Source: Frigoriglobus tundricola (lineage in GTDB: Bacteria > Planctomycetota > Planctomycetia > Gemmatales > Gemmataceae). Taken from it: a stretch of DNA of 64,000 bases. Position 1 is the first letter of the stretch; each line of letters starts with the position of its first letter. The notes below the pieces were generated by a model. It worked only from the letters and a program-made list of their open reading frames with translations, ran no database searches and was not told the origin of the DNA. The stretch is taken from the NCBI RefSeq assembly GCF_013128195.2, contig NZ_CP053452.2, forward strand, positions 3,596,001 to 3,660,000, in the 5' to 3' direction. The position numbers were made by a program, and so were the translations under genes. Below, in pieces: positions 1 through 64,000 of this stretch.

Positions 1-225
1 GATCGGCTCGCCGTGTTTTATCTGCCCCGGTACAGTCCCGAATTGAACCCCGACGAGTATCTCAACAACGACCTGAAGGGGCAGGTGCATGACGCCGGCT
101 TGCCCGACACGAGCAAAACCCTGCGCTCGCGAATCCAACGCTTCATGCACAAGCTCCTGATGCTACCCAAACATGTGATGAGCTACTTCCTCCATCCAAA
201 AGTAAACTATTGCGCATCAGGTTAA
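1..225 (+). CDS. IS630-type transposase, C-terminal end (partial)
   Basis: The frame is open from the first base of the window and stops at 223-225, so only the last 74 codons are visible. The peptide contains YLPRYSPELNPDEYLN, the hallmark end of the DDE domain of IS630/Tc1-like transposases, where the final catalytic acidic residue follows the SPELNP segment. The catalytic domain proper lies outside the window. Two further in-frame stops follow at once and the surrounding DNA is AT-richer than the rest of the window, as expected of an incoming element. It abuts a headless gene at 250, which suggests the element inserted there. The family call is firm; whether the copy is active cannot be judged. 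Confidence 0.85.
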   Translation, partial: DRLAVFYLPRYSPELNPDEYLNNDLKGQVHDAGLPDTSKTLRSRIQRFMHKLLMLPKHVMSYFLHPKVNYCASG

Positions 226-249
226 TGATAAAATTATTTGCCGGGGTAA

Positions 250-411
250 TATGGTCTGGGGCTGGCCTTCCTGCCGTTCATCTTCTTTCCGATGCTCGGC
301 TTCGGCGACGCGAGATACCAGGACAGGCTGGGCCTCGATTTCGATGACGAGGAGGAAGAGGAAGTACGCCCACGCAAGAAGAAGCGGCGCGTGGATGACG
401 ATGAAGAGTAA
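250..411 (+). pseudogene. 3' remnant of a membrane protein with acidic/basic tail, beheaded next to the IS630 end
   Basis: In the frame ending at 409-411 the reading frame opens just after a stop at 247-249, with no plausible start codon. It encodes a hydrophobic stretch (LGLAFLPFIFF) followed by a strongly charged tail with DFDDEEEEE and RPRKKKRR. This looks like the last membrane segment and cytosolic tail of a small membrane protein whose N-terminal part was displaced by the adjacent IS630 element. A strong intrinsic terminator follows at 431, supporting that this is a genuine gene 3' end. The protein family is not recognisable. A different frame over the same bases (251-451) is arginine/serine-rich and looks like noise. 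Confidence 0.6.
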
Positions 412-430
412 GCCCGGGTTCGAGACGCTA

Positions 431-475
431 ACGGGCGAGCGGTCGCAATAAGCCGACCGCTCGCCCGTCTCTTTT
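431..475 (+). terminator. Intrinsic terminator
   Basis: A perfect 15-bp inverted repeat (arms 431-445 and 454-468, starting ACGGGCGAGCGG) with an 8-base loop is followed directly by CTCTTTT. The position just after the stop of the headless + strand gene fits a Rho-independent terminator. It may also serve the convergent peptidase gene ending at 531. Confidence 0.8.
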
Positions 476-530
476 CATCCGCGGCGGTTCGCCTGGTACG
501 TGGGCCCGGTTGCTGCGTCTGCTCAGATCG

Positions 531-2651
531 TCACGTCCCCGTCAGTTCCTGCACGAGCGGGCCGGCCGGGTACAGCTTGCGGAGCGCCTCCAGCACCGAT
601 TTCGAGTGGACGGCGATGTGCCGCGCCTGCACGTCGGTGTAGACGAAGTTCCGTACCAGCCCGTGCCGGTTGCGGTCGAAGTTGATGCCGACCAGTTCGC
701 CCGCGCGGTTCAGGACCGGCGAGCCGCTGTTGCCGCCGATGGTGTCCGCCGTCGAGACGAAATCGAACGGCGTGCCCAGATCGAGTTTGCTCTTCCCCTC
801 GGTCCACCGCTTCGGAAGATCGAACGGCTCCTTCCCGCCGAGCTTTTCGGACTTGTCGAACGCCTCGCCGAACGTGGTGTGGAAGTTCAACTTCTCGCCG
901 CCCACCTCGTAACCCTGGACCGTGCCGAACGCCAGCCGGAGCGTGAACGTCGCGTCCGGGGCGACGGTGTTCCCGAGCGTGAGGAACCGCACCCCGGAGA
1001 GCGCCGCATACGCCTGCCGCTCCGGTTCCTCCACTTCGGTCTCGAACCGGGTGCGCAGCGCCCGTGCTTCGGCGTCAATGTCCCGGGCCAGAACGATCAG
1101 CGGGTCCTTGCTCTCGTCCACGGCCCGCTTCCCGCCGTCCACGAGCCGCTTGCGCTCGGCCGGGTCGAACAGCCTCGTACCGCCGATGAGATCGTCCGCC
1201 CGCGTGGCCGGGTTCTTGCCCGCGAGCGCGAGTTTCACGAGCGGGTGCTCGCCGCCGAGCGTCTCCGCGAGGAACGTCAGCGACGCGGTCAGCTTCGCGC
1301 GCTCCAGTTCCGGGTAGAGCGGGGCCGGGCTGAACAGCTGGAACTTGAGCGACTCGAGGTTGGAGTCGCGGTACTCGCGGAGCCGGTCGGCGGACTTCTT
1401 CGGCAGCTCGTCCGCCATGCGGACGCAGTGGCGGGCGGTGCCGAACAGCGGCGAGTGGAACGCGTGCCCGGTTTCGACCAGCCCGTAGGGCTGTTCGAAC
1501 GCGCGGAGCCGGGCCTGCGTCGCCTCGATCGCCTCGAGCGCGTTCAGCGCGTCGTCGAGTGCGGCCGCCCCCTTCGCGGCGCCCGGCCCCTCGCCCGTTC
1601 GGGACCGCCGCGCGTGGGCCGCGGCGTTCTCGACGAGTTGCCGCTCGGACGCCTTCTTCTGCGCCATGATGTTCGGGTCGAGCAGGCCCTGGTACTGCCC
1701 GCTGAACGCCTTCCGGGCGTTGGCGACGCTGTGCAGATCGGTGGCGGCCTGGCGGCGCTTCTCGCCGCTCTGCTCGCTGTACTGGGTGAGCGCCGCTTCG
1801 AGCGCGCGGAGCCGGGCCAGGGTGTACGGGAGCGTGAGGTCGCGGCGGTGCTTGAGTTTGGCGAGCGTTTCGAGGCGGTTGGTGGTGCCGGGGTGGCCGG
1901 TGACGAACACGAGGTCGCCGCCGGCCGGGCCGGTCCCGCTCCACTTGAAGAAGTGCGGGGTCTTCGCGGGCACGCCGCCCTCGTAAGCGCGGAAGAACGC
2001 CACGTCGAGGTTCATCCGCGGGTACTCGAAGTTGTCCACGTCGCCGCCGAAGCTGGCGATCTGCCGCTCGGGCGCGAACACCAGCCGCACGTCGGTGTAC
2101 TTCTTGTACCGGTACAGGTGGTACAGCCCGCCGTTGTAAAGCGTCACGACGTCCGAGCGGAGCCCGGTCCGGTCCAGCGACTCCTTCTCGATCCGGCCCA
2201 TCACCGCCCGCCGCGCCGCGAACGCCTCGCCCGGCTTCATCTCCGGTTTCACCGCCGCGTTGACCTCGGGCGTCACGTCGACGATCTCCTGGAGGACGTT
2301 GATCTCCAGGTCCGGGCACTTCAGCTCCTTGTCGCGCGCGGGGGCGTAGAAGCCGTCCCGGAGCAGGTCCTCGCCGGGCCGGCTCAGCTTCTGGAGCGAG
2401 TCGGCCGCGACGTGGTGGTTCGTCACGAGCAGCCCGGCCGCCGAGACGAACCCGCCGGAGCCGCCGCTGTTGAGCCGCACCGACGCGAGCATGGCGTTCT
2501 TGAGCCACGCGTCCGTCAGGTCGAACGCGTACTTCTCCTTGAGCCGCTGCTTCGGCGCGTCGTTGAGCAGCCACATGCCTTCGTCCGAAACCGCCGTCAT
2601 GGAACCTACTCCGACAAACACGAGAGCCAGTCCGAGGTGGTGATAACGCAT
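531..2651 (-). CDS. S46 family dipeptidyl-peptidase, DPP11-like
   Basis: This 706-residue protein begins with a signal peptide (hydrophobic LGLALVFVGVG) and has the full-length layout of bacterial DPP7/DPP11 exopeptidases, which release dipeptides from the N-terminus of oligopeptides outside the cytoplasm. The chymotrypsin-like triad is visible: TNHH at residues 78-80, Asp216 in RMNLDVAFF, and Ser642 in GGNSGSP. Eighteen residues after the serine, in GINFDR, lies Arg660. By position this matches the arginine that gives DPP11 its preference for Asp/Glu at P1, whereas DPP7 has glycine. It stands alone, convergent with the IS630-truncated gene and divergent from dps. The family call is firm; specificity is inferred from one residue. 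Confidence 0.93.
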   Translation of the reverse strand: MRYHHLGLALVFVGVGSMTAVSDEGMWLLNDAPKQRLKEKYAFDLTDAWLKNAMLASVRLNSGGSGGFVSAAGLLVTNHHVAADSLQKLSRPGEDLLRDGFYAPARDKELKCPDLEINVLQEIVDVTPEVNAAVKPEMKPGEAFAARRAVMGRIEKESLDRTGLRSDVVTLYNGGLYHLYRYKKYTDVRLVFAPERQIASFGGDVDNFEYPRMNLDVAFFRAYEGGVPAKTPHFFKWSGTGPAGGDLVFVTGHPGTTNRLETLAKLKHRRDLTLPYTLARLRALEAALTQYSEQSGEKRRQAATDLHSVANARKAFSGQYQGLLDPNIMAQKKASERQLVENAAAHARRSRTGEGPGAAKGAAALDDALNALEAIEATQARLRAFEQPYGLVETGHAFHSPLFGTARHCVRMADELPKKSADRLREYRDSNLESLKFQLFSPAPLYPELERAKLTASLTFLAETLGGEHPLVKLALAGKNPATRADDLIGGTRLFDPAERKRLVDGGKRAVDESKDPLIVLARDIDAEARALRTRFETEVEEPERQAYAALSGVRFLTLGNTVAPDATFTLRLAFGTVQGYEVGGEKLNFHTTFGEAFDKSEKLGGKEPFDLPKRWTEGKSKLDLGTPFDFVSTADTIGGNSGSPVLNRAGELVGINFDRNRHGLVRNFVYTDVQARHIAVHSKSVLEALRKLYPAGPLVQELTGT

Positions 2652-2868
2652 GGCGGAACCGAAGTGACCGGGTCTTGAAAGAACGCGACACGACTGTTGT
2701 ACCCGCTCACCCGCCAGACCGCCACGCGCGAACCGGCGGGCTTCACCGGGGGGCAGATTATCGGCACGCCCGTTGCATAGTATCGGCTAGAATCCGAGTT
2801 AGGAGGGGCCGGGCGTCGGGTAGTTCCCGCTGTCCGGCTTTGTGCGCTTCACCAACGGAGACGACCCA

Positions 2869-3387
2869 GTGAGTACCGGCACCGCTACCAAGAAGTCCGA
2901 CACGGGCACCACGTTCCCGACGCGCAACGACAGCGCGCCCGAAAACCGGGGCAAGGTGATCTCGCTGCTGAACCAGCACCTCGCGGACACGTTCGATCTG
3001 ATGTCGCAGACCAAATTCGCCCACTGGAACGTGAAGGGGCCGCACTTCTACCAACTGCACCTGCTGTTCGACTCGCTGGCCGAGAAGGTGGAAGAGCACG
3101 TCGACGAGATCGCGGAGCGGGTGACGGCGCTGGGCGGGGTGGCGACCGGCACGGCCCGGCAGGCCGCGGCGTCGAGTCGCGTCCCCGAGTTCCCCGCAGG
3201 TGTTCACAAGGGCCTGGACGTGGTGACGGCGCTGGCCGACCGGTACGCGGCGGTCGGCAAAACCGTCCGCGCGGCCATCGACGAAGCCGACGAACTCGGC
3301 GACAAGGACACTTCCGACCTGTTCACACAGGTCTCACGCGACCTCGACCAGTCGCTGTACTTCCTCGAATCGCACCTGCAAGGATAA
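2869..3387 (+). CDS. dps: Dps family DNA-protection/ferritin-like protein
   Basis: A 172-residue protein of the Dps family, which forms dodecamers that oxidise and store iron with hydrogen peroxide and protect DNA. The ferroxidase signature is intact: KFAHWNVKGPHFYQLH, then LFDSLAEKVEEHVDEIAERV. The N-terminal tail of about 25 residues is rich in Lys/Thr/Ser, as in Dps proteins that bind DNA. I chose the GTG at 2869 because GGAG lies about 8 bases upstream; an in-frame ATG at 2842 would add nine residues. It is transcribed away from the S46 peptidase gene and is followed by a palindromic repeat. Confidence 0.92.
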   Translation: MSTGTATKKSDTGTTFPTRNDSAPENRGKVISLLNQHLADTFDLMSQTKFAHWNVKGPHFYQLHLLFDSLAEKVEEHVDEIAERVTALGGVATGTARQAAASSRVPEFPAGVHKGLDVVTALADRYAAVGKTVRAAIDEADELGDKDTSDLFTQVSRDLDQSLYFLESHLQG

Positions 3388-3411
3388 GCCGGGATCGTCG
3401 TGGTTTCTGAC

Positions 3412-3480
3412 TGTAGCCGGCCTCTGTGAGGCCGGTGCGACATTGTACCCACAGCACCGGCTTCACAGCGGCCGGCTACA
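3412..3480. repeat. Palindromic intergenic repeat (TGTAGCCGGCC family)
   Basis: Two 27-base arms, 3412-3438 and 3454-3480, are reverse complements with two mismatches. Each begins TGTAGCCGGCC when read inward. A third single arm of the same family lies at 5980-6006. Its place between the convergent ends of dps and plsY could let it act as a bidirectional terminator, but recurrence elsewhere argues for a dispersed REP-like element. Confidence 0.8.
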
Positions 3481-3512
3481 GAAGGTGTATTCGCACCGCC
3501 GGGGCTCCGGCC

Positions 3513-4817
3513 TCACTTCATTTGAGCGACCGGTTCCGGGTCCGCGCTCGTGTTGCTCGTCTCGCTCGTCTCGCCCCGGTTTCCTTCGGCCGGTTGCTTC
3601 GTGTTGCGCACGGGCTGGTTCGGTAACTTCGCAGCAAGTGCCAGCGCCACTCCGGCCAGCCCCACCGTCACCATACTCAGTAACAAACTTACGACGTGCC
3701 ACCCGGCAAATGCCGCTTTTGCCGCGTTAGCCGCGTCCGGGTCGGCGCTAAAGCGGAGCAGCCGCAGCCGGCTCACCTCTTCCGAAATCGGCCACCCAAC
3801 GGCGACCGTTAGCACCGCCAGGCCCACTACGTACACGCGCCCGCGGTGAACGCCCCCCGCCTTCCACCAACTCAGGGCGGTGACGAGGGCGATGACGCCG
3901 CACACCGCCTGCATCGCGAAATATCGCGGGAACACCGGCCCGACTGCGGACCCGGCCAGGGCGCTCGCGAGTGCTTTTTTCCGCTCCGGTGATGCATCGG
4001 CGGGGACGATCGTCTCGTTGGCGGTGCGGTCCGACGGCCCGGCGTTCACCACTTCCTCGAACGACGCGAAGATCGCCGTTGCCGTGCCGAAGTTGAAGAA
4101 CGCGGCGCCGCCGAACCACAGGCCAAGCGCCAAAACGTGCAGGCCACGGACCGCGGTGTCGCGCATGGGGAAGTCTCCGATCCGGCTCTCGGTGCCGGCG
4201 AGCAACCGCGCGATGTTCGCGCGGTGTTTCAGAACCACAAGCCCCGTTCCGATGAGCAAGTACAGGGTGATCGGTAGGGCGGCAGGAGCGAACGCGGCGG
4301 GCGTTCCGATCAGGCGGGCCGACACTAGAATCGTAACCGCAGCGAGCGACGCCAGCGACACAATTCGCGAACCGAACAGCACCACGACCCATACCCCGAT
4401 CGCCAGTACCCCAGGCCCCGGGGCCAGCACGAAGACGGTTCCCGCGCCCGTCGCGACCCCCTTCCCGCCCCGGAAACCGAGGTACACCGGGTACAAGTGC
4501 CCCAGGAACGCCAGCGCCGCCGCCCCGACCCGGAGCGCGTCCGGCGAGCCCAGATTCGTTGCGCTTCCGGGCGCCAGCGTTTCCGCGAGTGGCACTACGA
4601 AAGCGACCGGCACCACGCCCTTGAGAAGATCGAGTAGAAAAACCAGCGCGCCGAACCGGTAGCCAAGGACACGCGCGGCATTCGTGGCGCCGATGTTCCC
4701 GCTGCCGACGGCGAACAGGTTGACGCCGCAACACCGGCCGACAACGTAACCGAACGGGAGCGCGCCAACGAGATAGGCGAGAGCCAGCGGAACTGAGGCG
4801 GCAACGGTGGGTGACAT
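3513..4817 (-). CDS. plsY: Glycerol-3-phosphate acyltransferase PlsY fused to a DUF4149-like membrane domain
   Basis: The N-terminal ~220 residues are a complete PlsY, the membrane enzyme that acylates glycerol-3-phosphate from acyl-phosphate in phospholipid synthesis. All three cytosolic motifs are present: SGNIGATNAAR, GHLYPVYLGFRGGKG and KHRANIARLLAGTE. The next ~190 residues form a further set of membrane helices (starting GLWFGGAAFFNF) resembling DUF4149/TMEM205-type domains, then a hydrophilic tail ends the protein. Free-standing PlsY is about 200 residues, so at 434 residues this is a fusion. The start at 4817 gives MSPTVAASVPLALAY; an upstream ATG at 4844 would add nine residues. The PlsY assignment is firm; the second domain is identified by pattern only. 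Confidence 0.88.
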   Translation of the reverse strand: MSPTVAASVPLALAYLVGALPFGYVVGRCCGVNLFAVGSGNIGATNAARVLGYRFGALVFLLDLLKGVVPVAFVVPLAETLAPGSATNLGSPDALRVGAAALAFLGHLYPVYLGFRGGKGVATGAGTVFVLAPGPGVLAIGVWVVVLFGSRIVSLASLAAVTILVSARLIGTPAAFAPAALPITLYLLIGTGLVVLKHRANIARLLAGTESRIGDFPMRDTAVRGLHVLALGLWFGGAAFFNFGTATAIFASFEEVVNAGPSDRTANETIVPADASPERKKALASALAGSAVGPVFPRYFAMQAVCGVIALVTALSWWKAGGVHRGRVYVVGLAVLTVAVGWPISEEVSRLRLLRFSADPDAANAAKAAFAGWHVVSLLLSMVTVGLAGVALALAAKLPNQPVRNTKQPAEGNRGETSETSNTSADPEPVAQMK

Positions 4818-4907
4818 GAGCAGAAATATACGAACCGCGAACAAGACCCGCGTCCGGCGCCCGTCAGAAGAGGCCGGGCACGGGTCTTATCGTCCGTCGC
4901 GCAAAGG

Positions 4908-5696
4908 TCATCCCGGCGGTTTCGGCACCGGGGCGCCGATGGATTTTGCGACGGACGTGGTGCGGTAGATCCACTGCTCGGCCGGCGCGTTCGAATCGTC
5001 CGGACGGATGTCGACGATCTGGGGGCGGTTGTCGTCCGTCGGGCGGACGAAGTTGATCTGGAGCGTTTTCCGCTTGATCAGCTTCTCGCCGGTCCGCAGT
5101 TCTTCGGTCGCCTGCCCGTTCGAAAGGCCCACGATGTACACGCTGAACTTGTTGGTCCGGGGCGCCTTTTCGGCCATGTCCGTCCAGATGGCGGCGCCGG
5201 TCACCACGCGCGGGATCGCGTCCGGCTTGCTCGGCGGGATCGGCCGCTTCGAAATGGCGATGGTGGACAGGAGCGTCAAGTTGGGATGGTTCTGCGGGTT
5301 TTCGAGCTTGTTTAACTGCTCGATCATGTGCGGCTGCGGTTCGTCCAGGTGCGTCGTGTTCAGGTCCTTCGTGACCAGTTCGAATTCTGGAAGGAAGGTG
5401 ACCGGCTCGGCCGCGCGGTCGTCCTTCGGCAGGTTGTACACCTGGTACCACATGTACCAAACGACCTTTTTCTCCGGCTTACCGTCCTTGCCGATCCCGT
5501 CGAGGGTTACGATCCGCGGCGGCTTGTAGCGGAAGTTCAGGGTCCAGACGCCCGGCTTGTCGAGCGGGAGGTCGAGCGGGTCGATCTTCCGCTCGCCGAC
5601 CTTCTGTTGCGCGGAGGCCGCACCCGACCCGCCCACGGCCGAGGCAACGACCGCGCCCAGGAACGTCCGCCGGTCGAGCCGGAAGTGACCCGTCAT
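4908..5696 (-). CDS. Tat-exported protein of unknown function
   Basis: A 262-residue protein starting MTGHFRLDRRTFLGA. The twin arginine at residues 9-10 followed by a hydrophobic stretch and an Ala-x-Ala-like end (GAASAQQ) is a typical Tat signal peptide, so export in a folded state is expected. The mature part has no motif I recognise; it is rich in Pro, Asp and aromatic residues (VVWYMWYQVYNL) and has no membrane segment. I placed the start at the ATG at 5696 because the Tat signal begins there; the frame stays open further upstream but reads as low-complexity Arg/Ser. Monocistronic, with palindromic repeats upstream. Confidence 0.75.
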   Translation of the reverse strand: MTGHFRLDRRTFLGAVVASAVGGSGAASAQQKVGERKIDPLDLPLDKPGVWTLNFRYKPPRIVTLDGIGKDGKPEKKVVWYMWYQVYNLPKDDRAAEPVTFLPEFELVTKDLNTTHLDEPQPHMIEQLNKLENPQNHPNLTLLSTIAISKRPIPPSKPDAIPRVVTGAAIWTDMAEKAPRTNKFSVYIVGLSNGQATEELRTGEKLIKRKTLQINFVRPTDDNRPQIVDIRPDDSNAPAEQWIYRTTSVAKSIGAPVPKPPG

Positions 5697-5842
5697 TGTG
5701 AACCCCCGTGTGGGCGGCCAGAGCACCATTTTTGACCATAGCCGGTTCCGGCGCCGGGAGCAACCGGACTCGGTACGGTTCGCTGGTGTTGCCCGGTCCG
5801 TGCGGGCGCACAGGCGGACCACATGAAGAGACCCGACCCCGG

Positions 5843-5862
5843 CTCCTCCCTTCAGGGAGGAG
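5843..5862. repeat. Short palindrome, CCCTTCAGGG core family
   Basis: CTCCTCCCTTCAGGGAGGAG is a perfect 20-base palindrome in the 340-base gap between the Tat protein and the membrane glycosyltransferase. The same core with longer flanks recurs at 16339-16441 and, as a variant, inside mfd at 61476-61531, so it belongs to a dispersed repeat family. Confidence 0.7.
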
Positions 5863-5979
5863 CGGAAGAGCGGAATCCCCCGGCGACCACAGTCTGATGT
5901 CGTGCGGTGGGGAAACCTTTCTGCGTCCGCCCGGCAAACGTGTGGAGTCGTGCTGGTGTCGGCCGGAGGGCACGTCTTC

Positions 5980-6006
5980 TGTAGCCGGCCCCTGTCAGGT
6001 CGGTGC
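5980..6006. repeat. Single arm of the TGTAGCCGGCC repeat
   Basis: This 27-base segment begins TGTAGCCGGCC and matches the left arm of the palindrome at 3412 with about four mismatches, but the second arm is missing. Together with the palindrome at 5843 it fills most of the gene-free stretch 5697-6036; no other feature is visible there. Confidence 0.65.
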
Positions 6007-6036
6007 TGAGGGAAATCGTAGGGAGGGGGCGCTGGG

Positions 6037-7614
6037 TCATTCCGTTAGCCGGTACAGGTACGCGGCCGCGCCGGGCCGCTTCACCTCGCGGTCGCACGCA
6101 CCGCGGGTGTCGAGTGTGGCCCGCATCACGGCCTCCTCGTCGCCGTGGCGGTGACTGACGACCACCCACACGCGGCCGTGCAGCTTCGCGAGGTCCGCCC
6201 GGTAGGCGGCCGGGTCGCCCCGGTGCTCCTCGCCGAGCGTGACCGCGTCCGCCGGGAACGGCAGTTCGCGGGTGTAAAACGTGAACGCGGGCACCGCCCC
6301 GTAGTACACGAACACGTGATCGCCCGGCCGCATCTCGTCGCGCACGGTCCGCAGGACCGGCGCGAGTTCCTCGTGGCGCGTCGGTTTGCGGATCGAATCG
6401 GTCGCCCCCCACAGTGACGCGCCGACGAGTAGCACGGCGAGCGCGCCGGCGGCGAACCGGTTCTTCTCGCGCAGCGCGTCGAGTACGACCCACGCCCCGC
6501 GGGCCACCAGCAGCGCCGCAAACGGCACCATGAACAGCATCAACCGGCCGCCGATCGGGTACTTGTGCAGCCCGGACGCGAACAGGACGAGTGCCGCCGG
6601 CAGCGCGAGCGCCACGGCCACGGGCCACCGCTCGCGGGCGAACTCGCGCAGGCCGATCAGCGCGAGGAGCGCCGCGAACCCGCCGAGTGGCACGAGCGAC
6701 CCGCCGAACCCGCCCGGAATCGTGAAGAAGAAGATGTAGTGGTCAACGACCCAGGTGAGGTCACCGATCGACTTCGGCGGCAGCGGGAGGAAGTGCGCGG
6801 CCCAGTAGTCGGTGAGGTACTTGTTGCCGCCGAGGTTCTTCAGGCAGAGCAGGTAGCACGCCCCGAAGCTGACCACCCAGGTTCCGACGGTGAGGCTCGC
6901 GGACAGGAGCCGCGCCCGGTCGCGCGCGGCCAGCGCCTGCGCCAGGAGCGCCGTGCCGATCCCGCCGAGGACGAACGCCGCCGGGTGCGAGCACCACACC
7001 GCCGCCGCGCCCGCGAGGCCGAGCCGCGCCCACCGCCACCCGCCTTGCCCTTCGAGCAGACCGACCGCGAGCGCGAGCAACCCGGCAGCGATCGCCGCGT
7101 CGCCCGCGTACTGCTTGCACTCGCCGGCGTAACTGACGTCGTGTGGCGAAAATGCGAACAGGGCCGCCGCGAGAAGCGCCGCCTGCGGCGGCAGCAACCG
7201 GCGGGCGGCCCAGGTGAAGGCGCCGAGGCCGCACACCGACGCCGCGAACGGCACCAGACGCAGCGCCCACTCGGACGCCCCGAGGGCGGTGCTCGCGGCC
7301 TTCACCGCGAGCAGGAACCCGACCGGGGCGCCCTGGTTCCAGTCGAGCGGTTCGAGCAGTTGCAGCGGCGTGCGGCCGACGAGGTTCAGCGCGAGCATCG
7401 CCTCATCGATCCACAGGCAGCGGTCGGCGAGCAGTGCGGCCGCGCGCAACCCGCCGCCGAGCAGGACCAGGAGAACGAACGCGGCCGTCGGCACGCGCGG
7501 CCCACCGCGCCCCATCTCCGGCGCGGCGGTTGCGACCGCGACCGAGCGGACGGCCGGTTCCAATCGGTTGACGGCGGCCGGCACCGGCCGGGTGGCGGTT
7601 TGAGTGTCGCTCAT
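6037..7614 (-). CDS. Polytopic GT39-like glycosyltransferase (GT-C fold)
   Basis: A 525-residue membrane protein with roughly ten or more hydrophobic helices and a soluble C-terminal domain of about 120 residues. After the first membrane helix lies the acidic pair in DRCLWIDEAML (Asp70-Glu71), the catalytic-type motif of GT-C glycosyltransferases of the ArnT/PMT (GT39) group, which transfer sugars from polyprenyl-phosphate donors on the outer face of the membrane. The phrase FSPHDVSYAGECKQYAGD also fits this group. The start was set at MSDTQTAT (7614); the in-frame upstream codons are weak. The substrate is unknown. A DPM1-type synthase at 44744 could supply a polyprenyl-P-sugar donor, but the genes are far apart. 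Confidence 0.8.
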   Translation of the reverse strand: MSDTQTATRPVPAAVNRLEPAVRSVAVATAAPEMGRGGPRVPTAAFVLLVLLGGGLRAAALLADRCLWIDEAMLALNLVGRTPLQLLEPLDWNQGAPVGFLLAVKAASTALGASEWALRLVPFAASVCGLGAFTWAARRLLPPQAALLAAALFAFSPHDVSYAGECKQYAGDAAIAAGLLALAVGLLEGQGGWRWARLGLAGAAAVWCSHPAAFVLGGIGTALLAQALAARDRARLLSASLTVGTWVVSFGACYLLCLKNLGGNKYLTDYWAAHFLPLPPKSIGDLTWVVDHYIFFFTIPGGFGGSLVPLGGFAALLALIGLREFARERWPVAVALALPAALVLFASGLHKYPIGGRLMLFMVPFAALLVARGAWVVLDALREKNRFAAGALAVLLVGASLWGATDSIRKPTRHEELAPVLRTVRDEMRPGDHVFVYYGAVPAFTFYTRELPFPADAVTLGEEHRGDPAAYRADLAKLHGRVWVVVSHRHGDEEAVMRATLDTRGACDREVKRPGAAAYLYRLTE

Positions 7615-7905
7615 GGTGCGAACCTCGGTACTTGGTGGGCCGCACACGGTAGCACCCGCGGCGCGCGGGTATCAACCCCAAGTGTTCTCGGGGCGCGCGG
7701 GAAAATCCCGACACAGCCTCCGTTGTCCGCGCCGGCGCGAACGGATACCATCACACCTGTTAGCCGTGCAAGCGATGAGTCGCGAGCCGTCCGCCAACAG
7801 GGACGCTTGCTGCCCGCCTCCCCGTGCACCGTTCCATCATCCGTGGGGCTAACGGCCCACGGCTCGCACCGCCACCAATTCGGTGCCCCCTCAACGACCA
7901 CTCCT

Positions 7906-8838
7906 GTGAACATCCGTACTTTCAAACCCGGCGACGAAGCGATCCAGGCGGCCCTGTTCAACGTCACCGCGTTCTCCCTGCCCGGGTTCAAGGCGACCAC
8001 CGCCGACGACGTGAAGAAACGCACCCGCGGGCGCGGGTTCGACCCGGACGCGCGGTTCTACGCCGAAGACGGTGGGCAGGTGATCGGCTACTGTGTGCTG
8101 GAACCGGAGCAGGGGCGGATCGGCTTCCCGTGGTGCAAGAAGGGCCACGAGGCGGCCGCCGCTCCGCTGTTCGCCGCGGCCCTGAGCGCGGCCCGCGCCC
8201 GCGGCCTCACGAGCGTGTTCGCCGCGTACCGGCGCGACTGGCAGCCGGTGTTGCAGTTCTTCGCCGATCAGGGGTTCGCCGTCGCCCGCGAGTTCATCAA
8301 CTACTGGGCCGACCCGGTCGACCTGCCCACGCTGGTGAACCGGAGCAAGTTGCCGATCAACCGGCTCCGGCGCGAGGACCTGCCCGCGGTCGCGGCGCTC
8401 GGCACAGGCGTGATCCGTTTGCCCCCGGACAAGCTGGAGAGCTACTTTTTCGCCAACCCGTACTTCCCGGCGGAGGCGGTCCTCGTGCTGCGGGGCGCGG
8501 ACGACGCGCCGACGGCGGTGGGCATCGGGCTCGAGAGCGGCACGTACGCCGACGTGAAACGGATCGACCCGCTGGCGCCGTGCTTCCGGCTCGGCGCGTT
8601 CGGCACCGAGGGGCTGAACGCGAAGCGGGTGAACGGAATGTTCAGCTTCGTCGCGGCACCGCATCAGGCGCTGACCGCGGGCCTCGCGCTCCTGTCCGAG
8701 GCGTCGCAAGAAATGACCGACGGCACCGTGAACGCGCTGGCGGCGCAGTGCCCCTCGGACGTGCCCCACCTCGTCGGCTTCTACACGCGCTATTTCAAGG
8801 AGCACGGCCGCTTCCCGGTGCTGGAGAAGCAACTGTAA
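7906..8838 (+). CDS. GNAT-like acetyltransferase family protein
   Basis: A 310-residue soluble protein that begins, from a GTG at 7906, with the GNAT-type opening VNIRTFKPGDEAIQAALFN. The first half has the layout of a GNAT N-acetyltransferase (YAEDGGQVIGYCVLE followed by an Ala/Arg-rich helix), and a second related unit appears to follow from about residue 150 (NRLRREDLPAVAALG). This suggests a tandem-GNAT protein. The acetyl-CoA-binding Q/RxxGxG/A loop is not obvious. The frame remains open far upstream, but that part runs antisense to the membrane glycosyltransferase and was excluded. The substrate cannot be inferred. Confidence 0.72.
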   Translation: MNIRTFKPGDEAIQAALFNVTAFSLPGFKATTADDVKKRTRGRGFDPDARFYAEDGGQVIGYCVLEPEQGRIGFPWCKKGHEAAAAPLFAAALSAARARGLTSVFAAYRRDWQPVLQFFADQGFAVAREFINYWADPVDLPTLVNRSKLPINRLRREDLPAVAALGTGVIRLPPDKLESYFFANPYFPAEAVLVLRGADDAPTAVGIGLESGTYADVKRIDPLAPCFRLGAFGTEGLNAKRVNGMFSFVAAPHQALTAGLALLSEASQEMTDGTVNALAAQCPSDVPHLVGFYTRYFKEHGRFPVLEKQL

Positions 8839-8863
8839 CGGCCGGGCTTCGTGCCGCCTTTGG

Positions 8864-9238
8864 TCAGCCGAGGACCACCCGCGTTTCGGCCGCGGTCGCG
8901 TTATTCGTGACGGGTCGGATGGTGATATCGACATGCCGACCGAGGAGGTTCAGGAACTTGAACAGCCGGTCGGTGGTGTATCCGCTCGTGCGCCCGCGAA
9001 CCAGGGCCGAGACTTTCGGCTGGTCCAGTCCGAGAAGCTTGGCCGCCTGCATCTGGTTGAGTCCCTGCTCGGCAATGAGGTCGCGAATCTGCTGCACGAG
9101 CCTCGCCTTCACGAGAGCCAGATCCGGTTGCGCGATACCGAGTTCAGCGAACACGTTTCCGCCCCCCGCTTCGACCTGAGCGGGGGGCTCAGTCGCGGCC
9201 TTCTTCGTCCCCCTTTTGCTCCGTCTGGAGCTTGGCAT
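8864..9238 (-). CDS. higA: XRE-type HigA-like antitoxin
   Basis: A 124-residue protein with a disordered, Lys/Ala-rich N-terminus and a C-terminal helix-turn-helix of the HigA-like/COG5606 group: NVFAELGI, then LNQMQAAKLLGLDQPKVSALVRG and RLFKFLNLLGRHVDI. Such proteins bind and neutralise a RelE/HigB-type toxin and repress the operon. It starts 18 bases after the toxin stop, the toxin-first order typical of higBA. The palindrome at 9605-9622 is the likely DNA target. Confidence 0.87.
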   Translation of the reverse strand: MPSSRRSKRGTKKAATEPPAQVEAGGGNVFAELGIAQPDLALVKARLVQQIRDLIAEQGLNQMQAAKLLGLDQPKVSALVRGRTSGYTTDRLFKFLNLLGRHVDITIRPVTNNATAAETRVVLG

Positions 9239-9256
9239 AATCGGCCTTCGCTTCCT

Positions 9257-9598
9257 TTAACCGCGCCTTGATCTTATCGAGCTCTTCACTTGGCGTTTTG
9301 CTACCTGTTTTTGACTTTTCTGAAACACGTGCAGTACGTACACGACGCTCGCAAATTGAACCGTGTATACGGCTCGGTACGTGCCTCCTTGGTCGTCCTC
9401 AACCACCTCCAGCACGCCCGCGCCCCCGAAGCCCTTCAGTGGCTTCGCACCGGGGTGCTTCTTACCGGTCTGCGCGTCTAATAGCGCTTGCCCGAAAACG
9501 GACTTCACCCCCTTGGGGAGTTTCCGGATGTCCTTCCGACTCGACCCCACGAACCGAAGCGGTTTCTCTTCGGGCGAATCACCCTCACTCTTCGCCAC
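9257..9598 (-). CDS. higB: RelE/HigB-type (phage Gp49-like) toxin
   Basis: A 113-residue protein of the Gp49-like/HigB group of RelE-superfamily toxins. The visible family pattern is PLRFVGSSRKDIRKLPKGV, then GAKPLKGFGGAGVLEVVED and YRAVYTVQF, ending with VYVLHVFQKSQKQ. Members cleave mRNA on the ribosome. I set the start at the GTG at 9598 (VAKSEGD). A TTG at 9631 would extend the frame, but it has no Shine-Dalgarno sequence and would place the operator palindrome inside the coding region. The gene is followed after 18 bases by the antitoxin. Confidence 0.85.
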   Translation of the reverse strand: MAKSEGDSPEEKPLRFVGSSRKDIRKLPKGVKSVFGQALLDAQTGKKHPGAKPLKGFGGAGVLEVVEDDQGGTYRAVYTVQFASVVYVLHVFQKSQKQVAKRQVKSSIRSRRG

Positions 9599-9604
9599 GT
9601 CTAT

Positions 9605-9622
9605 TATGCCTTTTTTGGCATA
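9605..9622. promoter_or_regulatory. Palindromic operator of the higBA-type module
   Basis: TATGCC and GGCATA flank six T residues, giving a perfect 6+6 inverted repeat ending 7 bases before the toxin GTG start. A short palindrome over the promoter/ribosome-binding region is where the HTH antitoxin of such modules represses its own operon. Binding is inferred; the palindrome itself is seen. Confidence 0.65.
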
Positions 9623-9691
9623 CTCCGACAAGGAGGAACGTCGCGGTTACTCCACCGAAGTCCTCGCCCGTCAGACACCAGCGAGTGTGCC

Positions 9692-12682
9692 TCACTTCTT
9701 CGGCCAGATCACCCGGCCGGGCGCGGTCGTCCGGATGCTGTAAAGCGTGCCGCCGCCGGTGATGTACAGCGTCTTGAGGTCGTCGCCGCCGAACGCACAG
9801 TTCGTCACCTCGTCGGTCGGCACGGCGACGAACGCGAGCAACTTCCCGCTCTCCGGGTCGATGACGTAGATGCCCCCCTTCACGTCGGGCGCGGGTTCGG
9901 CCGGCGGGTTCGGCTTGTTCAGCCCGCCCGCCACGTACAGCCGGCCCTTGCTATCCTGCTTCACCCCGTCCGGCCCGCGGCCCTTGCCCCAGTCGTGTAG
10001 CAACTTCTGGCTCTTGAGATCGACGCGGCCGTCGGCCTTCAGGTCGAAGCGGTAGAGCTTCCGCGCGCCGCCCGTGTCGTTGTTGTTGTCCGCAACGAAC
10101 AGGTACTTGTCGTCGGGCGAGACCAGCACGCCGTTGGCGCGTTCCACCTCGCGGCCGATCACACGACTCACCGTACCGTCGGGATCGATGCGGTACACGC
10201 CCTCGATGGTGTTCCCCTTCTCGTCCTTCTGCTGCATGTCCGACCGCGGGCCGTACCGCGGGTCGGAGAAGTAGATGCGGTTCTTGGAGTCGATGGTGAG
10301 GTCGTTCGGCTGGTTGTACTTCTTGCCGCCGAAGCGATCGGTGAGGACCGTGCGTTTGCCTGTGCGGTCGATGCGGCTGACCGAGCGCGACACCGGTTCG
10401 CAGCACACGAGGTTGCCGTCGCGGTCGAAGAGCAGGCCGTTGGTGCCGGCCTTCTCGCGCCAGATCGTCTTCTCGCCGGTGGGCGTGAGTTGGTGAATGC
10501 CCTTCTCGCCGCTGGTGAACACGCCGAACTTCGGGTCCCACGCCGGCCCCTCGCCGCCGGCCCCTTCCGCCGAGAGCGGCACGAGCTTCGCCCCCGGCTC
10601 GAAGATCGGTTCGTCTTTCGCGTCGGCCGCGACCAGGCCCAGTTCCTTCAGCACGGCGGCGGGTGTGGTGATGACGAAATCTTTCTCCTTGCCGAGCAAC
10701 TTGAACGCGGCTGACGCCGGCGCGTAAGCGGTCGCGAGTTCGTCGGGCTTCAGCGCCTTCCCGCCGCCGGAGACGCCGCCCGCGATGACGAGGCGCTTCG
10801 GCGCGCATAGCGCCGCGATGTGCCCGACGTCGCCCACGTCGCGGAGGATGCCGGGCGCGAGTGTGCCGAGCCGCTGGTTCGCCAGCGGTTCGTCCGTGAC
10901 GAAACTCGCGAGCGTGTCGACCGCCGCAACCCGGGCAATGCGTTTCTCGGTACCGTCGGCCGCTGCCACGCACAACGCGAGCAGACCGGCCGGGCCTTGA
11001 CCAACGACTGTAACGTCTTTCAAGCCGCCCTCATCCCGGAGTACGAGCAGTACCCGTTGGGCGTCGGTGCGCCACTGCTCCAACAGCGGTCGCCCGAGCC
11101 ACAGCGCCCATTCAGCGGAGTTGTGGTCCGGTGCCCGGCCGACCCGTTCGCCGGCGGCGGCCAGCGTCCCCGTCCCGCGAAGGTCAAACGTCACAACGGT
11201 TGCCCCCGCTCCCTTCAACAGGTGGTACAAGTCACTTTTCTGGGCCGCCGCGGCGCCTTCCAGGTTCAGCAGAACCACCACTGGCGCGCTGGGGGCACCG
11301 GCGTCCACCCGACCGTTCAGCGTCACACCATCTTCTGGACCGATCGTGAGCACTCCACCCCCCAGGCGCCGGTCGATGTTCACGCTGCTGGGGCCGTGCA
11401 CAATCCTGCCGAGAGCGGTTCGACGCACATCGCCCTCTCGGTTCCACTGCTCTTTTGAAAGCGGCACCGGCTTCGCCGCAATCAACTTCCTCCCCTCCTG
11501 CGCCGCGAACTTCGGGATCGTCGTGAAGTCCTTCGGCCGCGTGTCGCCGGGGAAGCACCGCAGGTCTTCCGGCTTCTCGGTCTCGAACTTCGGCTCCGGG
11601 ACCGGGTCGCCTTTGCCCTCGCCCTTGAGGTGCAGCGTCATGAAGCCGTACATCGCCTCGCGCATCGCCTTGCTGTAGTCGTGCGGCGACTCGAAGATCG
11701 CGTGTTGAAGGTGGTCCGGCTTGCCGAGCAACTTGTAAACCGGTGCGGTGAGCGCGAGCGACTTCTTGGCCTCACCCACCGAGAACTGGAAGGCGTCCTT
11801 GGTGGCGCTCACCACCATGAGTGCTCGGGGGGCGGTCAGCGCGAGGACCGCCCACTCTTCGGTGAACGTGAGCGCGCCGGGAACCACCTCGCACATGCAG
11901 CACGCCGCCTGCAAGTACGCCTGATAGTTGCCGACCGAGCACACCGGTACGACGCACTTGAACCGCTTGTCCCACGCGCCGGCGTACATGGTCTGGTTGC
12001 CGCCGCCGCTGGCGCCGGTGATGCCAATTTTTGACTTGTCCACTTCCGGGCGCGTTTCGAGGTAATCGACGGCCCGCATGTTCTCGTACACCTGGAGCCC
12101 GGATAGAGGCGTGCCGAGCGGGAGCAGCGTTGCGGCGGTCATGTCGCCGTGGTATTCACCGAGGGCGGTGCCGACGCCACGCTCGCCCGCGCCGAACGCA
12201 TCCACGCACAGCACCACGAAGCCGAGTTTCGCCGCGCCGATGCACCGCGACTGAACCACCGGGTCCTGCTTCGCCCCCTTCCAGTGCCCGTGAACCATCA
12301 AGATCGCCGGGGCCGGTTGCTTCTTCGCGGCGTCGGGGATGTAGAGGTTCGCGGTCATGCGGACGCCGGGCCGCGTCTGGAACGTGAGCTTCTCGACGGT
12401 GTAACCGTCACGTTTGAGCGGGTCGCCGTGTTGCACGGGATCGAGGGCACACGGCTTCTCCGGGAACCCGCCCCACGCCGCGAGCAGGTTCTTCCGCAAC
12501 TCCGCGTCCCGCTTCTGCCACTCTTCGGCCGAGGTCGGTGCCCGGTCGTTCTTCCGCAACTCGGCGGCCCGTTTGAGTACGAACGCCTGGTACTGCTTGG
12601 CCGGCGGCACCTCGTCCGCGGCCGGACTGACGGGGACCGCAACGAACAACGCACTGAAGGCGAGGGCAACGACACGCGACAT
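9692..12682 (-). CDS. Secreted two-domain enzyme: acetyl-xylan-esterase-like hydrolase plus SMP-30/gluconolactonase-like propeller
   Basis: A 996-residue protein with a signal peptide (ALAFSALFVAVPVSPAADE). Residues ~90-350 are an alpha/beta hydrolase of the acetyl esterase/DUF1400-like type, with nucleophile Ser225 in GASGGGNQT, acid Asp296 in SATKDAFQF and His334 in ESPHDYSKAM. A second, degenerate hydrolase-like half follows to about residue 690. The last ~300 residues form an SMP-30/gluconolactonase/LRE-like beta-propeller with the calcium-binding and active-site signatures NGLLFDRDGNL, NQPNDLTIDSKNRIYFSDPR and ADNNNDTGG. This suggests breakdown of acylated or lactonised sugars outside the cytoplasm. 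The substrate is unknown. Transcribed divergently from the membrane protein at 12877. Confidence 0.85.
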   Translation of the reverse strand: MSRVVALAFSALFVAVPVSPAADEVPPAKQYQAFVLKRAAELRKNDRAPTSAEEWQKRDAELRKNLLAAWGGFPEKPCALDPVQHGDPLKRDGYTVEKLTFQTRPGVRMTANLYIPDAAKKQPAPAILMVHGHWKGAKQDPVVQSRCIGAAKLGFVVLCVDAFGAGERGVGTALGEYHGDMTAATLLPLGTPLSGLQVYENMRAVDYLETRPEVDKSKIGITGASGGGNQTMYAGAWDKRFKCVVPVCSVGNYQAYLQAACCMCEVVPGALTFTEEWAVLALTAPRALMVVSATKDAFQFSVGEAKKSLALTAPVYKLLGKPDHLQHAIFESPHDYSKAMREAMYGFMTLHLKGEGKGDPVPEPKFETEKPEDLRCFPGDTRPKDFTTIPKFAAQEGRKLIAAKPVPLSKEQWNREGDVRRTALGRIVHGPSSVNIDRRLGGGVLTIGPEDGVTLNGRVDAGAPSAPVVVLLNLEGAAAAQKSDLYHLLKGAGATVVTFDLRGTGTLAAAGERVGRAPDHNSAEWALWLGRPLLEQWRTDAQRVLLVLRDEGGLKDVTVVGQGPAGLLALCVAAADGTEKRIARVAAVDTLASFVTDEPLANQRLGTLAPGILRDVGDVGHIAALCAPKRLVIAGGVSGGGKALKPDELATAYAPASAAFKLLGKEKDFVITTPAAVLKELGLVAADAKDEPIFEPGAKLVPLSAEGAGGEGPAWDPKFGVFTSGEKGIHQLTPTGEKTIWREKAGTNGLLFDRDGNLVCCEPVSRSVSRIDRTGKRTVLTDRFGGKKYNQPNDLTIDSKNRIYFSDPRYGPRSDMQQKDEKGNTIEGVYRIDPDGTVSRVIGREVERANGVLVSPDDKYLFVADNNNDTGGARKLYRFDLKADGRVDLKSQKLLHDWGKGRGPDGVKQDSKGRLYVAGGLNKPNPPAEPAPDVKGGIYVIDPESGKLLAFVAVPTDEVTNCAFGGDDLKTLYITGGGTLYSIRTTAPGRVIWPKK

Positions 12683-12876
12683 GAGATCACCGAAGAGGGA
12701 ACGCGGGCGGATGGCGTCAGTGTGACGCGGAGGTGCCCGCAGTGCAACGATTTTGAGTTGTCAGAATCGCGCGCGACTGCCGTTGCTCGCATCTCAGGTC
12801 CGGTCCGAAACTCCTCTCCCACCTGAATTTTGTTCTACGCTTCCCGCAGACGTTCCCGACTGCTGGAAGCGCACGC

Positions 12877-14514
12877 ATGTTTCACCGCTTGTTCCGTCCG
12901 GAAACCGTGTTCTTCCTGCTCACGTGGCTGGGGCTCACGGTGGCGTTCCGCGACCGCGGGTTCTACGACCCCGGGGCGCTCTGGCACGTGAAGGTCGGCG
13001 AAATCATCCTCGACCGCGGCATCCCGCAGACGGACCCGTTCAGTTACACGTTCGAAGGCCAGCGCTGGGTGCCGCAGCAGTGGGGCGCGGAAGTGCTGAT
13101 GGCACTCGGGCACCGCGCCGGCGGCCTCGACACGATGCTCCTGGGCTTCACCGCCGGCGTGGCGCTCCTGTACGCGCTCATCTTCCGCCGCGCCGTGCAA
13201 GGCGGGATGGGACCAATCCTCGCGGGCGTGATCGTGGGCGGCGTGCTGTGCGTCGGCGCGTTCCACTACTTCGTCCGCCCGCACATGTTCACCATTGCGT
13301 TCCTCGGCTGGACGATGATGTGCGTCGTCGATTACGAGCGCGGCCGCTGTACCGAGTGGCGCCTCGCGGGTCTGATCCCGCTGTACGTGCTGTGGGTGAA
13401 CCTGCACGGCGGCGTCCTCGGCGGCACGATGACGCTGGGCCTGGCCGTCGCGGGGTGGGGCATGCTCTTTCTGGCGAACGGCCGGCGTGAGCCGGCTGGT
13501 GAGGCGTCGGCGCAAAATGACGCGCCGACGCCTCACCAGCCGGCTCACGCCGGCCGTTCGCCCATCCGCTCCTGGCGCACCGCCCTCCTCCTCGTCGCCA
13601 TCGTAGCCGCGTGCGGGCTGACGCCGTTCGTGAACCCGCACGGCCTGGAGATGATTCGCATCTGGCAGCGCATCGTCGCGTCGAAGGTGCTGCCGGAAGT
13701 GGTGAACGAGCACATGCCGCTCGACCCGACCTCGCCGCTCGGGCTCACGGTCGTCGCGCTCGGCGTGTTCTACCTCGTGATGCTCGCGGGTACGCTCCCG
13801 AAGGCGCCGCGCGTGAGCTGGTTGATCCCGCTGGTCTGGTTCGCGCTGAGCTTCAAGGGCATCCGGCAGGGGCCGCTGTTCGCGGTGTGCGCGTGCGTCG
13901 CGCTGGCCGACCTGTGGAAGCACACGCTCTGGCACCGTTTGCTCGTGAAGCACGGCGACGGCTCGACCGCGTGGGACGCGGGCAACGCCGCCGAAGCCGC
14001 GACCCGCACCGGGGCGCTCGGGACCGCCTTCGTGGTGCCGGCGCTCGTGGTGCTGCTCGCGGTCGTGCTGCAAGTGAACCGTGTGGAAGCGCCGGTGCTC
14101 GGCAGCGGGTGGGCGCGGCTCGATCCCAATTTCATTCCGTCGGACATGACGCGCGAAGTGACCGAGTACGCGGCGAGCGTCCCCCCCGGCACGCCGATCT
14201 TCAACGACGCGAACCTCGGCGGCTACCTCATCTACCACACGCCGAACCTGAAAATCTTCATGGACGACCGGTGCGAGTTGTACGGCGACGACTGGATTCG
14301 CGCGTACTCGGACACGCTCGGGCTCCCGCCGGAAAAGCTCGGCCCGGTCTTCGAGGAGTGGGCGCAGCGCTACCAGTTTCAGCGGGCCATCGTGATGACC
14401 AACCCGCCGGAGCGGGAGCAGCCGTCGATCGAGCGGTACCTGTCCGGCACGCCCGCGAAGTGGCGCGAGGTCGCCCGCGGCAAGCGCGCGGTGATGTTCG
14501 AACGCGTTCCGTAA
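12877..14514 (+). CDS. Polytopic membrane protein with soluble C-terminal domain, GT-C-like
   Basis: A 545-residue protein with about ten hydrophobic helices over its first 400 residues and a soluble C-terminal domain. The segment after helix 1 (FRDRGFYDPGALWHVKVGE) carries acidic residues in the place GT-C glycosyltransferases use for catalysis, and the repeated DP..W.H pattern resembles bacterial membrane mannosyltransferase-like proteins. The C-terminal part (GTPIFNDANLGGYLIYH) recurs in planctomycete proteins of this type. A perfect 41-base inverted repeat lies inside the gene at 13473-13562 and adds about 30 Ala/Pro/Arg-rich residues between two membrane helices without breaking the frame. 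GGAAG lies upstream of the ATG. Function is not established. Confidence 0.7.
   Translation: MFHRLFRPETVFFLLTWLGLTVAFRDRGFYDPGALWHVKVGEIILDRGIPQTDPFSYTFEGQRWVPQQWGAEVLMALGHRAGGLDTMLLGFTAGVALLYALIFRRAVQGGMGPILAGVIVGGVLCVGAFHYFVRPHMFTIAFLGWTMMCVVDYERGRCTEWRLAGLIPLYVLWVNLHGGVLGGTMTLGLAVAGWGMLFLANGRREPAGEASAQNDAPTPHQPAHAGRSPIRSWRTALLLVAIVAACGLTPFVNPHGLEMIRIWQRIVASKVLPEVVNEHMPLDPTSPLGLTVVALGVFYLVMLAGTLPKAPRVSWLIPLVWFALSFKGIRQGPLFAVCACVALADLWKHTLWHRLLVKHGDGSTAWDAGNAAEAATRTGALGTAFVVPALVVLLAVVLQVNRVEAPVLGSGWARLDPNFIPSDMTREVTEYAASVPPGTPIFNDANLGGYLIYHTPNLKIFMDDRCELYGDDWIRAYSDTLGLPPEKLGPVFEEWAQRYQFQRAIVMTNPPEREQPSIERYLSGTPAKWREVARGKRAVMFERVP
13473..13562. repeat. Perfect 41-bp inverted repeat inside a coding sequence
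   Basis: Arms 13473-13513 and 13522-13562 are exact reverse complements with an 8-base spacer (AAAATGAC). The insert is read in frame as NGRREPAGEASAQ...PAHAGRSP in a loop between membrane segments. The outer 24 bases of one arm recur at 14655-14678 inside the next gene, so this is a mobile or recombining palindromic element, not a chance hairpin. Confidence 0.9.
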
Positions 14515-14632
14515 CGGGCCGCCCGATCGGTGCGGACCGAGTTTTCACTTAGGACAAGCGGACAGAACCTACCCCCCGGCCCCCTTACCCGAATCCGCCT
14601 GTCGGTCGCCCCCGCGGCCGAAGGGTGAAGCG

Positions 14633-15262
14633 TTACTGGGAGTCGGCCCCACCGGCCGGCTCACGCCGGCCGTTCGCCTCGAACGTCGCGAGCCGGGCCG
14701 CCAGCCTCTCCTTCACCTGCGGCCACTCCGGCGCGGTGATACTAAACACGACCGTGTCGCGGATGCGCCCGCCGCGGGTGATCGCGTGCGCCCGCAGCAC
14801 GCCCTCGCGCGTCGCACCCAGCTTGGCAATCGCCGCTTGCGACCGCGTGTTGAGCAGGTCCGTGACGAGCTGCACGCGGTTCAGCCCGAGGGCCTCGAAC
14901 GCGTGCGCGAGGAGCAGGAACTTGCACTCCGGGTTCACGGCGCCGGCCCACTGGTCCGGGCGGTACCACGTCCAGCCGATCTCGACGCGCTTGTGCAGCG
15001 GGATCGGTTCGATGTAACTCGTCGCGCCGATCAGTTCCTCGGTCGCGAGGAGCCGCACCGCGTAGGGCAGCCGCTTCCCGGCGGCGCGGTGGGCGAGCGC
15101 GTCATCGAACACGCGGTCGAACTCCGGACCGCGGCCGTTCACCGGCATGAACTGCCACACCCGGTCGTCGTCGCCCGCGGCGCGCAAGCCGGCGCGGTGT
15201 TCCTCCGCGAACGGTTCGAGCCGCACCCACCGGCCGGTGAGAACCGGCGCCGTGATGTCCAT
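14633..15262 (-). CDS. RimJ/RimL-type GNAT acetyltransferase
   Basis: A 209-residue GNAT protein of the RimJ/RimL (Acetyltransf_3) group, which acetylates amino groups of proteins, peptides or small molecules using acetyl-CoA. Typical features are the opening VLTGRWVRLEPF, the segment IGATSYIEPIPLHKRVEIGWTW, and the late motif NTRSQAAIAKLGATREGVLR, which forms the acetyl-CoA-binding end of the fold. The last residues (EANGRREPAGG) are encoded by a copy of the palindromic repeat at 14655 and look like a late addition to the C-terminus. Convergent with the preceding membrane protein gene. Confidence 0.87.
   Translation of the reverse strand: MDITAPVLTGRWVRLEPFAEEHRAGLRAAGDDDRVWQFMPVNGRGPEFDRVFDDALAHRAAGKRLPYAVRLLATEELIGATSYIEPIPLHKRVEIGWTWYRPDQWAGAVNPECKFLLLAHAFEALGLNRVQLVTDLLNTRSQAAIAKLGATREGVLRAHAITRGGRIRDTVVFSITAPEWPQVKERLAARLATFEANGRREPAGGADSQ
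14655..14678. repeat. Partial copy of the 13473 palindrome arm
   Basis: These 24 bases (starting GCCGGCTCACGCC) are identical to the outer part of the right arm of the repeat at 13522-13562. Read on the minus strand they encode NGRREPAG at the very C-terminus of the acetyltransferase, the same peptide the left arm encodes in the neighbouring membrane protein. Confidence 0.85.
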
Positions 15263-15395
15263 AGGTACTCCATAAAAGAGTGTTCACCGCAGAGACCGTA
15301 AGGGCCGCAGAGGAGAGGAGGAAGAGCCCGGGGCGAAGTTCGCATCGACCCGGCGTTTTCCGCTCCGGTCCCAGCGTTCTCCGCGGTGGGTGCTC

Positions 15396-16229
15396 TTATT
15401 CCTCTTCCGGGCGCGCCCGGTTGCCCCAGTGCGGCGGCGGGTCGCCCGCGACCACGACCCCCTTGTCGTGCCAGCCCATGTACGCCCGCACGTCGCCCGA
15501 CGTGTACCGGAGCGTCAGGCCGCAGCGGCGCCGGTCGCTGTCGTTCGCTTCCGAACCGTGGAGCAACAGGTCGGAGTGGAGCGACGCCTCGCCGGCCTTC
15601 AGTTCGACGTACACCGGCGCGCCGTACTTCTCCACGTCCGGAACCGTTTGGTTCAGCACGTTCGTCGGGTCGTTCTCGCTCAGCTTGTAGGTGAGGTGGC
15701 CCAGGACGTGCGTGCCGGGGATGTACCTCATGCACGCGTTGCCGCGGTCGGCGTCGTCGATGGCGAGCCACACGGTCACGGCCTTCGAGGGCGTCAGCGG
15801 CCAGTAGCTCGCGTCCTGGTGCCAGCTCACCGTCTTGCCGTCGCGGGGCATTTTGCAGAAGAAGTGCGAGCCCCACGCGACCGCGCTGGGGCCGATCAAA
15901 TCAGAAACGATCGCCACGATCCGCGGGTTGGTGAGCACGTCCCACACGCGCCCGTGCCGCAGGTGCGCGGAACTGATCGAGTAGCTGTCCTTCCCTTCCG
16001 ACATGTACTTTGCGAGCAGATTGTCGAAATATGTACGGAGCCCCACCACTTCGGCGTCGGTGAAGATGCGGAGCGGGAGAATGTAGCCTTCCCGGTTGAA
16101 GTGTTCGACCTGCTCCCGCGTCAATACCTTGGGTGCGGCGTTGGTGGCCGGGTGGAACGACAGGTCGCGCGCGACCTGCTGCAAGTCGTCCTGGCCGGGG
16201 ACCGGTTGGAAGCTGGTGGGGGCGGTCAT
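15396..16229 (-). CDS. Phytanoyl-CoA dioxygenase (PhyH) family protein
   Basis: A 277-residue Fe(II)/2-oxoglutarate-dependent oxygenase of the PhyH family. The iron ligands are visible as the HxD pair His137/Asp139 in SWHQDASYWP and the distal His224 in SDLLLHGSEAN; the 2-oxoglutarate-binding arginine is likely in GLTLRYT. It also carries the PGTH segment common in the family. No signal peptide is seen, so it should act in the cytoplasm. The hydroxylated substrate cannot be told from sequence. It lies downstream of a palindromic repeat cluster and ends 130 bases before the acetyltransferase gene on the same strand. Confidence 0.9.
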   Translation of the reverse strand: MTAPTSFQPVPGQDDLQQVARDLSFHPATNAAPKVLTREQVEHFNREGYILPLRIFTDAEVVGLRTYFDNLLAKYMSEGKDSYSISSAHLRHGRVWDVLTNPRIVAIVSDLIGPSAVAWGSHFFCKMPRDGKTVSWHQDASYWPLTPSKAVTVWLAIDDADRGNACMRYIPGTHVLGHLTYKLSENDPTNVLNQTVPDVEKYGAPVYVELKAGEASLHSDLLLHGSEANDSDRRRCGLTLRYTSGDVRAYMGWHDKGVVVAGDPPPHWGNRARPEEE

Positions 16230-16338
16230 GGCGGGGGCTCGGTGGGAAGAGGTGGGGGAATTTTACACGACGGAGCGCATCGCGTCTTGTAGGCGCGGGC
16301 GCGGCGCTCCTACGATGACGCAGGTCAGAAGCAGGCCG

Positions 16339-16441
16339 ACCCCCGGCCCCTCCCTGAAGCGAGGGGAGAAAGAAGTGGCGTGGCTTCTGTCTTTCTCCCG
16401 CTCTTCTCTTGCTCCCCTCCCTTCAGGGAGGGGCCGGGGGT
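16339..16441. repeat. Inverted repeat pair of the CCCTTCAGGG-core family
   Basis: Arms 16339-16368 and 16412-16441 are reverse complements with about one mismatch; each is itself palindromic around CCCT(T/G)(C/A)AGGG. They flank about 43 bases rich in TTCTC. The right arm ends 22 bases before the ATG at 16464, so the hairpin would lie in the leader of that gene. The same family occurs at 5843 and inside mfd. Confidence 0.75.
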
Positions 16442-16463
16442 GGGTTGCCTTGGAACGTTTTCT

Positions 16464-17108
16464 ATGAGTGACGACGCGGACCTGATCGGGCTCGACGAGT
16501 TGCCGGACGACGCGCGGGCGGTGGTGGACGCGGCCGAGCGCGCCGTGAGCGCGGTCCGCGACCGCGCGGCGCGCGAGGCCGCCGAGATCCGGGCCGCCGC
16601 CGACCGCGAGTGCGACGCGGTCCGGGTCCGCGCCGAGGCCGAACTGGCCGCGGTGCAGCAGACCGCCACGCGCGAACTCGCCCCGCTCGTGCGCGGGCTC
16701 CTCGACCGGCTCCGCGAACTCCAGCAGCGGTACACGCGCGAGGGGCTCCTCGACGAGGCGCTGGCGATCCGCGCCCGCGTGCGCCAGATCCGCGGGGACC
16801 TTCTCGGCGTGCGCCCGGACCCCGGGACACTGGCCGAATTCTCCACCACGGACATCGGCCGCACGGTCCTCTTCGATGTGGTCGGCCGGGCCGACGGGAG
16901 CGCGTGGGGCACCGACGTGTACACGGCCGATTCGCGACTCGCGTCGGCCGCGGTCCACACCGGCGTGGTGCGCGAGGGCGAGCGCGGGCTGGTGCGCGTC
17001 GTGATTTTGGACGGCGCCGAGCAGATGTTCACCGGGAGCGAGCGGAACGGCGTGGCGACCTTCGACTACGGAAACTACCCGGTCGCGTACCGCATCGAGA
17101 AGGTATGA
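16464..17108 (+). CDS. Coiled-coil protein with C-terminal LCCL-like domain
   Basis: A 214-residue soluble protein. Residues ~10-110 form a long charged helix/coiled coil (RDRAAREAAEIRAAADRE and following). Residues ~125-214 resemble an LCCL domain: GTDVYTADSRLASAAVHTG, then RVVIL and FTGSERNGV, ending in FDYGNYPVAYRI. LCCL domains occur in secreted eukaryotic proteins and in planctomycete proteins, where the role is unclear. No signal peptide is present. The ATG overlaps nothing upstream, but the TGA stop overlaps the ATG of the next gene (ATGA), so the two are translationally coupled. Confidence 0.7.
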   Translation: MSDDADLIGLDELPDDARAVVDAAERAVSAVRDRAAREAAEIRAAADRECDAVRVRAEAELAAVQQTATRELAPLVRGLLDRLRELQQRYTREGLLDEALAIRARVRQIRGDLLGVRPDPGTLAEFSTTDIGRTVLFDVVGRADGSAWGTDVYTADSRLASAAVHTGVVREGERGLVRVVILDGAEQMFTGSERNGVATFDYGNYPVAYRIEKV

Positions 17109-17710
17109 ACCACCCCGACTGGCCGGCGTTCGTGCGCGCGATCGTCGCCGAACCCGAGGACGACACGCCGCGGCTCGTGGCGGCCGATTTCCTCGAAGAA
17201 AACGGCGACCCGGACCGGGCCGCGTTCATCCGCGTGCAGGTCGCCCTCGCGAGGTTGGAGGCCTCGGACCTGCGCCGATCGCCCGAAGCGGACGCACTGC
17301 GGAAGAAGGAGCGCGCGTTCCTCGGGCCGCGGTCCGAAACTCGTCTCTTTTGGGGCATGGATGCGTGCCCGGAACTGGTGCGGGTGCCGGCCGCGCGTCC
17401 GGCTTCGCCACTCGCGGGGATCCACCCGGCGGGCGCCGAATGCCTCACCTGGCGCCGCGGGTTCGTGGACTCGGTACGGTGCCCGGCGGCCGAGTGGCTG
17501 CGGCACGGCGCCGCGGTGCGGAAGCGGAACCCGGTGCGGTGGGTCGCTCTGGACGAGTGCGTGCTGACCGGGCGCGACGTCTGGTACGCCGGACTCGCGA
17601 CGATGCGCGGACTGGTGACGGTGGTTCTTGTGGACGGGCGCAGTGAAACGCAGGAGTGGCTGAAGGGTTGGCTTCCGGGCACCGAGGTCCTCGCCCGGTT
17701 TGCACGATGA
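17105..17710 (+). CDS. TIGR02996 (repeat-companion domain) protein
   Basis: A 201-residue protein whose first 60 residues match the TIGR02996 domain of Gemmata-type planctomycetes: FVRAIVAEPEDDTPRLVAAD, then FLEENGDPDRAAFIRVQ. This domain usually precedes leucine-rich-like repeats; here the remainder (LTWRRGFVDSVRCPAAEW, LATMRGLVTVVL) looks like a shortened version of that repeat region. Its biochemical role is unknown. The start codon overlaps the stop of the LCCL-like gene, so the two proteins are probably made together. Confidence 0.82.
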   Translation: MNHPDWPAFVRAIVAEPEDDTPRLVAADFLEENGDPDRAAFIRVQVALARLEASDLRRSPEADALRKKERAFLGPRSETRLFWGMDACPELVRVPAARPASPLAGIHPAGAECLTWRRGFVDSVRCPAAEWLRHGAAVRKRNPVRWVALDECVLTGRDVWYAGLATMRGLVTVVLVDGRSETQEWLKGWLPGTEVLARFAR

Positions 17711-17753
17711 GCCCGCCCGGCAGTTTCAACGTCCCGGAACTCGCGGGCGGCTT

Positions 17754-17872
17754 TCTCGGGTGGGTCGCTGTCTCCGACAGCGACGGCTATGGAATGTAGG
17801 GGCCTTATCGAGATCCGAATCACGCCCTCTGGGGAGCGCCCCCGACTGTCGGAGACAGTCGGCCACCCGAGA
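17754..17872. repeat. Imperfect inverted repeat between convergent genes
   Basis: Arms 17754-17784 and 17844-17872 both begin TCTCGGGTGG when read inward and both contain CTGTCTCCGACAG, itself a palindrome, so each arm can fold alone or pair with the other. It lies between the ends of the TIGR02996 gene and the tricorn-like protease gene and may terminate both, although there is no T tract. Confidence 0.65.
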
Positions 17873-17955
17873 CAACGAAGCCACCTGGAATTTAGTCGCA
17901 ACTTGGTGCGGGTAGGCTTTCTTGCAGTTAGTCGCGGCGTTCGCTTCTGACGCGT

Positions 17956-20900
17956 TCACTCCTCCGCCATCGGGATCAACCCGGCCGGCGTCGGAGCGCC
18001 GGTCGCGGGCGCCGGACGCGTGTGCGGACCCGGGGCCACCGGCATCGGGTTCGGCGGCGCGGGCGTGGCCACCGCCGGTGAGCCGGTGCCGGCCCGCGCC
18101 CGCTTCCAGTCCTTCACGTCCGCGGCCACCACGTCGACCGCCTTCAGCAACTGACTGTCCAGGCCGCGCGCCCAGTCCGCCGGGGTGATTTCGACCGCGA
18201 CGTCCGGGACGACGCCCTGCTTCTCCATGTTGATGCCCTTGTTCGTGAACACGCCGATGCGCGGGATGCGGAACGACGAGCCGTCGATCAGCCGCACCGA
18301 GCCGGTGCCGATCACGAACCCGCCGGTCGCCTGCCCCACCACCTTGCCCAGGCCCAGCGCCCGGAAGGCGTGCGGGAAGATCTCCGCGTCCGAGTACGAC
18401 CGGTTGTTCGTCATCACCACCATCGGCTTGGTCCACTTGCGGTCCGTGGCCCGCAGCACCAGCCCCTCGCCGCCGTCCCGCTGCTTGAAGAACGTGTGCT
18501 CCTTGCCCGCGAGGTAGTTCAGCACCTGATCGTGCGTGAACCCGCCCCCGTTGTACCGCACGTCGATGACGATCGCCTCCTTGTCGAAGTGGTCCGAGTA
18601 CAGGGCGCGGACGAACGCGTCGAGGCCCGCCTCGTCCATGCTCGGGATGTGGATGTACCCCACCGCCCCGCCGCTCGCCTTCGCCACCGCGTCGGCGTTG
18701 TGCTGCACCCACCGGTCGTACATCAGTTGCGCGATCCGGGGCCGCGGGGCCGCGACGATCTCTACCCGCCGCTTCGTCTTCGCGTCCTTCGGGTCGCTTG
18801 CGACTTCCAGCAGGACGGCCTCGCCGGCCTTGTTGTTGAGCAGCTTCGACACGTTCACCCTGTCGGTGAGGTCCACCCGGTCGATGCTCAGCACGATGTC
18901 GCCGGCTTTGATGTCCAGGCCGCGCTTATCGGCCGGGCCGCGCTTCAGCACCTCCGCCACTTTGAGGCCCGGCCCGCGGTAGCTGTCGGCGAAGATCAGG
19001 CCGAGGTCGGCCGTCCACTCGTCCGGCGTCGGCATCCGGCCGTTGATGCCCAGGTGCGACGCGTTCAGCTCGCCGAGCATCATACTGACCAGCGCGTACA
19101 GGTCCTCCCGGGTCGCGGTGTGGGCCACGAGCGGGAAGAACTTGTTCCGCACCGCGGTCCAGTCGGCGCCGTGGAGCTGGGTGTCGTAGAAGTTGTCCGA
19201 CAGCGCCCGCCAGCACTGCGCGAACATTTCCGCGAACTGTTCGTTCTGCCTCACGGTCATCTTCGCGGCGAACGCCACCTTGTTCGGTTCCGCGAGCGTG
19301 CCGAAGCTGAACCCGGTGCGGACGTACCGCAGCTCGCCCGCGCCGTTCAGGAAGTACACCGTGCCGGACGACTTCTTCGCCCACCGGATCTCGCTCGGCG
19401 CCTGGTTGCCGGTCGTGAGGCGGGTGAGGCTCTGGCCGCTGCTGCTCACCAGCCACAGGTCGTCCCCGCTCGAGAAGGAGCGGAACGCGACCTGGGAGCC
19501 GTCCGGGGCGATCGCGCCGGCCTCCGCGCCCATTGAGGTCGGGCGCTCGGAGCGGAGGTACAGGTCGTCCCAGTCGATCTGATCGGCCGGCGGCTTCGGG
19601 CTCCCGTCCGCGACCGGGCGCTGGAGCGAGACGACGTGGACCGCGTACCCGGTGCGGCGCTGGCCGATGTAGGCGAGCCGGCCGTTGGTCTGGCTCCACG
19701 ACACGTCGCTGTTGAAGGTGGCGTGCCGGGACACGTTCACCGGCAGCCCGGTGCCGTCGGTGGCCGCAATGTAGATTTCCGCCGCGAACGAGCCGTCCAT
19801 GCGGCTGTACGCGATGTACTTCCCGTCCGGCGACCAGTCGTAGTCGAGCACCTTCTGGGCGGCCACCAGCACCTTCTGGTCGGAGCCGTCCGGTTTCATC
19901 AGCCAGAGCTTGCCCTCGCGGACGAACGCGATCCGGTCGCCCTTCGGGCTGTACGTCGCGCCGCTCTCCTCGTTCGAGGTGCTCGTGAGCCGGGTCGTTT
20001 TGAACTTGTGGGCCTTGGTCAGCTCCGGGTGCTCGGGGTCGTCGGCCTCGAGCACGTAGAGGTCGGTCGTGCCGTTGCGGTCGGAGGCGAACAGGATCTT
20101 CTTCCCGTCGGGCGACCAGGTCGGGCTGCTGTCGGCGAACGCGTGGTCGGTGAGCCGCGTCGCCTTCCCGCCGCCCGGTACTCGGGTCAGGAACAGTTGC
20201 CCGTGGATCACCAGCACCGCGTGGTCCTCGCTCGGCGAGAGCGCGTACTCGGTCGCGTCGCGCGTGAAGGTGACGGTGCGCTCGGTGTTCGATTTGTCGT
20301 CCGCGTTCACCTCGATGGCGAGCTTGCGCGGCGGGCCGTCGCCCCGCGTGCCGACGACCCAGAGGTCCGCGCCGCACTCGTACACGATCCACTCGCCGTT
20401 GCCGCTCACGCGCGCCCGCCGGACCGTGTCCTCGTCGTGGTGCGTCAGGCGCTTCGCGGGGCCGACGGGGCCGAAGTCGGGCGACAGGTCCCGGCACACC
20501 ACGTTCGCGCACCCGGGCTTCCCGTTCTCCTCGGTCACGTAGTACAACTTGCGGCCGTCCGGGCTGAACGACGGGTACCCGTCCTGGCCGTCGTAGGTCG
20601 TGACCCGCTGCGGGCTCTTCCCGTCCGGGGTGCTGATCCAGATGTCGTCGTTGCTCGACCCGTGGTAGCCGCGGCGGTACCACGCGCCCGGTCCCCGGAC
20701 GAACGCCACCGCGTTCCCGCTCGGCGCGAAGTACGCTTCTTTGGCCTCGAACAGGGGCAGCTTCCGCACGGCGCCGCCGTCGACCGGCACCACGAAGCAC
20801 TCGGCGTTGGACGGGTACGCGGTCGAGCGCGGCGAGGAGAAGACGATGCCCTTGCCGTCCGGGGTCCACCCGGTCACCATGTCGGGCGCGCTGTCGAAGG

Positions 20901-21228
20901 TGAGCCGCTTCGGCTTGCCGCCGACGGCCGACACGACGAACACGTCGTACTGGCCGAACCGGTTGGAGCTGAACGCGATCCACCGCCCGTCCGGGCTGAA
21001 CACCGGGTTGATGTCGTGGGCCTCGTGCATCGTGACCGGGCGGGCCACGCCGCCAATGGCCTCGACGGTCCAAATGTCCCCGAGGTAGCTGAACGCGACC
21101 GTCTTGCCGTCGGGCGAGATGTCGGGCGTGCGGGCGAACCGGATCGGCTCTTGGCCCAGCGCACGGGCGGGCAGCAGGGCAACGGTGAAGGGCAAAACAA
21201 GGGCAAGCAGGAACCGGTGGGACAGCAT
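17956..21228 (-). CDS. Tricorn-like S41 protease with TolB-type beta-propellers and PDZ domain
   Basis: A 1090-residue exported protein. After a signal peptide (RFLLALVLPFTVALLPARALG) come two sets of TolB/WD40-like propeller blades (TPDISPDGKTVAFSY, FSPDGRWIAFSSNR, WSPDGKKILFASDR), a tricorn core and PDZ domain (DIKAGDIVLSIDRVDLTD), and a C-terminal tail-specific (S41) protease domain. The nucleophile region is NNRSYSDAEIF near residue 944, followed by GQATGGFVIGTG. This is the layout of tricorn protease, which cuts oligopeptides. The last ~45 residues are Pro/Ala-rich. I chose the ATG at 21228, where the signal peptide begins; an earlier in-frame start at 21261 is possible. Confidence 0.9.
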   Translation of the reverse strand: MLSHRFLLALVLPFTVALLPARALGQEPIRFARTPDISPDGKTVAFSYLGDIWTVEAIGGVARPVTMHEAHDINPVFSPDGRWIAFSSNRFGQYDVFVVSAVGGKPKRLTFDSAPDMVTGWTPDGKGIVFSSPRSTAYPSNAECFVVPVDGGAVRKLPLFEAKEAYFAPSGNAVAFVRGPGAWYRRGYHGSSNDDIWISTPDGKSPQRVTTYDGQDGYPSFSPDGRKLYYVTEENGKPGCANVVCRDLSPDFGPVGPAKRLTHHDEDTVRRARVSGNGEWIVYECGADLWVVGTRGDGPPRKLAIEVNADDKSNTERTVTFTRDATEYALSPSEDHAVLVIHGQLFLTRVPGGGKATRLTDHAFADSSPTWSPDGKKILFASDRNGTTDLYVLEADDPEHPELTKAHKFKTTRLTSTSNEESGATYSPKGDRIAFVREGKLWLMKPDGSDQKVLVAAQKVLDYDWSPDGKYIAYSRMDGSFAAEIYIAATDGTGLPVNVSRHATFNSDVSWSQTNGRLAYIGQRRTGYAVHVVSLQRPVADGSPKPPADQIDWDDLYLRSERPTSMGAEAGAIAPDGSQVAFRSFSSGDDLWLVSSSGQSLTRLTTGNQAPSEIRWAKKSSGTVYFLNGAGELRYVRTGFSFGTLAEPNKVAFAAKMTVRQNEQFAEMFAQCWRALSDNFYDTQLHGADWTAVRNKFFPLVAHTATREDLYALVSMMLGELNASHLGINGRMPTPDEWTADLGLIFADSYRGPGLKVAEVLKRGPADKRGLDIKAGDIVLSIDRVDLTDRVNVSKLLNNKAGEAVLLEVASDPKDAKTKRRVEIVAAPRPRIAQLMYDRWVQHNADAVAKASGGAVGYIHIPSMDEAGLDAFVRALYSDHFDKEAIVIDVRYNGGGFTHDQVLNYLAGKEHTFFKQRDGGEGLVLRATDRKWTKPMVVMTNNRSYSDAEIFPHAFRALGLGKVVGQATGGFVIGTGSVRLIDGSSFRIPRIGVFTNKGINMEKQGVVPDVAVEITPADWARGLDSQLLKAVDVVAADVKDWKRARAGTGSPAVATPAPPNPMPVAPGPHTRPAPATGAPTPAGLIPMAEE

Positions 21229-21540
21229 GGTCTGGTCCTTATTTCCTATTCCCGTTTTCATTCCGTCTACGCGGATCGCTCACGTCCATTTTACCCGTCT
21301 GTTATGGCGGGTTCAAAAAGGAATGACGGGCGAGACCGCCCAAGTTCACAGGTTCGGTGCTCAGCGATTCGCGTTTAGTGTTTGGAGAGGCCCTCCGCGC
21401 GCTTGTGTTTCGTGTGCCTCCCAGAAGCCGACGGGTTCTGAAAGGGTCATGAGACTTATGGAAATACGGCTGACGCGATCGGGGGGGAAAAGGTAGGATC
21501 ATTTTTGCCGGGGTCCACCCTGTATTTCGGGGTTTTTGTC
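21229..21540. other. Intergenic region between divergent genes, nothing identified
   Basis: These 312 bases separate the tricorn-like protease gene (minus strand) from the glycine-rich EF-hand gene (plus strand) and must hold both promoters. I see no convincing -35/-10 pair, palindrome or small gene. A G-rich run (GGGGGGGAAAAGG) lies around 21481-21493. Confidence 0.4.
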
Positions 21541-22806
21541 ATGTGGAAGAAGTGGCTCGCATTCAGCGGCATGCTCGCGCTGATCATCCTGCTCGATCCG
21601 ACGCACACGCCCGCACAGCCCGAAGGTGGCGGAAAAGGCAAGGGTGGTAGGGGCGGCTTCGGCGGCTTCGGCGGTCCGCCTCCGGACGGCAACACGAACG
21701 GGCAAGGTGGCGGCCCTGGTGGCGGTTGGCCGGGCGGCGGTATGGGCGGCCCCGGTGGTCCGGGCGGCGGTATGGGTGGCCCCGGTGGTCCGGGTGGTGG
21801 CGGTATGGGACGCGGCGGATTTCGTATGGACCCGGAAGTCGGATGGATGATGCTCCAGAGGTGGACCAACAGCACCGGTAACACCGTTGACCTGAGCCAG
21901 ATTCCGCCGGAAACGCGGACGATGATCAACGGCTTTGCCCAGCGGTTCGGCACGAACCCGCTGCCCGAGAGCGGCACGATGTCGAAGGAGCAGTACCTCG
22001 AATTCACCGCACAAAACGAGGCCCTTCGCGCGGCCAACGGCGGCGGACGCGGCGGCATGGGCGGGCCGAACGGTGGCGGGGGGCCGGGCCAGGGTGGTTG
22101 GGGGCCGGGGGGCTGGGATCCGAACCAGGGCGGCCCGGGCCAGCGGCCGTTCGAGAAGAAGCAGACCGAGGAAGAACGGCCGGTCGCGATGCGCTACGGC
22201 AAGTTGCCGAAAGACCTGCCCCCGTGGTTCGACGAATACGACACCGATAAGGACGGCCAAATTTCCCTCTACGAATATCGGAAATCGGGCAAAGACTCCA
22301 AGGAAGCTCTGACCAGGGAGTTTCTGAAGATGGATATGAACAGTGACGGGCTGCTCACCGCCGACGAGTTGCTCCGCTTCACCCGCCAGAACGCCATCAA
22401 AGAGAAGGTCGATGCCTACGACGAGAGCGGCGGAACCGAGCGCCCGAGCAGTTGGGGGCTGGGTGCACCGGTCGAGGATAAGGGCGACAACAATAAGGGT
22501 GGCAACAACCGAGGCAGAGGTGGTCCGGGCGGCGGTGGCATGGGCGGCCCCGGTGGTAGCATGGGTGGCCCCGGCGGTGGCATGGGTGGCCCCGGTGGTG
22601 GCATGGGCCGCCCCGGCGGTGGCATGGGTGGCCCTGGGGGCGGTTGGCCGGGCGGAGGTATGGGCGGCCCCGGCGGTGGCATGGATTGGCCGGGCGGAGG
22701 TGGTGGCCCGGGAGGGCGAGGCGGCGATAACACGAAAGGCCCGGACCCGAAGGGCGGAGACAACGGAGGAAGGGGCGGAAACCGGGGCAAGAAGGGTCCC
22801 GGATAA
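21541..22806 (+). CDS. Secreted glycine-rich protein with paired EF-hands
   Basis: A 421-residue protein with a signal peptide (KWLAFSGMLALIILL...PAQ). Two long low-complexity blocks built from GGMGGPGG-type repeats flank a compact centre. The centre has two canonical EF-hand loops, DTDKDGQISLYEY and DMNSDGLLTADEL, so calcium binding is likely. A similar plan occurs in planctomycete extracellular proteins. The repeat blocks are GC-rich and repetitive at DNA level, so repeat-number variation between strains is expected. I placed the start at the ATG at 21541 (MWKKWLAF). A strong hairpin follows the stop. Confidence 0.8.
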   Translation: MWKKWLAFSGMLALIILLDPTHTPAQPEGGGKGKGGRGGFGGFGGPPPDGNTNGQGGGPGGGWPGGGMGGPGGPGGGMGGPGGPGGGGMGRGGFRMDPEVGWMMLQRWTNSTGNTVDLSQIPPETRTMINGFAQRFGTNPLPESGTMSKEQYLEFTAQNEALRAANGGGRGGMGGPNGGGGPGQGGWGPGGWDPNQGGPGQRPFEKKQTEEERPVAMRYGKLPKDLPPWFDEYDTDKDGQISLYEYRKSGKDSKEALTREFLKMDMNSDGLLTADELLRFTRQNAIKEKVDAYDESGGTERPSSWGLGAPVEDKGDNNKGGNNRGRGGPGGGGMGGPGGSMGGPGGGMGGPGGGMGRPGGGMGGPGGGWPGGGMGGPGGGMDWPGGGGGPGGRGGDNTKGPDPKGGDNGGRGGNRGKKGPG

Positions 22807-22820
22807 CGCACCCCATCAGA

Positions 22821-22860
22821 CGCACGCGGCCCGCCGGATTTTTCCGGCGGGCCGCGTGCG
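22821..22860 (+). terminator. Perfect 18-bp hairpin after the EF-hand gene
   Basis: Arms 22821-22838 and 22843-22860 (CGCACGCGGCCCGCCGGA and its complement) enclose a TTTT loop 14 bases after the stop codon at 22806. TTTCGG follows. The position fits a transcription terminator. The rest of the gap 22807-23109 shows nothing else. Confidence 0.75.
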
Positions 22861-23109
22861 TTTCGGACCAGCGACGCGAGCGTTCGGGGCGATGACCGCG
22901 GAACTCGATTCGACGCGATCCACGCGGATATTTCGGCGGTCACGCGGCCGAGTTGCACGCAAGTCCTCCGACGGGCTGCGTTCTTCGCACAACCGGCCCC
23001 GCCTGGGAAGCCGCGCGTGCCCCGATTCTTCTCGCGGCACCCGAGCCGGGTGTAAACTCCAGTACCTGACGAGGGACCGTCAGCGGATCGCATCTCGGAG
23101 CCCACCACA

Positions 23110-24255
23110 ATGGCCACTCGTTACTTCTGGTTACCGCTGGTACTGGCCGCACCGGTCGCGCTGGCCGGGCCGACCGATTCGAAGCCGGGCCGGTTCGTCG
23201 CCGCGGTCGTGGATACGCAGTTCACGCACTGGGACAAGAACCGGGACGGGAGGCTGTCGCGCGAGGAGATCGACGCGGCCGTGGGGAACCCGGCGGTGGC
23301 CGGGGACGAGGCCGCGGCCGCGGCGGCGCTGCACGTCTATTTCCGAAACAACCCGAAGGCCGATCCGCTCACCCCGGCGTTCGTGGCCGAAGCCGCGAAG
23401 AAGTCGTTACCGGCCGAGCGCCGCGATCAGGCCCAAAAGGCCCAGCACTTCCAATCGGACTACGATCGGTTCCGCAACCACATCCGCACCGCGCCGCACG
23501 ACCTCTTCACGGGCACCGCGCCGCAGCTCAAAGGGATGAGCCAGGGCGCGCTCGGGGACTGTTACTTCGTGAGCGTGGTCGGCGCCGCGGTCCACGCCCA
23601 CCGGCAGCGCGTCCTCCAAATGTTCCGCCCCGCGAAAGACGGGGCGTGTGAACTCGACTTCCCGGACGGGACCAAGGTTCTGGTGCGGAAGCTGACCGAC
23701 GCGCAGATCGCGCTCGGCTCGACGGCCGGCGAGCAGGGGCGGTGGCTGAACGTGTTGGAAGAGGGGTTCGGTCAGGTGCGGTTCGCCCGCCAGGCGAAGA
23801 AGCAACCGGGCGACATTCCGCTCGATGTGATCTCGCGCGGCGGCGACCCCGCGACGGCGATTGCGCTCCTCACGGGACACAAGGCCGAGTGCGTCGACGT
23901 CCTCAAACACGCCAACGATCACGCCGCGACCGCCCGGCTCCGGGCGACCATGATCGCTTCGTCCAAGGGCCGGCTCCTGATGGACTGCGGGACGCCCGAA
24001 ACGGGCACGCCGCCGGGCGTCCCCGGCGGGCACTGCTACGCGGTGCTGGGGTTCGACGCGGCCACCGACACGGTTCACCTGTGGAACCCGTGGGGCAACA
24101 CGTTCCATCCGAAGAAGGAACCGTACGGGCTGATGAACGGCTATCCGGTCAAGGACGGCCGGTTCGACGTGCCGCTCGGCGACTTCGTGAAGATCTTCGG
24201 CTACTTCGACTGGGAAACGCACGAGCCCCTGAACCCGGCGCCCAAGAAACGGTAG
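23110..24255 (+). CDS. Calpain-type (C2) cysteine protease with N-terminal EF-hand
   Basis: A 381-residue exported protein (signal peptide WLPLVLAAPVALAG). An EF-hand loop, DKNRDGRLSREEI, sits at residues ~42-54. The catalytic part has the calpain triad: Cys151 in QGALGDCYFVSVV, His308 in PGGHCYAVLGF and Asn326 in VHLWNPWGN, with the order and sequence context of family C2. Bacterial calpain-like proteases are uncommon, and coupling of the EF-hand to the protease suggests calcium-dependent activation, although in eukaryotic calpains the calcium sites lie elsewhere. It follows the secreted EF-hand protein on the same strand, separated by a terminator-like hairpin. Confidence 0.88.
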   Translation: MATRYFWLPLVLAAPVALAGPTDSKPGRFVAAVVDTQFTHWDKNRDGRLSREEIDAAVGNPAVAGDEAAAAAALHVYFRNNPKADPLTPAFVAEAAKKSLPAERRDQAQKAQHFQSDYDRFRNHIRTAPHDLFTGTAPQLKGMSQGALGDCYFVSVVGAAVHAHRQRVLQMFRPAKDGACELDFPDGTKVLVRKLTDAQIALGSTAGEQGRWLNVLEEGFGQVRFARQAKKQPGDIPLDVISRGGDPATAIALLTGHKAECVDVLKHANDHAATARLRATMIASSKGRLLMDCGTPETGTPPGVPGGHCYAVLGFDAATDTVHLWNPWGNTFHPKKEPYGLMNGYPVKDGRFDVPLGDFVKIFGYFDWETHEPLNPAPKKR

Positions 24256-24266
24256 TGCCGTCTCGT

Positions 24267-24344
24267 GTCATGAGGCCACGGGTCGTCGAGTCGAAGACCA
24301 AACACCGCTCTGGTCTTCGACTCGACGACACGTGACCTCATGAC
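24267..24344. repeat. Long hairpin after the calpain gene
   Basis: Two 34-base arms, 24267-24300 and 24311-24344, pair with two mismatches around a 10-base loop. The arms share the core TCGTCGAGTCGAAGACCA. It starts 12 bases after the protease stop and could end transcription, but its length and the lack of a T tract suggest a palindromic repeat element. Confidence 0.75.
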
Positions 24345-24377
24345 GCGACACTGTTGTGTTGAACCAATGAGGTGGTC

Positions 24378-24414
24378 ACCCGGTGGACCGACTTCTGGCG
24401 CCGGTCCACCGGGT
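24378..24414. repeat. Short hairpin
   Basis: ACCCGGTGGACCG (24378-24390) and its exact complement (24402-24414) flank an 11-base loop. It lies between the long hairpin at 24267 and the decayed receiver gene and may act as a second terminator. Confidence 0.6.
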
Positions 24415-24455
24415 CTTGACACAAACGACCACTAACGAAAGCCATACTTACCCCC

Positions 24456-24880
24456 GTGGTTGACGAGATCCCGGGCCCGGTCACCGGGCCGGTCGATGTC
24501 CGAGGCGGAACGGAACCGGTACTCCTCATGGAGGACGAGGCGGGCGCGCGCGGCGTCGCGCGGATCGCCCTCCGGGTGGGGGGCACGCGGTGATCGAGGC
24601 GGGCGACGCACGAGACGCCCTCGGCCTCGTCGAGCGGGACCGGCTGCACCCGGGCGTCCTGGTGACCGATGTGGTGACGCCGGGGATCAGCGGGCGCGAG
24701 CCCGCCGAGCGGAGCCGCGCCCGGTACCCGACGATCACAGTGCTGTACATGAGCGGGTACACGGGGGGGGGCGCGGCGGTCCGCCCCGGCATCCCCCAAG
24801 CGGGTACCGCGTTCCGGCACACGCCGTTCACGTCCTTCTCGCCGGCGCACAAGGTGTGCGCGGTATTGGATCGGCCGTGA
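24456..24880 (+). pseudogene. Decayed response-regulator receiver domain
   Basis: The first frame (24456-24593) reads EPVLLMEDEAGARGVARIAL, the start of a receiver domain with its acidic pocket. It stops at 24591-24593. The next frame (from about 24590) carries on as VIEAGDARDALGLVERDR, LVTDVVTPGISGRE and VLYMSGYT, ending in VLDRP. Joining them needs one extra base near 24584-24589. Even so, the conserved Lys-Pro-Phe near the end is replaced by Thr-Pro-Phe (HTPFT) and GYTGDA-like residues are degenerate, so this is decayed rather than merely mis-sequenced. It resembles the C-terminal receiver of the hybrid kinase at 27309 and is probably the tail of a lost paralogue. Confidence 0.75.
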
Positions 24881-25428
24881 TTTCACTCGCCCGATGGCAC
24901 TGGCTCCTCTAATGGCGACTTCGGGGGCCCCGCCAACGGGCGTGTAAACACGTGGAAGCTGGCTCCAAGGCCGGCCGGCTCCCGCGCGCGGCGCCTCGTC
25001 CCCGAACGTGCCCCTGAAGAGATCCCGCGCCCGCTCCGACGTGACAGTTGGTCGCTCGGGGCGTGTTCAGAAGGGCGACCGCACCGGACCTCGGCCATTC
25101 ATAATTTACTTGTGTCCATTATAAATTAGACAACAAAAATTTCGATAATTGTTAGTTGAGCCAACTCTATAGCGAGTACAATAGCCATTAATGCCGTCTT
25201 TTTCCCGGCCCACATCTCATGGGCAGACGGATTGTTTTTCGTTGCACTCGGGTGCCCCATCGCCCGGGCTCTCACGCGGTCCGAACGGCGCCCGGGTTCA
25301 GGAGGCCGCACCGGACGCGGTCATCGCCGATCGGCGGCAAGGGCTTCGGGTGGGGGCGTTCGGGCGCGGTACCCGTAGTGGCGCGCGCGGACCCGGTCCG
25401 GCCGACGAGGGCGCAAGGAGCCTCTTCT
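24881..25428. other. Gene-free stretch with AT-rich block upstream of the sensor kinase
   Basis: No supported gene lies here. Bases ~25098-25200 are strikingly AT-rich for this genome (ATTATAAATTAGACAAC and neighbours). TTCATA (25098-25103) and TATAAA (25120-25125) are 16 bases apart and could form a promoter for the two-kinase operon, leaving a leader of about 300 bases. The frame of the kinase is open from 25219, but the upstream part reads as Arg/Pro-rich noise. Confidence 0.45.
25415..25420 (+). promoter_or_regulatory. Ribosome-binding site fixing the kinase start
   Basis: AAGGAG lies 8 bases before the GTG at 25429. This is the strongest Shine-Dalgarno sequence near the kinase and decides its start, which would otherwise extend about 70 residues upstream. 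Confidence 0.75.
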
Positions 25429-27312
25429 GTGCGGGAGTTCTGCCAGCACCTGCTCGATTCGTCGGGGTTCCCGCCCCGGTGGCAGTGTGGGTCATGGTCC
25501 CCCGGTCTCGGCTGGCTGCACATCGCGGCGGACCTGGGCGTGTGGTCCGCGTACTTCGTGATCCCGTGCGTCCTGGCCTGGTACGCGGTGCGGCGGAAGG
25601 ACATTCCGTTCCGCGGCGTCGTCCTCCTCTTCGTCGCGTTCATCTTGCTGTGCGGGTTAACGCACCTAATGGACGCGGTCCTGTTCTGGTGGCCCGCGTA
25701 CCGCCTTGCCGCGCTCCTCAAGCTCGCCACGGCGCTGGTCTCCTGGGCCACGGTGGCCTCCCTGTTCCGAATCACCCCCCACTTAATGGCCCTCCGAGCG
25801 CCTTCTGAACTGGACGCGGAGATCGGCGAGCGGCGCCGGGCCGAACAGGACCTCCGGGTTCTCCAGGCGTCCCTCGAACGGCGGGTGGCCGAACGAACGG
25901 CGGCCCTGGAAGAGACCGAGGAGCGGTTCCGGGCCGTTTTCGAGGCGACCCCGGCCGGGCTGATTCTGGCGGACCGGTACGGGCGCATCGTCCTCGTCAA
26001 CGACCTGATCGTGCGCATGTTCGGCTGGGAGAAGGCGGAGCTCCTCGGCCAACCGGTCGAGCGTCTGGTGCCGGAGCGCTTCCGGGACCGGCACCCGGCC
26101 TACCGGGCGGCCTACTTCGCGACCCCGGCGGAACGGCCCATGGGCGCCGGCCGCGACCTCGCCGGCGCCCGCAAAGACGGCAGCGAGTTTCCGGTGGAGG
26201 TCGGGATCCGGCCCGTGGGAATGAGCGGTGCGATGTACGTCCTGGCGTCGGTCATCGACATCTCGACTCGGAAGCAGGCCGAAGCCAATCTGCGGGCGAG
26301 CGAGGAGCGGTTTCAGGCGTTCATGAACCACGCCCCGCTCGCCGCGTGGATGGTGGACGAGGAGTTCCGCGGCGTTTATGCCAGCCCGGGCTTCGACCGC
26401 TTAACGGGGTTAAGCCCGGGCTCACTCCTCGGCCGCACGCCGTCCGAGCTGTTCCCCGCCGGGGTGGCCGCCCGGCACACCGCGAACAGCAACCGAGTGC
26501 TCTCCACGGGCCTCCCCGTGGGGGACGAGGAGCCCCTCGTCGGGTTGGACGGGTTCCCCGGCGTGGCTTACGTGGTCAAGTTCCCGGTCCGAGGGCCATC
26601 GGGCCAGACGCTCATCGGGAGCGTGGCGATTGACATCACCGAGCGGAAGCGGACCGAGGAACTGATCAAGGCGTCCCTCCGCGAGAAGGAAGTTCTCTTG
26701 AAGGAGATCCACCACCGCGTCAAGAACAACTTGCAGATCGTGTCCGCCCTGCTGGAACTTCAATCACGCCAAACGACGGACCGGGCGGCGGTGGAGATGT
26801 TCCGGGAGAGCCGGGGGCGGGTCAAGTCGATGGCCCTGATCCACGAGCGGCTGTACCGCTCACTGGATCTGGCCCGCGTGGACTTCGCCGAGTACACCCG
26901 GCAACTCGCCGGCGACCTGTTCCGCACCTACAAGGTGTCGGGCGACATCCGGCTGGAGATCGATGTGGACATCCCGGCCCTGTCCATTGACATCGCCATC
27001 CCGTGCGGTCTGCTCCTGAACGAACTGATTTCGAACTGCCTCAAGCACGCGTTCGCCGCCGCCGCGGACGGGTGCATCCGGGTGGCCCTCCACCGGGAGC
27101 GAGGGACCAACGTGGTGACCGTGGCCGATGACGGGGTCGGGTTCCCGGCGGGCACCGACTTCCGCAACAGCACCTCCTTCGGATTGCAGTTGGTCAACAC
27201 CCTCGTCGAGCAGCTCGCCGGCGAGAGCGTCATGACCGCCGACCGGGGGACCACGGTCACCGTCCGGTTCCCCGGAACGCCGAGTTCCAATCTAGAAGGC
27301 CCCAACCCGTGA
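25429..27312 (+). CDS. Ethylene-receptor-like membrane sensor histidine kinase (HWE/HisKA_2 type)
   Basis: A 627-residue sensor kinase. Residues ~30-115 form three membrane helices that align with the ethylene-binding domain of ETR1/SynEtr1. Asp35, Tyr42, Ile45-Pro46, Cys75 and His79 fall at exactly the spacing of ETR1 Asp25, Tyr32, Ile35-Pro36, Cys65 and His69, within [15 protein letters not shown]. Lys98 matches Lys91 after a three-residue loop deletion. In known receptors Cys and His bind the Cu(I) that holds ethylene. A coiled coil and two PAS domains ([40 protein letters not shown]) follow. Then comes a HisKA_2 helix [20 protein letters not shown] (His428/429) and an HATPase domain ([15 protein letters not shown]). 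Its stop overlaps the GTG of the hybrid kinase. Ethylene binding is inferred. Confidence 0.88.
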
Positions 27313-29282
27313 CCGCCGCCGTCGTCCCGCCCCCGCCTGAACAGGTTCCTCTTGCGCCCCCGCCATCGATCCTGGTGGTGGAGGACGAGAGGGTCATCGC
27401 CCGGTGCATCGCCGCCCAGCTGGCCGAGATGGGGTACGCCGTGGCGGGCTCGGCCGCGACCGGCGAGGAGGCCGTGCGCCTGGCCCTGGAGCTCCGCCCC
27501 GACCTGGTCCTCATGGACATCAACCTGGGGGCCGGGATCGACGGGGTCGAGGCCGCGACCCGGATCCGCAAGCAGGTGGACGTCCCGGTCGTGTACCTGA
27601 CCGCCAACTCGGACCGGGCCACGATCCAGCGGGCCAAGCTGACCGACCCGTTCGGGTACGTGCTGAAGCCGTACGAGGACGGGGACCTGCGGACGGCCGT
27701 CGAGATCGGCCTGTACCGGCACAGCATCGAGTGGCGGCTGCGGGAGAACGAGCAGTGGCTCGCCGCCACCCTGCGGAGCATCGGCGACGGGGTGATCGCC
27801 ACCGACGCGCGGGGGCGGGTGCGGTTCATGAACGGGCTGGCCGAGAGCCTGACCGGCTGGACCCAGGCGGAGGCCCTGGGGCGGGACGTGGGCGAGGTGT
27901 TCCGGGTGGTCGAGGGGGCGAGCCGCAAGCCGCTCCCGAACCCGATCCTCGACGCACTCGCCCGGGGAGAGCCCCGCGACCTGCCGGCCGACACCATCCT
28001 GATCGACAAGCTCGGGGCGGAGCACTTCATCGCCGACAGTGCCGACCCGATCCGGGACGCGAAGGAGACGGTCTCCGGGGCGGTGCTGGTGTTCCGGGAC
28101 GTGACCGAGCACCGGCGCCTCGAGGAGCACCTCCGGCAGGCGCAGAAGATGGAGGCCATCGGGCGGCTGGCGGGTGGCATCGCCCACGACTTCAACAACA
28201 TCATGACCGTCGTCACCGGGTTCAGCGAGCTCCTGCTCCTCGACGGCATCATCGCCGCCCCCATGCCGGCCCCCGACCGCCTCGATCTGCTCCAGAACAT
28301 TTACAACGCCGGGACGCGGGCCGCCACCCTGACCCAGCAGATCATGGCGTTCAGCCGCAAACAGATGCTCGTCCCCTGCGTGCTGAACCTGAACACCGTG
28401 CTCCGGGACATCGGGGTGATGGTGCAGCGGTTGATCGGTGCCAACATCGAGTTCGTCATTGAACCGTCCGCGGACCTCGGCCCCGTCAAGGCCGACCCGA
28501 CGCAGATCGGCCAGGTGATCCTGAACCTGGCGGCGAACGCCCGGGACGCCATGCCGAAGGGGGGGCGGCTGGTCTTTACCACGAGCAACACCCAGTTGGA
28601 GGAGGCGGCCGCGCACCGGCCGCCCGACGTGCCACCGGGCTGGTACGCCATGCTCTCGGTTCGGGACTCCGGCTTCGGGATGTCGGAGGAGGTCCGGTCC
28701 CACGTGTTCGACCCGTTCTTCACGACGAAGGGCGTCGGGGAGGGGACCGGCCTGGGGCTCGCCACGGTCTACGGGATCGTCAAACAGAGCGGGGGGCACA
28801 TTGAGGTGTCGAGCACGGTCGGGCTCGGAACCACGTTCCGGATATACCTGCCGCTGGTCGCGGACCCGATGACGCCGCCGAGCAGTCGGGAGCTCCGGCT
28901 GGCGTCGAAGGGGCACGAGACCGTCCTGATCGTCGAGGACGATGACACGGTGCGGAAGATGACCCGGTTGATGCTCGAGCGGTGCGGGTACAAGGTGCTC
29001 GAAGCCCCGGACGGTCTGAAGGCGGTCGAGATGGCCGAGCGGCACTGGCCGCCGATTCACTTGTTGATCACCGACCTGGTCATGCCGCACATGTCCGGGC
29101 GGGAGGTAGCCGAACGACTACTGACGTTCAAGCGGGGGCTGCGGGTGCTGTACATGTCCGGGTACACCGAGGACGTGATCGTGCAGCAGGGGGTGGGGTC
29201 GGCGGCCGCCGACTTCCTGCACAAGCCGTTCAGCCTGGGTGACTTGACGAGCAAGGTGCGCGAGGTGTTGGACCGCGCGTGA
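27309..29282 (+). CDS. Hybrid histidine kinase, REC-PAS-HisKA-HATPase-REC
   Basis: A 657-residue soluble hybrid kinase. An N-terminal receiver ([18 protein letters not shown], phospho-acceptor Asp70 in LVLMDINLG, Lys120 in [11 protein letters not shown]) is followed by a PAS domain ([19 protein letters not shown]). Next is a HisKA helix with His293 in [12 protein letters not shown], then an HATPase domain with N, G1 and G2 boxes ([40 protein letters not shown]). A second receiver at the C-terminus has Asp589 in [13 protein letters not shown]. The GTG start overlaps the stop of the upstream kinase (GTGA), so the pair is co-translated. The N-terminal receiver is well placed to take phosphate from the ethylene-receptor-like kinase, making a multistep phosphorelay. 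No output domain is present, so a further partner is needed. Confidence 0.92.
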
Positions 29283-29451
29283 AGTATCGCCGGCGGACCG
29301 CCGTGCGCCGCCCCGGCTCTCGGGGTCGGCGGCGGTCGTTCCGTCACTCCGGGTCACACCAAATCGGGCTGAAGTGTAACGGTGAGAGTGGGTTTTGCCG
29401 TCTCCTCATGCGGTGTTGTGTTGAACTCATCGGTGCGCGTGTGGAATCGCG

Positions 29452-29626
29452 CCCCCTCACCCGGTCTTCCGATTCGCCGACCTCCCCCCGCAGGAGCGGG
29501 GCGAGGTGTTGGGGTTGCCGAACCGGCAAGCGATTCGGCCGCGCATCGCTGTGTGCGAAGGTCGGGGGCCTCACCTCTCCCCGGCTCGGCGGGAGAGGTC
29601 GGCGCGTCTGAAGACCGGGTGGGGGG
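29452..29626. repeat. Long imperfect inverted repeat downstream of the kinase operon
   Basis: Arms of about 55 bases (29452-29508 and 29572-29626) share CACCCGGTCTTC and GCCGACCTC in inverted order, with several mismatches. They fill much of the gene-free gap 29283-29695 between the convergent kinase operon and DUF1559 gene. It may terminate both, and it looks like another dispersed palindromic repeat. Nothing else is visible in the gap. Confidence 0.65.
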
Positions 29627-29695
29627 GCTTCGCCACACGCCCGAGACCGCCTCAGCGGTTCCGCACATTAACGTGAGACTTCAGTTGGGGCGGGG

Positions 29696-30580
29696 TCAGA
29701 ACGCGTTCCCATCGACCGGGTACCCGTCGGCTCCGAGGTACAGCAGAATGAAGGGGAACTTCGGGTTCGCCACGAGGGGGTGAGAACACCCCTGTTGCGC
29801 CGAGTCGGTTCCCAGGCTCGCCGAGAGGAAGTGGACGGAGCCGTCGCAGAACACGAAGTTGACCCCGTTGCCCGTGTGCTTGCTCGCCCAGGTGTACGAG
29901 GTACACGTCGGGTCGTTCGTCTTCGTCGGGACCGCGGTGCCGTGGGGGTACGGCGTGTTCAGCGGCCAGTTCGGGCGGGCGATCACGCCCGCGACGCTGG
30001 TCGTGTCGCGGCCCGCCCAGATGCCCCCGACCTGAGTGGTCCCGTCGCGCTCGCCCGCCATGATCGTGTTGCTCAACCCGTCGGTGATCACGTTCAGGTT
30101 GTACTTCGATCCGCCGTCGCTGACCTGCTCGCTCACGAGGTAGTTGGTCCGGGCGTACCCGCTGAAGTAGGGGTTCGCGACGGTCGTCGATGCCGGATCG
30201 GCCGGGCACACGTATACGGGTGGGACCGTGCCGGTGGTGTAGGCGTTGGCACCGAAGGGGCCGGCGGTGGTGTTGAGGTTGGCGAACAGCGGCGCCTGTT
30301 CGACGTAGGGGAGGAGGTTCGTCAGCCAGCCCCAGTTGTTCTGGAGCTGGGGCGGGGTCTTCGAGAACGAGGCGGGAAAGTAGCCGTAGGAATCGTGGTA
30401 CATGTGCATCGCCAACCCGATCTGCTTCAGGTTGTTCTGGCACTTCATGCGGGCGGCGGCGTCACGCACCTTCTGAACGGCCGGGAGCAGGAGCCCGATC
30501 AGGATGGCAATAATCGCGATCACCACCAACAACTCGATCAGCGTGAACCCCAGGCGTTTCACGGGCACGCGCGCGGGCAT
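29696..30580 (-). CDS. DUF1559 prepilin-like protein
   Basis: A 294-residue member of the DUF1559 family, massively expanded in planctomycetes. The N-terminus is a type IV prepilin signal: a short basic leader, then [20 protein letters not shown] with glutamate five residues after the cleavage glycine, so a prepilin peptidase should process it. After the helix comes the family segment [21 protein letters not shown]. Near the C-terminus is the H-x(n)-DG box ([18 protein letters not shown]), here with ten rather than nine residues between His and Asp-Gly. The role is unknown but likely cell-surface. GGAG six bases before the ATG at 30580 fixes the start; a GTG at 30598 is less likely. Confidence 0.9.
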
Positions 30581-30878
30581 GGCAGTCTCCGGGGCCACTG
30601 AGAACGAATGAAAACGAACGGGTGGGAGATCATCAGACGTTATAGAAGAGTGAATACAACTCTAGGCAAGTCTGGATAATTGGGCAAGATGGCTCCACAT
30701 ACAATCGTGCCGTACCGGCCCGCACCACGCGTCCGGTCGCACCGACTGTGACGATCGAAATGGCCCGTCCCGACGCGCGGACTCTGGCGTCGCGGTTTCG
30801 GACAGATAATAATACCCGTGGTTGAACCTTCGGCCGGTGACCCGCGTCTATCCGGTCCCCGCCACCGCGGATGCACGC

Positions 30879-32618
30879 ATGGACCCGGTCATCGGTATCG
30901 ACCTCGGCACCACCAACTCGGCCGCCGCGTTCCTGGGGCCGGACGGGCCCGAGATCATCCCGAACGCCATCGGCGGCCGGCTCACGCCCTCGGTCGTCGG
31001 GGTGGACGAATCCGGCACGGCCCTCGTGGGCGCCGCCGCCCGCGAGTTGCAGGTGCTCCACCCGGAGCGCTGCGCCAGCCTCTTCAAGCGGTACATGGGT
31101 ACCGACCACAAGTTGACCCTCGCCGGCCGCGCGTACGCGCCCGAGGAGCTGTCCGGCCTCGTGCTCCGCGCCCTGAAGGCCGACGCGGAGGCGTTCTTCG
31201 GCCGCCCCGTCGCGCGGGCGGTCATCACCGTCCCGGCGTACTTCAACGACCGCCAGCGGAAGGCCACCCTCGCGGCCGGCAAGATCGCGGGCTGGACCGT
31301 CGAGCGCATCCTGAACGAGCCCACCGCCGCGGCCATCGCCTACGGCTTCCACGACGCCGGGGCGGACAAGAAGCTGCTCGTGTTCGACCTGGGCGGCGGC
31401 ACGTTCGACGTGTCGGTGGTGGAGCTGTTCGAGGGCACACTCGAGGTGAAGGCGTCCAGCGGCGAGAGCGCGCTGGGCGGCGAGGACTTCACCCGCGCGC
31501 TGGCCGCCCGCGTGCTCGCCGCACAGGGCGTGTCGTATGAACAGGCCGAGGCCCGCACGCCGAAGCGGGTGTCGCGGCTGATCCAGCAGTGCGAGCGGGC
31601 GAAGTGCGCGCTGAGCCGCGAGGAGAGTACGGTCGTCCGGGTGCCCGACGCGGCCGGCGAGTTCACGGCCGCGGGCGAGGTCACCGTCACCCGCGCCGAC
31701 CTGGAATCGTGGGTGGGGCCGACGCTCGCCCGCGTCGAGCTGCCCGTCCGCCGCGTGCTGGGCGACGCGAAACTCGCCCGCGCCCAGATCGACGAGGTGA
31801 TCCTCGTCGGCGGCGCGACGCGGATGCCGCTGGTCGTGAAGCGCGTGACCGAGTTGCTCGGCAAGGAGCCGCGGCGGCGGCTGAACCCGGACGAGGTGGT
31901 CGCGCTCGGGGCCGCGGTCCAGGCCGGTCTGGTCGGGCGGGCCGCCGCGGTGGAGGACCTGGTCGTCACCGACGTGGCCCCGTTCACGCTCGGCGTCGAG
32001 GTCAGCAAGGACCTCGGCGCGGAGGTCCGCGACGGCTACTTCGACCCGGTCATCGACCGCAACACCACCATCCCGGTCAGCCGGGTGAAGCGGTACGGGA
32101 CGATGGCCCCGAACCAGGCGGTGATCCGCGTGCGGGTGTACCAGGGCGAGTCGCGGCGCGCCGACGGGAACCTGCTGCTCGGCGAGTTCGAGGTGCGCGG
32201 CATCCCGCCCGGCCCGGCCGGCCAACCGGTGGACGTCCGCTTCACCTACGACCTGAACGGCGTGCTGGAGATCGAGGCGACCGTCGTCGCCACCGGTAAG
32301 ACCGTCACGCACGTGATCGCCAAGCACGCGCAGGGGATGAGCGAGGCGCAGGTCCGGGCGGCGGTGGCGGCGATGGCGAAGCTGAAGACGCACCCGCGGG
32401 ACGAGGAGGCCAACCGGTTCATCCTGCTCCGGGCGGAGCGGCTGTTCAAGGAACTGCCGACGGACCTGCGGGACGCCCTCGGCGGGTTGCTGGATGGGTT
32501 CGAGGCGGCGCTGGGAAAACAGGACCCGGCCGCGATCGCCCGGCACCGCCAGGAGCTGGAGCGGTTCCTGTCCCTGTACGATCCGCGTGCCGACGAGCCG
32601 AACGGGGGTGCGGAGTGA
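30879..32618 (+). CDS. Hsp70-family chaperone, HscC-like
   Basis: A 579-residue Hsp70. The ATPase domain has the phosphate-1 motif [13 protein letters not shown] at residue 5, [12 protein letters not shown], the phosphate-2 motif [15 protein letters not shown] and the adenosine motif [17 protein letters not shown]. The substrate-binding domain (from [10 protein letters not shown]) is complete, but the helical lid is short and ends without the DnaK-type EEVD-like tail. Length and lid resemble E. coli HscC more than DnaK. There is no GrpE nearby; instead it is coupled (GTGA overlap) to a membrane-anchored protein and followed by a degenerate J-domain protein, so a specialised role is likely. 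Confidence 0.92.
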
Positions 32619-33738
32619 CATCCGACGCGCGCGACCAGTGGGCCGAACTGTTGCCCGGCCCCGCGGGCACCACCGCCGAGGCAACCGCGGCGCTCCTGCG
32701 GGCGCTGCCCGGCGACGGGTTCAGCCCACCCGCCGAGCGCGTGGCTGCCGCGAACGCGCTGGCGGGCACGTCGGTCCCGGTGGGCCGCGACCCCGACGTC
32801 GAGCGGTTGCTGAGCGCCGAGCTGGAGGCGTTCGCGGCGGGGTATTGGGGCCTGTCCCCGGCTGACCGGCTGGCCGCGTGGGCGGACCTGTCCCGTCGTG
32901 GGGCCGACGCGCGCGGCTGCGGGAACTGGAGCCCGGCCTGGACGTGGGTGCGCCCGCGCTGGCCGATCCGGCGGCGGAGGCGCTGGTCGGTCTGGTCCGC
33001 ACGCTGTTCGTGCTGCCGGCGCGGGCGCGGGCGGTCCGCCGCAACACGTGGCTCCGGGAGCAAGCGGCTCATGTGGAGAAGTGGCGTGCGGCGCTGGCGG
33101 TGGTGCAGCGGGCCGCGCCCGCACTCGTCGCGCTGGAGCCGCGCCTGCGGGCCGCCCTGGCGCCCGACTTCGCACTCGCGGCGTTCGTCGCGGGCGCGTC
33201 GGCCGCGCCGGTTCGGGCACCGCAACCGATCCAGGCCGTCGCGCACGGTGACCGCTCCCGCCCGCGGGCTGTTCAGCCGGGTTCAAGCGGCGGTGGCTGG
33301 ATCGGCGGTGCGGCCGTTTTCGGACTGTTTGTCATCATCAAATTGCTGGTGAGTCTCGGGAGTTCGTCCAGAACTCCGAGTTACTCACCGGTGCCACCGA
33401 AAACGCAGTACCCGGTGCCAGACGGGGGCCGGTCCAGCGCCCAGAATGCAGCCGACCTACGGAAGCAGTTTGAGGAGAGCCAAAAAGCCCTCGACGCGAT
33501 CAAAAAACGCCACAACGAGACCAACAAACTTCCCGCCGGCCGATCGTCCAGCGTACCCGGCGCGAATCTACCGGTGGAGGACCGTCCGAGCTATTCGTTC
33601 GACCGCGGGCTGATCGAAATGTGCCGGGACTACGAGGAAGGGAAGACCCGTATCAAGCCGTGGCTTTATGGCCGTTGGGAGGCAGCGGGGAAACCGACCG
33701 TACCCGGAGCTTATCCCCTCATCCACCAGACCCCGTAA
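32615..33738 (+). CDS. Hsp70-operon membrane-anchored protein, interrupted by a frameshift
   Basis: The GTG start overlaps the Hsp70 stop. The first ~97 codons (to [12 protein letters not shown]) are in one frame. The protein then continues one frame back as [21 protein letters not shown] and runs to 33738. The switch maps to the alternating GCGCGCG run at 32906-32915 and needs one missing base. The second part has an alpha-helical region, one membrane helix ([17 protein letters not shown]) and a soluble C-terminal tail with [10 protein letters not shown]. The first frame beyond the switch (to 33352) is Arg/Trp/Ser-rich and clearly out of phase. Whether this is a true mutation or a sequencing deletion cannot be told here. 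The family is not recognised. Confidence 0.65.
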
Positions 33739-33753
33739 TCGACCAGTGAACCG

Positions 33754-35198
33754 ATGGACGCACCCGCACTTCCGGACGACCCGCGCGAGTGGCCGACCGA
33801 CCCGTTCGGCCTTCTGGGCGTGCCGCGATCGGTCGGCGAGACCGAACTGAAGCGCGCCTACACCCGCCTCATCCGCAAATACAAACCGGAACACGCACCG
33901 GAAGAGTTCCGCCGCATCCGCGAGGCGTATGAAGCGGCCGTTGAGATGAGCCGCTGGTACCGCGACGCGCCGCCGGTCAGCGATCCGACGCTCACCCCCC
34001 CGTTCGAGCCGCCGGGGCCGTTCAACACGGGCAATTCTCACGCGCCGTCCGAACCATCGCCGAACGATCGACCCGCCGAGGTGCCGCACGAGACGCAAAT
34101 CGATCCACCGGTGCGCCGGTCCCGGATCGATCCGGTGGAGGACGCCTGGGCGGCCGCGGTCGCCGGCGACTGGGCCACCGCGTACACCGCGCTCGTCGCC
34201 CTGGCCGACGCGGACCCCGGTCGCGCGGACCTGACCCTGCGGCTGTACTGGCTGCTCGCGCTCCGCCCGACGCTCGACGCCGACCGCAGCCGGCACGACT
34301 GGCTGGCCGCCGCGCTCACGCGGGCGCGGCTCGCCGGCCCGGCCGTCGAGTTGTACGCCCGCGAACTCGCCGCCGACCCGCGCGCCCTGGCGACACCTTA
34401 CCTGCGCCTGCTCGAACGCGCCGACGTGCCCGCCGATCGCGTACTCGCCGTCGCCCGCCTGCGGCTCGAGGCCGCCGAACAGCGGTGGGCCGCGGTGGAG
34501 GTGGACCTGGCCGTCCTCGCCCGCCGCGCGGACGAACTGGACGAGGCGGCCTGGTTGCGGTACCTCACCGACGTTTCTGCCCGCGCGGCCTTCGCGCAAA
34601 CGCCGGCCGCCGTCGCGCAAACGCCGGTCGCAGCGCGGTGCGCGGCCCTTCTCGCCGGTTTGAAGCACCTGGAGCGCGCCACAGTTGGGCGTTCGATCGC
34701 CTCGACGAGCAACAGGCCGCCGCGCGGGTGTGGCGGGCGGCGACAATGGTGGCCGACCCGGTCCGCCGGGCCGTCTCCGTCGCGTGGGCGGGTGGCGACT
34801 GGCGCGAGCCGCGGGCCGCGGCCGGCACCTGGGCCGCGGCCGATCCGGTCGCGGCCCTGCGGAAGTGCGATCAGGCGACACGCGAAGGGGTGGCCGTCCT
34901 GGCCGCGTTCGCCCGGATGGTGGACGCGCGGCGCGGCGCCGAGCCGGCCGCTCCCGATTACCCGCCCGAACTGATCCGCGGGCTGGTCCGGGCGTTCCTG
35001 ACGAACCACGGGCGGCAGGTGTACCCGCTGATGCGCGAGGCGCTGATCCAGTTCCTCGTCGCCGAGCGGATCGACCCGGAAGAACTGGTCGCGGCGTGCG
35101 CCGAGGACGCCACCCATCTCGCCCGTCTGGTCGCCAACCACGTTCAGGAGGACCACACGCTGCGGCTGGTCTACCGCGCCGCGTGCGGCGCGGGGTGA
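33754..35198 (+). CDS. Degenerate J-domain protein of the Hsp70 operon, interrupted by a frameshift
   Basis: It starts MDAPALPDDPREWPTDPFGLLG and has a J-domain-like helix hairpin, LKRAYTRLIRKYKPEHAPEEFRRIREAYE split across residues ~32-62. The catalytic His-Pro-Asp of true J-proteins is replaced by Lys-Pro-Glu, so stimulation of Hsp70 ATPase by the usual mechanism is doubtful. The rest is an Ala/Leu/Arg-rich helical-repeat region resembling TPR-like arrays. At 34673-34679, in a GCGCGC run, the frame shifts by one base: LKHLERA must join HSWAFDRLDEQQAA, and the protein then ends GAG at 35198. The uncorrected frame ends at 34974 in Arg/Pro-rich noise. It sits 15 bases after the preceding gene. 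Confidence 0.68.
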
Positions 35199-35295
35199 GT
35201 GTTCGGCCGGGGCTGAGCGACACAGTACCAAAACACCGAGGGGTGCGACCGCCCACTTCGGCCGGGGTGAAGTGGCCGATGACGGCGTCGCTGCG

Positions 35296-35793
35296 TCAAC
35301 CGGCGCGGTACTCTTCGGGCAGGTCGGGTGGCGGTGCGGGCACCTCGTTCCGCGCGACGCGGGCGACGGCGTCCCGGACTTTCTGTGCCCAATCGGGGTC
35401 GTCGGGCAGCACGACGCACACGTTCCGCTCGAACCGGTTCTCCAGCCACACGCCCCAACTGTCATCGACGTGCAGTCGGATGCCGAACGCGGCCGGGTGC
35501 TTGCTCCGGCCCCGGCGCCCAAACACCTGCTCGTGCCGGTACTGGTTGATGACGTACCGCACCCGCACGCCGTAGCCCCACAGCCACCACGACACCGTTT
35601 GCGGGTGACGGTACGAGGTGGTGTACACCCACAGTTCGTGTCCGGCCGCGAGGTCCGCGAGCAACGTAGCCGCGCCGGATCGGAGGGGTTCGCCGCGCCA
35701 AAGGCGCGGCCACCACCGCGAGCGGGGCGGCTCGTGAAGAGCGCCGGGCTGGTAGCAGATGAGGGTGTCGTCGAGGTCGAAGGAGATCCGCAT
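35296..35793 (-). CDS. HAD-superfamily hydrolase
   Basis: A 165-residue haloacid-dehalogenase-type protein, likely a phosphatase. Motif I is SFDLDDTL (nucleophile Asp6, acid/base Asp8), motif II the Thr in VYTTSYRHP, motif III the Lys in RSKHPAAFG and motif IV HVDDSWGV. There is only a short insertion between motifs I and II, so it belongs to the capless or small-cap class. No signal peptide. It sits 11 bases downstream of the Uma2 gene on the same strand and is probably co-transcribed with it. Substrate unknown. Confidence 0.85.
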   Translation of the reverse strand: MRISFDLDDTLICYQPGALHEPPRSRWWPRLWRGEPLRSGAATLLADLAAGHELWVYTTSYRHPQTVSWWLWGYGVRVRYVINQYRHEQVFGRRGRSKHPAAFGIRLHVDDSWGVWLENRFERNVCVVLPDDPDWAQKVRDAVARVARNEVPAPPPDLPEEYRAG

Positions 35794-35804
35794 AGCCGCA
35801 CGCT

Positions 35805-36404
35805 TTACGGGAGCAGGTCGGCGACGCGAACGGTCGCGTGCGGGGCGGCGAGGGGCGAAACGGCATCGCTCGGGCCGAGGGTGTGGTGCGTGCGGTACGC
35901 GGTCGCACTCAGGTCCGTCGGCAGCGGCAGCGGGTGCGGATCGCGGAAGACGTGAAGCTGACGGTTCACCACATCAAGTACCCAGTAGTCCGCGATGCCC
36001 GCAGTCGCGTACAGTTCGGCCTTTTCGGTCGTGTCTGTGTCGAACGTGGTGTCCGACACTTCGACGACGAGCGCGGCCGTGGTCGGGTGATCCGCGTTGC
36101 CGACGAGGGCTCCCGGGCCGACGGCGATATCGGGCATCGGGTCCGTGTGCAGGCTCAGCACCAGCGGGAGCTGGATACGGAACCGCCAGCCCGCGCCGAA
36201 CGCGAGTCGAACGTGTGTGTCGGTGCGCTCCACTCCGTTGCCGTGGGGCGAGTGCATCGGCCCCTGCTCCAGAATGACGCCATCCAGGAGAACCGGCCGC
36301 CGGCCCGAAAACATTCCCAGCGCGCAGAGGCGGTGGAATTCGGGCACGGTCCAGCGGTGCGGGGGCGTGCGCCGTGGGCCGACGGGCAGCGCGATTGTGG
36401 ACAT
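35805..36404 (-). CDS. Uma2 family (DUF820) putative endonuclease
   Basis: A 199-residue Uma2 protein with the PD-(D/E)xK-type nuclease core: PMPDIAVGP for the first acidic residue, ALVVEVSDTTFDTD for the glutamate, then EKAELYATAGIADYWVLDV with the lysine. The family is highly expanded in planctomycetes and cyanobacteria; its biological role is not settled. The start MSTIALPVGPRRTPPHRWTV is typical. The C-terminus (SPLAAPHATVRVADLLP) is nearly identical to that of the truncated copy at 39944-40007. Confidence 0.88.
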   Translation of the reverse strand: MSTIALPVGPRRTPPHRWTVPEFHRLCALGMFSGRRPVLLDGVILEQGPMHSPHGNGVERTDTHVRLAFGAGWRFRIQLPLVLSLHTDPMPDIAVGPGALVGNADHPTTAALVVEVSDTTFDTDTTEKAELYATAGIADYWVLDVVNRQLHVFRDPHPLPLPTDLSATAYRTHHTLGPSDAVSPLAAPHATVRVADLLP

Positions 36405-36496
36405 GGTTCACCTCCACGAACCAGAGTACCGTCACGCTTTGCCCAGCACGAGGTCAACCACCCAGCACCCGCGATCAACGATCTGCAAACCACCCC

Positions 36497-36673
36497 GGCG
36501 AGCGGGGGGCGTAAGCCCCCGAGTCTACATTGCCGCCCCGAGTCTTTCGAAACGATTGAGGACACGTCAACGCGCGTGTACGCGTTTACGTGTCCTTGGG
36601 GGGCGCCCGTCGGGGGCACCGTAATCGCCCGTAGCGAGCGGTTTCCTCGGGGGGCTTACGCCCCCCGCTCGCC
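36497..36673. repeat. Inverted repeat of the GGCGAGCGGGG family
   Basis: Arms 36497-36523 and 36646-36673 (starting GGCGAGCGGGGGGCG when read inward) are almost perfect reverse complements, separated by about 120 bases that include the smaller hairpin-like ACACGT/ACGTGT pair. The element fills the gap between the Uma2 gene and the 3' end of the prolyl oligopeptidase gene. A related single arm is at 51753-51781. Confidence 0.75.
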
Positions 36674-36684
36674 GAGGTTTGTTC

Positions 36685-38850
<2,166 letters not shown>

Positions 38851-39036
38851 GAGTCTCGCTCCTCGGACGGAGGGTGAGGGGGTGTACGGGGACGATTATA
38901 CGCCACCGGCGCCGTTCGGAGTTCCCCTCCGGGCGCCGGACGGCACCGGATCGTGTCCGATTTGCCCTTCGCGCCGAGCCCGGGGGGTGCTATGCCCCGG
39001 CTCATACTGGCCACATTCCGTGAGGGAGGGGTGCGC

Positions 39037-39885
39037 ATGGTCCGGCAGTTGGCGGTTCTCGCCGTGGCAGTGGCTCTCGCATCGTCGGCGCCCGCACAGC
39101 CGCCCGGCGGCGCCCCGGCGCCGCGGTTCAAGTGGGAAGCGGGCAAGGTGCTCACGTACCGCGTCGTTCAGCACACGGTGGTGCAGGAAACGACGCTGGA
39201 CGACAAGACGAACATGCCCGTAGCCAGTGCGATCAAGAAGGACAGCATCGCGCTCGTCCGCAAGTGGACGGTCAAGGACGTGGACAAGCTCGGCGTCGCC
39301 ACCCTGGAAATGAGCATCGCCGAGATGAAGCAGGAGTGCCGCGAGGGCGAACAGGTGGTCCGCGCGCTCGACTCGACGAAGGCCGAGGACGCGAAGGACC
39401 TGACGTTCCTGAACAAGCCCATCGTCACGGTGCGCATCGACCCGCAGGGCAAGCTCGTCGAAATGAAGGACGTGGCGGGCAAGGCCGCGGCGCGGCTCCA
39501 GGCGGAGCTGCCGTTCCGGCTCGTGCTGCCGGACACCGCCCCGTCGGCCGGCAAGACCTGGGACCGGCCGTTTACGGTGAAGCTCGATCCGCCACACGGC
39601 ACCGGCGAGAGCTACGACTTCACGCAGAAGTACACGAGCAAAGGCGAGAAGGACGGGCTGCTGACCGTCAGGGTGGAAACCGCGCTGAAGGCGCCGCCGA
39701 AGCTGGTGAACGAGCAGGTGCCGCTGGCGCCGATGCTGTGGACCGGCGACGTGTACTTCAACGTCGCGGCCGGCAAGTACCACGCGGCCCGATTGAACGC
39801 GAAGGCCGAACTCGCGAACCACCAGGGCGAGGGCACCAAGTTCGTGTACGAGAGCGTGTACTCCGAAGACGCGATCGAGAAGTAG
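39037..39885 (+). CDS. Exported protein of unknown function
   Basis: A 282-residue protein with a signal peptide (VRQLAVLAVAVALASSAPAQ). The mature part starts FKWEAGKVLTYRVVQHT and is all-beta in character with a regular charged/hydrophobic pattern (KLVEMKDVAGKAAARLQAEL, DFTQKYTSKGEKDG). This build resembles planctomycete exported proteins of the DUF6263-like kind, but I cannot assign it with confidence. The ATG at 39037 is preceded by GGAGGGG about 6 bases upstream; an earlier ATG at 38953 is less likely. A good terminator follows the stop. Confidence 0.72.
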   Translation: MVRQLAVLAVAVALASSAPAQPPGGAPAPRFKWEAGKVLTYRVVQHTVVQETTLDDKTNMPVASAIKKDSIALVRKWTVKDVDKLGVATLEMSIAEMKQECREGEQVVRALDSTKAEDAKDLTFLNKPIVTVRIDPQGKLVEMKDVAGKAAARLQAELPFRLVLPDTAPSAGKTWDRPFTVKLDPPHGTGESYDFTQKYTSKGEKDGLLTVRVETALKAPPKLVNEQVPLAPMLWTGDVYFNVAAGKYHAARLNAKAELANHQGEGTKFVYESVYSEDAIEK

Positions 39886-39903
39886 TGCGGCGTGCGAGTG
39901 TGA

Positions 39904-39945
39904 AACACGAGTGGCCGGTTTCACACTGGCCACTCGTGTTTCTTT
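39904..39945 (+). terminator. Intrinsic terminator
   Basis: AACACGAGTGGCC (39904-39916) and its exact complement (39928-39940) flank an 11-base loop and are followed by TCTTT. It lies 19 bases after the stop at 39885. Confidence 0.75.
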
Positions 39946-40007
39946 ACGGCAGCAAATCGATGACGCGAATCGTCGCGTGCGACGCGGCCAGAGGCGAAAC
40001 GGTGTCG
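39944..40007 (-). pseudogene. C-terminal fragment of a second Uma2 gene, cut by the IS66 element
   Basis: Read on the minus strand, these bases encode TDTVSPLAASHATIRVIDLL and a final Pro before a stop codon. This matches the end of the intact Uma2 protein at 35805-36404 (SDAVSPLAAPHATVRVADLLP) residue by residue. The reading frame is lost exactly at the IS66 terminal repeat at 40008, and the rest of the gene is not found beyond the other end of the element at 41598. Confidence 0.85.
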
Positions 40008-40027
40008 GTAGCCGTTCACAGGTGAGA

Positions 40028-40059
40028 CGTCGGCATATCAGCGAATTGATATGCCGACG
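40028..40059. terminator. Hairpin downstream of the IS66 transposase gene
   Basis: CGTCGGCATATCA (40028-40040) and its exact complement (40047-40059) enclose GCGAAT. It lies inside the element, just after the transposase stop on the minus strand, and may terminate the transposase transcript or block read-through from outside. Confidence 0.6.
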
Positions 40060-40076
40060 CCGTGAGGGAATTCGGA

Positions 40077-41495
40077 TTAGGCCGGGAGCAGTGTCGGTGC
40101 CGGCTCGCCATTGCGGTGTGCGCGGATGGCGTCGGTGAGGAATGCCAATACGTTGCGGTTCTGCCGGCGGCACGAGGCGAGGACCGTCAAGATGCGTTCC
40201 ACGAATCGGCTCCCGCGTTCGCTGTCGGTCCCGAAGCTGGTTTTGCGCCAGCACACCGCGTGGCGCACCTCGCGCTCGGCCGCGTTGTTGGTCGGTTCCA
40301 CACCGACGACCCGCGCGAACGTCCACAACGACGCCTCGACGGCCAACAGGTCGCCGCAGGTGGCGGCGGTCTTGGCGCAGCCGCACGCAGCCCCGGTCCG
40401 CAGGTGCTCGCCGATCTGGTGACGCAATTCGGGGACGTAGTTCGATCGGAATGTGGACCGCGCGAGGGTTCCGTCCCGGACCCGATACCAATGCTCGAAC
40501 AAGGCGTCCGAACTCGCCAACAGAGCCGCACCGATCGCCGTCCCGGAACCGCCGCGGTCGATCATCGCCTGGAAATCGCGACGCAGGTGCGCCCAGCACA
40601 GCTGGCGCGTGTGCTTGGAAAGGTGCGTGTACACCGGATACCGGTCGGTCGTGTGGACGGCCGTCGAGCCCGCTCGCAGATCATCGAAGGCGCTTCGGCC
40701 CCGGGTCTTTCGGATCAGGAAGGCCACCACGAACGTGGTCACGGCCACCCACAACCAGGCCCGCTTGCGGCCTTGGGTCCAGCCGGTCTCGTCCACGTTG
40801 GCCGGTTGTCCGCGGGTGTAGATCAGGGCGTCCTCGGCCACCGGCTTCAACGCCTCCGCGGTTCGGTGCTGGAGCTTGCACACCATCGCCGGGCTCAGGG
40901 GCAGGCCGAACAGGTCGGCGAACAATTGGCTCGTGCCGCGCTTGCCCAGGCGGCACGAGCCGGTGAGCACCGCGGCCACCGCCTGAGCCCGGGGTCCGTA
41001 TCCGGTCGCCGCCTCGGCCGGCACCGTCGCCGCGGTCGTCGTGCCGCAGTGCGGGCACCGGAGCCGGTGGCACCGATACTCGGTGACGTGAGGCGTGATG
41101 ACGGGGATCTCGTGGACCTGATGAACGGCCGGTTGTGGGTCGTCCCCGGTCAACGGGTGCGCACAGTCCCGGCACGTGGACGGCTTAAGTGCCCGGATCT
41201 CATCGGGCGGCAGCAGGGTGCGTTCGGCTTTGGGGTGCCCCGGTTGCCCGCCTCGTCTCTTGCCCGAGGGCGGCTTGGGCGGGGCCGGTTTCACGTGCGG
41301 GGCGTCGGACGAAGGGGGCTTGGACGAGTTGGTGGAGTTCTGGTTGAGACGGGCCTCGAGTTCCGCGACGCGGGTGGTGAGCCCGGTGACCTGGGCGGTG
41401 AGTTCGGCAATCGTGGCCTCAAGAATGCGGATATACGCCACGACCTGTGGGGGCAGGTCGCTCGGGAGTTCCGGCGGTTGAGGGACAGGCGTCAT
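40077..41495 (-). CDS. tnpC: IS66 family transposase (TnpC)
   Basis: A 472-residue, apparently intact IS66 transposase. An N-terminal coiled coil (ILEATIAELTAQVTGLTTRV) and a Ser/Pro linker (NSTNSSKPPSSD) precede a zinc finger with CRDC and CPHC pairs. The catalytic DDE core follows: Asp in ANVDETGW, Asp in HTTDRYPVY and Glu in NNAAEREVRHAV. This is the usual plan and length for TnpC. With both inverted repeats present the copy may still be active. Confidence 0.93.
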   Translation of the reverse strand: MTPVPQPPELPSDLPPQVVAYIRILEATIAELTAQVTGLTTRVAELEARLNQNSTNSSKPPSSDAPHVKPAPPKPPSGKRRGGQPGHPKAERTLLPPDEIRALKPSTCRDCAHPLTGDDPQPAVHQVHEIPVITPHVTEYRCHRLRCPHCGTTTAATVPAEAATGYGPRAQAVAAVLTGSCRLGKRGTSQLFADLFGLPLSPAMVCKLQHRTAEALKPVAEDALIYTRGQPANVDETGWTQGRKRAWLWVAVTTFVVAFLIRKTRGRSAFDDLRAGSTAVHTTDRYPVYTHLSKHTRQLCWAHLRRDFQAMIDRGGSGTAIGAALLASSDALFEHWYRVRDGTLARSTFRSNYVPELRHQIGEHLRTGAACGCAKTAATCGDLLAVEASLWTFARVVGVEPTNNAAEREVRHAVCWRKTSFGTDSERGSRFVERILTVLASCRRQNRNVLAFLTDAIRAHRNGEPAPTLLPA

Positions 41496-41598
41496 CGCGT
41501 CCGTTCAATTACGGAAGACGGGTATGTGAGGCAACCACTCACGGACCTCATGCAAAAAGCCCTGAAAAACGCAGGGCCAGTCTCCTGTGAACGGTTAC

Positions 41599-42031
41599 GC
41601 CTGAGAAGAAGTAACATTGCGAGCGCTGCTCAGAAAGCAGCGCCCGTACTTCTCACTCAATACCCCCCCAATTCCCCTTCGGGCACGACCCCGAACTCAG
41701 TTGAAGTTTCCGCTCCAGTGGACAGCCACAGGCCGCGCACGCATCCAGTGCCCGCTCCGGATACGCCGCACACACCTACCGCACCTCCTGCGCCTCTCAT
41801 GATGCTCCCAAACGGCCCGCCCGATGAAACACCTCGCTTAATCCAATACCTGATCATCCAAGCAGCCGAGCCACATGAGGTCGGCAGATGGGGAGGATGG
41901 CTCTCGCCCAACGAACACTCGTGGGAAGTACTCACATGCCCACATAGCTGATCGTGTGGTGCGGGAAATCCTGTCACCGGGTGAAACGGGCTGCAAATAT
42001 CCGCCCTGTCCGGCACCGCTTCCTGGGGCAA
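41599..42031. other. Gene-free stretch right of IS66, nothing identified
   Basis: These 433 bases separate the IS66 right end from the comM stop. A short hairpin (GCGCTGCT/AGCAGCGC, 41623-41643) lies near the element. Open frames on both strands here read as Pro/Gly/Ser-rich sequence without a recognisable family, so I list no gene. The missing front of the Uma2 gene is not here. Confidence 0.5.
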
Positions 42032-43564
42032 TCACCGCTCCCACAGTTTCCGATCCAGCGCCCGGAACCCGATCGCCTCGGCCACGTGGTCCTGCGTGAT
42101 CCGCTCGCTCCCCGACAGGTCCGCGATGGTGCGCGCCACACGCAGGATGCGGTCGTGCGCCCGTGCCGACAGGCCCAGCGCCTCCATCGCCTCCTTCAGC
42201 GTCGTCAGGCCGTCGGCGTCAAGCGCGCAGTGCGTGCGGATCTCCCGGGACGTCATCCGACCGTTCAGCCCACCGGCCGTGCCGAACCGCTTGGCCTGGA
42301 CCGCCCGCGCCGCGTACACCTGCTCCCGCATCGCCGCGCTCCCCGTCCCCTCCCCCGGCTTCGACAGGTCCTCGAACGGCACCGGCGGAACTTCGATGTG
42401 CAGGTCGATGCGGTCCAGCAGCGGGCCGCTGATGCGAGCCATGTACTTCTCGATCGAGATCGGCGCGCACTTACACGGCTTCTTCGGGTCGCCCAGGAAC
42501 CCGCACGGGCACGGGTTCATCGCGGCGCACAGCACGAAGTCGGCCGGGAAGGTCGTCGAGTGCGCCGCCCGGCTGATCGTCACCCGGCCCTCCTCCAGCG
42601 GCTGACGCAGCGCCTCCAGGCTCCGCCGGTTGAACTCCGGCAGCTCGTCCAGGAACAGCACCCCCTTGTGCGACAGCGAGATCTCGCCCGGCTGCGGCAC
42701 CGTCCCGCCGCCCACCATGCCGGCGTCGCTGATCGTGTGGTGCGGGCTCCGGAAGGGCCGCGTGCAGAGCAGCGCTTCCCCCGGCTGGAGCTTGCCCACC
42801 GCGGAGTAGATCCGCGTCGTCTCCAGGCTCTCGTCCGGGGTCAGCGGCGGCAGGATCGTCGGCAGCCGCCGGGCGAGCATCGTTTTGCCCGAGCCCGGCG
42901 ACCCGAGCATGATGACGTTGTGCCCGCCGCTGGCGGCGACCGTCAGGGCGCGCTTGGCGAACTCCTGACCCTTCACGTCCGCGAAGTCGATGGTGTACTT
43001 GTTGAGCTTCTCGATCTCGTCGGTCGGCGGCGACACCGGATCGATCGGCGCGGCCCCGGTGACGATCCCCACCGCTTCCGCCAGCGACCCGACGCCGAAC
43101 ACCTCCACCTCGCGCACCACCGCGGCCTCGCGGGCGTTCAGCGCGGGCACGATCAGCTTCGTGACGCCCCGCGTGCGGGCCTCCATCGCCATCGACAGCG
43201 CCCCGACCACCGGACGCACCGTGCCGTCGAGCGCCAGTTCGCCCACGATGGCAAATGTTTCGAGTTGGTCGGCGACGATTTGACCCATCGAGGCCAGTAG
43301 GCCCAGCGAAATGGGCAGGTCGAAGGCGCCGGCGTCCTTCCGCAAGTCCGCCGGGGCGAGGTTGATCACGGTGCGCCCGGTCGGCAGGCGGTAACCGAGG
43401 TTCACCATCGCCCGCTCGATGCGGTGAATGCTCTCGCGCACCGCCATTTCCGGCAGTCCGACGATCACCGTTTTCGGCTGTTGGGCCGGGGACGTGTCGA
43501 CTTCGACTTGTACGGGAACGGCGTCGATACCGAGCAGGGCGAAGGTGTTCAGTTGGGCAAGCAT
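42032..43564 (-). CDS. comM: YifB/ComM family Mg-chelatase-like AAA+ ATPase
   Basis: A 510-residue ComM. The N-terminal ChlI/Lon-like domain (VQVEVDTSPAQQPKTVIVGL; PADLRKDAGAFDLPI) is followed by a Mg-chelatase-type AAA+ domain with Walker A GSPGSGKT at ~221-228, Walker B GVLFLDELPEF and the MNPCPCGFLGDP segment with its zinc-binding-type cysteines. ComM is a hexameric helicase that drives branch migration during natural transformation. The start at 43564 (MLAQLNTFALLGID) matches the family; the frame is open 15 codons upstream. Its presence hints at capacity for DNA uptake and recombination. Confidence 0.93.
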   Translation of the reverse strand: MLAQLNTFALLGIDAVPVQVEVDTSPAQQPKTVIVGLPEMAVRESIHRIERAMVNLGYRLPTGRTVINLAPADLRKDAGAFDLPISLGLLASMGQIVADQLETFAIVGELALDGTVRPVVGALSMAMEARTRGVTKLIVPALNAREAAVVREVEVFGVGSLAEAVGIVTGAAPIDPVSPPTDEIEKLNKYTIDFADVKGQEFAKRALTVAASGGHNVIMLGSPGSGKTMLARRLPTILPPLTPDESLETTRIYSAVGKLQPGEALLCTRPFRSPHHTISDAGMVGGGTVPQPGEISLSHKGVLFLDELPEFNRRSLEALRQPLEEGRVTISRAAHSTTFPADFVLCAAMNPCPCGFLGDPKKPCKCAPISIEKYMARISGPLLDRIDLHIEVPPVPFEDLSKPGEGTGSAAMREQVYAARAVQAKRFGTAGGLNGRMTSREIRTHCALDADGLTTLKEAMEALGLSARAHDRILRVARTIADLSGSERITQDHVAEAIGFRALDRKLWER

Positions 43565-43836
43565 CAGCCGATCACCGCTCGTGGGAAGTGAAGGCGCCGG
43601 GCTCTCCATCCGGACGCTGTCATTCGGGCGGTGCCGTCCCGAGCGATTGTCGGTCGCAACCGCCGGTACGGCGAGGCACCGAGCAGAGGATTGTCAGACC
43701 GGCCCTTCCCGCCCTCCCGCCTGGCTCTCCGGCCCTGATCGGCGGAGCTTCTCGCGGGCCGGAGTGGGGGAGGGGCTTCAAACCGGGAGAGTGCCGGGCT
43801 CCCCCGGGTTGGGGGAGCAGGGGCCGTCCGCGTGTC

Positions 43837-44556
43837 CTAAAGCTTGACCCGCTCGACGGGCTTGTTCTCGATGCACAGGCGCTTGATGGCGAAGCGCCCG
43901 GTGCCGAGGACCGGCATGACGGTGAGGGCCAGGATGAGGGTGATGAACGCGCCGGGTTTGATGTAGAACCCCTTCAGCCCGTCGGGCCCCACGTCGTCCT
44001 TCTGGAGGAACGTGCCGGTCATCCATTCCCGCATGTTCACGTAACAGATCACGTCCAGTACGATCAGCGCGATGCAAATGAGCAGGGCGGCGACGCCCGG
44101 CCCCAGGTGGTTGAGGTAGTCGTTCGCGTCGGGCGCCCACACCTTTTTGGACTCGGCCCGCGTGCGGGTCAGGTTGTTGAACCCGCAGTGCAGGCACACT
44201 TTCGCGTCCGGGGGGTCGAGTTCTTGGGCACAGAACGGGCACCGCGCGACGTCCTCCTCCGCGATCACGCCCAGCGGGTTCGGCTTCGCGCCCATCGCGT
44301 CCTCGTCATCGTCCTGAAACTTGTACGGGGCGGGGCCCTCCGGCTTCGGCTCCGGTTTCGGTTCCTCTTTCTTGGCGGGTGCGGCCGGGCCGGGTTTCGA
44401 GGGCTTGACGGCCGGCTTTTTTTGCCCCGCGGTCGGGTCCTTCGCGACGAACGCGTGGCCGCAGTGCTTGCACTTGATCTTCTTACCGAACACCGATTCC
44501 GGCACCTTCAGTGGCTCTTCGCATTCGGGGCAAGCGATTTGGGTGACGCTCGGCAT
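43837..44556 (-). CDS. Zinc-ribbon membrane protein
   Basis: A 239-residue protein with an N-terminal zinc ribbon, CPECEEPLKVPESVFGKKIKC followed by KHC, a Pro/Lys/Glu linker, a second ribbon (CPFCAQELDPPDAKVCLHCG) and two membrane helices (VAALLICIALIVLDVICYV; AFITLILALTVMPVLG). The PES..G....C..C ribbon recurs in planctomycete proteins, including the one at 58357. The function is unknown; a zinc-dependent sensor or membrane-tethered binding role is only a guess. Confidence 0.75.
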   Translation of the reverse strand: MPSVTQIACPECEEPLKVPESVFGKKIKCKHCGHAFVAKDPTAGQKKPAVKPSKPGPAAPAKKEEPKPEPKPEGPAPYKFQDDDEDAMGAKPNPLGVIAEEDVARCPFCAQELDPPDAKVCLHCGFNNLTRTRAESKKVWAPDANDYLNHLGPGVAALLICIALIVLDVICYVNMREWMTGTFLQKDDVGPDGLKGFYIKPGAFITLILALTVMPVLGTGRFAIKRLCIENKPVERVKL

Positions 44557-44743
44557 GGCCGGTCCTCGTTCTCAACAGGTGCGGGTCGGGTCGTTCCGGG
44601 GTGCGGGCGGCGAATTCCCGCGGGGTCGGGCATAAAAGCTGCCGTGACGGGATCAGTATCCTAGAAAATAGCGTACCCGGCGGGGGCTCTACCAGGGGGT
44701 CCCGCCGGATTCGGTGTATCGCCAACACCCGGGCAGGACCGCC

Positions 44744-45580
44744 GTGCCGCACGCCACACTCGAGCCGCCTGTGACCGATTCCCCCGAATTCGCCCCCGAC
44801 CACCGCCCCACCCCGGGGGAAGAGGCCGGCGCACCGGCGCCGCGCACGGGCGAGCCACGGCTGCTCGTCTCGTTCGCCACGTACAACGAGGCCGGGAACA
44901 TCGCGGCCCTGATCGCGGAAGTCCACAAGGTCGTCCCGCACGCGGACGTCCTCGTCATCGACGACAACTCGCCCGACGGCACCGGCCGCATCGCCTCGGA
45001 CCTCGCCGAACGAGACCCCCGCGTTCACGTCCTGCACCGCCCCGCCAAGTTGGGGCTGGGCACCGCCACGCTCGCCGCAATGAAGTTCGCCATGTCGCGG
45101 GGGTACGACTTCCTGCTGAACATGGACGCCGACTTCAGCCACCCGCCGCGGTACGTGCCCGGCATCCTGGCGGGGATGAGCAAGAACGACGTGATGATCG
45201 GCTCGCGGTACGTCCGCGGCGGCGGGACCGAGAACTGGCCGCTGCCGCGCCGCGTCATCAGCCAGACCGTGAACTTGGTCGTGCGGTTCCTGTTCCGCAT
45301 GCCCGTCAAGGACGCCAGCGGCGCCTTCCGGTGCTACCGCGTGAGTGTGCTCCGCAACGCGGAACTCGACCGCGTCCGCTCCCGGGGCTACTCGTTCCAG
45401 CAGGAAGTGTTGTTCCGCTGCTTTAAGGCGGGGGCGAAACTCGGCGAGTACCCCATCATCTTCGAGAACCGGCGGGCCGGCGCGAGCAAGGTGAACCGCA
45501 AGGAAGCCGTCCGCTCGATGAGCATGTTGCTTTACATCGGCCTGCGTAACGTGTTCGGGCTGGAACAGAAGCGGAAATAG
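44744..45580 (+). CDS. Polyprenol-monophosphomannose synthase-like glycosyltransferase (GT2, DPM1-type)
   Basis: A GT2 protein of about 278 residues, DPM1-like: VSFATYNEAGNIAALIAEV, the metal-binding region VLVIDDNSPDGTG, and NMDADFSHPP with the DxD motif, then DASGAFRCYRV and GYSFQQEVLFRC. Such enzymes load mannose (or another sugar) from a nucleotide donor onto polyprenyl phosphate on the cytosolic side. It lacks C-terminal membrane helices, as in DPM1. Possible donors for GT-C enzymes such as 6037-7614. The start is uncertain between GTGs at 44714, 44744 and 44771; 44744 has AGGA about six bases upstream. Confidence 0.88.
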   Translation: MPHATLEPPVTDSPEFAPDHRPTPGEEAGAPAPRTGEPRLLVSFATYNEAGNIAALIAEVHKVVPHADVLVIDDNSPDGTGRIASDLAERDPRVHVLHRPAKLGLGTATLAAMKFAMSRGYDFLLNMDADFSHPPRYVPGILAGMSKNDVMIGSRYVRGGGTENWPLPRRVISQTVNLVVRFLFRMPVKDASGAFRCYRVSVLRNAELDRVRSRGYSFQQEVLFRCFKAGAKLGEYPIIFENRRAGASKVNRKEAVRSMSMLLYIGLRNVFGLEQKRK

Positions 45581-45599
45581 CGGGCCCGACGGTTCTAAA

Positions 45600-45646
45600 G
45601 CCGCCGGCTCCTCTTCGCCCCGACGGGGCGAAGAGGAGCCGGCGGC
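45600..45646. terminator. Perfect 47-base palindrome between convergent genes
   Basis: Two 23-base arms (45600-45622 and 45624-45646; GCCGCCGGCTCCTCTTCG and complement) meet around a single A. It starts 19 bases after the glycosyltransferase stop and precedes the 3' end of the sigma-WD40 gene, so it could end transcription from both sides. There is no T tract. Confidence 0.7.
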
Positions 45647-45829
45647 CCGCCTTCGAGCTGTCGCGGAATCATCCGATCTTCGCGGCGAGTGCCGGGCTCT
45701 TCTCCACGTTGGTCAGGGCAGCGTCGGCCGCTGGTGCATGTGATCGAGTTGACGAACGGGGAGCGCCCAACGGCTGACATCGTCGCAACGCCCGACCTTT
45801 TTCGCACGGGCGCTTCAGGCGAGGGGCCG

Positions 45830-47728
45830 TCACTTTTTCGGCGGGTCGGCATATTCCACGTCCCAGACCTTCACCGCTTTGTCGAACGTCCCTCCGGTCG
45901 CCACGTGCTTCCCGTCCGGGCTCACGGTCACGCTGGTACCGGAGTCCACATCCCGGAACGAGACGTCGCCCCTCCCGGTGGCGACGTTCCAGCACACCAG
46001 GGTCATGTCGCCGCTCACCGTGATCAGGTTCGCTCCGCTCGGAGTGTAGCTCAGGAACGCCGTCGACGTGTGCCCGTCGAGAACCGCCACGTTCTTCCCG
46101 GTCGCCGCCTCCCACAGCTTCAGCGCATCGGTTCCCCGGGCGTGCCCGGACGCGACGGTCTTGCCGTCCGGGCTGTACGCGAGGGACCGGACCGAGCACT
46201 CGCCGTCGGTGACCGTCATCGTGCCCTTCCCGGTCGCTACGTTCCAAAACTGAATCGTGCCCTTGCCCCCGCCCGCGGCCACGGTCTTCCCGTCGGGGGC
46301 AAACGCCACGCACTCGACCCCCGCGGGGTGCCCCTCCAGGGTCGCGGTCGCCTTTCCGGACGCGGGATCCCAGAGCCGAACCGTCCGATCGTCGCTCCCC
46401 GAGGCGAGAGCCTTCCCGTTGGGGCCGAACGCGACACTCGTTACCGGTTCCGTGTGCCCGGAGAGGGTCCGGGTGCATTTGCCGGTGGCGACATCCCAGA
46501 GCCGGATCTCCTTGTCCGCTCCGGCCGAGGCCACGGTCTTCCCGTCCGGTGCGAACGCGACCGCAACGACGCTCCCCGTGTGCCCCGTGAGGGCGGTCCG
46601 TTCCTTTCCGGTGGCGACGTCCCACAATTTGATCGTCGCGTCCCTGCTTGCTGAGGCCAAGGTTTTGCCGTCCGGGCTGAACGCGACGGCGGTGACCGAA
46701 TCGGTGTGCCCCTCGAGCGGGTCCCGCACCTTGAGGTCACGCACCGGTACCGGGCGCCGGGGTGCGGGCTCGCCCGGCCCCTTCGCCTGGCGCCGGGCCG
46801 CGGCCGACCGGACCGGGCCGGCGCCCCGATCGGCGCCCCCCGGTCCGGTCGTAGCACTGGCGGCCGCACCGATGACGCCGCCCCCCAGGCCGACGACGAC
46901 CAACACAACGACCGCAACGCTTCTGCACTTGCTCAAGAACATGGCCTTGACCGTCCCTTCTGTAAGAGCGGCAACCTCGGACGAAATCGCATCGGCCGTG
47001 CGCCCCGCCGCCCCGCGGCGCACGGCCCGAACTGTCGAACCCACCAACGAGGTGGGCGCGGATGCCGACGCACCTTGAGGCGCGATCCCGACGGCCAGCG
47101 TCACGGTTGGGGCGGTGACCCCGCGTCGGGCCAATCGCTTCGCCAGGAGCGCGCGGCCCCGTGTCAGCCGTCCTGCAACGGTCCCCTCCCGCACCCCGAG
47201 CCGACGCGCGGCCTCGCTCCGGGTCGCTCCGTCCAGGTCACACAAGAGAAGGACAACGCGGTAGCGATCAGGGAGTCGGCTCAGTTCGTCATCGAGGAGC
47301 CCACGCAGCTCGGTGTCGAGAAGGGGCTCCAAGCCCCCACCGGACCGTGACGTTGAACCGGGTGCGGCGTGTTCCCCCGCCCGGCGGTCCCGTTCCGTTC
47401 GCCTCCACACCTCCCGACTCAGGTTCTTCGCGATACACCGCGCCACCTCATGGAGCCAGCCGCCGAGTTGCGCCACCGCGGCCCGCGCCCGGACCCGCTC
47501 GAACAGCGCGAGGAAGGTCGCTTGAAACGCTTGCTCGGCGTCGTGGTAGTTGCGCAAGATGCGACGACAGACGCCCCAGACCATCCCCCCATGACGGCGC
47601 ACCGCGAGCGCAAAGGCCGGTCCGGCCGGATCGCGGAACAGGTCCGCCAGAAGTTGCTCGTCGGTCGCCTCCACGCCGTCCGGAATGAGCAGCGCGGTGC
47701 GAAGGTTCTGGATGTGCTTTCGGATCAT
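45830..47728 (-). CDS. ECF sigma factor fused to membrane helix and WD40 repeats
   Basis: A 632-residue fusion. Residues 1-~200 are an ECF sigma factor: region 2 (HGGMVWGVCRRILRNYHDAE, AFQATFLALFERVRARA) and region 4 (LPDRYRVVLLLCDLDGATRS, then EAARRLGVREGTVAGRLTRG). A membrane helix follows at ~275-295 (RSVAVVVLVVVGLGGGVIG). The rest is seven or so WD40 repeats (GHTDSVTAVAFSPDGKTLAS, then IKLWDVATG) outside or across the membrane. This planctomycete ECF class tethers the promoter-recognition part to a propeller, so release by proteolysis or a signal-driven change is the likely mode of control. Divergent from another sigma gene at 48096. Confidence 0.93.
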   Translation of the reverse strand: MIRKHIQNLRTALLIPDGVEATDEQLLADLFRDPAGPAFALAVRRHGGMVWGVCRRILRNYHDAEQAFQATFLALFERVRARAAVAQLGGWLHEVARCIAKNLSREVWRRTERDRRAGEHAAPGSTSRSGGGLEPLLDTELRGLLDDELSRLPDRYRVVLLLCDLDGATRSEAARRLGVREGTVAGRLTRGRALLAKRLARRGVTAPTVTLAVGIAPQGASASAPTSLVGSTVRAVRRGAAGRTADAISSEVAALTEGTVKAMFLSKCRSVAVVVLVVVGLGGGVIGAAASATTGPGGADRGAGPVRSAAARRQAKGPGEPAPRRPVPVRDLKVRDPLEGHTDSVTAVAFSPDGKTLASASRDATIKLWDVATGKERTALTGHTGSVVAVAFAPDGKTVASAGADKEIRLWDVATGKCTRTLSGHTEPVTSVAFGPNGKALASGSDDRTVRLWDPASGKATATLEGHPAGVECVAFAPDGKTVAAGGGKGTIQFWNVATGKGTMTVTDGECSVRSLAYSPDGKTVASGHARGTDALKLWEAATGKNVAVLDGHTSTAFLSYTPSGANLITVSGDMTLVCWNVATGRGDVSFRDVDSGTSVTVSPDGKHVATGGTFDKAVKVWDVEYADPPKK

Positions 47729-48095
47729 GCCAACCGCGGTGTGTGAGAGGAATCCGTATACTCCCCATGCTAGTCACCGCCGGACGCGGTTTTGATGCGC
47801 GAAACGCGCGGCTTCTCTGGTGATTTCGCGGAAGTGTCGCCGGCTGGAGGCACGCGTTCAGCCGGAAAGCCATACCGGTGAAGCCGTTACAGAGGTGCTG
47901 TGGTTTTGGGGTGCGGGCGACCGCGCCAGATGCTCGCGTGGGGTTGTGGAACCGCAAGACGAGGCTCGGCTCCCGCCCCCTGCTTTTCTCGCCCGCCCTG
48001 TGGTACACTTCCTCAATCGCCCGTTCGCGAAATCTACACGGTTCTGAGCTGCCGCGCGAACGTAGGGCCGGCTCACTGCGTACAGGTAACAGGTC
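47729..48095. other. Intergenic region between two divergent sigma-factor genes
   Basis: These 367 bases hold the promoters of the sigma-WD40 gene and of the ECF operon. I see no small gene, clear palindrome or consensus promoter; ECF-type autoregulatory promoters would not match the housekeeping pattern. Confidence 0.45.
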
Positions 48096-48743
48096 GTGCC
48101 GGAACACACGGGTCAAGCGCCGGAGACCGACGAACAACTGCTCGACCGGCTCCGCGCCGGCGAGCGGGACGTGTTCGGCACACTCGTCCGCCGGTACGAG
48201 CGGGAGCTGTTCGGGTACCTCCGGCGGTACCTCGGCGACGAGGACCTCGCCGACGACGTGTTCCAGAACACGTTCGTGCAGGTGTTCCTGAAAATTCAGC
48301 AGTACGAGCCAGGACGGGCGGCCCGGCCGTGGCTGTACGCGATCGCCACGAACCAGGCGATCGACGCCCTCCGGCGCCGGAACCGCCGGGCCGACCAGCG
48401 GGCCGACGCGGTCACGACCCCCGATGAGGACGGCCAACCGCGCCCGCTCTTCGAACTGTTGCCGGCCCCCGGCGACGGGCCGCCGGACTCCGCCGACCGG
48501 GCCGAACAGCGCGAGCTCGTCCGCGCGGCGGTGGACCGCCTCCCGGACCTCTTGCGTCAGGTGGTCATTCTGGCGTATTTTCAGGGGCTCAAGTACCGCG
48601 ACGTGGCCGACGCCCTGGACATCCCGGTCGGCACGGTCAAGTCACGGTTGCACGCCGCCCTCGCCCGACTCACCCAGGACTGGTCGGCGAATCAGGAAGC
48701 GGAAGACGGAAGTCCGAAAGCGGTCCAGGTGCCCGACATCTGA
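48096..48743 (+). CDS. ECF-type RNA polymerase sigma factor
   Basis: A 215-residue sigma-70-family protein starting at a GTG. Region 2 is intact (FGTLVRRYERELFGYLRRYL, DLADDVFQNTFVQVFLKI, ARPWLYAIATNQAIDALRR), and region 4 has the helix-turn-helix LKYRDVADALDIPVGTVKSR. Unlike the neighbouring fusion it has only a short C-terminal tail. The next gene, 30 bases on, encodes an anti-sigma-like protein, so control by an anti-sigma factor is likely. Confidence 0.92.
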   Translation: MPEHTGQAPETDEQLLDRLRAGERDVFGTLVRRYERELFGYLRRYLGDEDLADDVFQNTFVQVFLKIQQYEPGRAARPWLYAIATNQAIDALRRRNRRADQRADAVTTPDEDGQPRPLFELLPAPGDGPPDSADRAEQRELVRAAVDRLPDLLRQVVILAYFQGLKYRDVADALDIPVGTVKSRLHAALARLTQDWSANQEAEDGSPKAVQVPDI

Positions 48744-48773
48744 GCCGCGGTACGAAGCGGAGCGAGTCCTACC

Positions 48774-49169
48774 ATGTCGGACGAAGACCTGATCGGCTAC
48801 CTGTTCGACCTCCTCGATCCGGGCGACCGGGCCGCGGTGGCCGCCCGCGTGGCGACGGACACCGAAACCGCCGCCCGGCTGGAGCACCTGCGCGCCGCCG
48901 TTGCCCCGGTGCTCTCCGCGGCGGAGTTCGAGCGCGAGTGCCCGCCCGAACCGCGACCGGGACTGGCCCTGCGAACGCTCGCCGCCGTCGCCCGACACGT
49001 CGTTGACAGCGAGCCGCGGGTGGTCGAGCCTTCGGTCGTCGCCGCGTTCCTCCGCGACTACCCCACCGAAGCGGCCGAACTCGACTTCGATTCCGGCACC
49101 CGCGCGCGGGTGCCGCAGGCCGCGCCCGCCCCGCCCCCCGCGCCCGCACGCCGGTGGCCCCGCCGGTGA
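48774..49169 (+). CDS. Anti-sigma-factor-like protein
   Basis: A 131-residue protein, MSDEDLIGYLFDLLDPGDRA, with an N-terminal helical bundle like that of anti-sigma factors of ECF systems (VATDTETAARLEHLRAAVAP). It lacks the HxxxCxxC zinc motif. The C-terminal third is Pro/Ala/Arg-rich. Its TGA overlaps the GTG of the next gene (GTGA at 49166-49169). A one-base deletion in the preceding C run (~49130-49140) could also have split what was one protein with the next frame. Function is inferred mainly from position. Confidence 0.65.
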   Translation: MSDEDLIGYLFDLLDPGDRAAVAARVATDTETAARLEHLRAAVAPVLSAAEFERECPPEPRPGLALRTLAAVARHVVDSEPRVVEPSVVAAFLRDYPTEAAELDFDSGTRARVPQAAPAPPPAPARRWPRR

Positions 49170-49822
49170 CCGACGGCCCGGAGTACCGCGGCGGCTTCCG
49201 GCTCCGTGCGGACGTACTCGTTGCCGCGTGCATCGCGTTCGTCGGGTTCGGCCTGGTGATGTCCGGCGTCGCCAAGGCGCGCAACCAGAGCCGCATCCTC
49301 GCTTGCCAGAACAACCTCCGCACCCTCCACGCCGGGCTGACCGGGTACGCCGACACCGACCCGCAAGGGCGCTACCCGCAGATCGGAACGCCGGAGCTGC
49401 CGACCGCGGACGCGTTCGCGACCTCGCTCGTGGATCTGGGCTACCTGCCGGCCGGGTACAAGCCGGGGTGCCCCGCGGCGGTCGAGTGCCCCGCTTACAC
49501 GTACACGCTCGGCTTCCGCGGGCCGAATGACGAGCTCCTCAGCTTGCGCCGGCCGACCGCGACGTCCGACCCCGCGGACGAGAACGACCTGATGCCCGTT
49601 TCCGCGGACCTCCCCGCCGCGACCGTGACCGCGACCGCCGGCCCCGTGTCCCCCCACGCCGGTTGCATGAACGTGCTGTTCGTGGGAGGGAACGTTCGGC
49701 TCACGCAGTCCCCCAACGTCGGGCCAAACGGTGACGACATTTACCGAAACGTGTTCGGTCAGGTCGCGGCCGGGGCCAACCGCGGCGACGCCGTTCTCGG
49801 CGGCCCGGGCTCGCGGCCGTAG
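49166..49822 (+). CDS. Membrane-anchored pseudopilin-like protein with H-x9-GG box
   Basis: About 218 residues from a GTG at 49166 that overlaps the upstream stop. One membrane helix (DVLVAACIAFVGFGLVMSG) is followed by KARNQSRILACQNNLRTLHA, which mimics the post-helix segment of DUF1559/prepilin proteins (CQNNL, as at 29696). It ends with a degenerate H-x9-DG box, HAGCMNVLFVGGNVRL, where Gly replaces Asp. There is no prepilin cleavage motif. It may be the membrane and sensory part of the anti-sigma system, either as a separate coupled protein or as the C-terminal half of a frameshifted one. Confidence 0.65.
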   Translation: MTDGPEYRGGFRLRADVLVAACIAFVGFGLVMSGVAKARNQSRILACQNNLRTLHAGLTGYADTDPQGRYPQIGTPELPTADAFATSLVDLGYLPAGYKPGCPAAVECPAYTYTLGFRGPNDELLSLRRPTATSDPADENDLMPVSADLPAATVTATAGPVSPHAGCMNVLFVGGNVRLTQSPNVGPNGDDIYRNVFGQVAAGANRGDAVLGGPGSRP

Positions 49823-50113
49823 GGGACAGGAGACCGGGGACAGGAAACAGTGCGGGGCGACCGCCCCGCCTTCGACCCGACGCAGGACTCAAGTCCTCGG
49901 GGGCTGTGGCTTTGGAGAAGAAAGCATAAAGCGACGATGGGCTTTGCTGCCCCTGTCCCGCGCGGCCCCATGCCCGGAAACCGTCTATCTCTTCTAACCG
50001 AATCACTTTTGCGATACTTAGTGTGTTCTTTCAGGTCTGGCGGGAATCTGTAGTCACCAGAAAACTGTGTTCGACAGAGTTCCCCGCAGCATACCGTCGG
50101 CACACGTGATACA

Positions 50114-50142
50114 TTTAGGATAATCGTGTCTGACCGTATAAT
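50114..50142 (+). promoter_or_regulatory. Candidate sigma-70 promoter for the FHA-HD-GYP gene
   Basis: A perfect TATAAT (50137-50142) lies 17 bases after TTTAGG (50114-50119), giving a correctly spaced housekeeping-type promoter about 30 bases before the GTG at 50175. The -35 half is weak. The rest of the gene-free gap 49823-50174 shows no other feature. Confidence 0.5.
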
Positions 50143-50174
50143 CACGCGCTCGCGGCGGGAAGAGGAGTCGGGTC

Positions 50175-51743
50175 GTGAAGCGTCCCCTTCGACTGCGCGG
50201 CATTAGCGGCGACATCAAGGGCCAGGTGTGGGAATCGGACACGCTGCTCCGCGCCGGCCGGCTCGGGTCGCTCGAGATCGTTCTGGACGACAACTCGGTC
50301 AGCCGCCGCCACGCCGAGGTCCGGCACGGCACCGACGGGTGGCACGTCCGCGACCTGGAGAGCACCAACGGGACCTACGTCAACGGGGTCCGCATCGGCC
50401 CCGGGGACCAGCCGCTGAGGCCCCGCGACATCGTCCAGTTCGGCAAGGTCGCGGTCATCGTGGAGCTGACGGACGCGACCCCGGACGGCCCGCCGTCGAA
50501 CCAGCACGTCATCGCCGCCACGCAGTCGAGCTACGAGGACGGCATCCGGCGGCTGGCCTACGACCGCAACCACATGCCCCGCGCCGGCGAGCAGATGTTC
50601 GCCCTCCTCCGCGCCGGGCACCACTTCGTCCACATGCAGAGCGAGGACCAGCTCCTCGACGCGGTGCTGAACGACGCGGTCAGCGTGCTGGAGGCGCAGC
50701 GCGGCGCGATCGTGCTGGCCGAGGGCGACGGCCCGGACCCGAAGATGCGGTTGCGCGCCCTGGCCGTCGGCCAGGGCGAGCCGCCCGGCCGGTTCCACTA
50801 CTCCAAGAAGCTCACCGCCCGGTGCTTCGCCAGCGGGGTCTCGCTCCTCTACAGCACGCTCACCGCCGACGACGAGACGAAGGTGACGCAGAGCATCACC
50901 GACGGGGCGATGGCGAGCGTCATGTGCGTGCTGCTCCGCACCCCGCGGAAGCGGCTCGGCGTGCTGCACCTGGACCGGTGCTTCTGGCAGAGCCCGTTCA
51001 CCGAGGACGACCTGCACCTGGCCGACGCCCTGGCCGCGCACGTGTCCGCGGCCATCGAGAGCGCGCAGCTCCTCCGGCGCCAGAAGGACCAGTTCCTCAA
51101 GACGGTGTCCGTGCTCGCCCAGGCGGTCGAGCTCCGGGACGACTACACCGGCAACCACACGCAGCGGGTGACGCGGTACGCGATCCTGCTCGGCGAGAAG
51201 CTGGAGCTGCCGGACGACCAGCTCGAACTCATCAAGATCGGCGGCCCGCTGCACGACATCGGCAAGATCGGCATCGACGACGCGATCCTCCGCAAGCCCG
51301 GCCGGCTCACGGGCGAGGAGTACGCGATCATGCAGACGCACACGACAAAGGGGGCCGAGATCCTCTCGTCGGTCCCGGAAATGGAGCCGATCATCCCGAT
51401 CGTCCGCAGCCACCACGAGCGCTGGGACGGCACCGGGTACCCCGACCGCCTCCGGGGCGAACAGATCCCGCTCCTCGCCCGCATCGTGGCCGTCGCCGAC
51501 GCGTTCGACGCGATGACCTCGAACCGCCCGTACCACGAGAACAAAAAGGGCAAGCCGCCGGCGTGGGCGTTCGAGGAAGTGGAGCGCCAGCTCGGGCGGC
51601 AGTTCGACCCGACCGCCGGGGCCGCGTTCATCGCCATCCGCGAGGAGATCATCCGGGCGATGGTGGAGCTGCTGCCCGGGACCGAACTGGAATCGCCCGA
51701 ACCGGTCACCGTGGACGGCTTCGTTCACGACCCGCGGGGATAA
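50175..51743 (+). CDS. FHA-GAF-HD-GYP protein, putative c-di-GMP phosphodiesterase
   Basis: A 522-residue soluble signalling protein. Residues ~24-95 form an FHA domain (RAGRLGSLEIVLDDNSVSRR, LESTNGTYVNG), which binds phosphothreonine. A GAF domain spans ~150-300 (SVLEAQRGAIVLAEGDG; GVLHLDRCFWQSPFTEDDL). The HD-GYP domain spans ~310-500, with His360-Asp361 in GPLHDIGKIG and the signature HHERWDGTGYPD at 413-424, all metal ligands apparently present. HD-GYP enzymes hydrolyse c-di-GMP. The FHA domain implies control by a Ser/Thr kinase not found in this window. GAGGAG upstream of the GTG supports the start. Confidence 0.92.
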   Translation: MKRPLRLRGISGDIKGQVWESDTLLRAGRLGSLEIVLDDNSVSRRHAEVRHGTDGWHVRDLESTNGTYVNGVRIGPGDQPLRPRDIVQFGKVAVIVELTDATPDGPPSNQHVIAATQSSYEDGIRRLAYDRNHMPRAGEQMFALLRAGHHFVHMQSEDQLLDAVLNDAVSVLEAQRGAIVLAEGDGPDPKMRLRALAVGQGEPPGRFHYSKKLTARCFASGVSLLYSTLTADDETKVTQSITDGAMASVMCVLLRTPRKRLGVLHLDRCFWQSPFTEDDLHLADALAAHVSAAIESAQLLRRQKDQFLKTVSVLAQAVELRDDYTGNHTQRVTRYAILLGEKLELPDDQLELIKIGGPLHDIGKIGIDDAILRKPGRLTGEEYAIMQTHTTKGAEILSSVPEMEPIIPIVRSHHERWDGTGYPDRLRGEQIPLLARIVAVADAFDAMTSNRPYHENKKGKPPAWAFEEVERQLGRQFDPTAGAAFIAIREEIIRAMVELLPGTELESPEPVTVDGFVHDPRG

Positions 51744-51752
51744 TCGACGCCC

Positions 51753-51781
51753 GGCGAGCGGGGCGCGTGAGCCCCCCCGAG
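51753..51781. repeat. Copy of the GGCGAGCGGGG repeat arm
   Basis: These 29 bases (starting GGCGAGCGGGGCGCG) match the arms of the repeat at 36497-36673 with about three differences. A second related segment (GAGCGTAAGCCCCC) follows near 51819. They fill the gap between the convergent FHA-HD-GYP and lipoprotein genes. Confidence 0.65.
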
Positions 51782-51843
51782 GCGTCGAAACGCAGGTCGC
51801 GGTGCGAATGTGGAACGAGCGTAAGCCCCCAGCACGCCGGGCG

Positions 51844-52371
51844 TTACTCTTGAGCCACGAACGAATCCAGAAACCCGGTCGCTGCATCCGAATTGGCGAA
51901 CTCCGCTTTACCGAACACCGACACTTTGTAGATCCTCGTCCCGACGAGATACACCCGCGCCCGGAGCACCCCCCCGCGTTCGGGGACGGTCGCCACGAAC
52001 GCCCGCCCGGGGTACGTTCCCGCAAGCGCCACCGACCGGCTCTTGGCCAGAGTCCCGCCGACCGAGCGGATCAGGTCGGTTTGCGCGTCGTTGAGGAGCG
52101 TGTCGCTGGCGGCGGCAACCGCTTCGGGCGCGAGCGGGAGTTCGATCGCGCGCACCGTGTACGCCCCGTTCACGTCCTCCGCGGTGTAAAGGCGCGAGGG
52201 GATGCCGCCGGTCGGCTGGTCGATGACGCGGGGCTCCGTCGGGAACGCCGCCCGAAACTGGTCCGCTTTCGAGACGAACCCCGGCGCCGGCGGGGGGCCC
52301 GCGCAGCCCGCGACCGCGGCCAACACAACGGCACACGCGCGCACGCGGCACTCACGTCCGAACGAATTCAT
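51844..52371 (-). CDS. Lipoprotein of unknown function
   Basis: A 175-residue protein with a lipoprotein signal: basic start, VVLAAVAGC with the lipid-attachment Cys23. The mature part opens FRAAFPTEPRVIDQPTGG and continues as an alpha/beta domain (DTLLNDAQTDLIRSVGG, GRAFVATVPERGGVLRARVY), ending FLDSFVAQE. The opening and the ending resemble those of the exported protein at 59322 (FSVALPDKPVE... YLNSFEIDE) and the C-terminal domain of 58357, so the three may share a fold. AAGGAAGGG just before the ATG at 52371 supports this start over one at 52407. Confidence 0.72.
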   Translation of the reverse strand: MNSFGRECRVRACAVVLAAVAGCAGPPPAPGFVSKADQFRAAFPTEPRVIDQPTGGIPSRLYTAEDVNGAYTVRAIELPLAPEAVAAASDTLLNDAQTDLIRSVGGTLAKSRSVALAGTYPGRAFVATVPERGGVLRARVYLVGTRIYKVSVFGKAEFANSDAATGFLDSFVAQE

Positions 52372-52502
52372 CCCTTCCTTATAACCGCGCTGCGGCGCGC
52401 GGGCCACCGCACCTGTTCACCTTCCGCCGCTCGCGCGGGCGGGGTATAACCACATCAGTACCCGTATTATCCGCCTGTTCACTGCTTAGCCAGGACGCCA
52501 CG

Positions 52503-55500
52503 ATGGCCCGCTGCTTCTGCCACCTGCACCTGCACACGCACTACAGCCTGCTGGACGGCTTCAACCGCATCGGGCCGCTCGTCAAGCAGACCAAAGAACT
52601 CGGCATGACCGCCTGCGCGATCACCGACCACGGCAACATGTACGGGGCGATCGAGTTCTACATGGAGTGCAAGAAGGGCGGGATCAAGCCCGTCCTCGGG
52701 TACGAGGCGTACCTCGCCCCCGGCGCGCGCACCGACCGCGACAGCAAGGGCGAACTCGGCTTCTCCACGCACCTCACGCTGCTCGCGAAAAACATCACCG
52801 GGTTCAAGAACCTCATCAAGATGTCGAGCCTCGCGTACCTCGAGGGGTTCTACCGCAACCCGCGCATCGACCGCGAGCTGCTCGAGGCGCACAGCGAGGG
52901 CATCGTGTGCCTGAGCGGCTGCCTGGCGGGCGAGTTCAACCAGTACATCATCAAGAACAAGCCCGCCGAGGCCGAGAAGTTCGCGAAGTGGTGCCGCAAG
53001 GTGTTCGGCGAGAACTTCTACATCGAGATCCAGAACAACGGCATCGCGCTCCAGGACGAGTGCACCCCGGTCGCGGCGGACATCGCCCAGAAGCTCGGCG
53101 TGCCGCTCGTGGCCACCGCCGACGCCCACTACCTGTGCTCCGAGGACGCCCGCGCGCACGACGTGCTGTTCTGCATCAACACCCGCCAGATGCACGACCC
53201 GCGGAAGAAGAAGTACCCCGAAGAGCGGATGGCCAACCCGTACTACGTCCGCAGCCCGGAGGACATGTACAAGCTGTTCCCCAAGTACCCCGACGCGGTC
53301 GCGCGCAGCCAGGAGATCGCCGACGGGGTGGACATCGACATCGACTTCAAGAAGCGGTACTTCCCGGTGTTCACCCCGCCGGACGCGCTGACGCCGGCCG
53401 AGTACCTGCGCGCGCTGTGCGAGCGGGGCGTCCGGGAGCGGTACGGCGACAGCCCCTCGGAGGCGGTGCGGAAGCGGCTCGAACACGAGCTGGGGATCAT
53501 CACCCGGATGGGGTTCGAGACGTACTTCCTGGTCGTGTGGGACTTCGTGCGGTTCGCCCGGGAGACCGGCATCCCCTGCACCGCCCGCGGGTCCGGGTGC
53601 GGGGCGATCGTGGCCTACGTCCTGTACCTGAGCCACGTGTGCCCGCTCGAGTACGACCTGCTGTTCGAGCGGTTCCTGGACCCGAACCGGTCCGAGGCGC
53701 CCGACATCGATATCGACTTCTGCCAGGAGCGGCGCGAGCTGGTCATCGATTACGTGAAGCGCAAGTACGGCGTGGAGTCGGTGGCGCAGATCGGCACGTT
53801 CGGCACCCTGGCGGCGAAGGCCGCGCTCAAGGACGTGGGCCGCGTGCTCGACGTGCCCCTGGAGCGCGTCAACTTCATGTGCAAACTCGTGCCCATGAAG
53901 GGCGCGATCGCGAAGGGCCTTCAGGAGGCGCTCGACGAGTCCCCGGACTTCAAGCGCGAGTACGACCAGGACCCGCAGATCCGCGAGCTGGTGGACATCG
54001 CGCTGAAACTGGAGGGCACGAACCGGAACGTGGGCACCCACGCGGCCGGCGTGGTGATCGCGAACGGGCCGATCACCAACTACGTGCCGGTGCAGCGCCC
54101 GCCCAAGAAGGGCGACGACAGCTCCGACAGCGCCACCACGATGACGACGCAGTGGGAGATGGGCATCCTCGAAAAGGTCGGGATGCTCAAGATGGACTTC
54201 CTGGGCCTCCGCAACCTGACCGTGCTCGACAACTGCGTGAAGCTGATCAAGCGGACGCGCGGCGAGACGGTCGACCCGATGGCGTTCCCGCTCACCGACG
54301 AGGACACGTACAAGCTGCTCCAGCGCGGCGACGCGAAGGGCGTGTTCCAGCTCGAAAGCGAGGGCATCCGCGAGCTGCTGAAGCGGATGAAGCCGGACAA
54401 CATCCGCGACCTGATCGCGGTGCTGGCGCTGTACCGCCCCGGCCCGCTCGAGGGCGGCATGGTGGACGAGTACGTCGAGTGCAAGAACGGCCGCAAGCAG
54501 CCGGAGTACGCGCACCCGATCATGGAGGAGGTGCTGAGCGAGACCTACGGGGTCATGGTCTACCAGGAACAGATCATGCGGATGTTGAACCGCCTGGGCG
54601 GGATCGAGCTCGCCAAGGCGTACGCCTGTATCAAGGCCATCAGCAAGAAGAACTTCGAGATCATCAACGCCCGCAAGGCCGACTTCGTCGCCGGGGCCAC
54701 CCAGCGCGACGTGAGCGCCGAGAAGGCCGAAGAGATTTTTGAACTGATCGTCAAATTCGGGGGATACGGGTTCAACAAGTGCGTGGTCGCCGAGACCGAA
54801 GTGGTCGACGCGGGAAGTGGGGCCGTCACCACCGTCGGCGAGCTGTTCGCCTCCCGGCGCGAAATCACCGTTCACGCACTCGGTGCCGACAGCAAACTGC
54901 ACCCGCGGGCCGTGACGGACGTCGTTTGGAACGGCCGGAAGCCGGTCTACCGGCTCACGACCGAACTCGGCAAGCAGATCATCGCGACGGCGAACCACCC
55001 GTTCCGAACGCTGAACGGCTGGACGAATCTCGGCGACCTGAACGCCGGGGACCGCATCGCCGCGCCCCGCCGGCTCGTGGTCCCGGCTACCGAGTCGTGG
55101 CCCCGCCATGAGGTGATCGCACTCGCGGGGCTGCTCTCCGAGGGCAACACCTGTCACCCGACGACGCTGTACTTCTATGGGAATGACCGCGCGCTGGTCG
55201 ACGACTTCGCGACCGCCATCGGCGAGTTCCCCGATACAGTGGCCCGGATCTACACCCGGTCCGATGGCCGCCGGCTCGAAGTGCAAGCGAACACCGGCCG
55301 CGACACCCGGTTCAAGCCGAAAGCGGAGCGACAGACGGGGGGCCTTGCGGTCGAAGCCCCGCCACAACGGTCCGGGGCGTTTCGCCGGGCGGAGCGCTTG
55401 GGGGCACTCGGGAAGAAGGCGGCCGAAAAGTTCGTGCCCGCCGGGGTGTTCCGGCTCTGTGACCCGGATCTGGAGTTGTTCCTCGGCCGATTGTGGGCCG

Positions 55501-57353
55501 GTGACGGGTTCATCGCGAACGACACGCTGAAGGTGCCGTTCTACGCCACGTCCTCGCGCCGACTGGCGGCCGACGTGCAGCACCTGCTCCTCCGGGTCGG
55601 CATCGTCAGTCGCATTCGCGTGAAACAGTTCAAGTACAAAGGCGGGGTGAAGCCGGGGTTCACGGTCCACCTGCTCGGTGACGGCGCGGCGGAAACGTTT
55701 CTCGACCGCATCGCGCCGCACTGCTTGGGGCGTGAACGTGCGGTCGCGGCGCTGCGTGAGCACGTCGCGACCACGGTCCGAGGGCTGACGAGCAAAGACA
55801 CCGTCCCCCTCGAAGTGCGTGCATGGGTGGACGACGAACGAAGGGCCCGCGGCCTGACGTGGGACGAACTGGAACGTCGGGCCGACGCTTCCACCCAGGA
55901 CTTCTATGGTACACCCGCGGCCACGAAGAAGGGGTACCGGCGATCAACGATCGCTAAACTGGCCACGTTCTTCGGCTCGGCGCGGCTGGCGGCCGTCGCG
56001 GATTCGGACGTGTTCTGGGACCGGGTCCTTTCTGTCGAGCCCGTCGGCATACAGGACACGTACGACCTTACTGTCGACGGCGATCACAACTTCATCGCAA
56101 ACGGGCTGATCGTTCACAACTCGCACACCGCTGCCTACGCGCAAATCGGGTACCAGACGGCGTACCTGAAGGCGCACTACACGGCCGAGTACATGGCGGC
56201 GCTGCTGTCGAGCGAGATCGACGACGGCAACAAGCGGGACGTGTTCATCGACCACATCGCCGACGCGCGCAAGCTCGGCATCGAGGTGCTCCCGCCGGAC
56301 GTGAACCGCGGCATGGCCGACTTCGACGTGGTGAACAACCGCATCATCTTCGGCCTCACGGCGATCAAGGGGCTGGGCCGCGGGGCGGCGCTGGAGATCG
56401 TCCGCGCCCGCACCGAGGGCGGGAAGTTCAAAGACCTGTTCGACTTCTGCGAGCGGATCGACCGGCGCATCGTGCCGAAGGCCGCGGTCGAAAAGATGAT
56501 CCAGGCCGGGGCGTTCGACGCGCTCGGCCGCCGCTCGGCCCAGTTCGCGGCCGTCACGAAGGCGTACGCGTCCGCCGACGAGCGCGCGAACGAGAAGCGG
56601 CGCGGGCAGACCGGCCTGTTCGACGACGCGGCCGACGGCGACGACACCGGCCCGACGAACAGCGGGCTGCCCGACGTGCCCGAGTGGCCGGAGACCGAGC
56701 GCCTCAAGTTCGAGAAGGAGGCGCTGGACTTCTACATCTCCAGCCACCCGCTCGCCCAGCACGACGAGCAGCTGCGGCGGTTCCGGATGTACGACGCCGG
56801 CGACCTCGCGAAGGGCGGGAAGAACGGCACCGAGACCCGCATCGCCGGGATGATCACCAACCTGGACGTGCGCACCGCGAACAAGGGGCGCAACATCGGC
56901 CGGAAGTACGCCATGTTCCGCGTCGAGGACTTCACCGGGAGCGTCCGGTGCATCATGTGGTCCGACGAGTACTCGCGGTTCAAGGAGCTGGTGTCGTCGG
57001 ACACGGTGGCGCTGTTCGAGGGCGTGCTCAACTGGGGCGAGGGCCGCGCGGAGCCCGACTTCCAGGTGAAGAAGCTCATCACCATCGAGGAGGCCCGCAC
57101 CGAGTTCACCAAGAGCATGGTGCTGAAGGTGCCGTACAGCGAGGACGACGAGGCGCTGCGCAAGCTGGACGCGGTGAGCCTGGTGCTGAAGCGGTACCGG
57201 GGCGCGTGCCCGGTGTACCTGAGCGTCCGCGACCCGAACGGCAAACAGGTGCAGATGAAGTTGAACGACGAGTTCAAGATCAACCCGGCGGCGCTGAAGC
57301 TCGAAGAGCTGGAGATGCTGTTGGGGCAGGGGGCGGTGATCTTCTCGCGTTAG
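52503..57353 (+). CDS. dnaE: DNA polymerase III alpha subunit with intein
   Basis: The 1616-codon gene encodes replicative polymerase DnaE interrupted by an intein of 447 residues (760-1206), leaving a mature protein of 1169. The extein parts show the PHP domain (HLHLHTHYSLLDG at residue 7), the polymerase catalytic aspartates Asp401/Asp403 in PDIDIDFCQERR, the fingers/HhH region and an OB-fold (RIAGMITNLDVRTANKGR). The intein sits at YGFNK/SHTAAYA, a highly conserved site in the polymerase core, so splicing is essential for a working enzyme. AGGA eight bases before the ATG supports the start. Monocistronic. Family and intein boundaries are firm. Confidence 0.97.
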   Translation: MARCFCHLHLHTHYSLLDGFNRIGPLVKQTKELGMTACAITDHGNMYGAIEFYMECKKGGIKPVLGYEAYLAPGARTDRDSKGELGFSTHLTLLAKNITGFKNLIKMSSLAYLEGFYRNPRIDRELLEAHSEGIVCLSGCLAGEFNQYIIKNKPAEAEKFAKWCRKVFGENFYIEIQNNGIALQDECTPVAADIAQKLGVPLVATADAHYLCSEDARAHDVLFCINTRQMHDPRKKKYPEERMANPYYVRSPEDMYKLFPKYPDAVARSQEIADGVDIDIDFKKRYFPVFTPPDALTPAEYLRALCERGVRERYGDSPSEAVRKRLEHELGIITRMGFETYFLVVWDFVRFARETGIPCTARGSGCGAIVAYVLYLSHVCPLEYDLLFERFLDPNRSEAPDIDIDFCQERRELVIDYVKRKYGVESVAQIGTFGTLAAKAALKDVGRVLDVPLERVNFMCKLVPMKGAIAKGLQEALDESPDFKREYDQDPQIRELVDIALKLEGTNRNVGTHAAGVVIANGPITNYVPVQRPPKKGDDSSDSATTMTTQWEMGILEKVGMLKMDFLGLRNLTVLDNCVKLIKRTRGETVDPMAFPLTDEDTYKLLQRGDAKGVFQLESEGIRELLKRMKPDNIRDLIAVLALYRPGPLEGGMVDEYVECKNGRKQPEYAHPIMEEVLSETYGVMVYQEQIMRMLNRLGGIELAKAYACIKAISKKNFEIINARKADFVAGATQRDVSAEKAEEIFELIVKFGGYGFNKCVVAETEVVDAGSGAVTTVGELFASRREITVHALGADSKLHPRAVTDVVWNGRKPVYRLTTELGKQIIATANHPFRTLNGWTNLGDLNAGDRIAAPRRLVVPATESWPRHEVIALAGLLSEGNTCHPTTLYFYGNDRALVDDFATAIGEFPDTVARIYTRSDGRRLEVQANTGRDTRFKPKAERQTGGLAVEAPPQRSGAFRRAERLGALGKKAAEKFVPAGVFRLCDPDLELFLGRLWAGDGFIANDTLKVPFYATSSRRLAADVQHLLLRVGIVSRIRVKQFKYKGGVKPGFTVHLLGDGAAETFLDRIAPHCLGRERAVAALREHVATTVRGLTSKDTVPLEVRAWVDDERRARGLTWDELERRADASTQDFYGTPAATKKGYRRSTIAKLATFFGSARLAAVADSDVFWDRVLSVEPVGIQDTYDLTVDGDHNFIANGLIVHNSHTAAYAQIGYQTAYLKAHYTAEYMAALLSSEIDDGNKRDVFIDHIADARKLGIEVLPPDVNRGMADFDVVNNRIIFGLTAIKGLGRGAALEIVRARTEGGKFKDLFDFCERIDRRIVPKAAVEKMIQAGAFDALGRRSAQFAAVTKAYASADERANEKRRGQTGLFDDAADGDDTGPTNSGLPDVPEWPETERLKFEKEALDFYISSHPLAQHDEQLRRFRMYDAGDLAKGGKNGTETRIAGMITNLDVRTANKGRNIGRKYAMFRVEDFTGSVRCIMWSDEYSRFKELVSSDTVALFEGVLNWGEGRAEPDFQVKKLITIEEARTEFTKSMVLKVPYSEDDEALRKLDAVSLVLKRYRGACPVYLSVRDPNGKQVQMKLNDEFKINPAALKLEELEMLLGQGAVIFSR
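54780..56120 (+). other. LAGLIDADG-type intein within dnaE
   Basis: In-frame insert of 1341 bases. It begins with Cys (CVVAETEVVDAGSG, block A), has the block B TxxH in ATANHPFRTLNG, and ends VDGDHNFIANGLIVHN with the penultimate His and terminal Asn, followed by Ser+1 of the C-extein. Between the splicing blocks lie two DOD/LAGLIDADG-like motifs, LAGLLSEGN (~874-882) and LGRLWAGDGFI (~994-1004), each with its acidic residue, so a homing endonuclease may be active. The site is K/S, four residues beyond the EY/C site used by the split DnaE inteins of cyanobacteria. Confidence 0.95.
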
Positions 57354-57444
57354 CGCGGAGTTCCAAGCGTTCCAAGTTGAAAATCCAAGCACGCAAGCCG
57401 GGATTCCAGATTTGGAACTTGGAACTCTTGGAACTCTTGCTGTC

Positions 57445-58128
57445 TTACTCCGTCGGTTCGGAGATGTTACGGGCGTACCGCGCGAGGAGCATCTGCACGG
57501 CCTGGATCGTCTGCCATTCGGAGAACGCGATCCGCACCTCGGTCCCGTCCTCGTTGGCCTCGATGTTCTCGACGGCCGTCGTCAGCCCCTTGTGGAGGTA
57601 GTCGAGCATCTCGGCGAGGCGGGCCGCCTGGGCCGGGGTGAGCTTCTGCGGCAGCGGGGGCACGTCGTCGTCGAACGCGGTCCACCCGGCGGCCGGCGGG
57701 GGCGGGGCGACGGTCCGCTGGCTGTCGGCCACCGACACGCGACCGGAGGTGGCCTGGAGTTCGTCCGCCCGAATGGTCTGGACCTGGCCGCCGACGTTGT
57801 TCGCCGGGACCGACGCCTTGCGCGCCGCGATCTCCTCCATCGTGCCGAACAGGAGCATGCTGCGCCCGATCGACACCTGGTCGCCGGGCCGCAGCCGGCG
57901 GATCTGGATCGAGGTGCCGTTCACCCGCGTCCCGTTCGTGCTGTCGAGGTCGGTGAGGATGATGTCGCTGTCTTCGACCTGCACTTTGGCGTGGAACCGG
58001 CTCACGCGCTCGTCGTTGAGCCGCAGGCCGTTGCCCTCTTCCCGGCCGATGGTGACGGGGATCGGCAGGTCCTTGTAGACCCGGCCCTTATCGACCCCTT
58101 CGAGAACCAGGAAGGTAACCGTGCGCAT
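57445..58128 (-). CDS. FHA-domain protein
   Basis: A 227-residue soluble protein with an N-terminal FHA domain: VTIGREEGNGLRLNDERVSR, then FHAKV and DLDSTNGTRVNG, with the Arg, Ser and Asn residues that contact phosphothreonine. A variable linker of ~50 residues rich in Pro leads to a C-terminal helical part (LTPAQAARLAEMLDYLHKGL). No kinase is adjacent; the other FHA protein in the window is at 50175. Start set at the ATG at 58128, where the domain begins (MRTVTFLVLEGVDKG); the frame is open upstream without features. Confidence 0.88.
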   Translation of the reverse strand: MRTVTFLVLEGVDKGRVYKDLPIPVTIGREEGNGLRLNDERVSRFHAKVQVEDSDIILTDLDSTNGTRVNGTSIQIRRLRPGDQVSIGRSMLLFGTMEEIAARKASVPANNVGGQVQTIRADELQATSGRVSVADSQRTVAPPPPAAGWTAFDDDVPPLPQKLTPAQAARLAEMLDYLHKGLTTAVENIEANEDGTEVRIAFSEWQTIQAVQMLLARYARNISEPTE

Positions 58129-58356
58129 GGAATGATCCTGTGCGGTGCCCTGACCCAAAGGGGGAGAGGTCCGTTGTAGGTGGTATAGCACAAACCGATT
58201 CGGGATCGGGCGTAAAAAACCACCAGCCGGCGCTCCCCGTTCACGGGTCATTGTCCCTCTTTGAGGTGAGGGTGTCAATTTCACCACTGGCAAAGTCTTT
58301 TGGTGGCCGTCGGGCTGTGCGGTCCAGCGCCCCGTACCGGTTTTCGCGCCGGGGCG

Positions 58357-59178
58357 TCACTCGGTCGCCCGAAACGTGTTGAAGAGTTTGGTGCAGGCGG
58401 GGCTCTTCGGCGTGAGGTTTTTGCCCTCGGCACCGTAGGCGTAGAGCCGCGGGTGCGGACCGCTGCCCGCCAGAACCAGCCGCTCGACGGCGCCGCCCTC
58501 GGGCGTGTCCATGTGCAGCTCCACGCCCCAGGCCGAGCCCACGCGGACCTCGGCCTCTTTGGTGACCGTCGCCTTGAGGCGGCTCACCTCGCGGTCCCGC
58601 TCCACCCGGAGCACCCCCGCGGTGATGACACGGTCCTTGTCCGCGGGCAACTTCGCTACGAGGGCCGGCGCCAGGTCGGCGTAGGCGACCCACACGGCCG
58701 TTTTCGAGTACCGGCCGCGGACCACGTACCGCTTCCCGCCCGTGACGGAGCCCTCGGGGTTGGCGGGCACGTCCTCTTCAACGGGGTCGTCCGGAAGTGC
58801 GACGCCGAACGAGCCGTCCGGCGGGGCGAACTCGGTCCACCCCCACTCGGACACGCGCCCCGCCCCGTAGCCGCGGTAGAGGACGGTCAGCGCCATGCCG
58901 GCGAGAACGATGAGCCCCGCAACGAGGACGGTTATCAGCCAGCGCCGGGGGCGGTCCGGCGGGGGCGCGTCGTCGTCGAGCGAGAGCGGCGCTTCGGCCG
59001 GTGGCGCCTCGGCCTTCGGCGGGGCCGGGGGCGGCTGAGGGGCCCGCGGCGCCGGTGCGGACACGGGAAGCGCGAGGACGACGGCCCGGCACCACGGGCA
59101 GGCGGCCCGCTGGCCCAGTGCCGACTCGGGCACCTGGAACGGCTTGCCGCAATCGGTGCAACTGACCGGTACGAACAT
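58357..59178 (-). CDS. Zinc-ribbon, single-pass membrane protein with FGVALP domain
   Basis: A 273-residue protein. The first ~30 residues are a zinc ribbon (CTDCGKPFQVPESALGQRAA then CPWC), followed by a Pro/Ala linker, one membrane helix (WLITVLVAGLIVLAGMALTVL) and a C-terminal domain of ~150 residues starting DGSFGVALPDDPVEEDVP. That domain resembles the exported protein at 59322 on the opposite strand (FSVALPDKPVE). The start at 59178 gives MFVPVSCTDCGKP. Divergent from 59322, which may share regulation. Function unknown. Confidence 0.75.
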   Translation of the reverse strand: MFVPVSCTDCGKPFQVPESALGQRAACPWCRAVVLALPVSAPAPRAPQPPPAPPKAEAPPAEAPLSLDDDAPPPDRPRRWLITVLVAGLIVLAGMALTVLYRGYGAGRVSEWGWTEFAPPDGSFGVALPDDPVEEDVPANPEGSVTGGKRYVVRGRYSKTAVWVAYADLAPALVAKLPADKDRVITAGVLRVERDREVSRLKATVTKEAEVRVGSAWGVELHMDTPEGGAVERLVLAGSGPHPRLYAYGAEGKNLTPKSPACTKLFNTFRATE

Positions 59179-59321
59179 GAAATCGGCCTGGGAGTGCGGG
59201 AGGGCTGCACCGTCCGTTATAGTCACCGGGTCGGCCCCGCCCGCGTTCTGCCGGCTTGCGTTACACTCGCCGGAAGGCGAGAATCAGACCGGCCCAACAC
59301 CCACGCACATCGAGCCCCCCG

Positions 59322-59840
59322 ATGACCCGCTTCCACTCCGCGCTGCTGCTCCTTCTGCTCCCCGCCGTCCTCCACGCGGAGGACAAGCCACCGGCCTTCA
59401 AGTCGAAGGAGGGCAGGTTCTCCGTCGCGCTGCCGGACAAGCCCGTCGAGAAGGTGAACGAGATGAAACTGGGCGACACCGAGGTCAAGATGTACGTGTT
59501 CTCCGTCGCGCAGAAGGGGCGCGTCTTTCTGGTCACGTACAACGACTACCCGAAGGCGGTGATCGGCGAGGACGGGGACAAGTTTCTGGCCGGGGTGGTC
59601 GAGCGCAACGCGGCAAACCTCAAGGGCAAGCTGATCGCCAACGAGAAGATCGCCATCGGTAAGAAGAAGCACCCCGGCCACATCGTCCGCATCGAGATGC
59701 CGGACAGCAAGGGGCTGTACCGGGCGCGGGTCTTCCTGGCGGGCGACCGGTTGTACCAGGTCGTCGCGTTCGGCCCGGACGAGTTCGCCAAGAGCAAGGC
59801 CGTGGACGACTACCTGAACTCGTTTGAGATCGACGAGTGA
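59322..59840 (+). CDS. Exported protein with FSVALP domain
   Basis: A 172-residue protein with a signal peptide (SALLLLLLPAVLHAED). The mature domain starts FSVALPDKPVEKVNEM and runs through YVFSVAQKGRVFLVTYNDYP to LNSFEIDE. It is related in outline to the C-terminal domain of the divergent neighbour 58357-59178 and to the lipoprotein 51844-52371. The ATG at 59322 fits the signal peptide; codons upstream (from 59256) are Arg-rich. Function unknown. Confidence 0.75.
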   Translation: MTRFHSALLLLLLPAVLHAEDKPPAFKSKEGRFSVALPDKPVEKVNEMKLGDTEVKMYVFSVAQKGRVFLVTYNDYPKAVIGEDGDKFLAGVVERNAANLKGKLIANEKIAIGKKKHPGHIVRIEMPDSKGLYRARVFLAGDRLYQVVAFGPDEFAKSKAVDDYLNSFEIDE

Positions 59841-59853
59841 AGAAAAAGGCGGG

Positions 59854-59980
59854 ATTAACCACAGAGACACGGAGATGAAGACCGACCCAGAGAAAAACGA
59901 AAGCAGAGGATGCAGTTAAAAGCTCGCTCCTCATCTCCGCCTTTTATCTTCTCTGTGCCCTCTATGCCTCTGTGGTTAAA
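59854..59980. repeat. Inverted ACCACAGAG repeat
   Basis: ATTAACCACAGAGACACGG (from 59854) and CCTCTGTGGTTAAA (to 59980) are inverted versions of the TTAACCACAGAG intergenic repeat found between genes in many planctomycetes. The piece between them is AT-richer than its surroundings. It lies between convergent genes. Confidence 0.65.
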
Positions 59981-60015
59981 TTCTGCCTTGTTGTCTGGCT
60001 TTCGAGCCCCCAGCA

Positions 60016-60534
60016 CTATTTCTTCTTCCGCGTGTAGACGACGGTGATCGCCGGCTCCTTCCCGTCGCCCACGTACATGCTGAAGTTGATGGTGTTGTCG
60101 TCGGTGTAGGTGCTCACCGATTTGTACGGCCTGGGTTTGCCGTCCATCCCGGGCCCCTCGCCGGCCAGCGTCAGCGTCTTCTTGTCCTTGTCGTAGGTGC
60201 CTTCCATCAGCATCGGTTGCGTGCCCATGCTGTCGGCCCAGACCTCGATGTACTTCTTCTTGCCGGCGTCGTAGGTGCTGAGGCTCTTGCCCTGGAACTT
60301 CTCACCGAACAGCTCGCTCTCCAGTGAACCGGCCAGCCACAGCCCGCCCAGCTCCATCTTGTACTTCATGCTCCCCTTGGACTCCGCCCCGCCGAACTTC
60401 ATCACGAGATCCCAGTCGCCCTCCAGCTTCTTGAGCACCTCGTGCTCGGCCCCGGGCTTGGGCGGCTGAGCCGGAACGGCGGACGTCAGGAGCACGACCG
60501 CCGCGACTGCACAGAACCAGCGCACCGTCTTCAT
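60016..60534 (-). CDS. DUF1579 family exported protein
   Basis: A 172-residue protein with a signal peptide (WFCAVAAVVLLTSAVPAQ). The mature part has the DUF1579 pattern HEVLKKLEGDWDLVMKF, then ESKGSMKYKMELGGLWL and KSLSTYDAGKKKYIEVWAD, a lipocalin-like beta-barrel. Members are widespread in planctomycetes and of unknown function. Start at the ATG at 60534. Divergent from mfd. Confidence 0.86.
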   Translation of the reverse strand: MKTVRWFCAVAAVVLLTSAVPAQPPKPGAEHEVLKKLEGDWDLVMKFGGAESKGSMKYKMELGGLWLAGSLESELFGEKFQGKSLSTYDAGKKKYIEVWADSMGTQPMLMEGTYDKDKKTLTLAGEGPGMDGKPRPYKSVSTYTDDNTINFSMYVGDGKEPAITVVYTRKKK

Positions 60535-60755
60535 GGGACTCTCCGTGAGATTCCGGGCGAACCGACTCGCACATGGGAAATTGGGGCACGCGCCCCGGGC
60601 ACCTCGTACGAGGTGGGTAGGGTTGTATCCGGGAGCAAAACACGGTTACCAGCTCAGTAGCTAAACATTTGTCGAGGAAAAAGTGGTGCCGCCAAAGGTC
60701 GGACTGTTCGGCCGCGTTCGGGCGGTGATAGAATGCGCCGGTTGAGGAGACTTTC

Positions 60756-63700
60756 ATGACGACGGCGACTCTCGCGGCGCCGGCGGGTGCCGGACTACGC
60801 GCCCTGCCCGAAGCCCTCCACGCGGCGGACGGCTGGGCGGAACTGCGCGCCGCGCTGGCCGCCAACCGCAGCGGAACCGTTGACGGCGCCTGGGGGTCGT
60901 CCGCATCGCTGGCGGCAAGTGCGCTCGCCGCGGACGTGCCCGGCACGCTGCTCGTGGTGGTGCCGAACCCGACCGACGTTTCACCGTGGGTCGAGGACAT
61001 CGCCTCGTTCACCGGTATCCGCCCCGCCGTGTTCGAGGCGTGGGAAACGTGGCCGGTCGTTTCCAATAAGGGCAAGCTCGACCCGACCACGACCGCGAGA
61101 CTGCGGTTGCTCCAGCAGCTCCAGCTCACCCCCCCGAAGGCGCTCGTGTGCTGCATCGCGGCCGTGTGCCAGCCGGTGCCGGAGCGCGCCGACCTCGCCG
61201 CCCGCGGCCGGACCGTGACCACCGCCGAGATCGTTGAGCCGAGTGAACTGGCCGAGTGGCTGGTGGCGAACGGCTACAAGCGCGTGGACGCGGTGGAGTA
61301 CCCCGGCGAGTTCAGCCGCCGCGGCGGTATCTGCGACGTGTTCCCCCCGGACGCGCCGGACCCGGTGCGGTTCGAGTTCTTCGGCGACGAGGTGGAGAGC
61401 ATCCGCACGTTCGCGGCGGGCTCGCAACGGAGCCTGGAGAGCAAGACCAGCGTGGTGCTGATGGGGATGGCGGGCGAAGAACCCACCCCCAACCCCTCCC
61501 TTAAGGGAGGGGGCCGGGGGGTGGGTTCTTCTCGGCGCGCCGGCTCGCTCACCGATTACCTGCCCGCCGACTCGTGGGTGGCGCTGGCGGAGCCGCGTGA
61601 GCTGAAGGACCAGGCGAAGCACTTCCTCGAACGCGTCGCCACCGCGGACGGCCTGTTCACGCCGGAAGCCGCGTTCGCGAGCCTGATGAAGCTGCCGAAC
61701 GTGGTCATCTCCGCGCTCCCGCGGCCGAGCGTGGAGGCGTCGGTTCACCTGCGGGTGGAATCGGTCGAACGGTTCAGCGGCAGCGTCCACCGCGTGCGCG
61801 ACGAACTCGATTTGGTCGCGTCGGGCACCTCGGCACAGGTGCTCATCGCGTGCCAGAGCGAGGCCGAAGTCCACCGGCTCACGGAGGTGCTGAAGGCCGG
61901 CAAACTCGCCGAGTCGCACCGGCTCCAGCTCGTCACCGGTCACGTCCGCGCCGGGTTCCGGCTCGTTACGGGCGGAAGGGGGGGGCACCCGTCGGAGGGC
62001 ATCGTCGTCCTCGGCAGCCACGAAATCTTCCACAAGGATCTGCTCCCGCCCGGCGTGAAGGTGCAGACGCGCTCCAGCCGGCAGATCGAGTCGCGGGCCA
62101 TCGACACGTTCCTCGACCTCAACGACGGCGACTACGTCGTTCACGTCGCGCACGGCATCGCCCGCTTCCGCGGGATGAAGATGCTGGAGAAAACGCGGGG
62201 CCCGGAGCCCGGGGCGGGGAGCGAGGACGCGGCCCCCGAGTCCCCGGGCGGGTCCGCGTTCGAAGAGAACCTCATCCTCGAGTTCCGCGACGGCGTGTTC
62301 CTGTACGTGCCGGCGACGCGGATCGACCTCGTTCAGAAGTACGTCGGCGGGTCGCAGACCGAGCCCGAGCTGTCGAAGCTCGGCGGCACCGCCTGGGCCC
62401 GGAAGAAGGACCGCGTCTCCGAAGCCGTCCGCGACATGGCCGCGGACATGATCCAGATCCAGGCCGTGCGGCAGGCGGTGCCGGGGTTCCCGTTCCCGGC
62501 GGACTCCGAGTGGCAGAAGGAGTTCGAGGCCGCGTTCCCGTACCAGGAGACGCCCGACCAGCTCTCCGCCATCAGCGAAGTGAAGGGCGATCTGGAAAAG
62601 GCCAAGCCGATGGACCGGCTCATCTGCGGCGACGTGGGCTACGGCAAAACGGAGGTCGCCATCCGGGCGGCGTTCAAGGCGGTCGATAGCGGCAAGCAGG
62701 TCGCGATCCTCGTGCCGACGACGGTCCTCGCGGAGCAGCACTACCGCACCTTCAGTCAGCGGTTCGCCGAGTACCCGTTCGTGGTCGATGTCGTGAACCG
62801 GTTCAAGGGCGGGGCGAAGCAGAAAGAAACGCTCAAGAAGGTCGCGAGCGGCGAAATCGACGTGATCGTCGGCACGCACCGGCTGCTCTCGAAGGACGTG
62901 AAGTTCAAAGACCTCGGGCTGGTGGTGATCGACGAGGAGCAGCGGTTCGGCGTGGAGCACAAGGAGCGGCTGAAGATGCTCCGCGCGATGGTGGACGTGC
63001 TCACCATGACGGCGACGCCGATCCCGCGCACGCTGCACGCGTCGCTGCTGGGCATCCGCGAGATCAGCAACCTCGAAACGCCGCCCGCGGACCGGCAGCC
63101 GGTGGAGACGCGCATCCACCGGTGGGACGACCAGCTCATCCGCGGCGCGATCCTGCGCGAGATGAACCGCGGCGGGCAGGTGTACTTCGTTCACAACCGG
63201 GTGCAGGACATTTACGACATCGCCACGAAGATCAAGATCCTCGTGCCGGAAGCGAAGGTGACCGTCGGGCACGGGCAGATGGACGCGCACGACCTGGAAA
63301 AGGCGATGGTGGCGTTTGTCCGCAAGGACGCCGACATTCTGGTGGCGACGACGATCATCGAGAGCGGACTGGACATACCGAACGCGAACACCATCTTCAT
63401 CGACGAGGCCGACATGTACGGCCTCGCCGACCTGCACCAGTTGCGGGGCCGCGTGGGCCGGTCGAAGAACCGCGCGTACGCGTACCTCATCGTGAACCCG
63501 CTGAAGCTCCTGAACCCGACCGCGCAGCGGCGGCTGAAGGCCATTGAGGAGTTCACCGAACTCGGGGCCGGGTTCAAGATCGCGATGCGGGACCTGGAGA
63601 TTCGCGGGGCGGGGAACATTCTCGGCGCGGAGCAGAGCGGGCACATCGCGGCCATCGGCTACGAACTCTACTGTCAGCTCCTGGAAAACGCGGTCCGGGC

Positions 63701-64000
63701 CCTGAAGCAGCAGCCGCCGAAGGTGCCGGTGGAGGTGAACGTCGATCTGCCGTGGCCGTCCTACCTGCCGCGCGACTATGTGCCGGGCCAGAAGCTCCGC
63801 ATCGAGGTGTACCGCCGCCTCGCCCGGCTCCGCGACCCGGCCAAGCTGGCGGACTTCCGGCAGGAACTCCGCGACCGCTACGGCCCGTACCCGGAGCCGG
63901 TGGAGTGGCTGCTCCGCACCACCGAGATCCGGCTGCTGTGCGTGAAGTGGCAGGTGTCGAGTGTTCACCGCGACAACCGCGATCTGATTTTCAATTACCG
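60756..64000 (+). CDS. mfd: Transcription-repair coupling factor Mfd (truncated by window end)
   Basis: The frame opens at the ATG at 60756 (GAGGAGA lies 5 bases upstream) and runs off the window after 1081 codons. Visible parts are the UvrB-like N-terminal module (FSRRGGICDVFPPDAPD), the RNA-polymerase-interacting region (NDGDYVVHVAHGIARFRGM), the RecG-like helicase with Walker A DVGYGKTEV, Walker B DEEQRFGVEHK, TATPIPRTLH and GRVGRSKNRAY, and the start of the TRCF domain. Mfd removes stalled RNA polymerase at lesions and recruits UvrA. A palindromic repeat inserted in frame at 61476-61531 adds EEPTPNPSLKGGGRGVGSS to the N-terminal part, probably in a loop. Confidence 0.96.
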   Translation, partial: MTTATLAAPAGAGLRALPEALHAADGWAELRAALAANRSGTVDGAWGSSASLAASALAADVPGTLLVVVPNPTDVSPWVEDIASFTGIRPAVFEAWETWPVVSNKGKLDPTTTARLRLLQQLQLTPPKALVCCIAAVCQPVPERADLAARGRTVTTAEIVEPSELAEWLVANGYKRVDAVEYPGEFSRRGGICDVFPPDAPDPVRFEFFGDEVESIRTFAAGSQRSLESKTSVVLMGMAGEEPTPNPSLKGGGRGVGSSRRAGSLTDYLPADSWVALAEPRELKDQAKHFLERVATADGLFTPEAAFASLMKLPNVVISALPRPSVEASVHLRVESVERFSGSVHRVRDELDLVASGTSAQVLIACQSEAEVHRLTEVLKAGKLAESHRLQLVTGHVRAGFRLVTGGRGGHPSEGIVVLGSHEIFHKDLLPPGVKVQTRSSRQIESRAIDTFLDLNDGDYVVHVAHGIARFRGMKMLEKTRGPEPGAGSEDAAPESPGGSAFEENLILEFRDGVFLYVPATRIDLVQKYVGGSQTEPELSKLGGTAWARKKDRVSEAVRDMAADMIQIQAVRQAVPGFPFPADSEWQKEFEAAFPYQETPDQLSAISEVKGDLEKAKPMDRLICGDVGYGKTEVAIRAAFKAVDSGKQVAILVPTTVLAEQHYRTFSQRFAEYPFVVDVVNRFKGGAKQKETLKKVASGEIDVIVGTHRLLSKDVKFKDLGLVVIDEEQRFGVEHKERLKMLRAMVDVLTMTATPIPRTLHASLLGIREISNLETPPADRQPVETRIHRWDDQLIRGAILREMNRGGQVYFVHNRVQDIYDIATKIKILVPEAKVTVGHGQMDAHDLEKAMVAFVRKDADILVATTIIESGLDIPNANTIFIDEADMYGLADLHQLRGRVGRSKNRAYAYLIVNPLKLLNPTAQRRLKAIEEFTELGAGFKIAMRDLEIRGAGNILGAEQSGHIAAIGYELYCQLLENAVRALKQQPPKVPVEVNVDLPWPSYLPRDYVPGQKLRIEVYRRLARLRDPAKLADFRQELRDRYGPYPEPVEWLLRTTEIRLLCVKWQVSSVHRDNRDLIFNY
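61476..61531. repeat. In-frame palindromic repeat inside mfd
   Basis: GAAGAACCCACCCCC (from 61476) pairs with its complement ending at 61531, and the centre CCCCTCCCTTAAGGGAGGGG is a perfect palindrome. It is read as EEPTPNPSLKGGGRGVGSS, a peptide absent from ordinary Mfd. The element is related to the repeats at 5843 and 16339. Confidence 0.85.

Follow-up and report, generated by a model that had tools for sequence, protein, structure and literature searches.

A perfect palindrome that lies in frame within the gene of a polytopic membrane protein is a REPIN-like non-autonomous repeat, one member of a family dispersed in Gemmata-type bacteria, and in three genes (those of the membrane protein, an FAD-linked oxidase and UvrA) the contents of the loops in which such repeats are found change from species to species. 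The palindrome was met in a window of 64,000 nucleotides (the whole stretch of DNA that was analysed), in which the following features are relevant.

12877 to 14514, + strand: open reading frame (ORF) of 545 aa for a membrane protein (called polytopic by eye), containing ...LANGRREPAGEASAQNDAPTPHQPAHAGRSPI..., with the palindrome in a length-variable loop
13473 to 13562, no strand assigned: inverted pair of 90 bp (30 codons), a perfect palindrome of GGCGAACG-GCCGGC-GTGA-GCCGGC units, in frame inside the membrane protein
13473 to 13502, + strand: left 30-nt unit of the pair, encoding ANGRREPAG
13533 to 13562, − strand: right 30-nt unit of the pair, from the right arm, whose + strand reading gives the membrane protein a second peptide, HQPAHAGRS
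14633 to 15262, − strand: GNAT acetyltransferase ORF of 209 aa (PF13302, 3.6e-17), ending ...FEANGRREPAGGADSQ
14649 to 14678, − strand: single unit that makes up most of the repeat-encoded C-terminal tail of the GNAT protein, NGRREPAGGADSQ
36497 to 36673, no strand assigned: second pair of the same architecture, with stem GGGGGC and loop GTAA, between predicted genes

A hairpin repeat in two adjacent genes and elsewhere

The arms of the palindrome (13473 to 13513 and 13522 to 13562, 41 nt each with 8 nt between them) were 100% complementary, and a third copy, of 24 nt and identical to the outer arm (14655 to 14678), stood in frame at the C terminus of the adjacent GNAT gene, exactly as a preliminary description of this DNA had it. 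Both proteins contain NGRREPAG because a single DNA unit is translated in one of the frames that it leaves open; at other copies, other frames are used. The description had also held that the repeat adds a loop to one protein and a tail to the other, and this agrees with the orthologues: close GNAT orthologues (68 to 82% identity), present in 8 of 40 other genomes, lacked the tail in every case (8/8), and palindrome-free orthologues of the membrane protein exist. A Pfam search with the membrane protein gave no match at E ≤ 0.001. Taken as RNA, the 90-nt palindrome had a predicted fold of −104 kcal/mol (z −18.3).

The 20-mer GCCGGCTCACGCCGGCCGTT occurred three times in the window (13477 to 13496, − strand; 13539 to 13558 and 14655 to 14674, + strand), a number reached in 0/100 shuffles (mean, 0.09). 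That the palindrome is a dispersed repeat, as had been claimed, was confirmed by a genome-wide search for the 20-mer, with 10 exact copies (reversed-pattern control, 0). The window's genome (9.86 Mb) further held 11 exact copies of the 16-nt core GCCGGCGTGAGCCGGC (control, 1) and, with one mismatch allowed, 38 matches (control, 9). The core was present in 12/41 related genomes, namely 11 of the 19 of the genus (counting that of the window) and one from a second genus of the family, and exact core copies per genome of the genus ranged from 0 to 78. A covariance model of the unit matched 16/19 genomes of the genus at E ≤ 0.01, with counts that are lower bounds, 150 candidates having been scored per genome. 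A scan of public genomes for a 20-mer gave at least 120 loci. Among the 80 listed, two were clearly non-planctomycete (Mesorhizobium and an actinomycetote) and were excluded from the counts, and the others were titled planctomycete or Gemmata or came from one MAG titled 'Bacterium isolate SCN18...'; 40 further loci were counted on sequence match, titles aside.

The unit is a 30-nt hairpin composed of the head GGCGARCG, a stem of 6 to 8 bp and a 4-nt GNNA loop (mostly GTGA or GTAA), often followed by YGGTG; rows of the unit alignment had been selected for the head, and most copies retrieved with the 16-nt core alone likewise carry it. Units were single at 140 of 244 places and formed inverted pairs at 104, the pairs having sharp ends (inverted repeats of about 28 bp) around spacers that vary in length and sequence. 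Stem families were GCCGGC/GCCGGC, GGGGGC/GCCCCC, GGGGAC/GTCCCC, GCGGGC/GCCCGC, GCCGAC/GTCGGC and GCCAGC/GCTGGC. Among 38 distinct units, whose rows had been picked for paired stems, standard pairs made up 99.0% of cells (88.3% in shuffles, 0/500 as high) and 24 cells showed double changes (5.3 in shuffles, 0/500 as high), with 4 stem pairs carrying a double change (2.6 in shuffles; 11/500); further pair types were not above shuffles (255/500). Another palindromic repeat of the window (16336 to 16444; 38-nt arms, 92% complementary; CCCTCCCTGAAGGG, LPEGKG type) is of the same kind as the inserts of the membrane-protein loop in genomes G007 and G008.

Placement of copies and their junctions

Of the 244 distinct places, 176 were intergenic; at 35 the stop of a gene fell in or next to the element, and at 1 a start did. 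The remaining 32, within an ORF, divided into 19 internal, 5 C-terminal and 8 N-terminal cases, the last being possibly due to misplaced starts. These counts were made with a home-made codon-usage gene finder, omitting loci of <1200 bp and 39 further places visible only within 320 bp of a locus end; an earlier, smaller count of 143 copies by different rules had 108 of them intergenic, 27 end-overlapping and 8 coding. The same finder scored as coding 84.7% of the window and 77.4% of loci L267 to L442, which bear elements, so ORFs, with 32/244 copies, are under-used. Of the earlier proposal that insertion into reading frames is tolerated or favoured, the first half therefore stands and the second does not, and the in-frame copies look like tolerated by-products.

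Genes neighbouring an element were convergent in 60 cases, codirectional in 121 and divergent in 11, compared with 81, 374 and 106 at element-free junctions, a bias toward gene 3' ends (Fisher P of 1e-6 and 5e-6). Gene stops fell at +18 of the element (22 times, the stop lying inside the unit) or at +1 (15 times), and one frame of the unit runs into a stop, TGA or TAA, at a depth of 18 nt. In-frame hosts included UvrA (two sites), SMC (two sites), a RecD-like helicase, TrmD, an HrpB-like helicase, a polyprenyl synthase and an FAD-linked oxidase, all named by eye from sequence except the last, for which Pfam was run (PF02913). In genome G011 (loci L412 and L413), SMC and UvrA each carried in-frame units at two places of one protein.

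Across 416 distinct ends, positions −4 to −2 were strongly biased (T, C/T, C/T; chi-square of 133 to 154, 3 df), and TYYN preceded 114 of the ends; over 26 control offsets its count averaged 15.1 and never exceeded 22. Within a pair, the two ends carried TYYN independently (both in 10 pairs, one in 56, none in 53; n = 119). The target duplication that had been looked for did not appear: duplications of 4 and 5 nt were found in 0/104 pairs, identity of flanks over 3 nt was at chance level (2 pairs; 1.7 expected), and identity over 2 nt was seen in 12 of the 104 pairs (6.8 expected; 19 to 23 of 500 shuffles as high). Insert length as a clean multiple of three, tried as a general rule, held for the membrane-loop dimers (6/6) and was broken by other in-gene dimers, of 70, 85 and 91 bp besides 69 and 126 bp.

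Many intergenic copies lay at orthologous sites in two or three species, and many copies are therefore old and persist long after insertion; movement was observed for no copy, which counts against mobility. At deep orthologous sites (L134/L198/L333 and L009/L307), both ends were nearly identical and the spacer and intergenic flank had diverged. We do not claim these conserved ends as proof of selection, since the loci had been fetched by end patterns.

Loop contents across species

For the membrane-protein loop, sequence from all 19 genomes of the genus was compared (G000 being the window's). GGCGA-type palindromes filled it in 7 of them, with the GCCGGC stem in G000, G013 and G018, GGGGGC in G011 and G016 (in the latter with the right end only on the contig), GGGGAC in G014 and another stem in G015. 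LPEGKG-type inserts or their remains were present in 4 (G006, G007, G008 and G010), AAGTC-type repeats in 2 (G001 and G002), a native duplication in 1 (G009) and no insert in 4 (G004, G005, G012 and G017). The G003 gene (L210) lacked the loop at a short CCTGGCG, and its frame was changed; this may reflect loss of the palindrome or an assembly fault or collapse. The draft contigs of L212 (G016) and L217 (G006) start in or just before the insert-bearing loop, and inserts may for that reason be undercounted in MAGs. After the palindrome of G013 (L213) came a diverged duplicate of the adjoining segment (SPIRSWRAALLGTIVTARELMPC before SPIRSWRTAFLL).

The six complete GGCGA-type copies in this loop began at the same nucleotide, 17 nt after the start of a conserved TGGGG, and measured 90, 90, 90, 75, 75 and 78 bp, all multiples of 3. 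Loop content was at odds with the gene tree, built from the C-terminal part of the membrane protein, in which 10 of 17 inner branches have support of <80: sister species had other palindromes at this place, G018 and G011 being sisters (98/96) with different inserts, and G013 grouped with G008 and G010 (100/100) and differed from both in its insert.

The FAD-linked oxidase loop, read in 16/19 genomes, contained GGCGA-type units with at least three stems in 7 (G003, G011, G016, G001, G004, G014 and G015; that of G004 is a right end only), a degenerate unit in G002 and other repeat-like inserts in 6, with none recognised in G012 and G017; the start position was nearly the same in several stems. 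At the first UvrA site, read in 15/19 genomes, there were GGGGGC pairs in G011 and G000 and GGGGAC in G005. Here G009 had a degraded copy, G015 another palindrome and G007 an LPEGKG-type insert; G008, G010 and G013 had a SELRAP-type insert, and six genomes had none. The second UvrA site had a GGGGGC unit in G011, G000 and G001 and related, partly decayed ones in G005, G009 and G014. All three genes were picked for a seen insert and thus say nothing on the frequency of shared positions.

Dispersal of the other inserts was assessed by 14-mers in 1.8 Mb of loci. By this measure no dispersal was evident for LPEGKG inserts (5 loci) or the FAD-oxidase insert of G015 (8 loci), compared with up to 7 loci for coding controls, nor for AAGTC, GCGGAAC, AAGGATG and similar inserts. 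For GCCGGC and GGGGGC, the high 14-mer counts (up to 242 and 63 loci) are in part circular, much of this DNA having been fetched by those patterns, and the dispersal of these two therefore rests on the genome-wide exact-pattern searches with their controls.

By eye we had suspected that spacers at shared sites were homologous, as a change of stem in place would leave them, and comparison with pooled spacers did not support this. The score of the best pair, G000/G013, was reached by 21/135 pooled spacers (3/300 shuffles), that of G018/G011 by 38/136 and that of G000/G018 by 119/135; for the junction pair L036/L391, the score of 16 was reached by 19/136 pooled spacers and 77/300 shuffles. The membrane-loop spacers thus lean toward repeated insertion or full replacement over slow rewriting, which may nevertheless have occurred, and they do not account for the shared start nucleotide. 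The weak TYYN preference alone fails to explain starts at the same nucleotide in different species.

Explanations, known systems and a mobilising enzyme

We consider the following account, taken as a whole, to be probably correct. The REPIN-like repeat most likely spreads as single-stranded DNA by way of a putative hairpin-recognising transposase acting in trans, and would insert next to TYYN without target duplication. Its copies have lasted mostly at the 3' ends of genes, with fewer inside ORFs, and those within proteins would be retained as passenger peptides in loops or tails that are permissive. In the three genes such loops are reused, with different palindromes at the same position in related species. 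More tentatively, and with somewhat less than an even chance of being right, the units may constitute a new REP super-family (GGCGARC head, GNNA loop, TYYN target) served by a putative single-stranded-DNA enzyme, whose copies and unrelated palindromes would time and again displace one another at the same nucleotide in a small number of permissive loops, or landing pads, so that protein segments turn over between sister species.

A single old insertion in the membrane protein, with stem and spacer later rewritten in place by conversion or template switching, would explain why six orthologues with four different stems (G000/G013/G018; G011; G014; G015) start 17 nt after the same TGGGG at lengths that are multiples of 3, why the FAD-oxidase units start at nearly one position in several stems, and why the G000 and G013 spacers are somewhat alike by shuffles. 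We nonetheless regard it as rather unlikely, in that spacers of shared sites were no more alike than those of other copies and close relatives carried unrelated repeats or none at the membrane-loop site. It is also unlikely, to a degree that we would put at about one case in five, that the units are fixed terminator-like or mRNA-end hairpins, under selection and hardly mobile: the TYYN junction signal, the in-frame copies in UvrA, SMC, the RecD-like helicase and other proteins and the wide range of exact core copies across genomes of the genus speak against such hairpins, to which the 3'-end bias would be suited, as would the ends kept beside diverged spacers and flanks at deep orthologous sites (in part an effect of the end-pattern fetch).

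The inverted-repeat ends around variable spacers could be read as the terminal inverted repeats of a MITE of a conventional insertion sequence, and the slight excess of 2-nt flank identity is in keeping with this. Such an origin is highly improbable in view of the lack of duplications of ≥4 nt, the chance level at 3 nt, the predominance of single units (140/244) and the absence, by eye, of any inward-facing pair 300 to 6000 bp apart among the sites listed for G013 (48), G008 (20) and G010 (27). Ancestral native protein sequence with no insertion is scarcely credible. It would fit the occurrence of the palindrome at the same place in 2 of 18 same-genus orthologues of the membrane protein, with NGRREPAG in G013 as in G000 and NGRRQPAG in G018; it is contradicted by the recurrence of the DNA unit in unrelated genes as well as between genes, by the missing tail in the close GNAT orthologues and by loop content that departs from the gene tree. 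The observation that the preliminary description had named as fatal to insertion, the same peptide at the same place in distant genera, was not made in the 41 genomes searched.

Like REPs and REPINs, the family consists of dispersed stem-loops of 20 to 40 nt that form inverted doublets and are mostly extragenic near gene 3' ends. REPINs, or REP doublets, as presented by Bertels and Rainey (2011; PMC3116915), are likewise spaced inverted doublets of short palindromes, hairpin-forming, dispersed and mostly extragenic; the present family differs in its GGCGARC head and in that no proximal transposase was found. Di Nocera and others (2013; PMC3733652) describe planctomycete REPs, stop codons supplied by REPs, copies within ORFs (that of uvrA among them) and, in two Xanthomonas species, distinct REPs at roughly one site of recB; in-frame REPs and REP-supplied stops are thus already published for other bacteria. 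Their GTAG- or CGTC-tagged REPs resemble our family in compensatory stem families, dimers, 3'-end location, supplied stops and in-ORF copies. The tag, GGCGARCG at the head, is neither GTAG nor CGTC and lies outside these two published super-families, and, compared with what those pages report, the shared positions here extend to three genes across a genus and include palindromes outside the GGCGA type. Rickettsia palindromic elements (RPEs; PMC10969869) also lie in frame in unrelated protein genes; nearly half of the copies in one species and 11/12 in others are in ORFs, a large share compared with the 32/244 obtained here by home-made gene calls. The target site duplication of MITEs was absent from 104 pairs, and no RAYT/Y1 gene flanked by the repeat, as in a REPtron, was seen at 30 Y1 loci. 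Because its tag, missing transposase and turnover at shared positions differ, we class the family as a variant of the REP/REPIN kind. An open-licence PMC literature search gave no paper on the present repeat in Gemmata among the matches listed.

Loop reuse by different palindromes is the part worth following. It provides a natural series in which one protein loop is filled, species by species, with unrelated palindrome-encoded peptides, even in the conserved UvrA, and makes directly testable the question of whether selfish palindromes feed protein evolution or are merely tolerated. The family is, moreover, a hairpin repeat that lacks a known transposase, and some Y1 genes of the genus are flanked by other hairpins.

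Y1_Tnp genes were present in 16/19 genomes of the genus, with 7 in the window's genome. No family unit stood beside Y1_Tnp at the 30 loci fetched (of 80 rows), with flanks of up to 1.5 kb; the only matches there were at L067, with 6 mismatches, and at L050, where GGCGAGC preceded an unrelated stem. G008 had 16 core copies and no Y1_Tnp match. An adjacent Y1 transposase as mobiliser is ruled out for the 30 loci seen, and an unlinked or extinct enzyme is possible. The nearest lead for an enzyme is the class 3 TnpA-Y1 genes with CnGA-footed hairpins, from systems given in PMC6006769 as principally those of Planctomycetes, Acidobacteria and Proteobacteria. These resemble the present family in non-GTAG foot hairpins, high copy number in one host and, in part, the same phylum; they differ in the CnGA foot and in hairpins that flank the gene, compared with a GGCGARC head and 0/30 flanked Y1 loci. 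Other GGC-GTN-GCC hairpins did occur at 6/30 Y1 loci, in 2 to 5 copies at four of the six. At L054, L070, L074 and L075, Y1 genes (DHVH, Y---Q type) lay near clustered CCCAGGGC-GTCA/GTT-GCCCTGGG-like hairpins, which share the inner GGC-GTN-GCC, not the head, with the family unit; Y1 loci with clustered hairpins look like a separate REPtron-like system.
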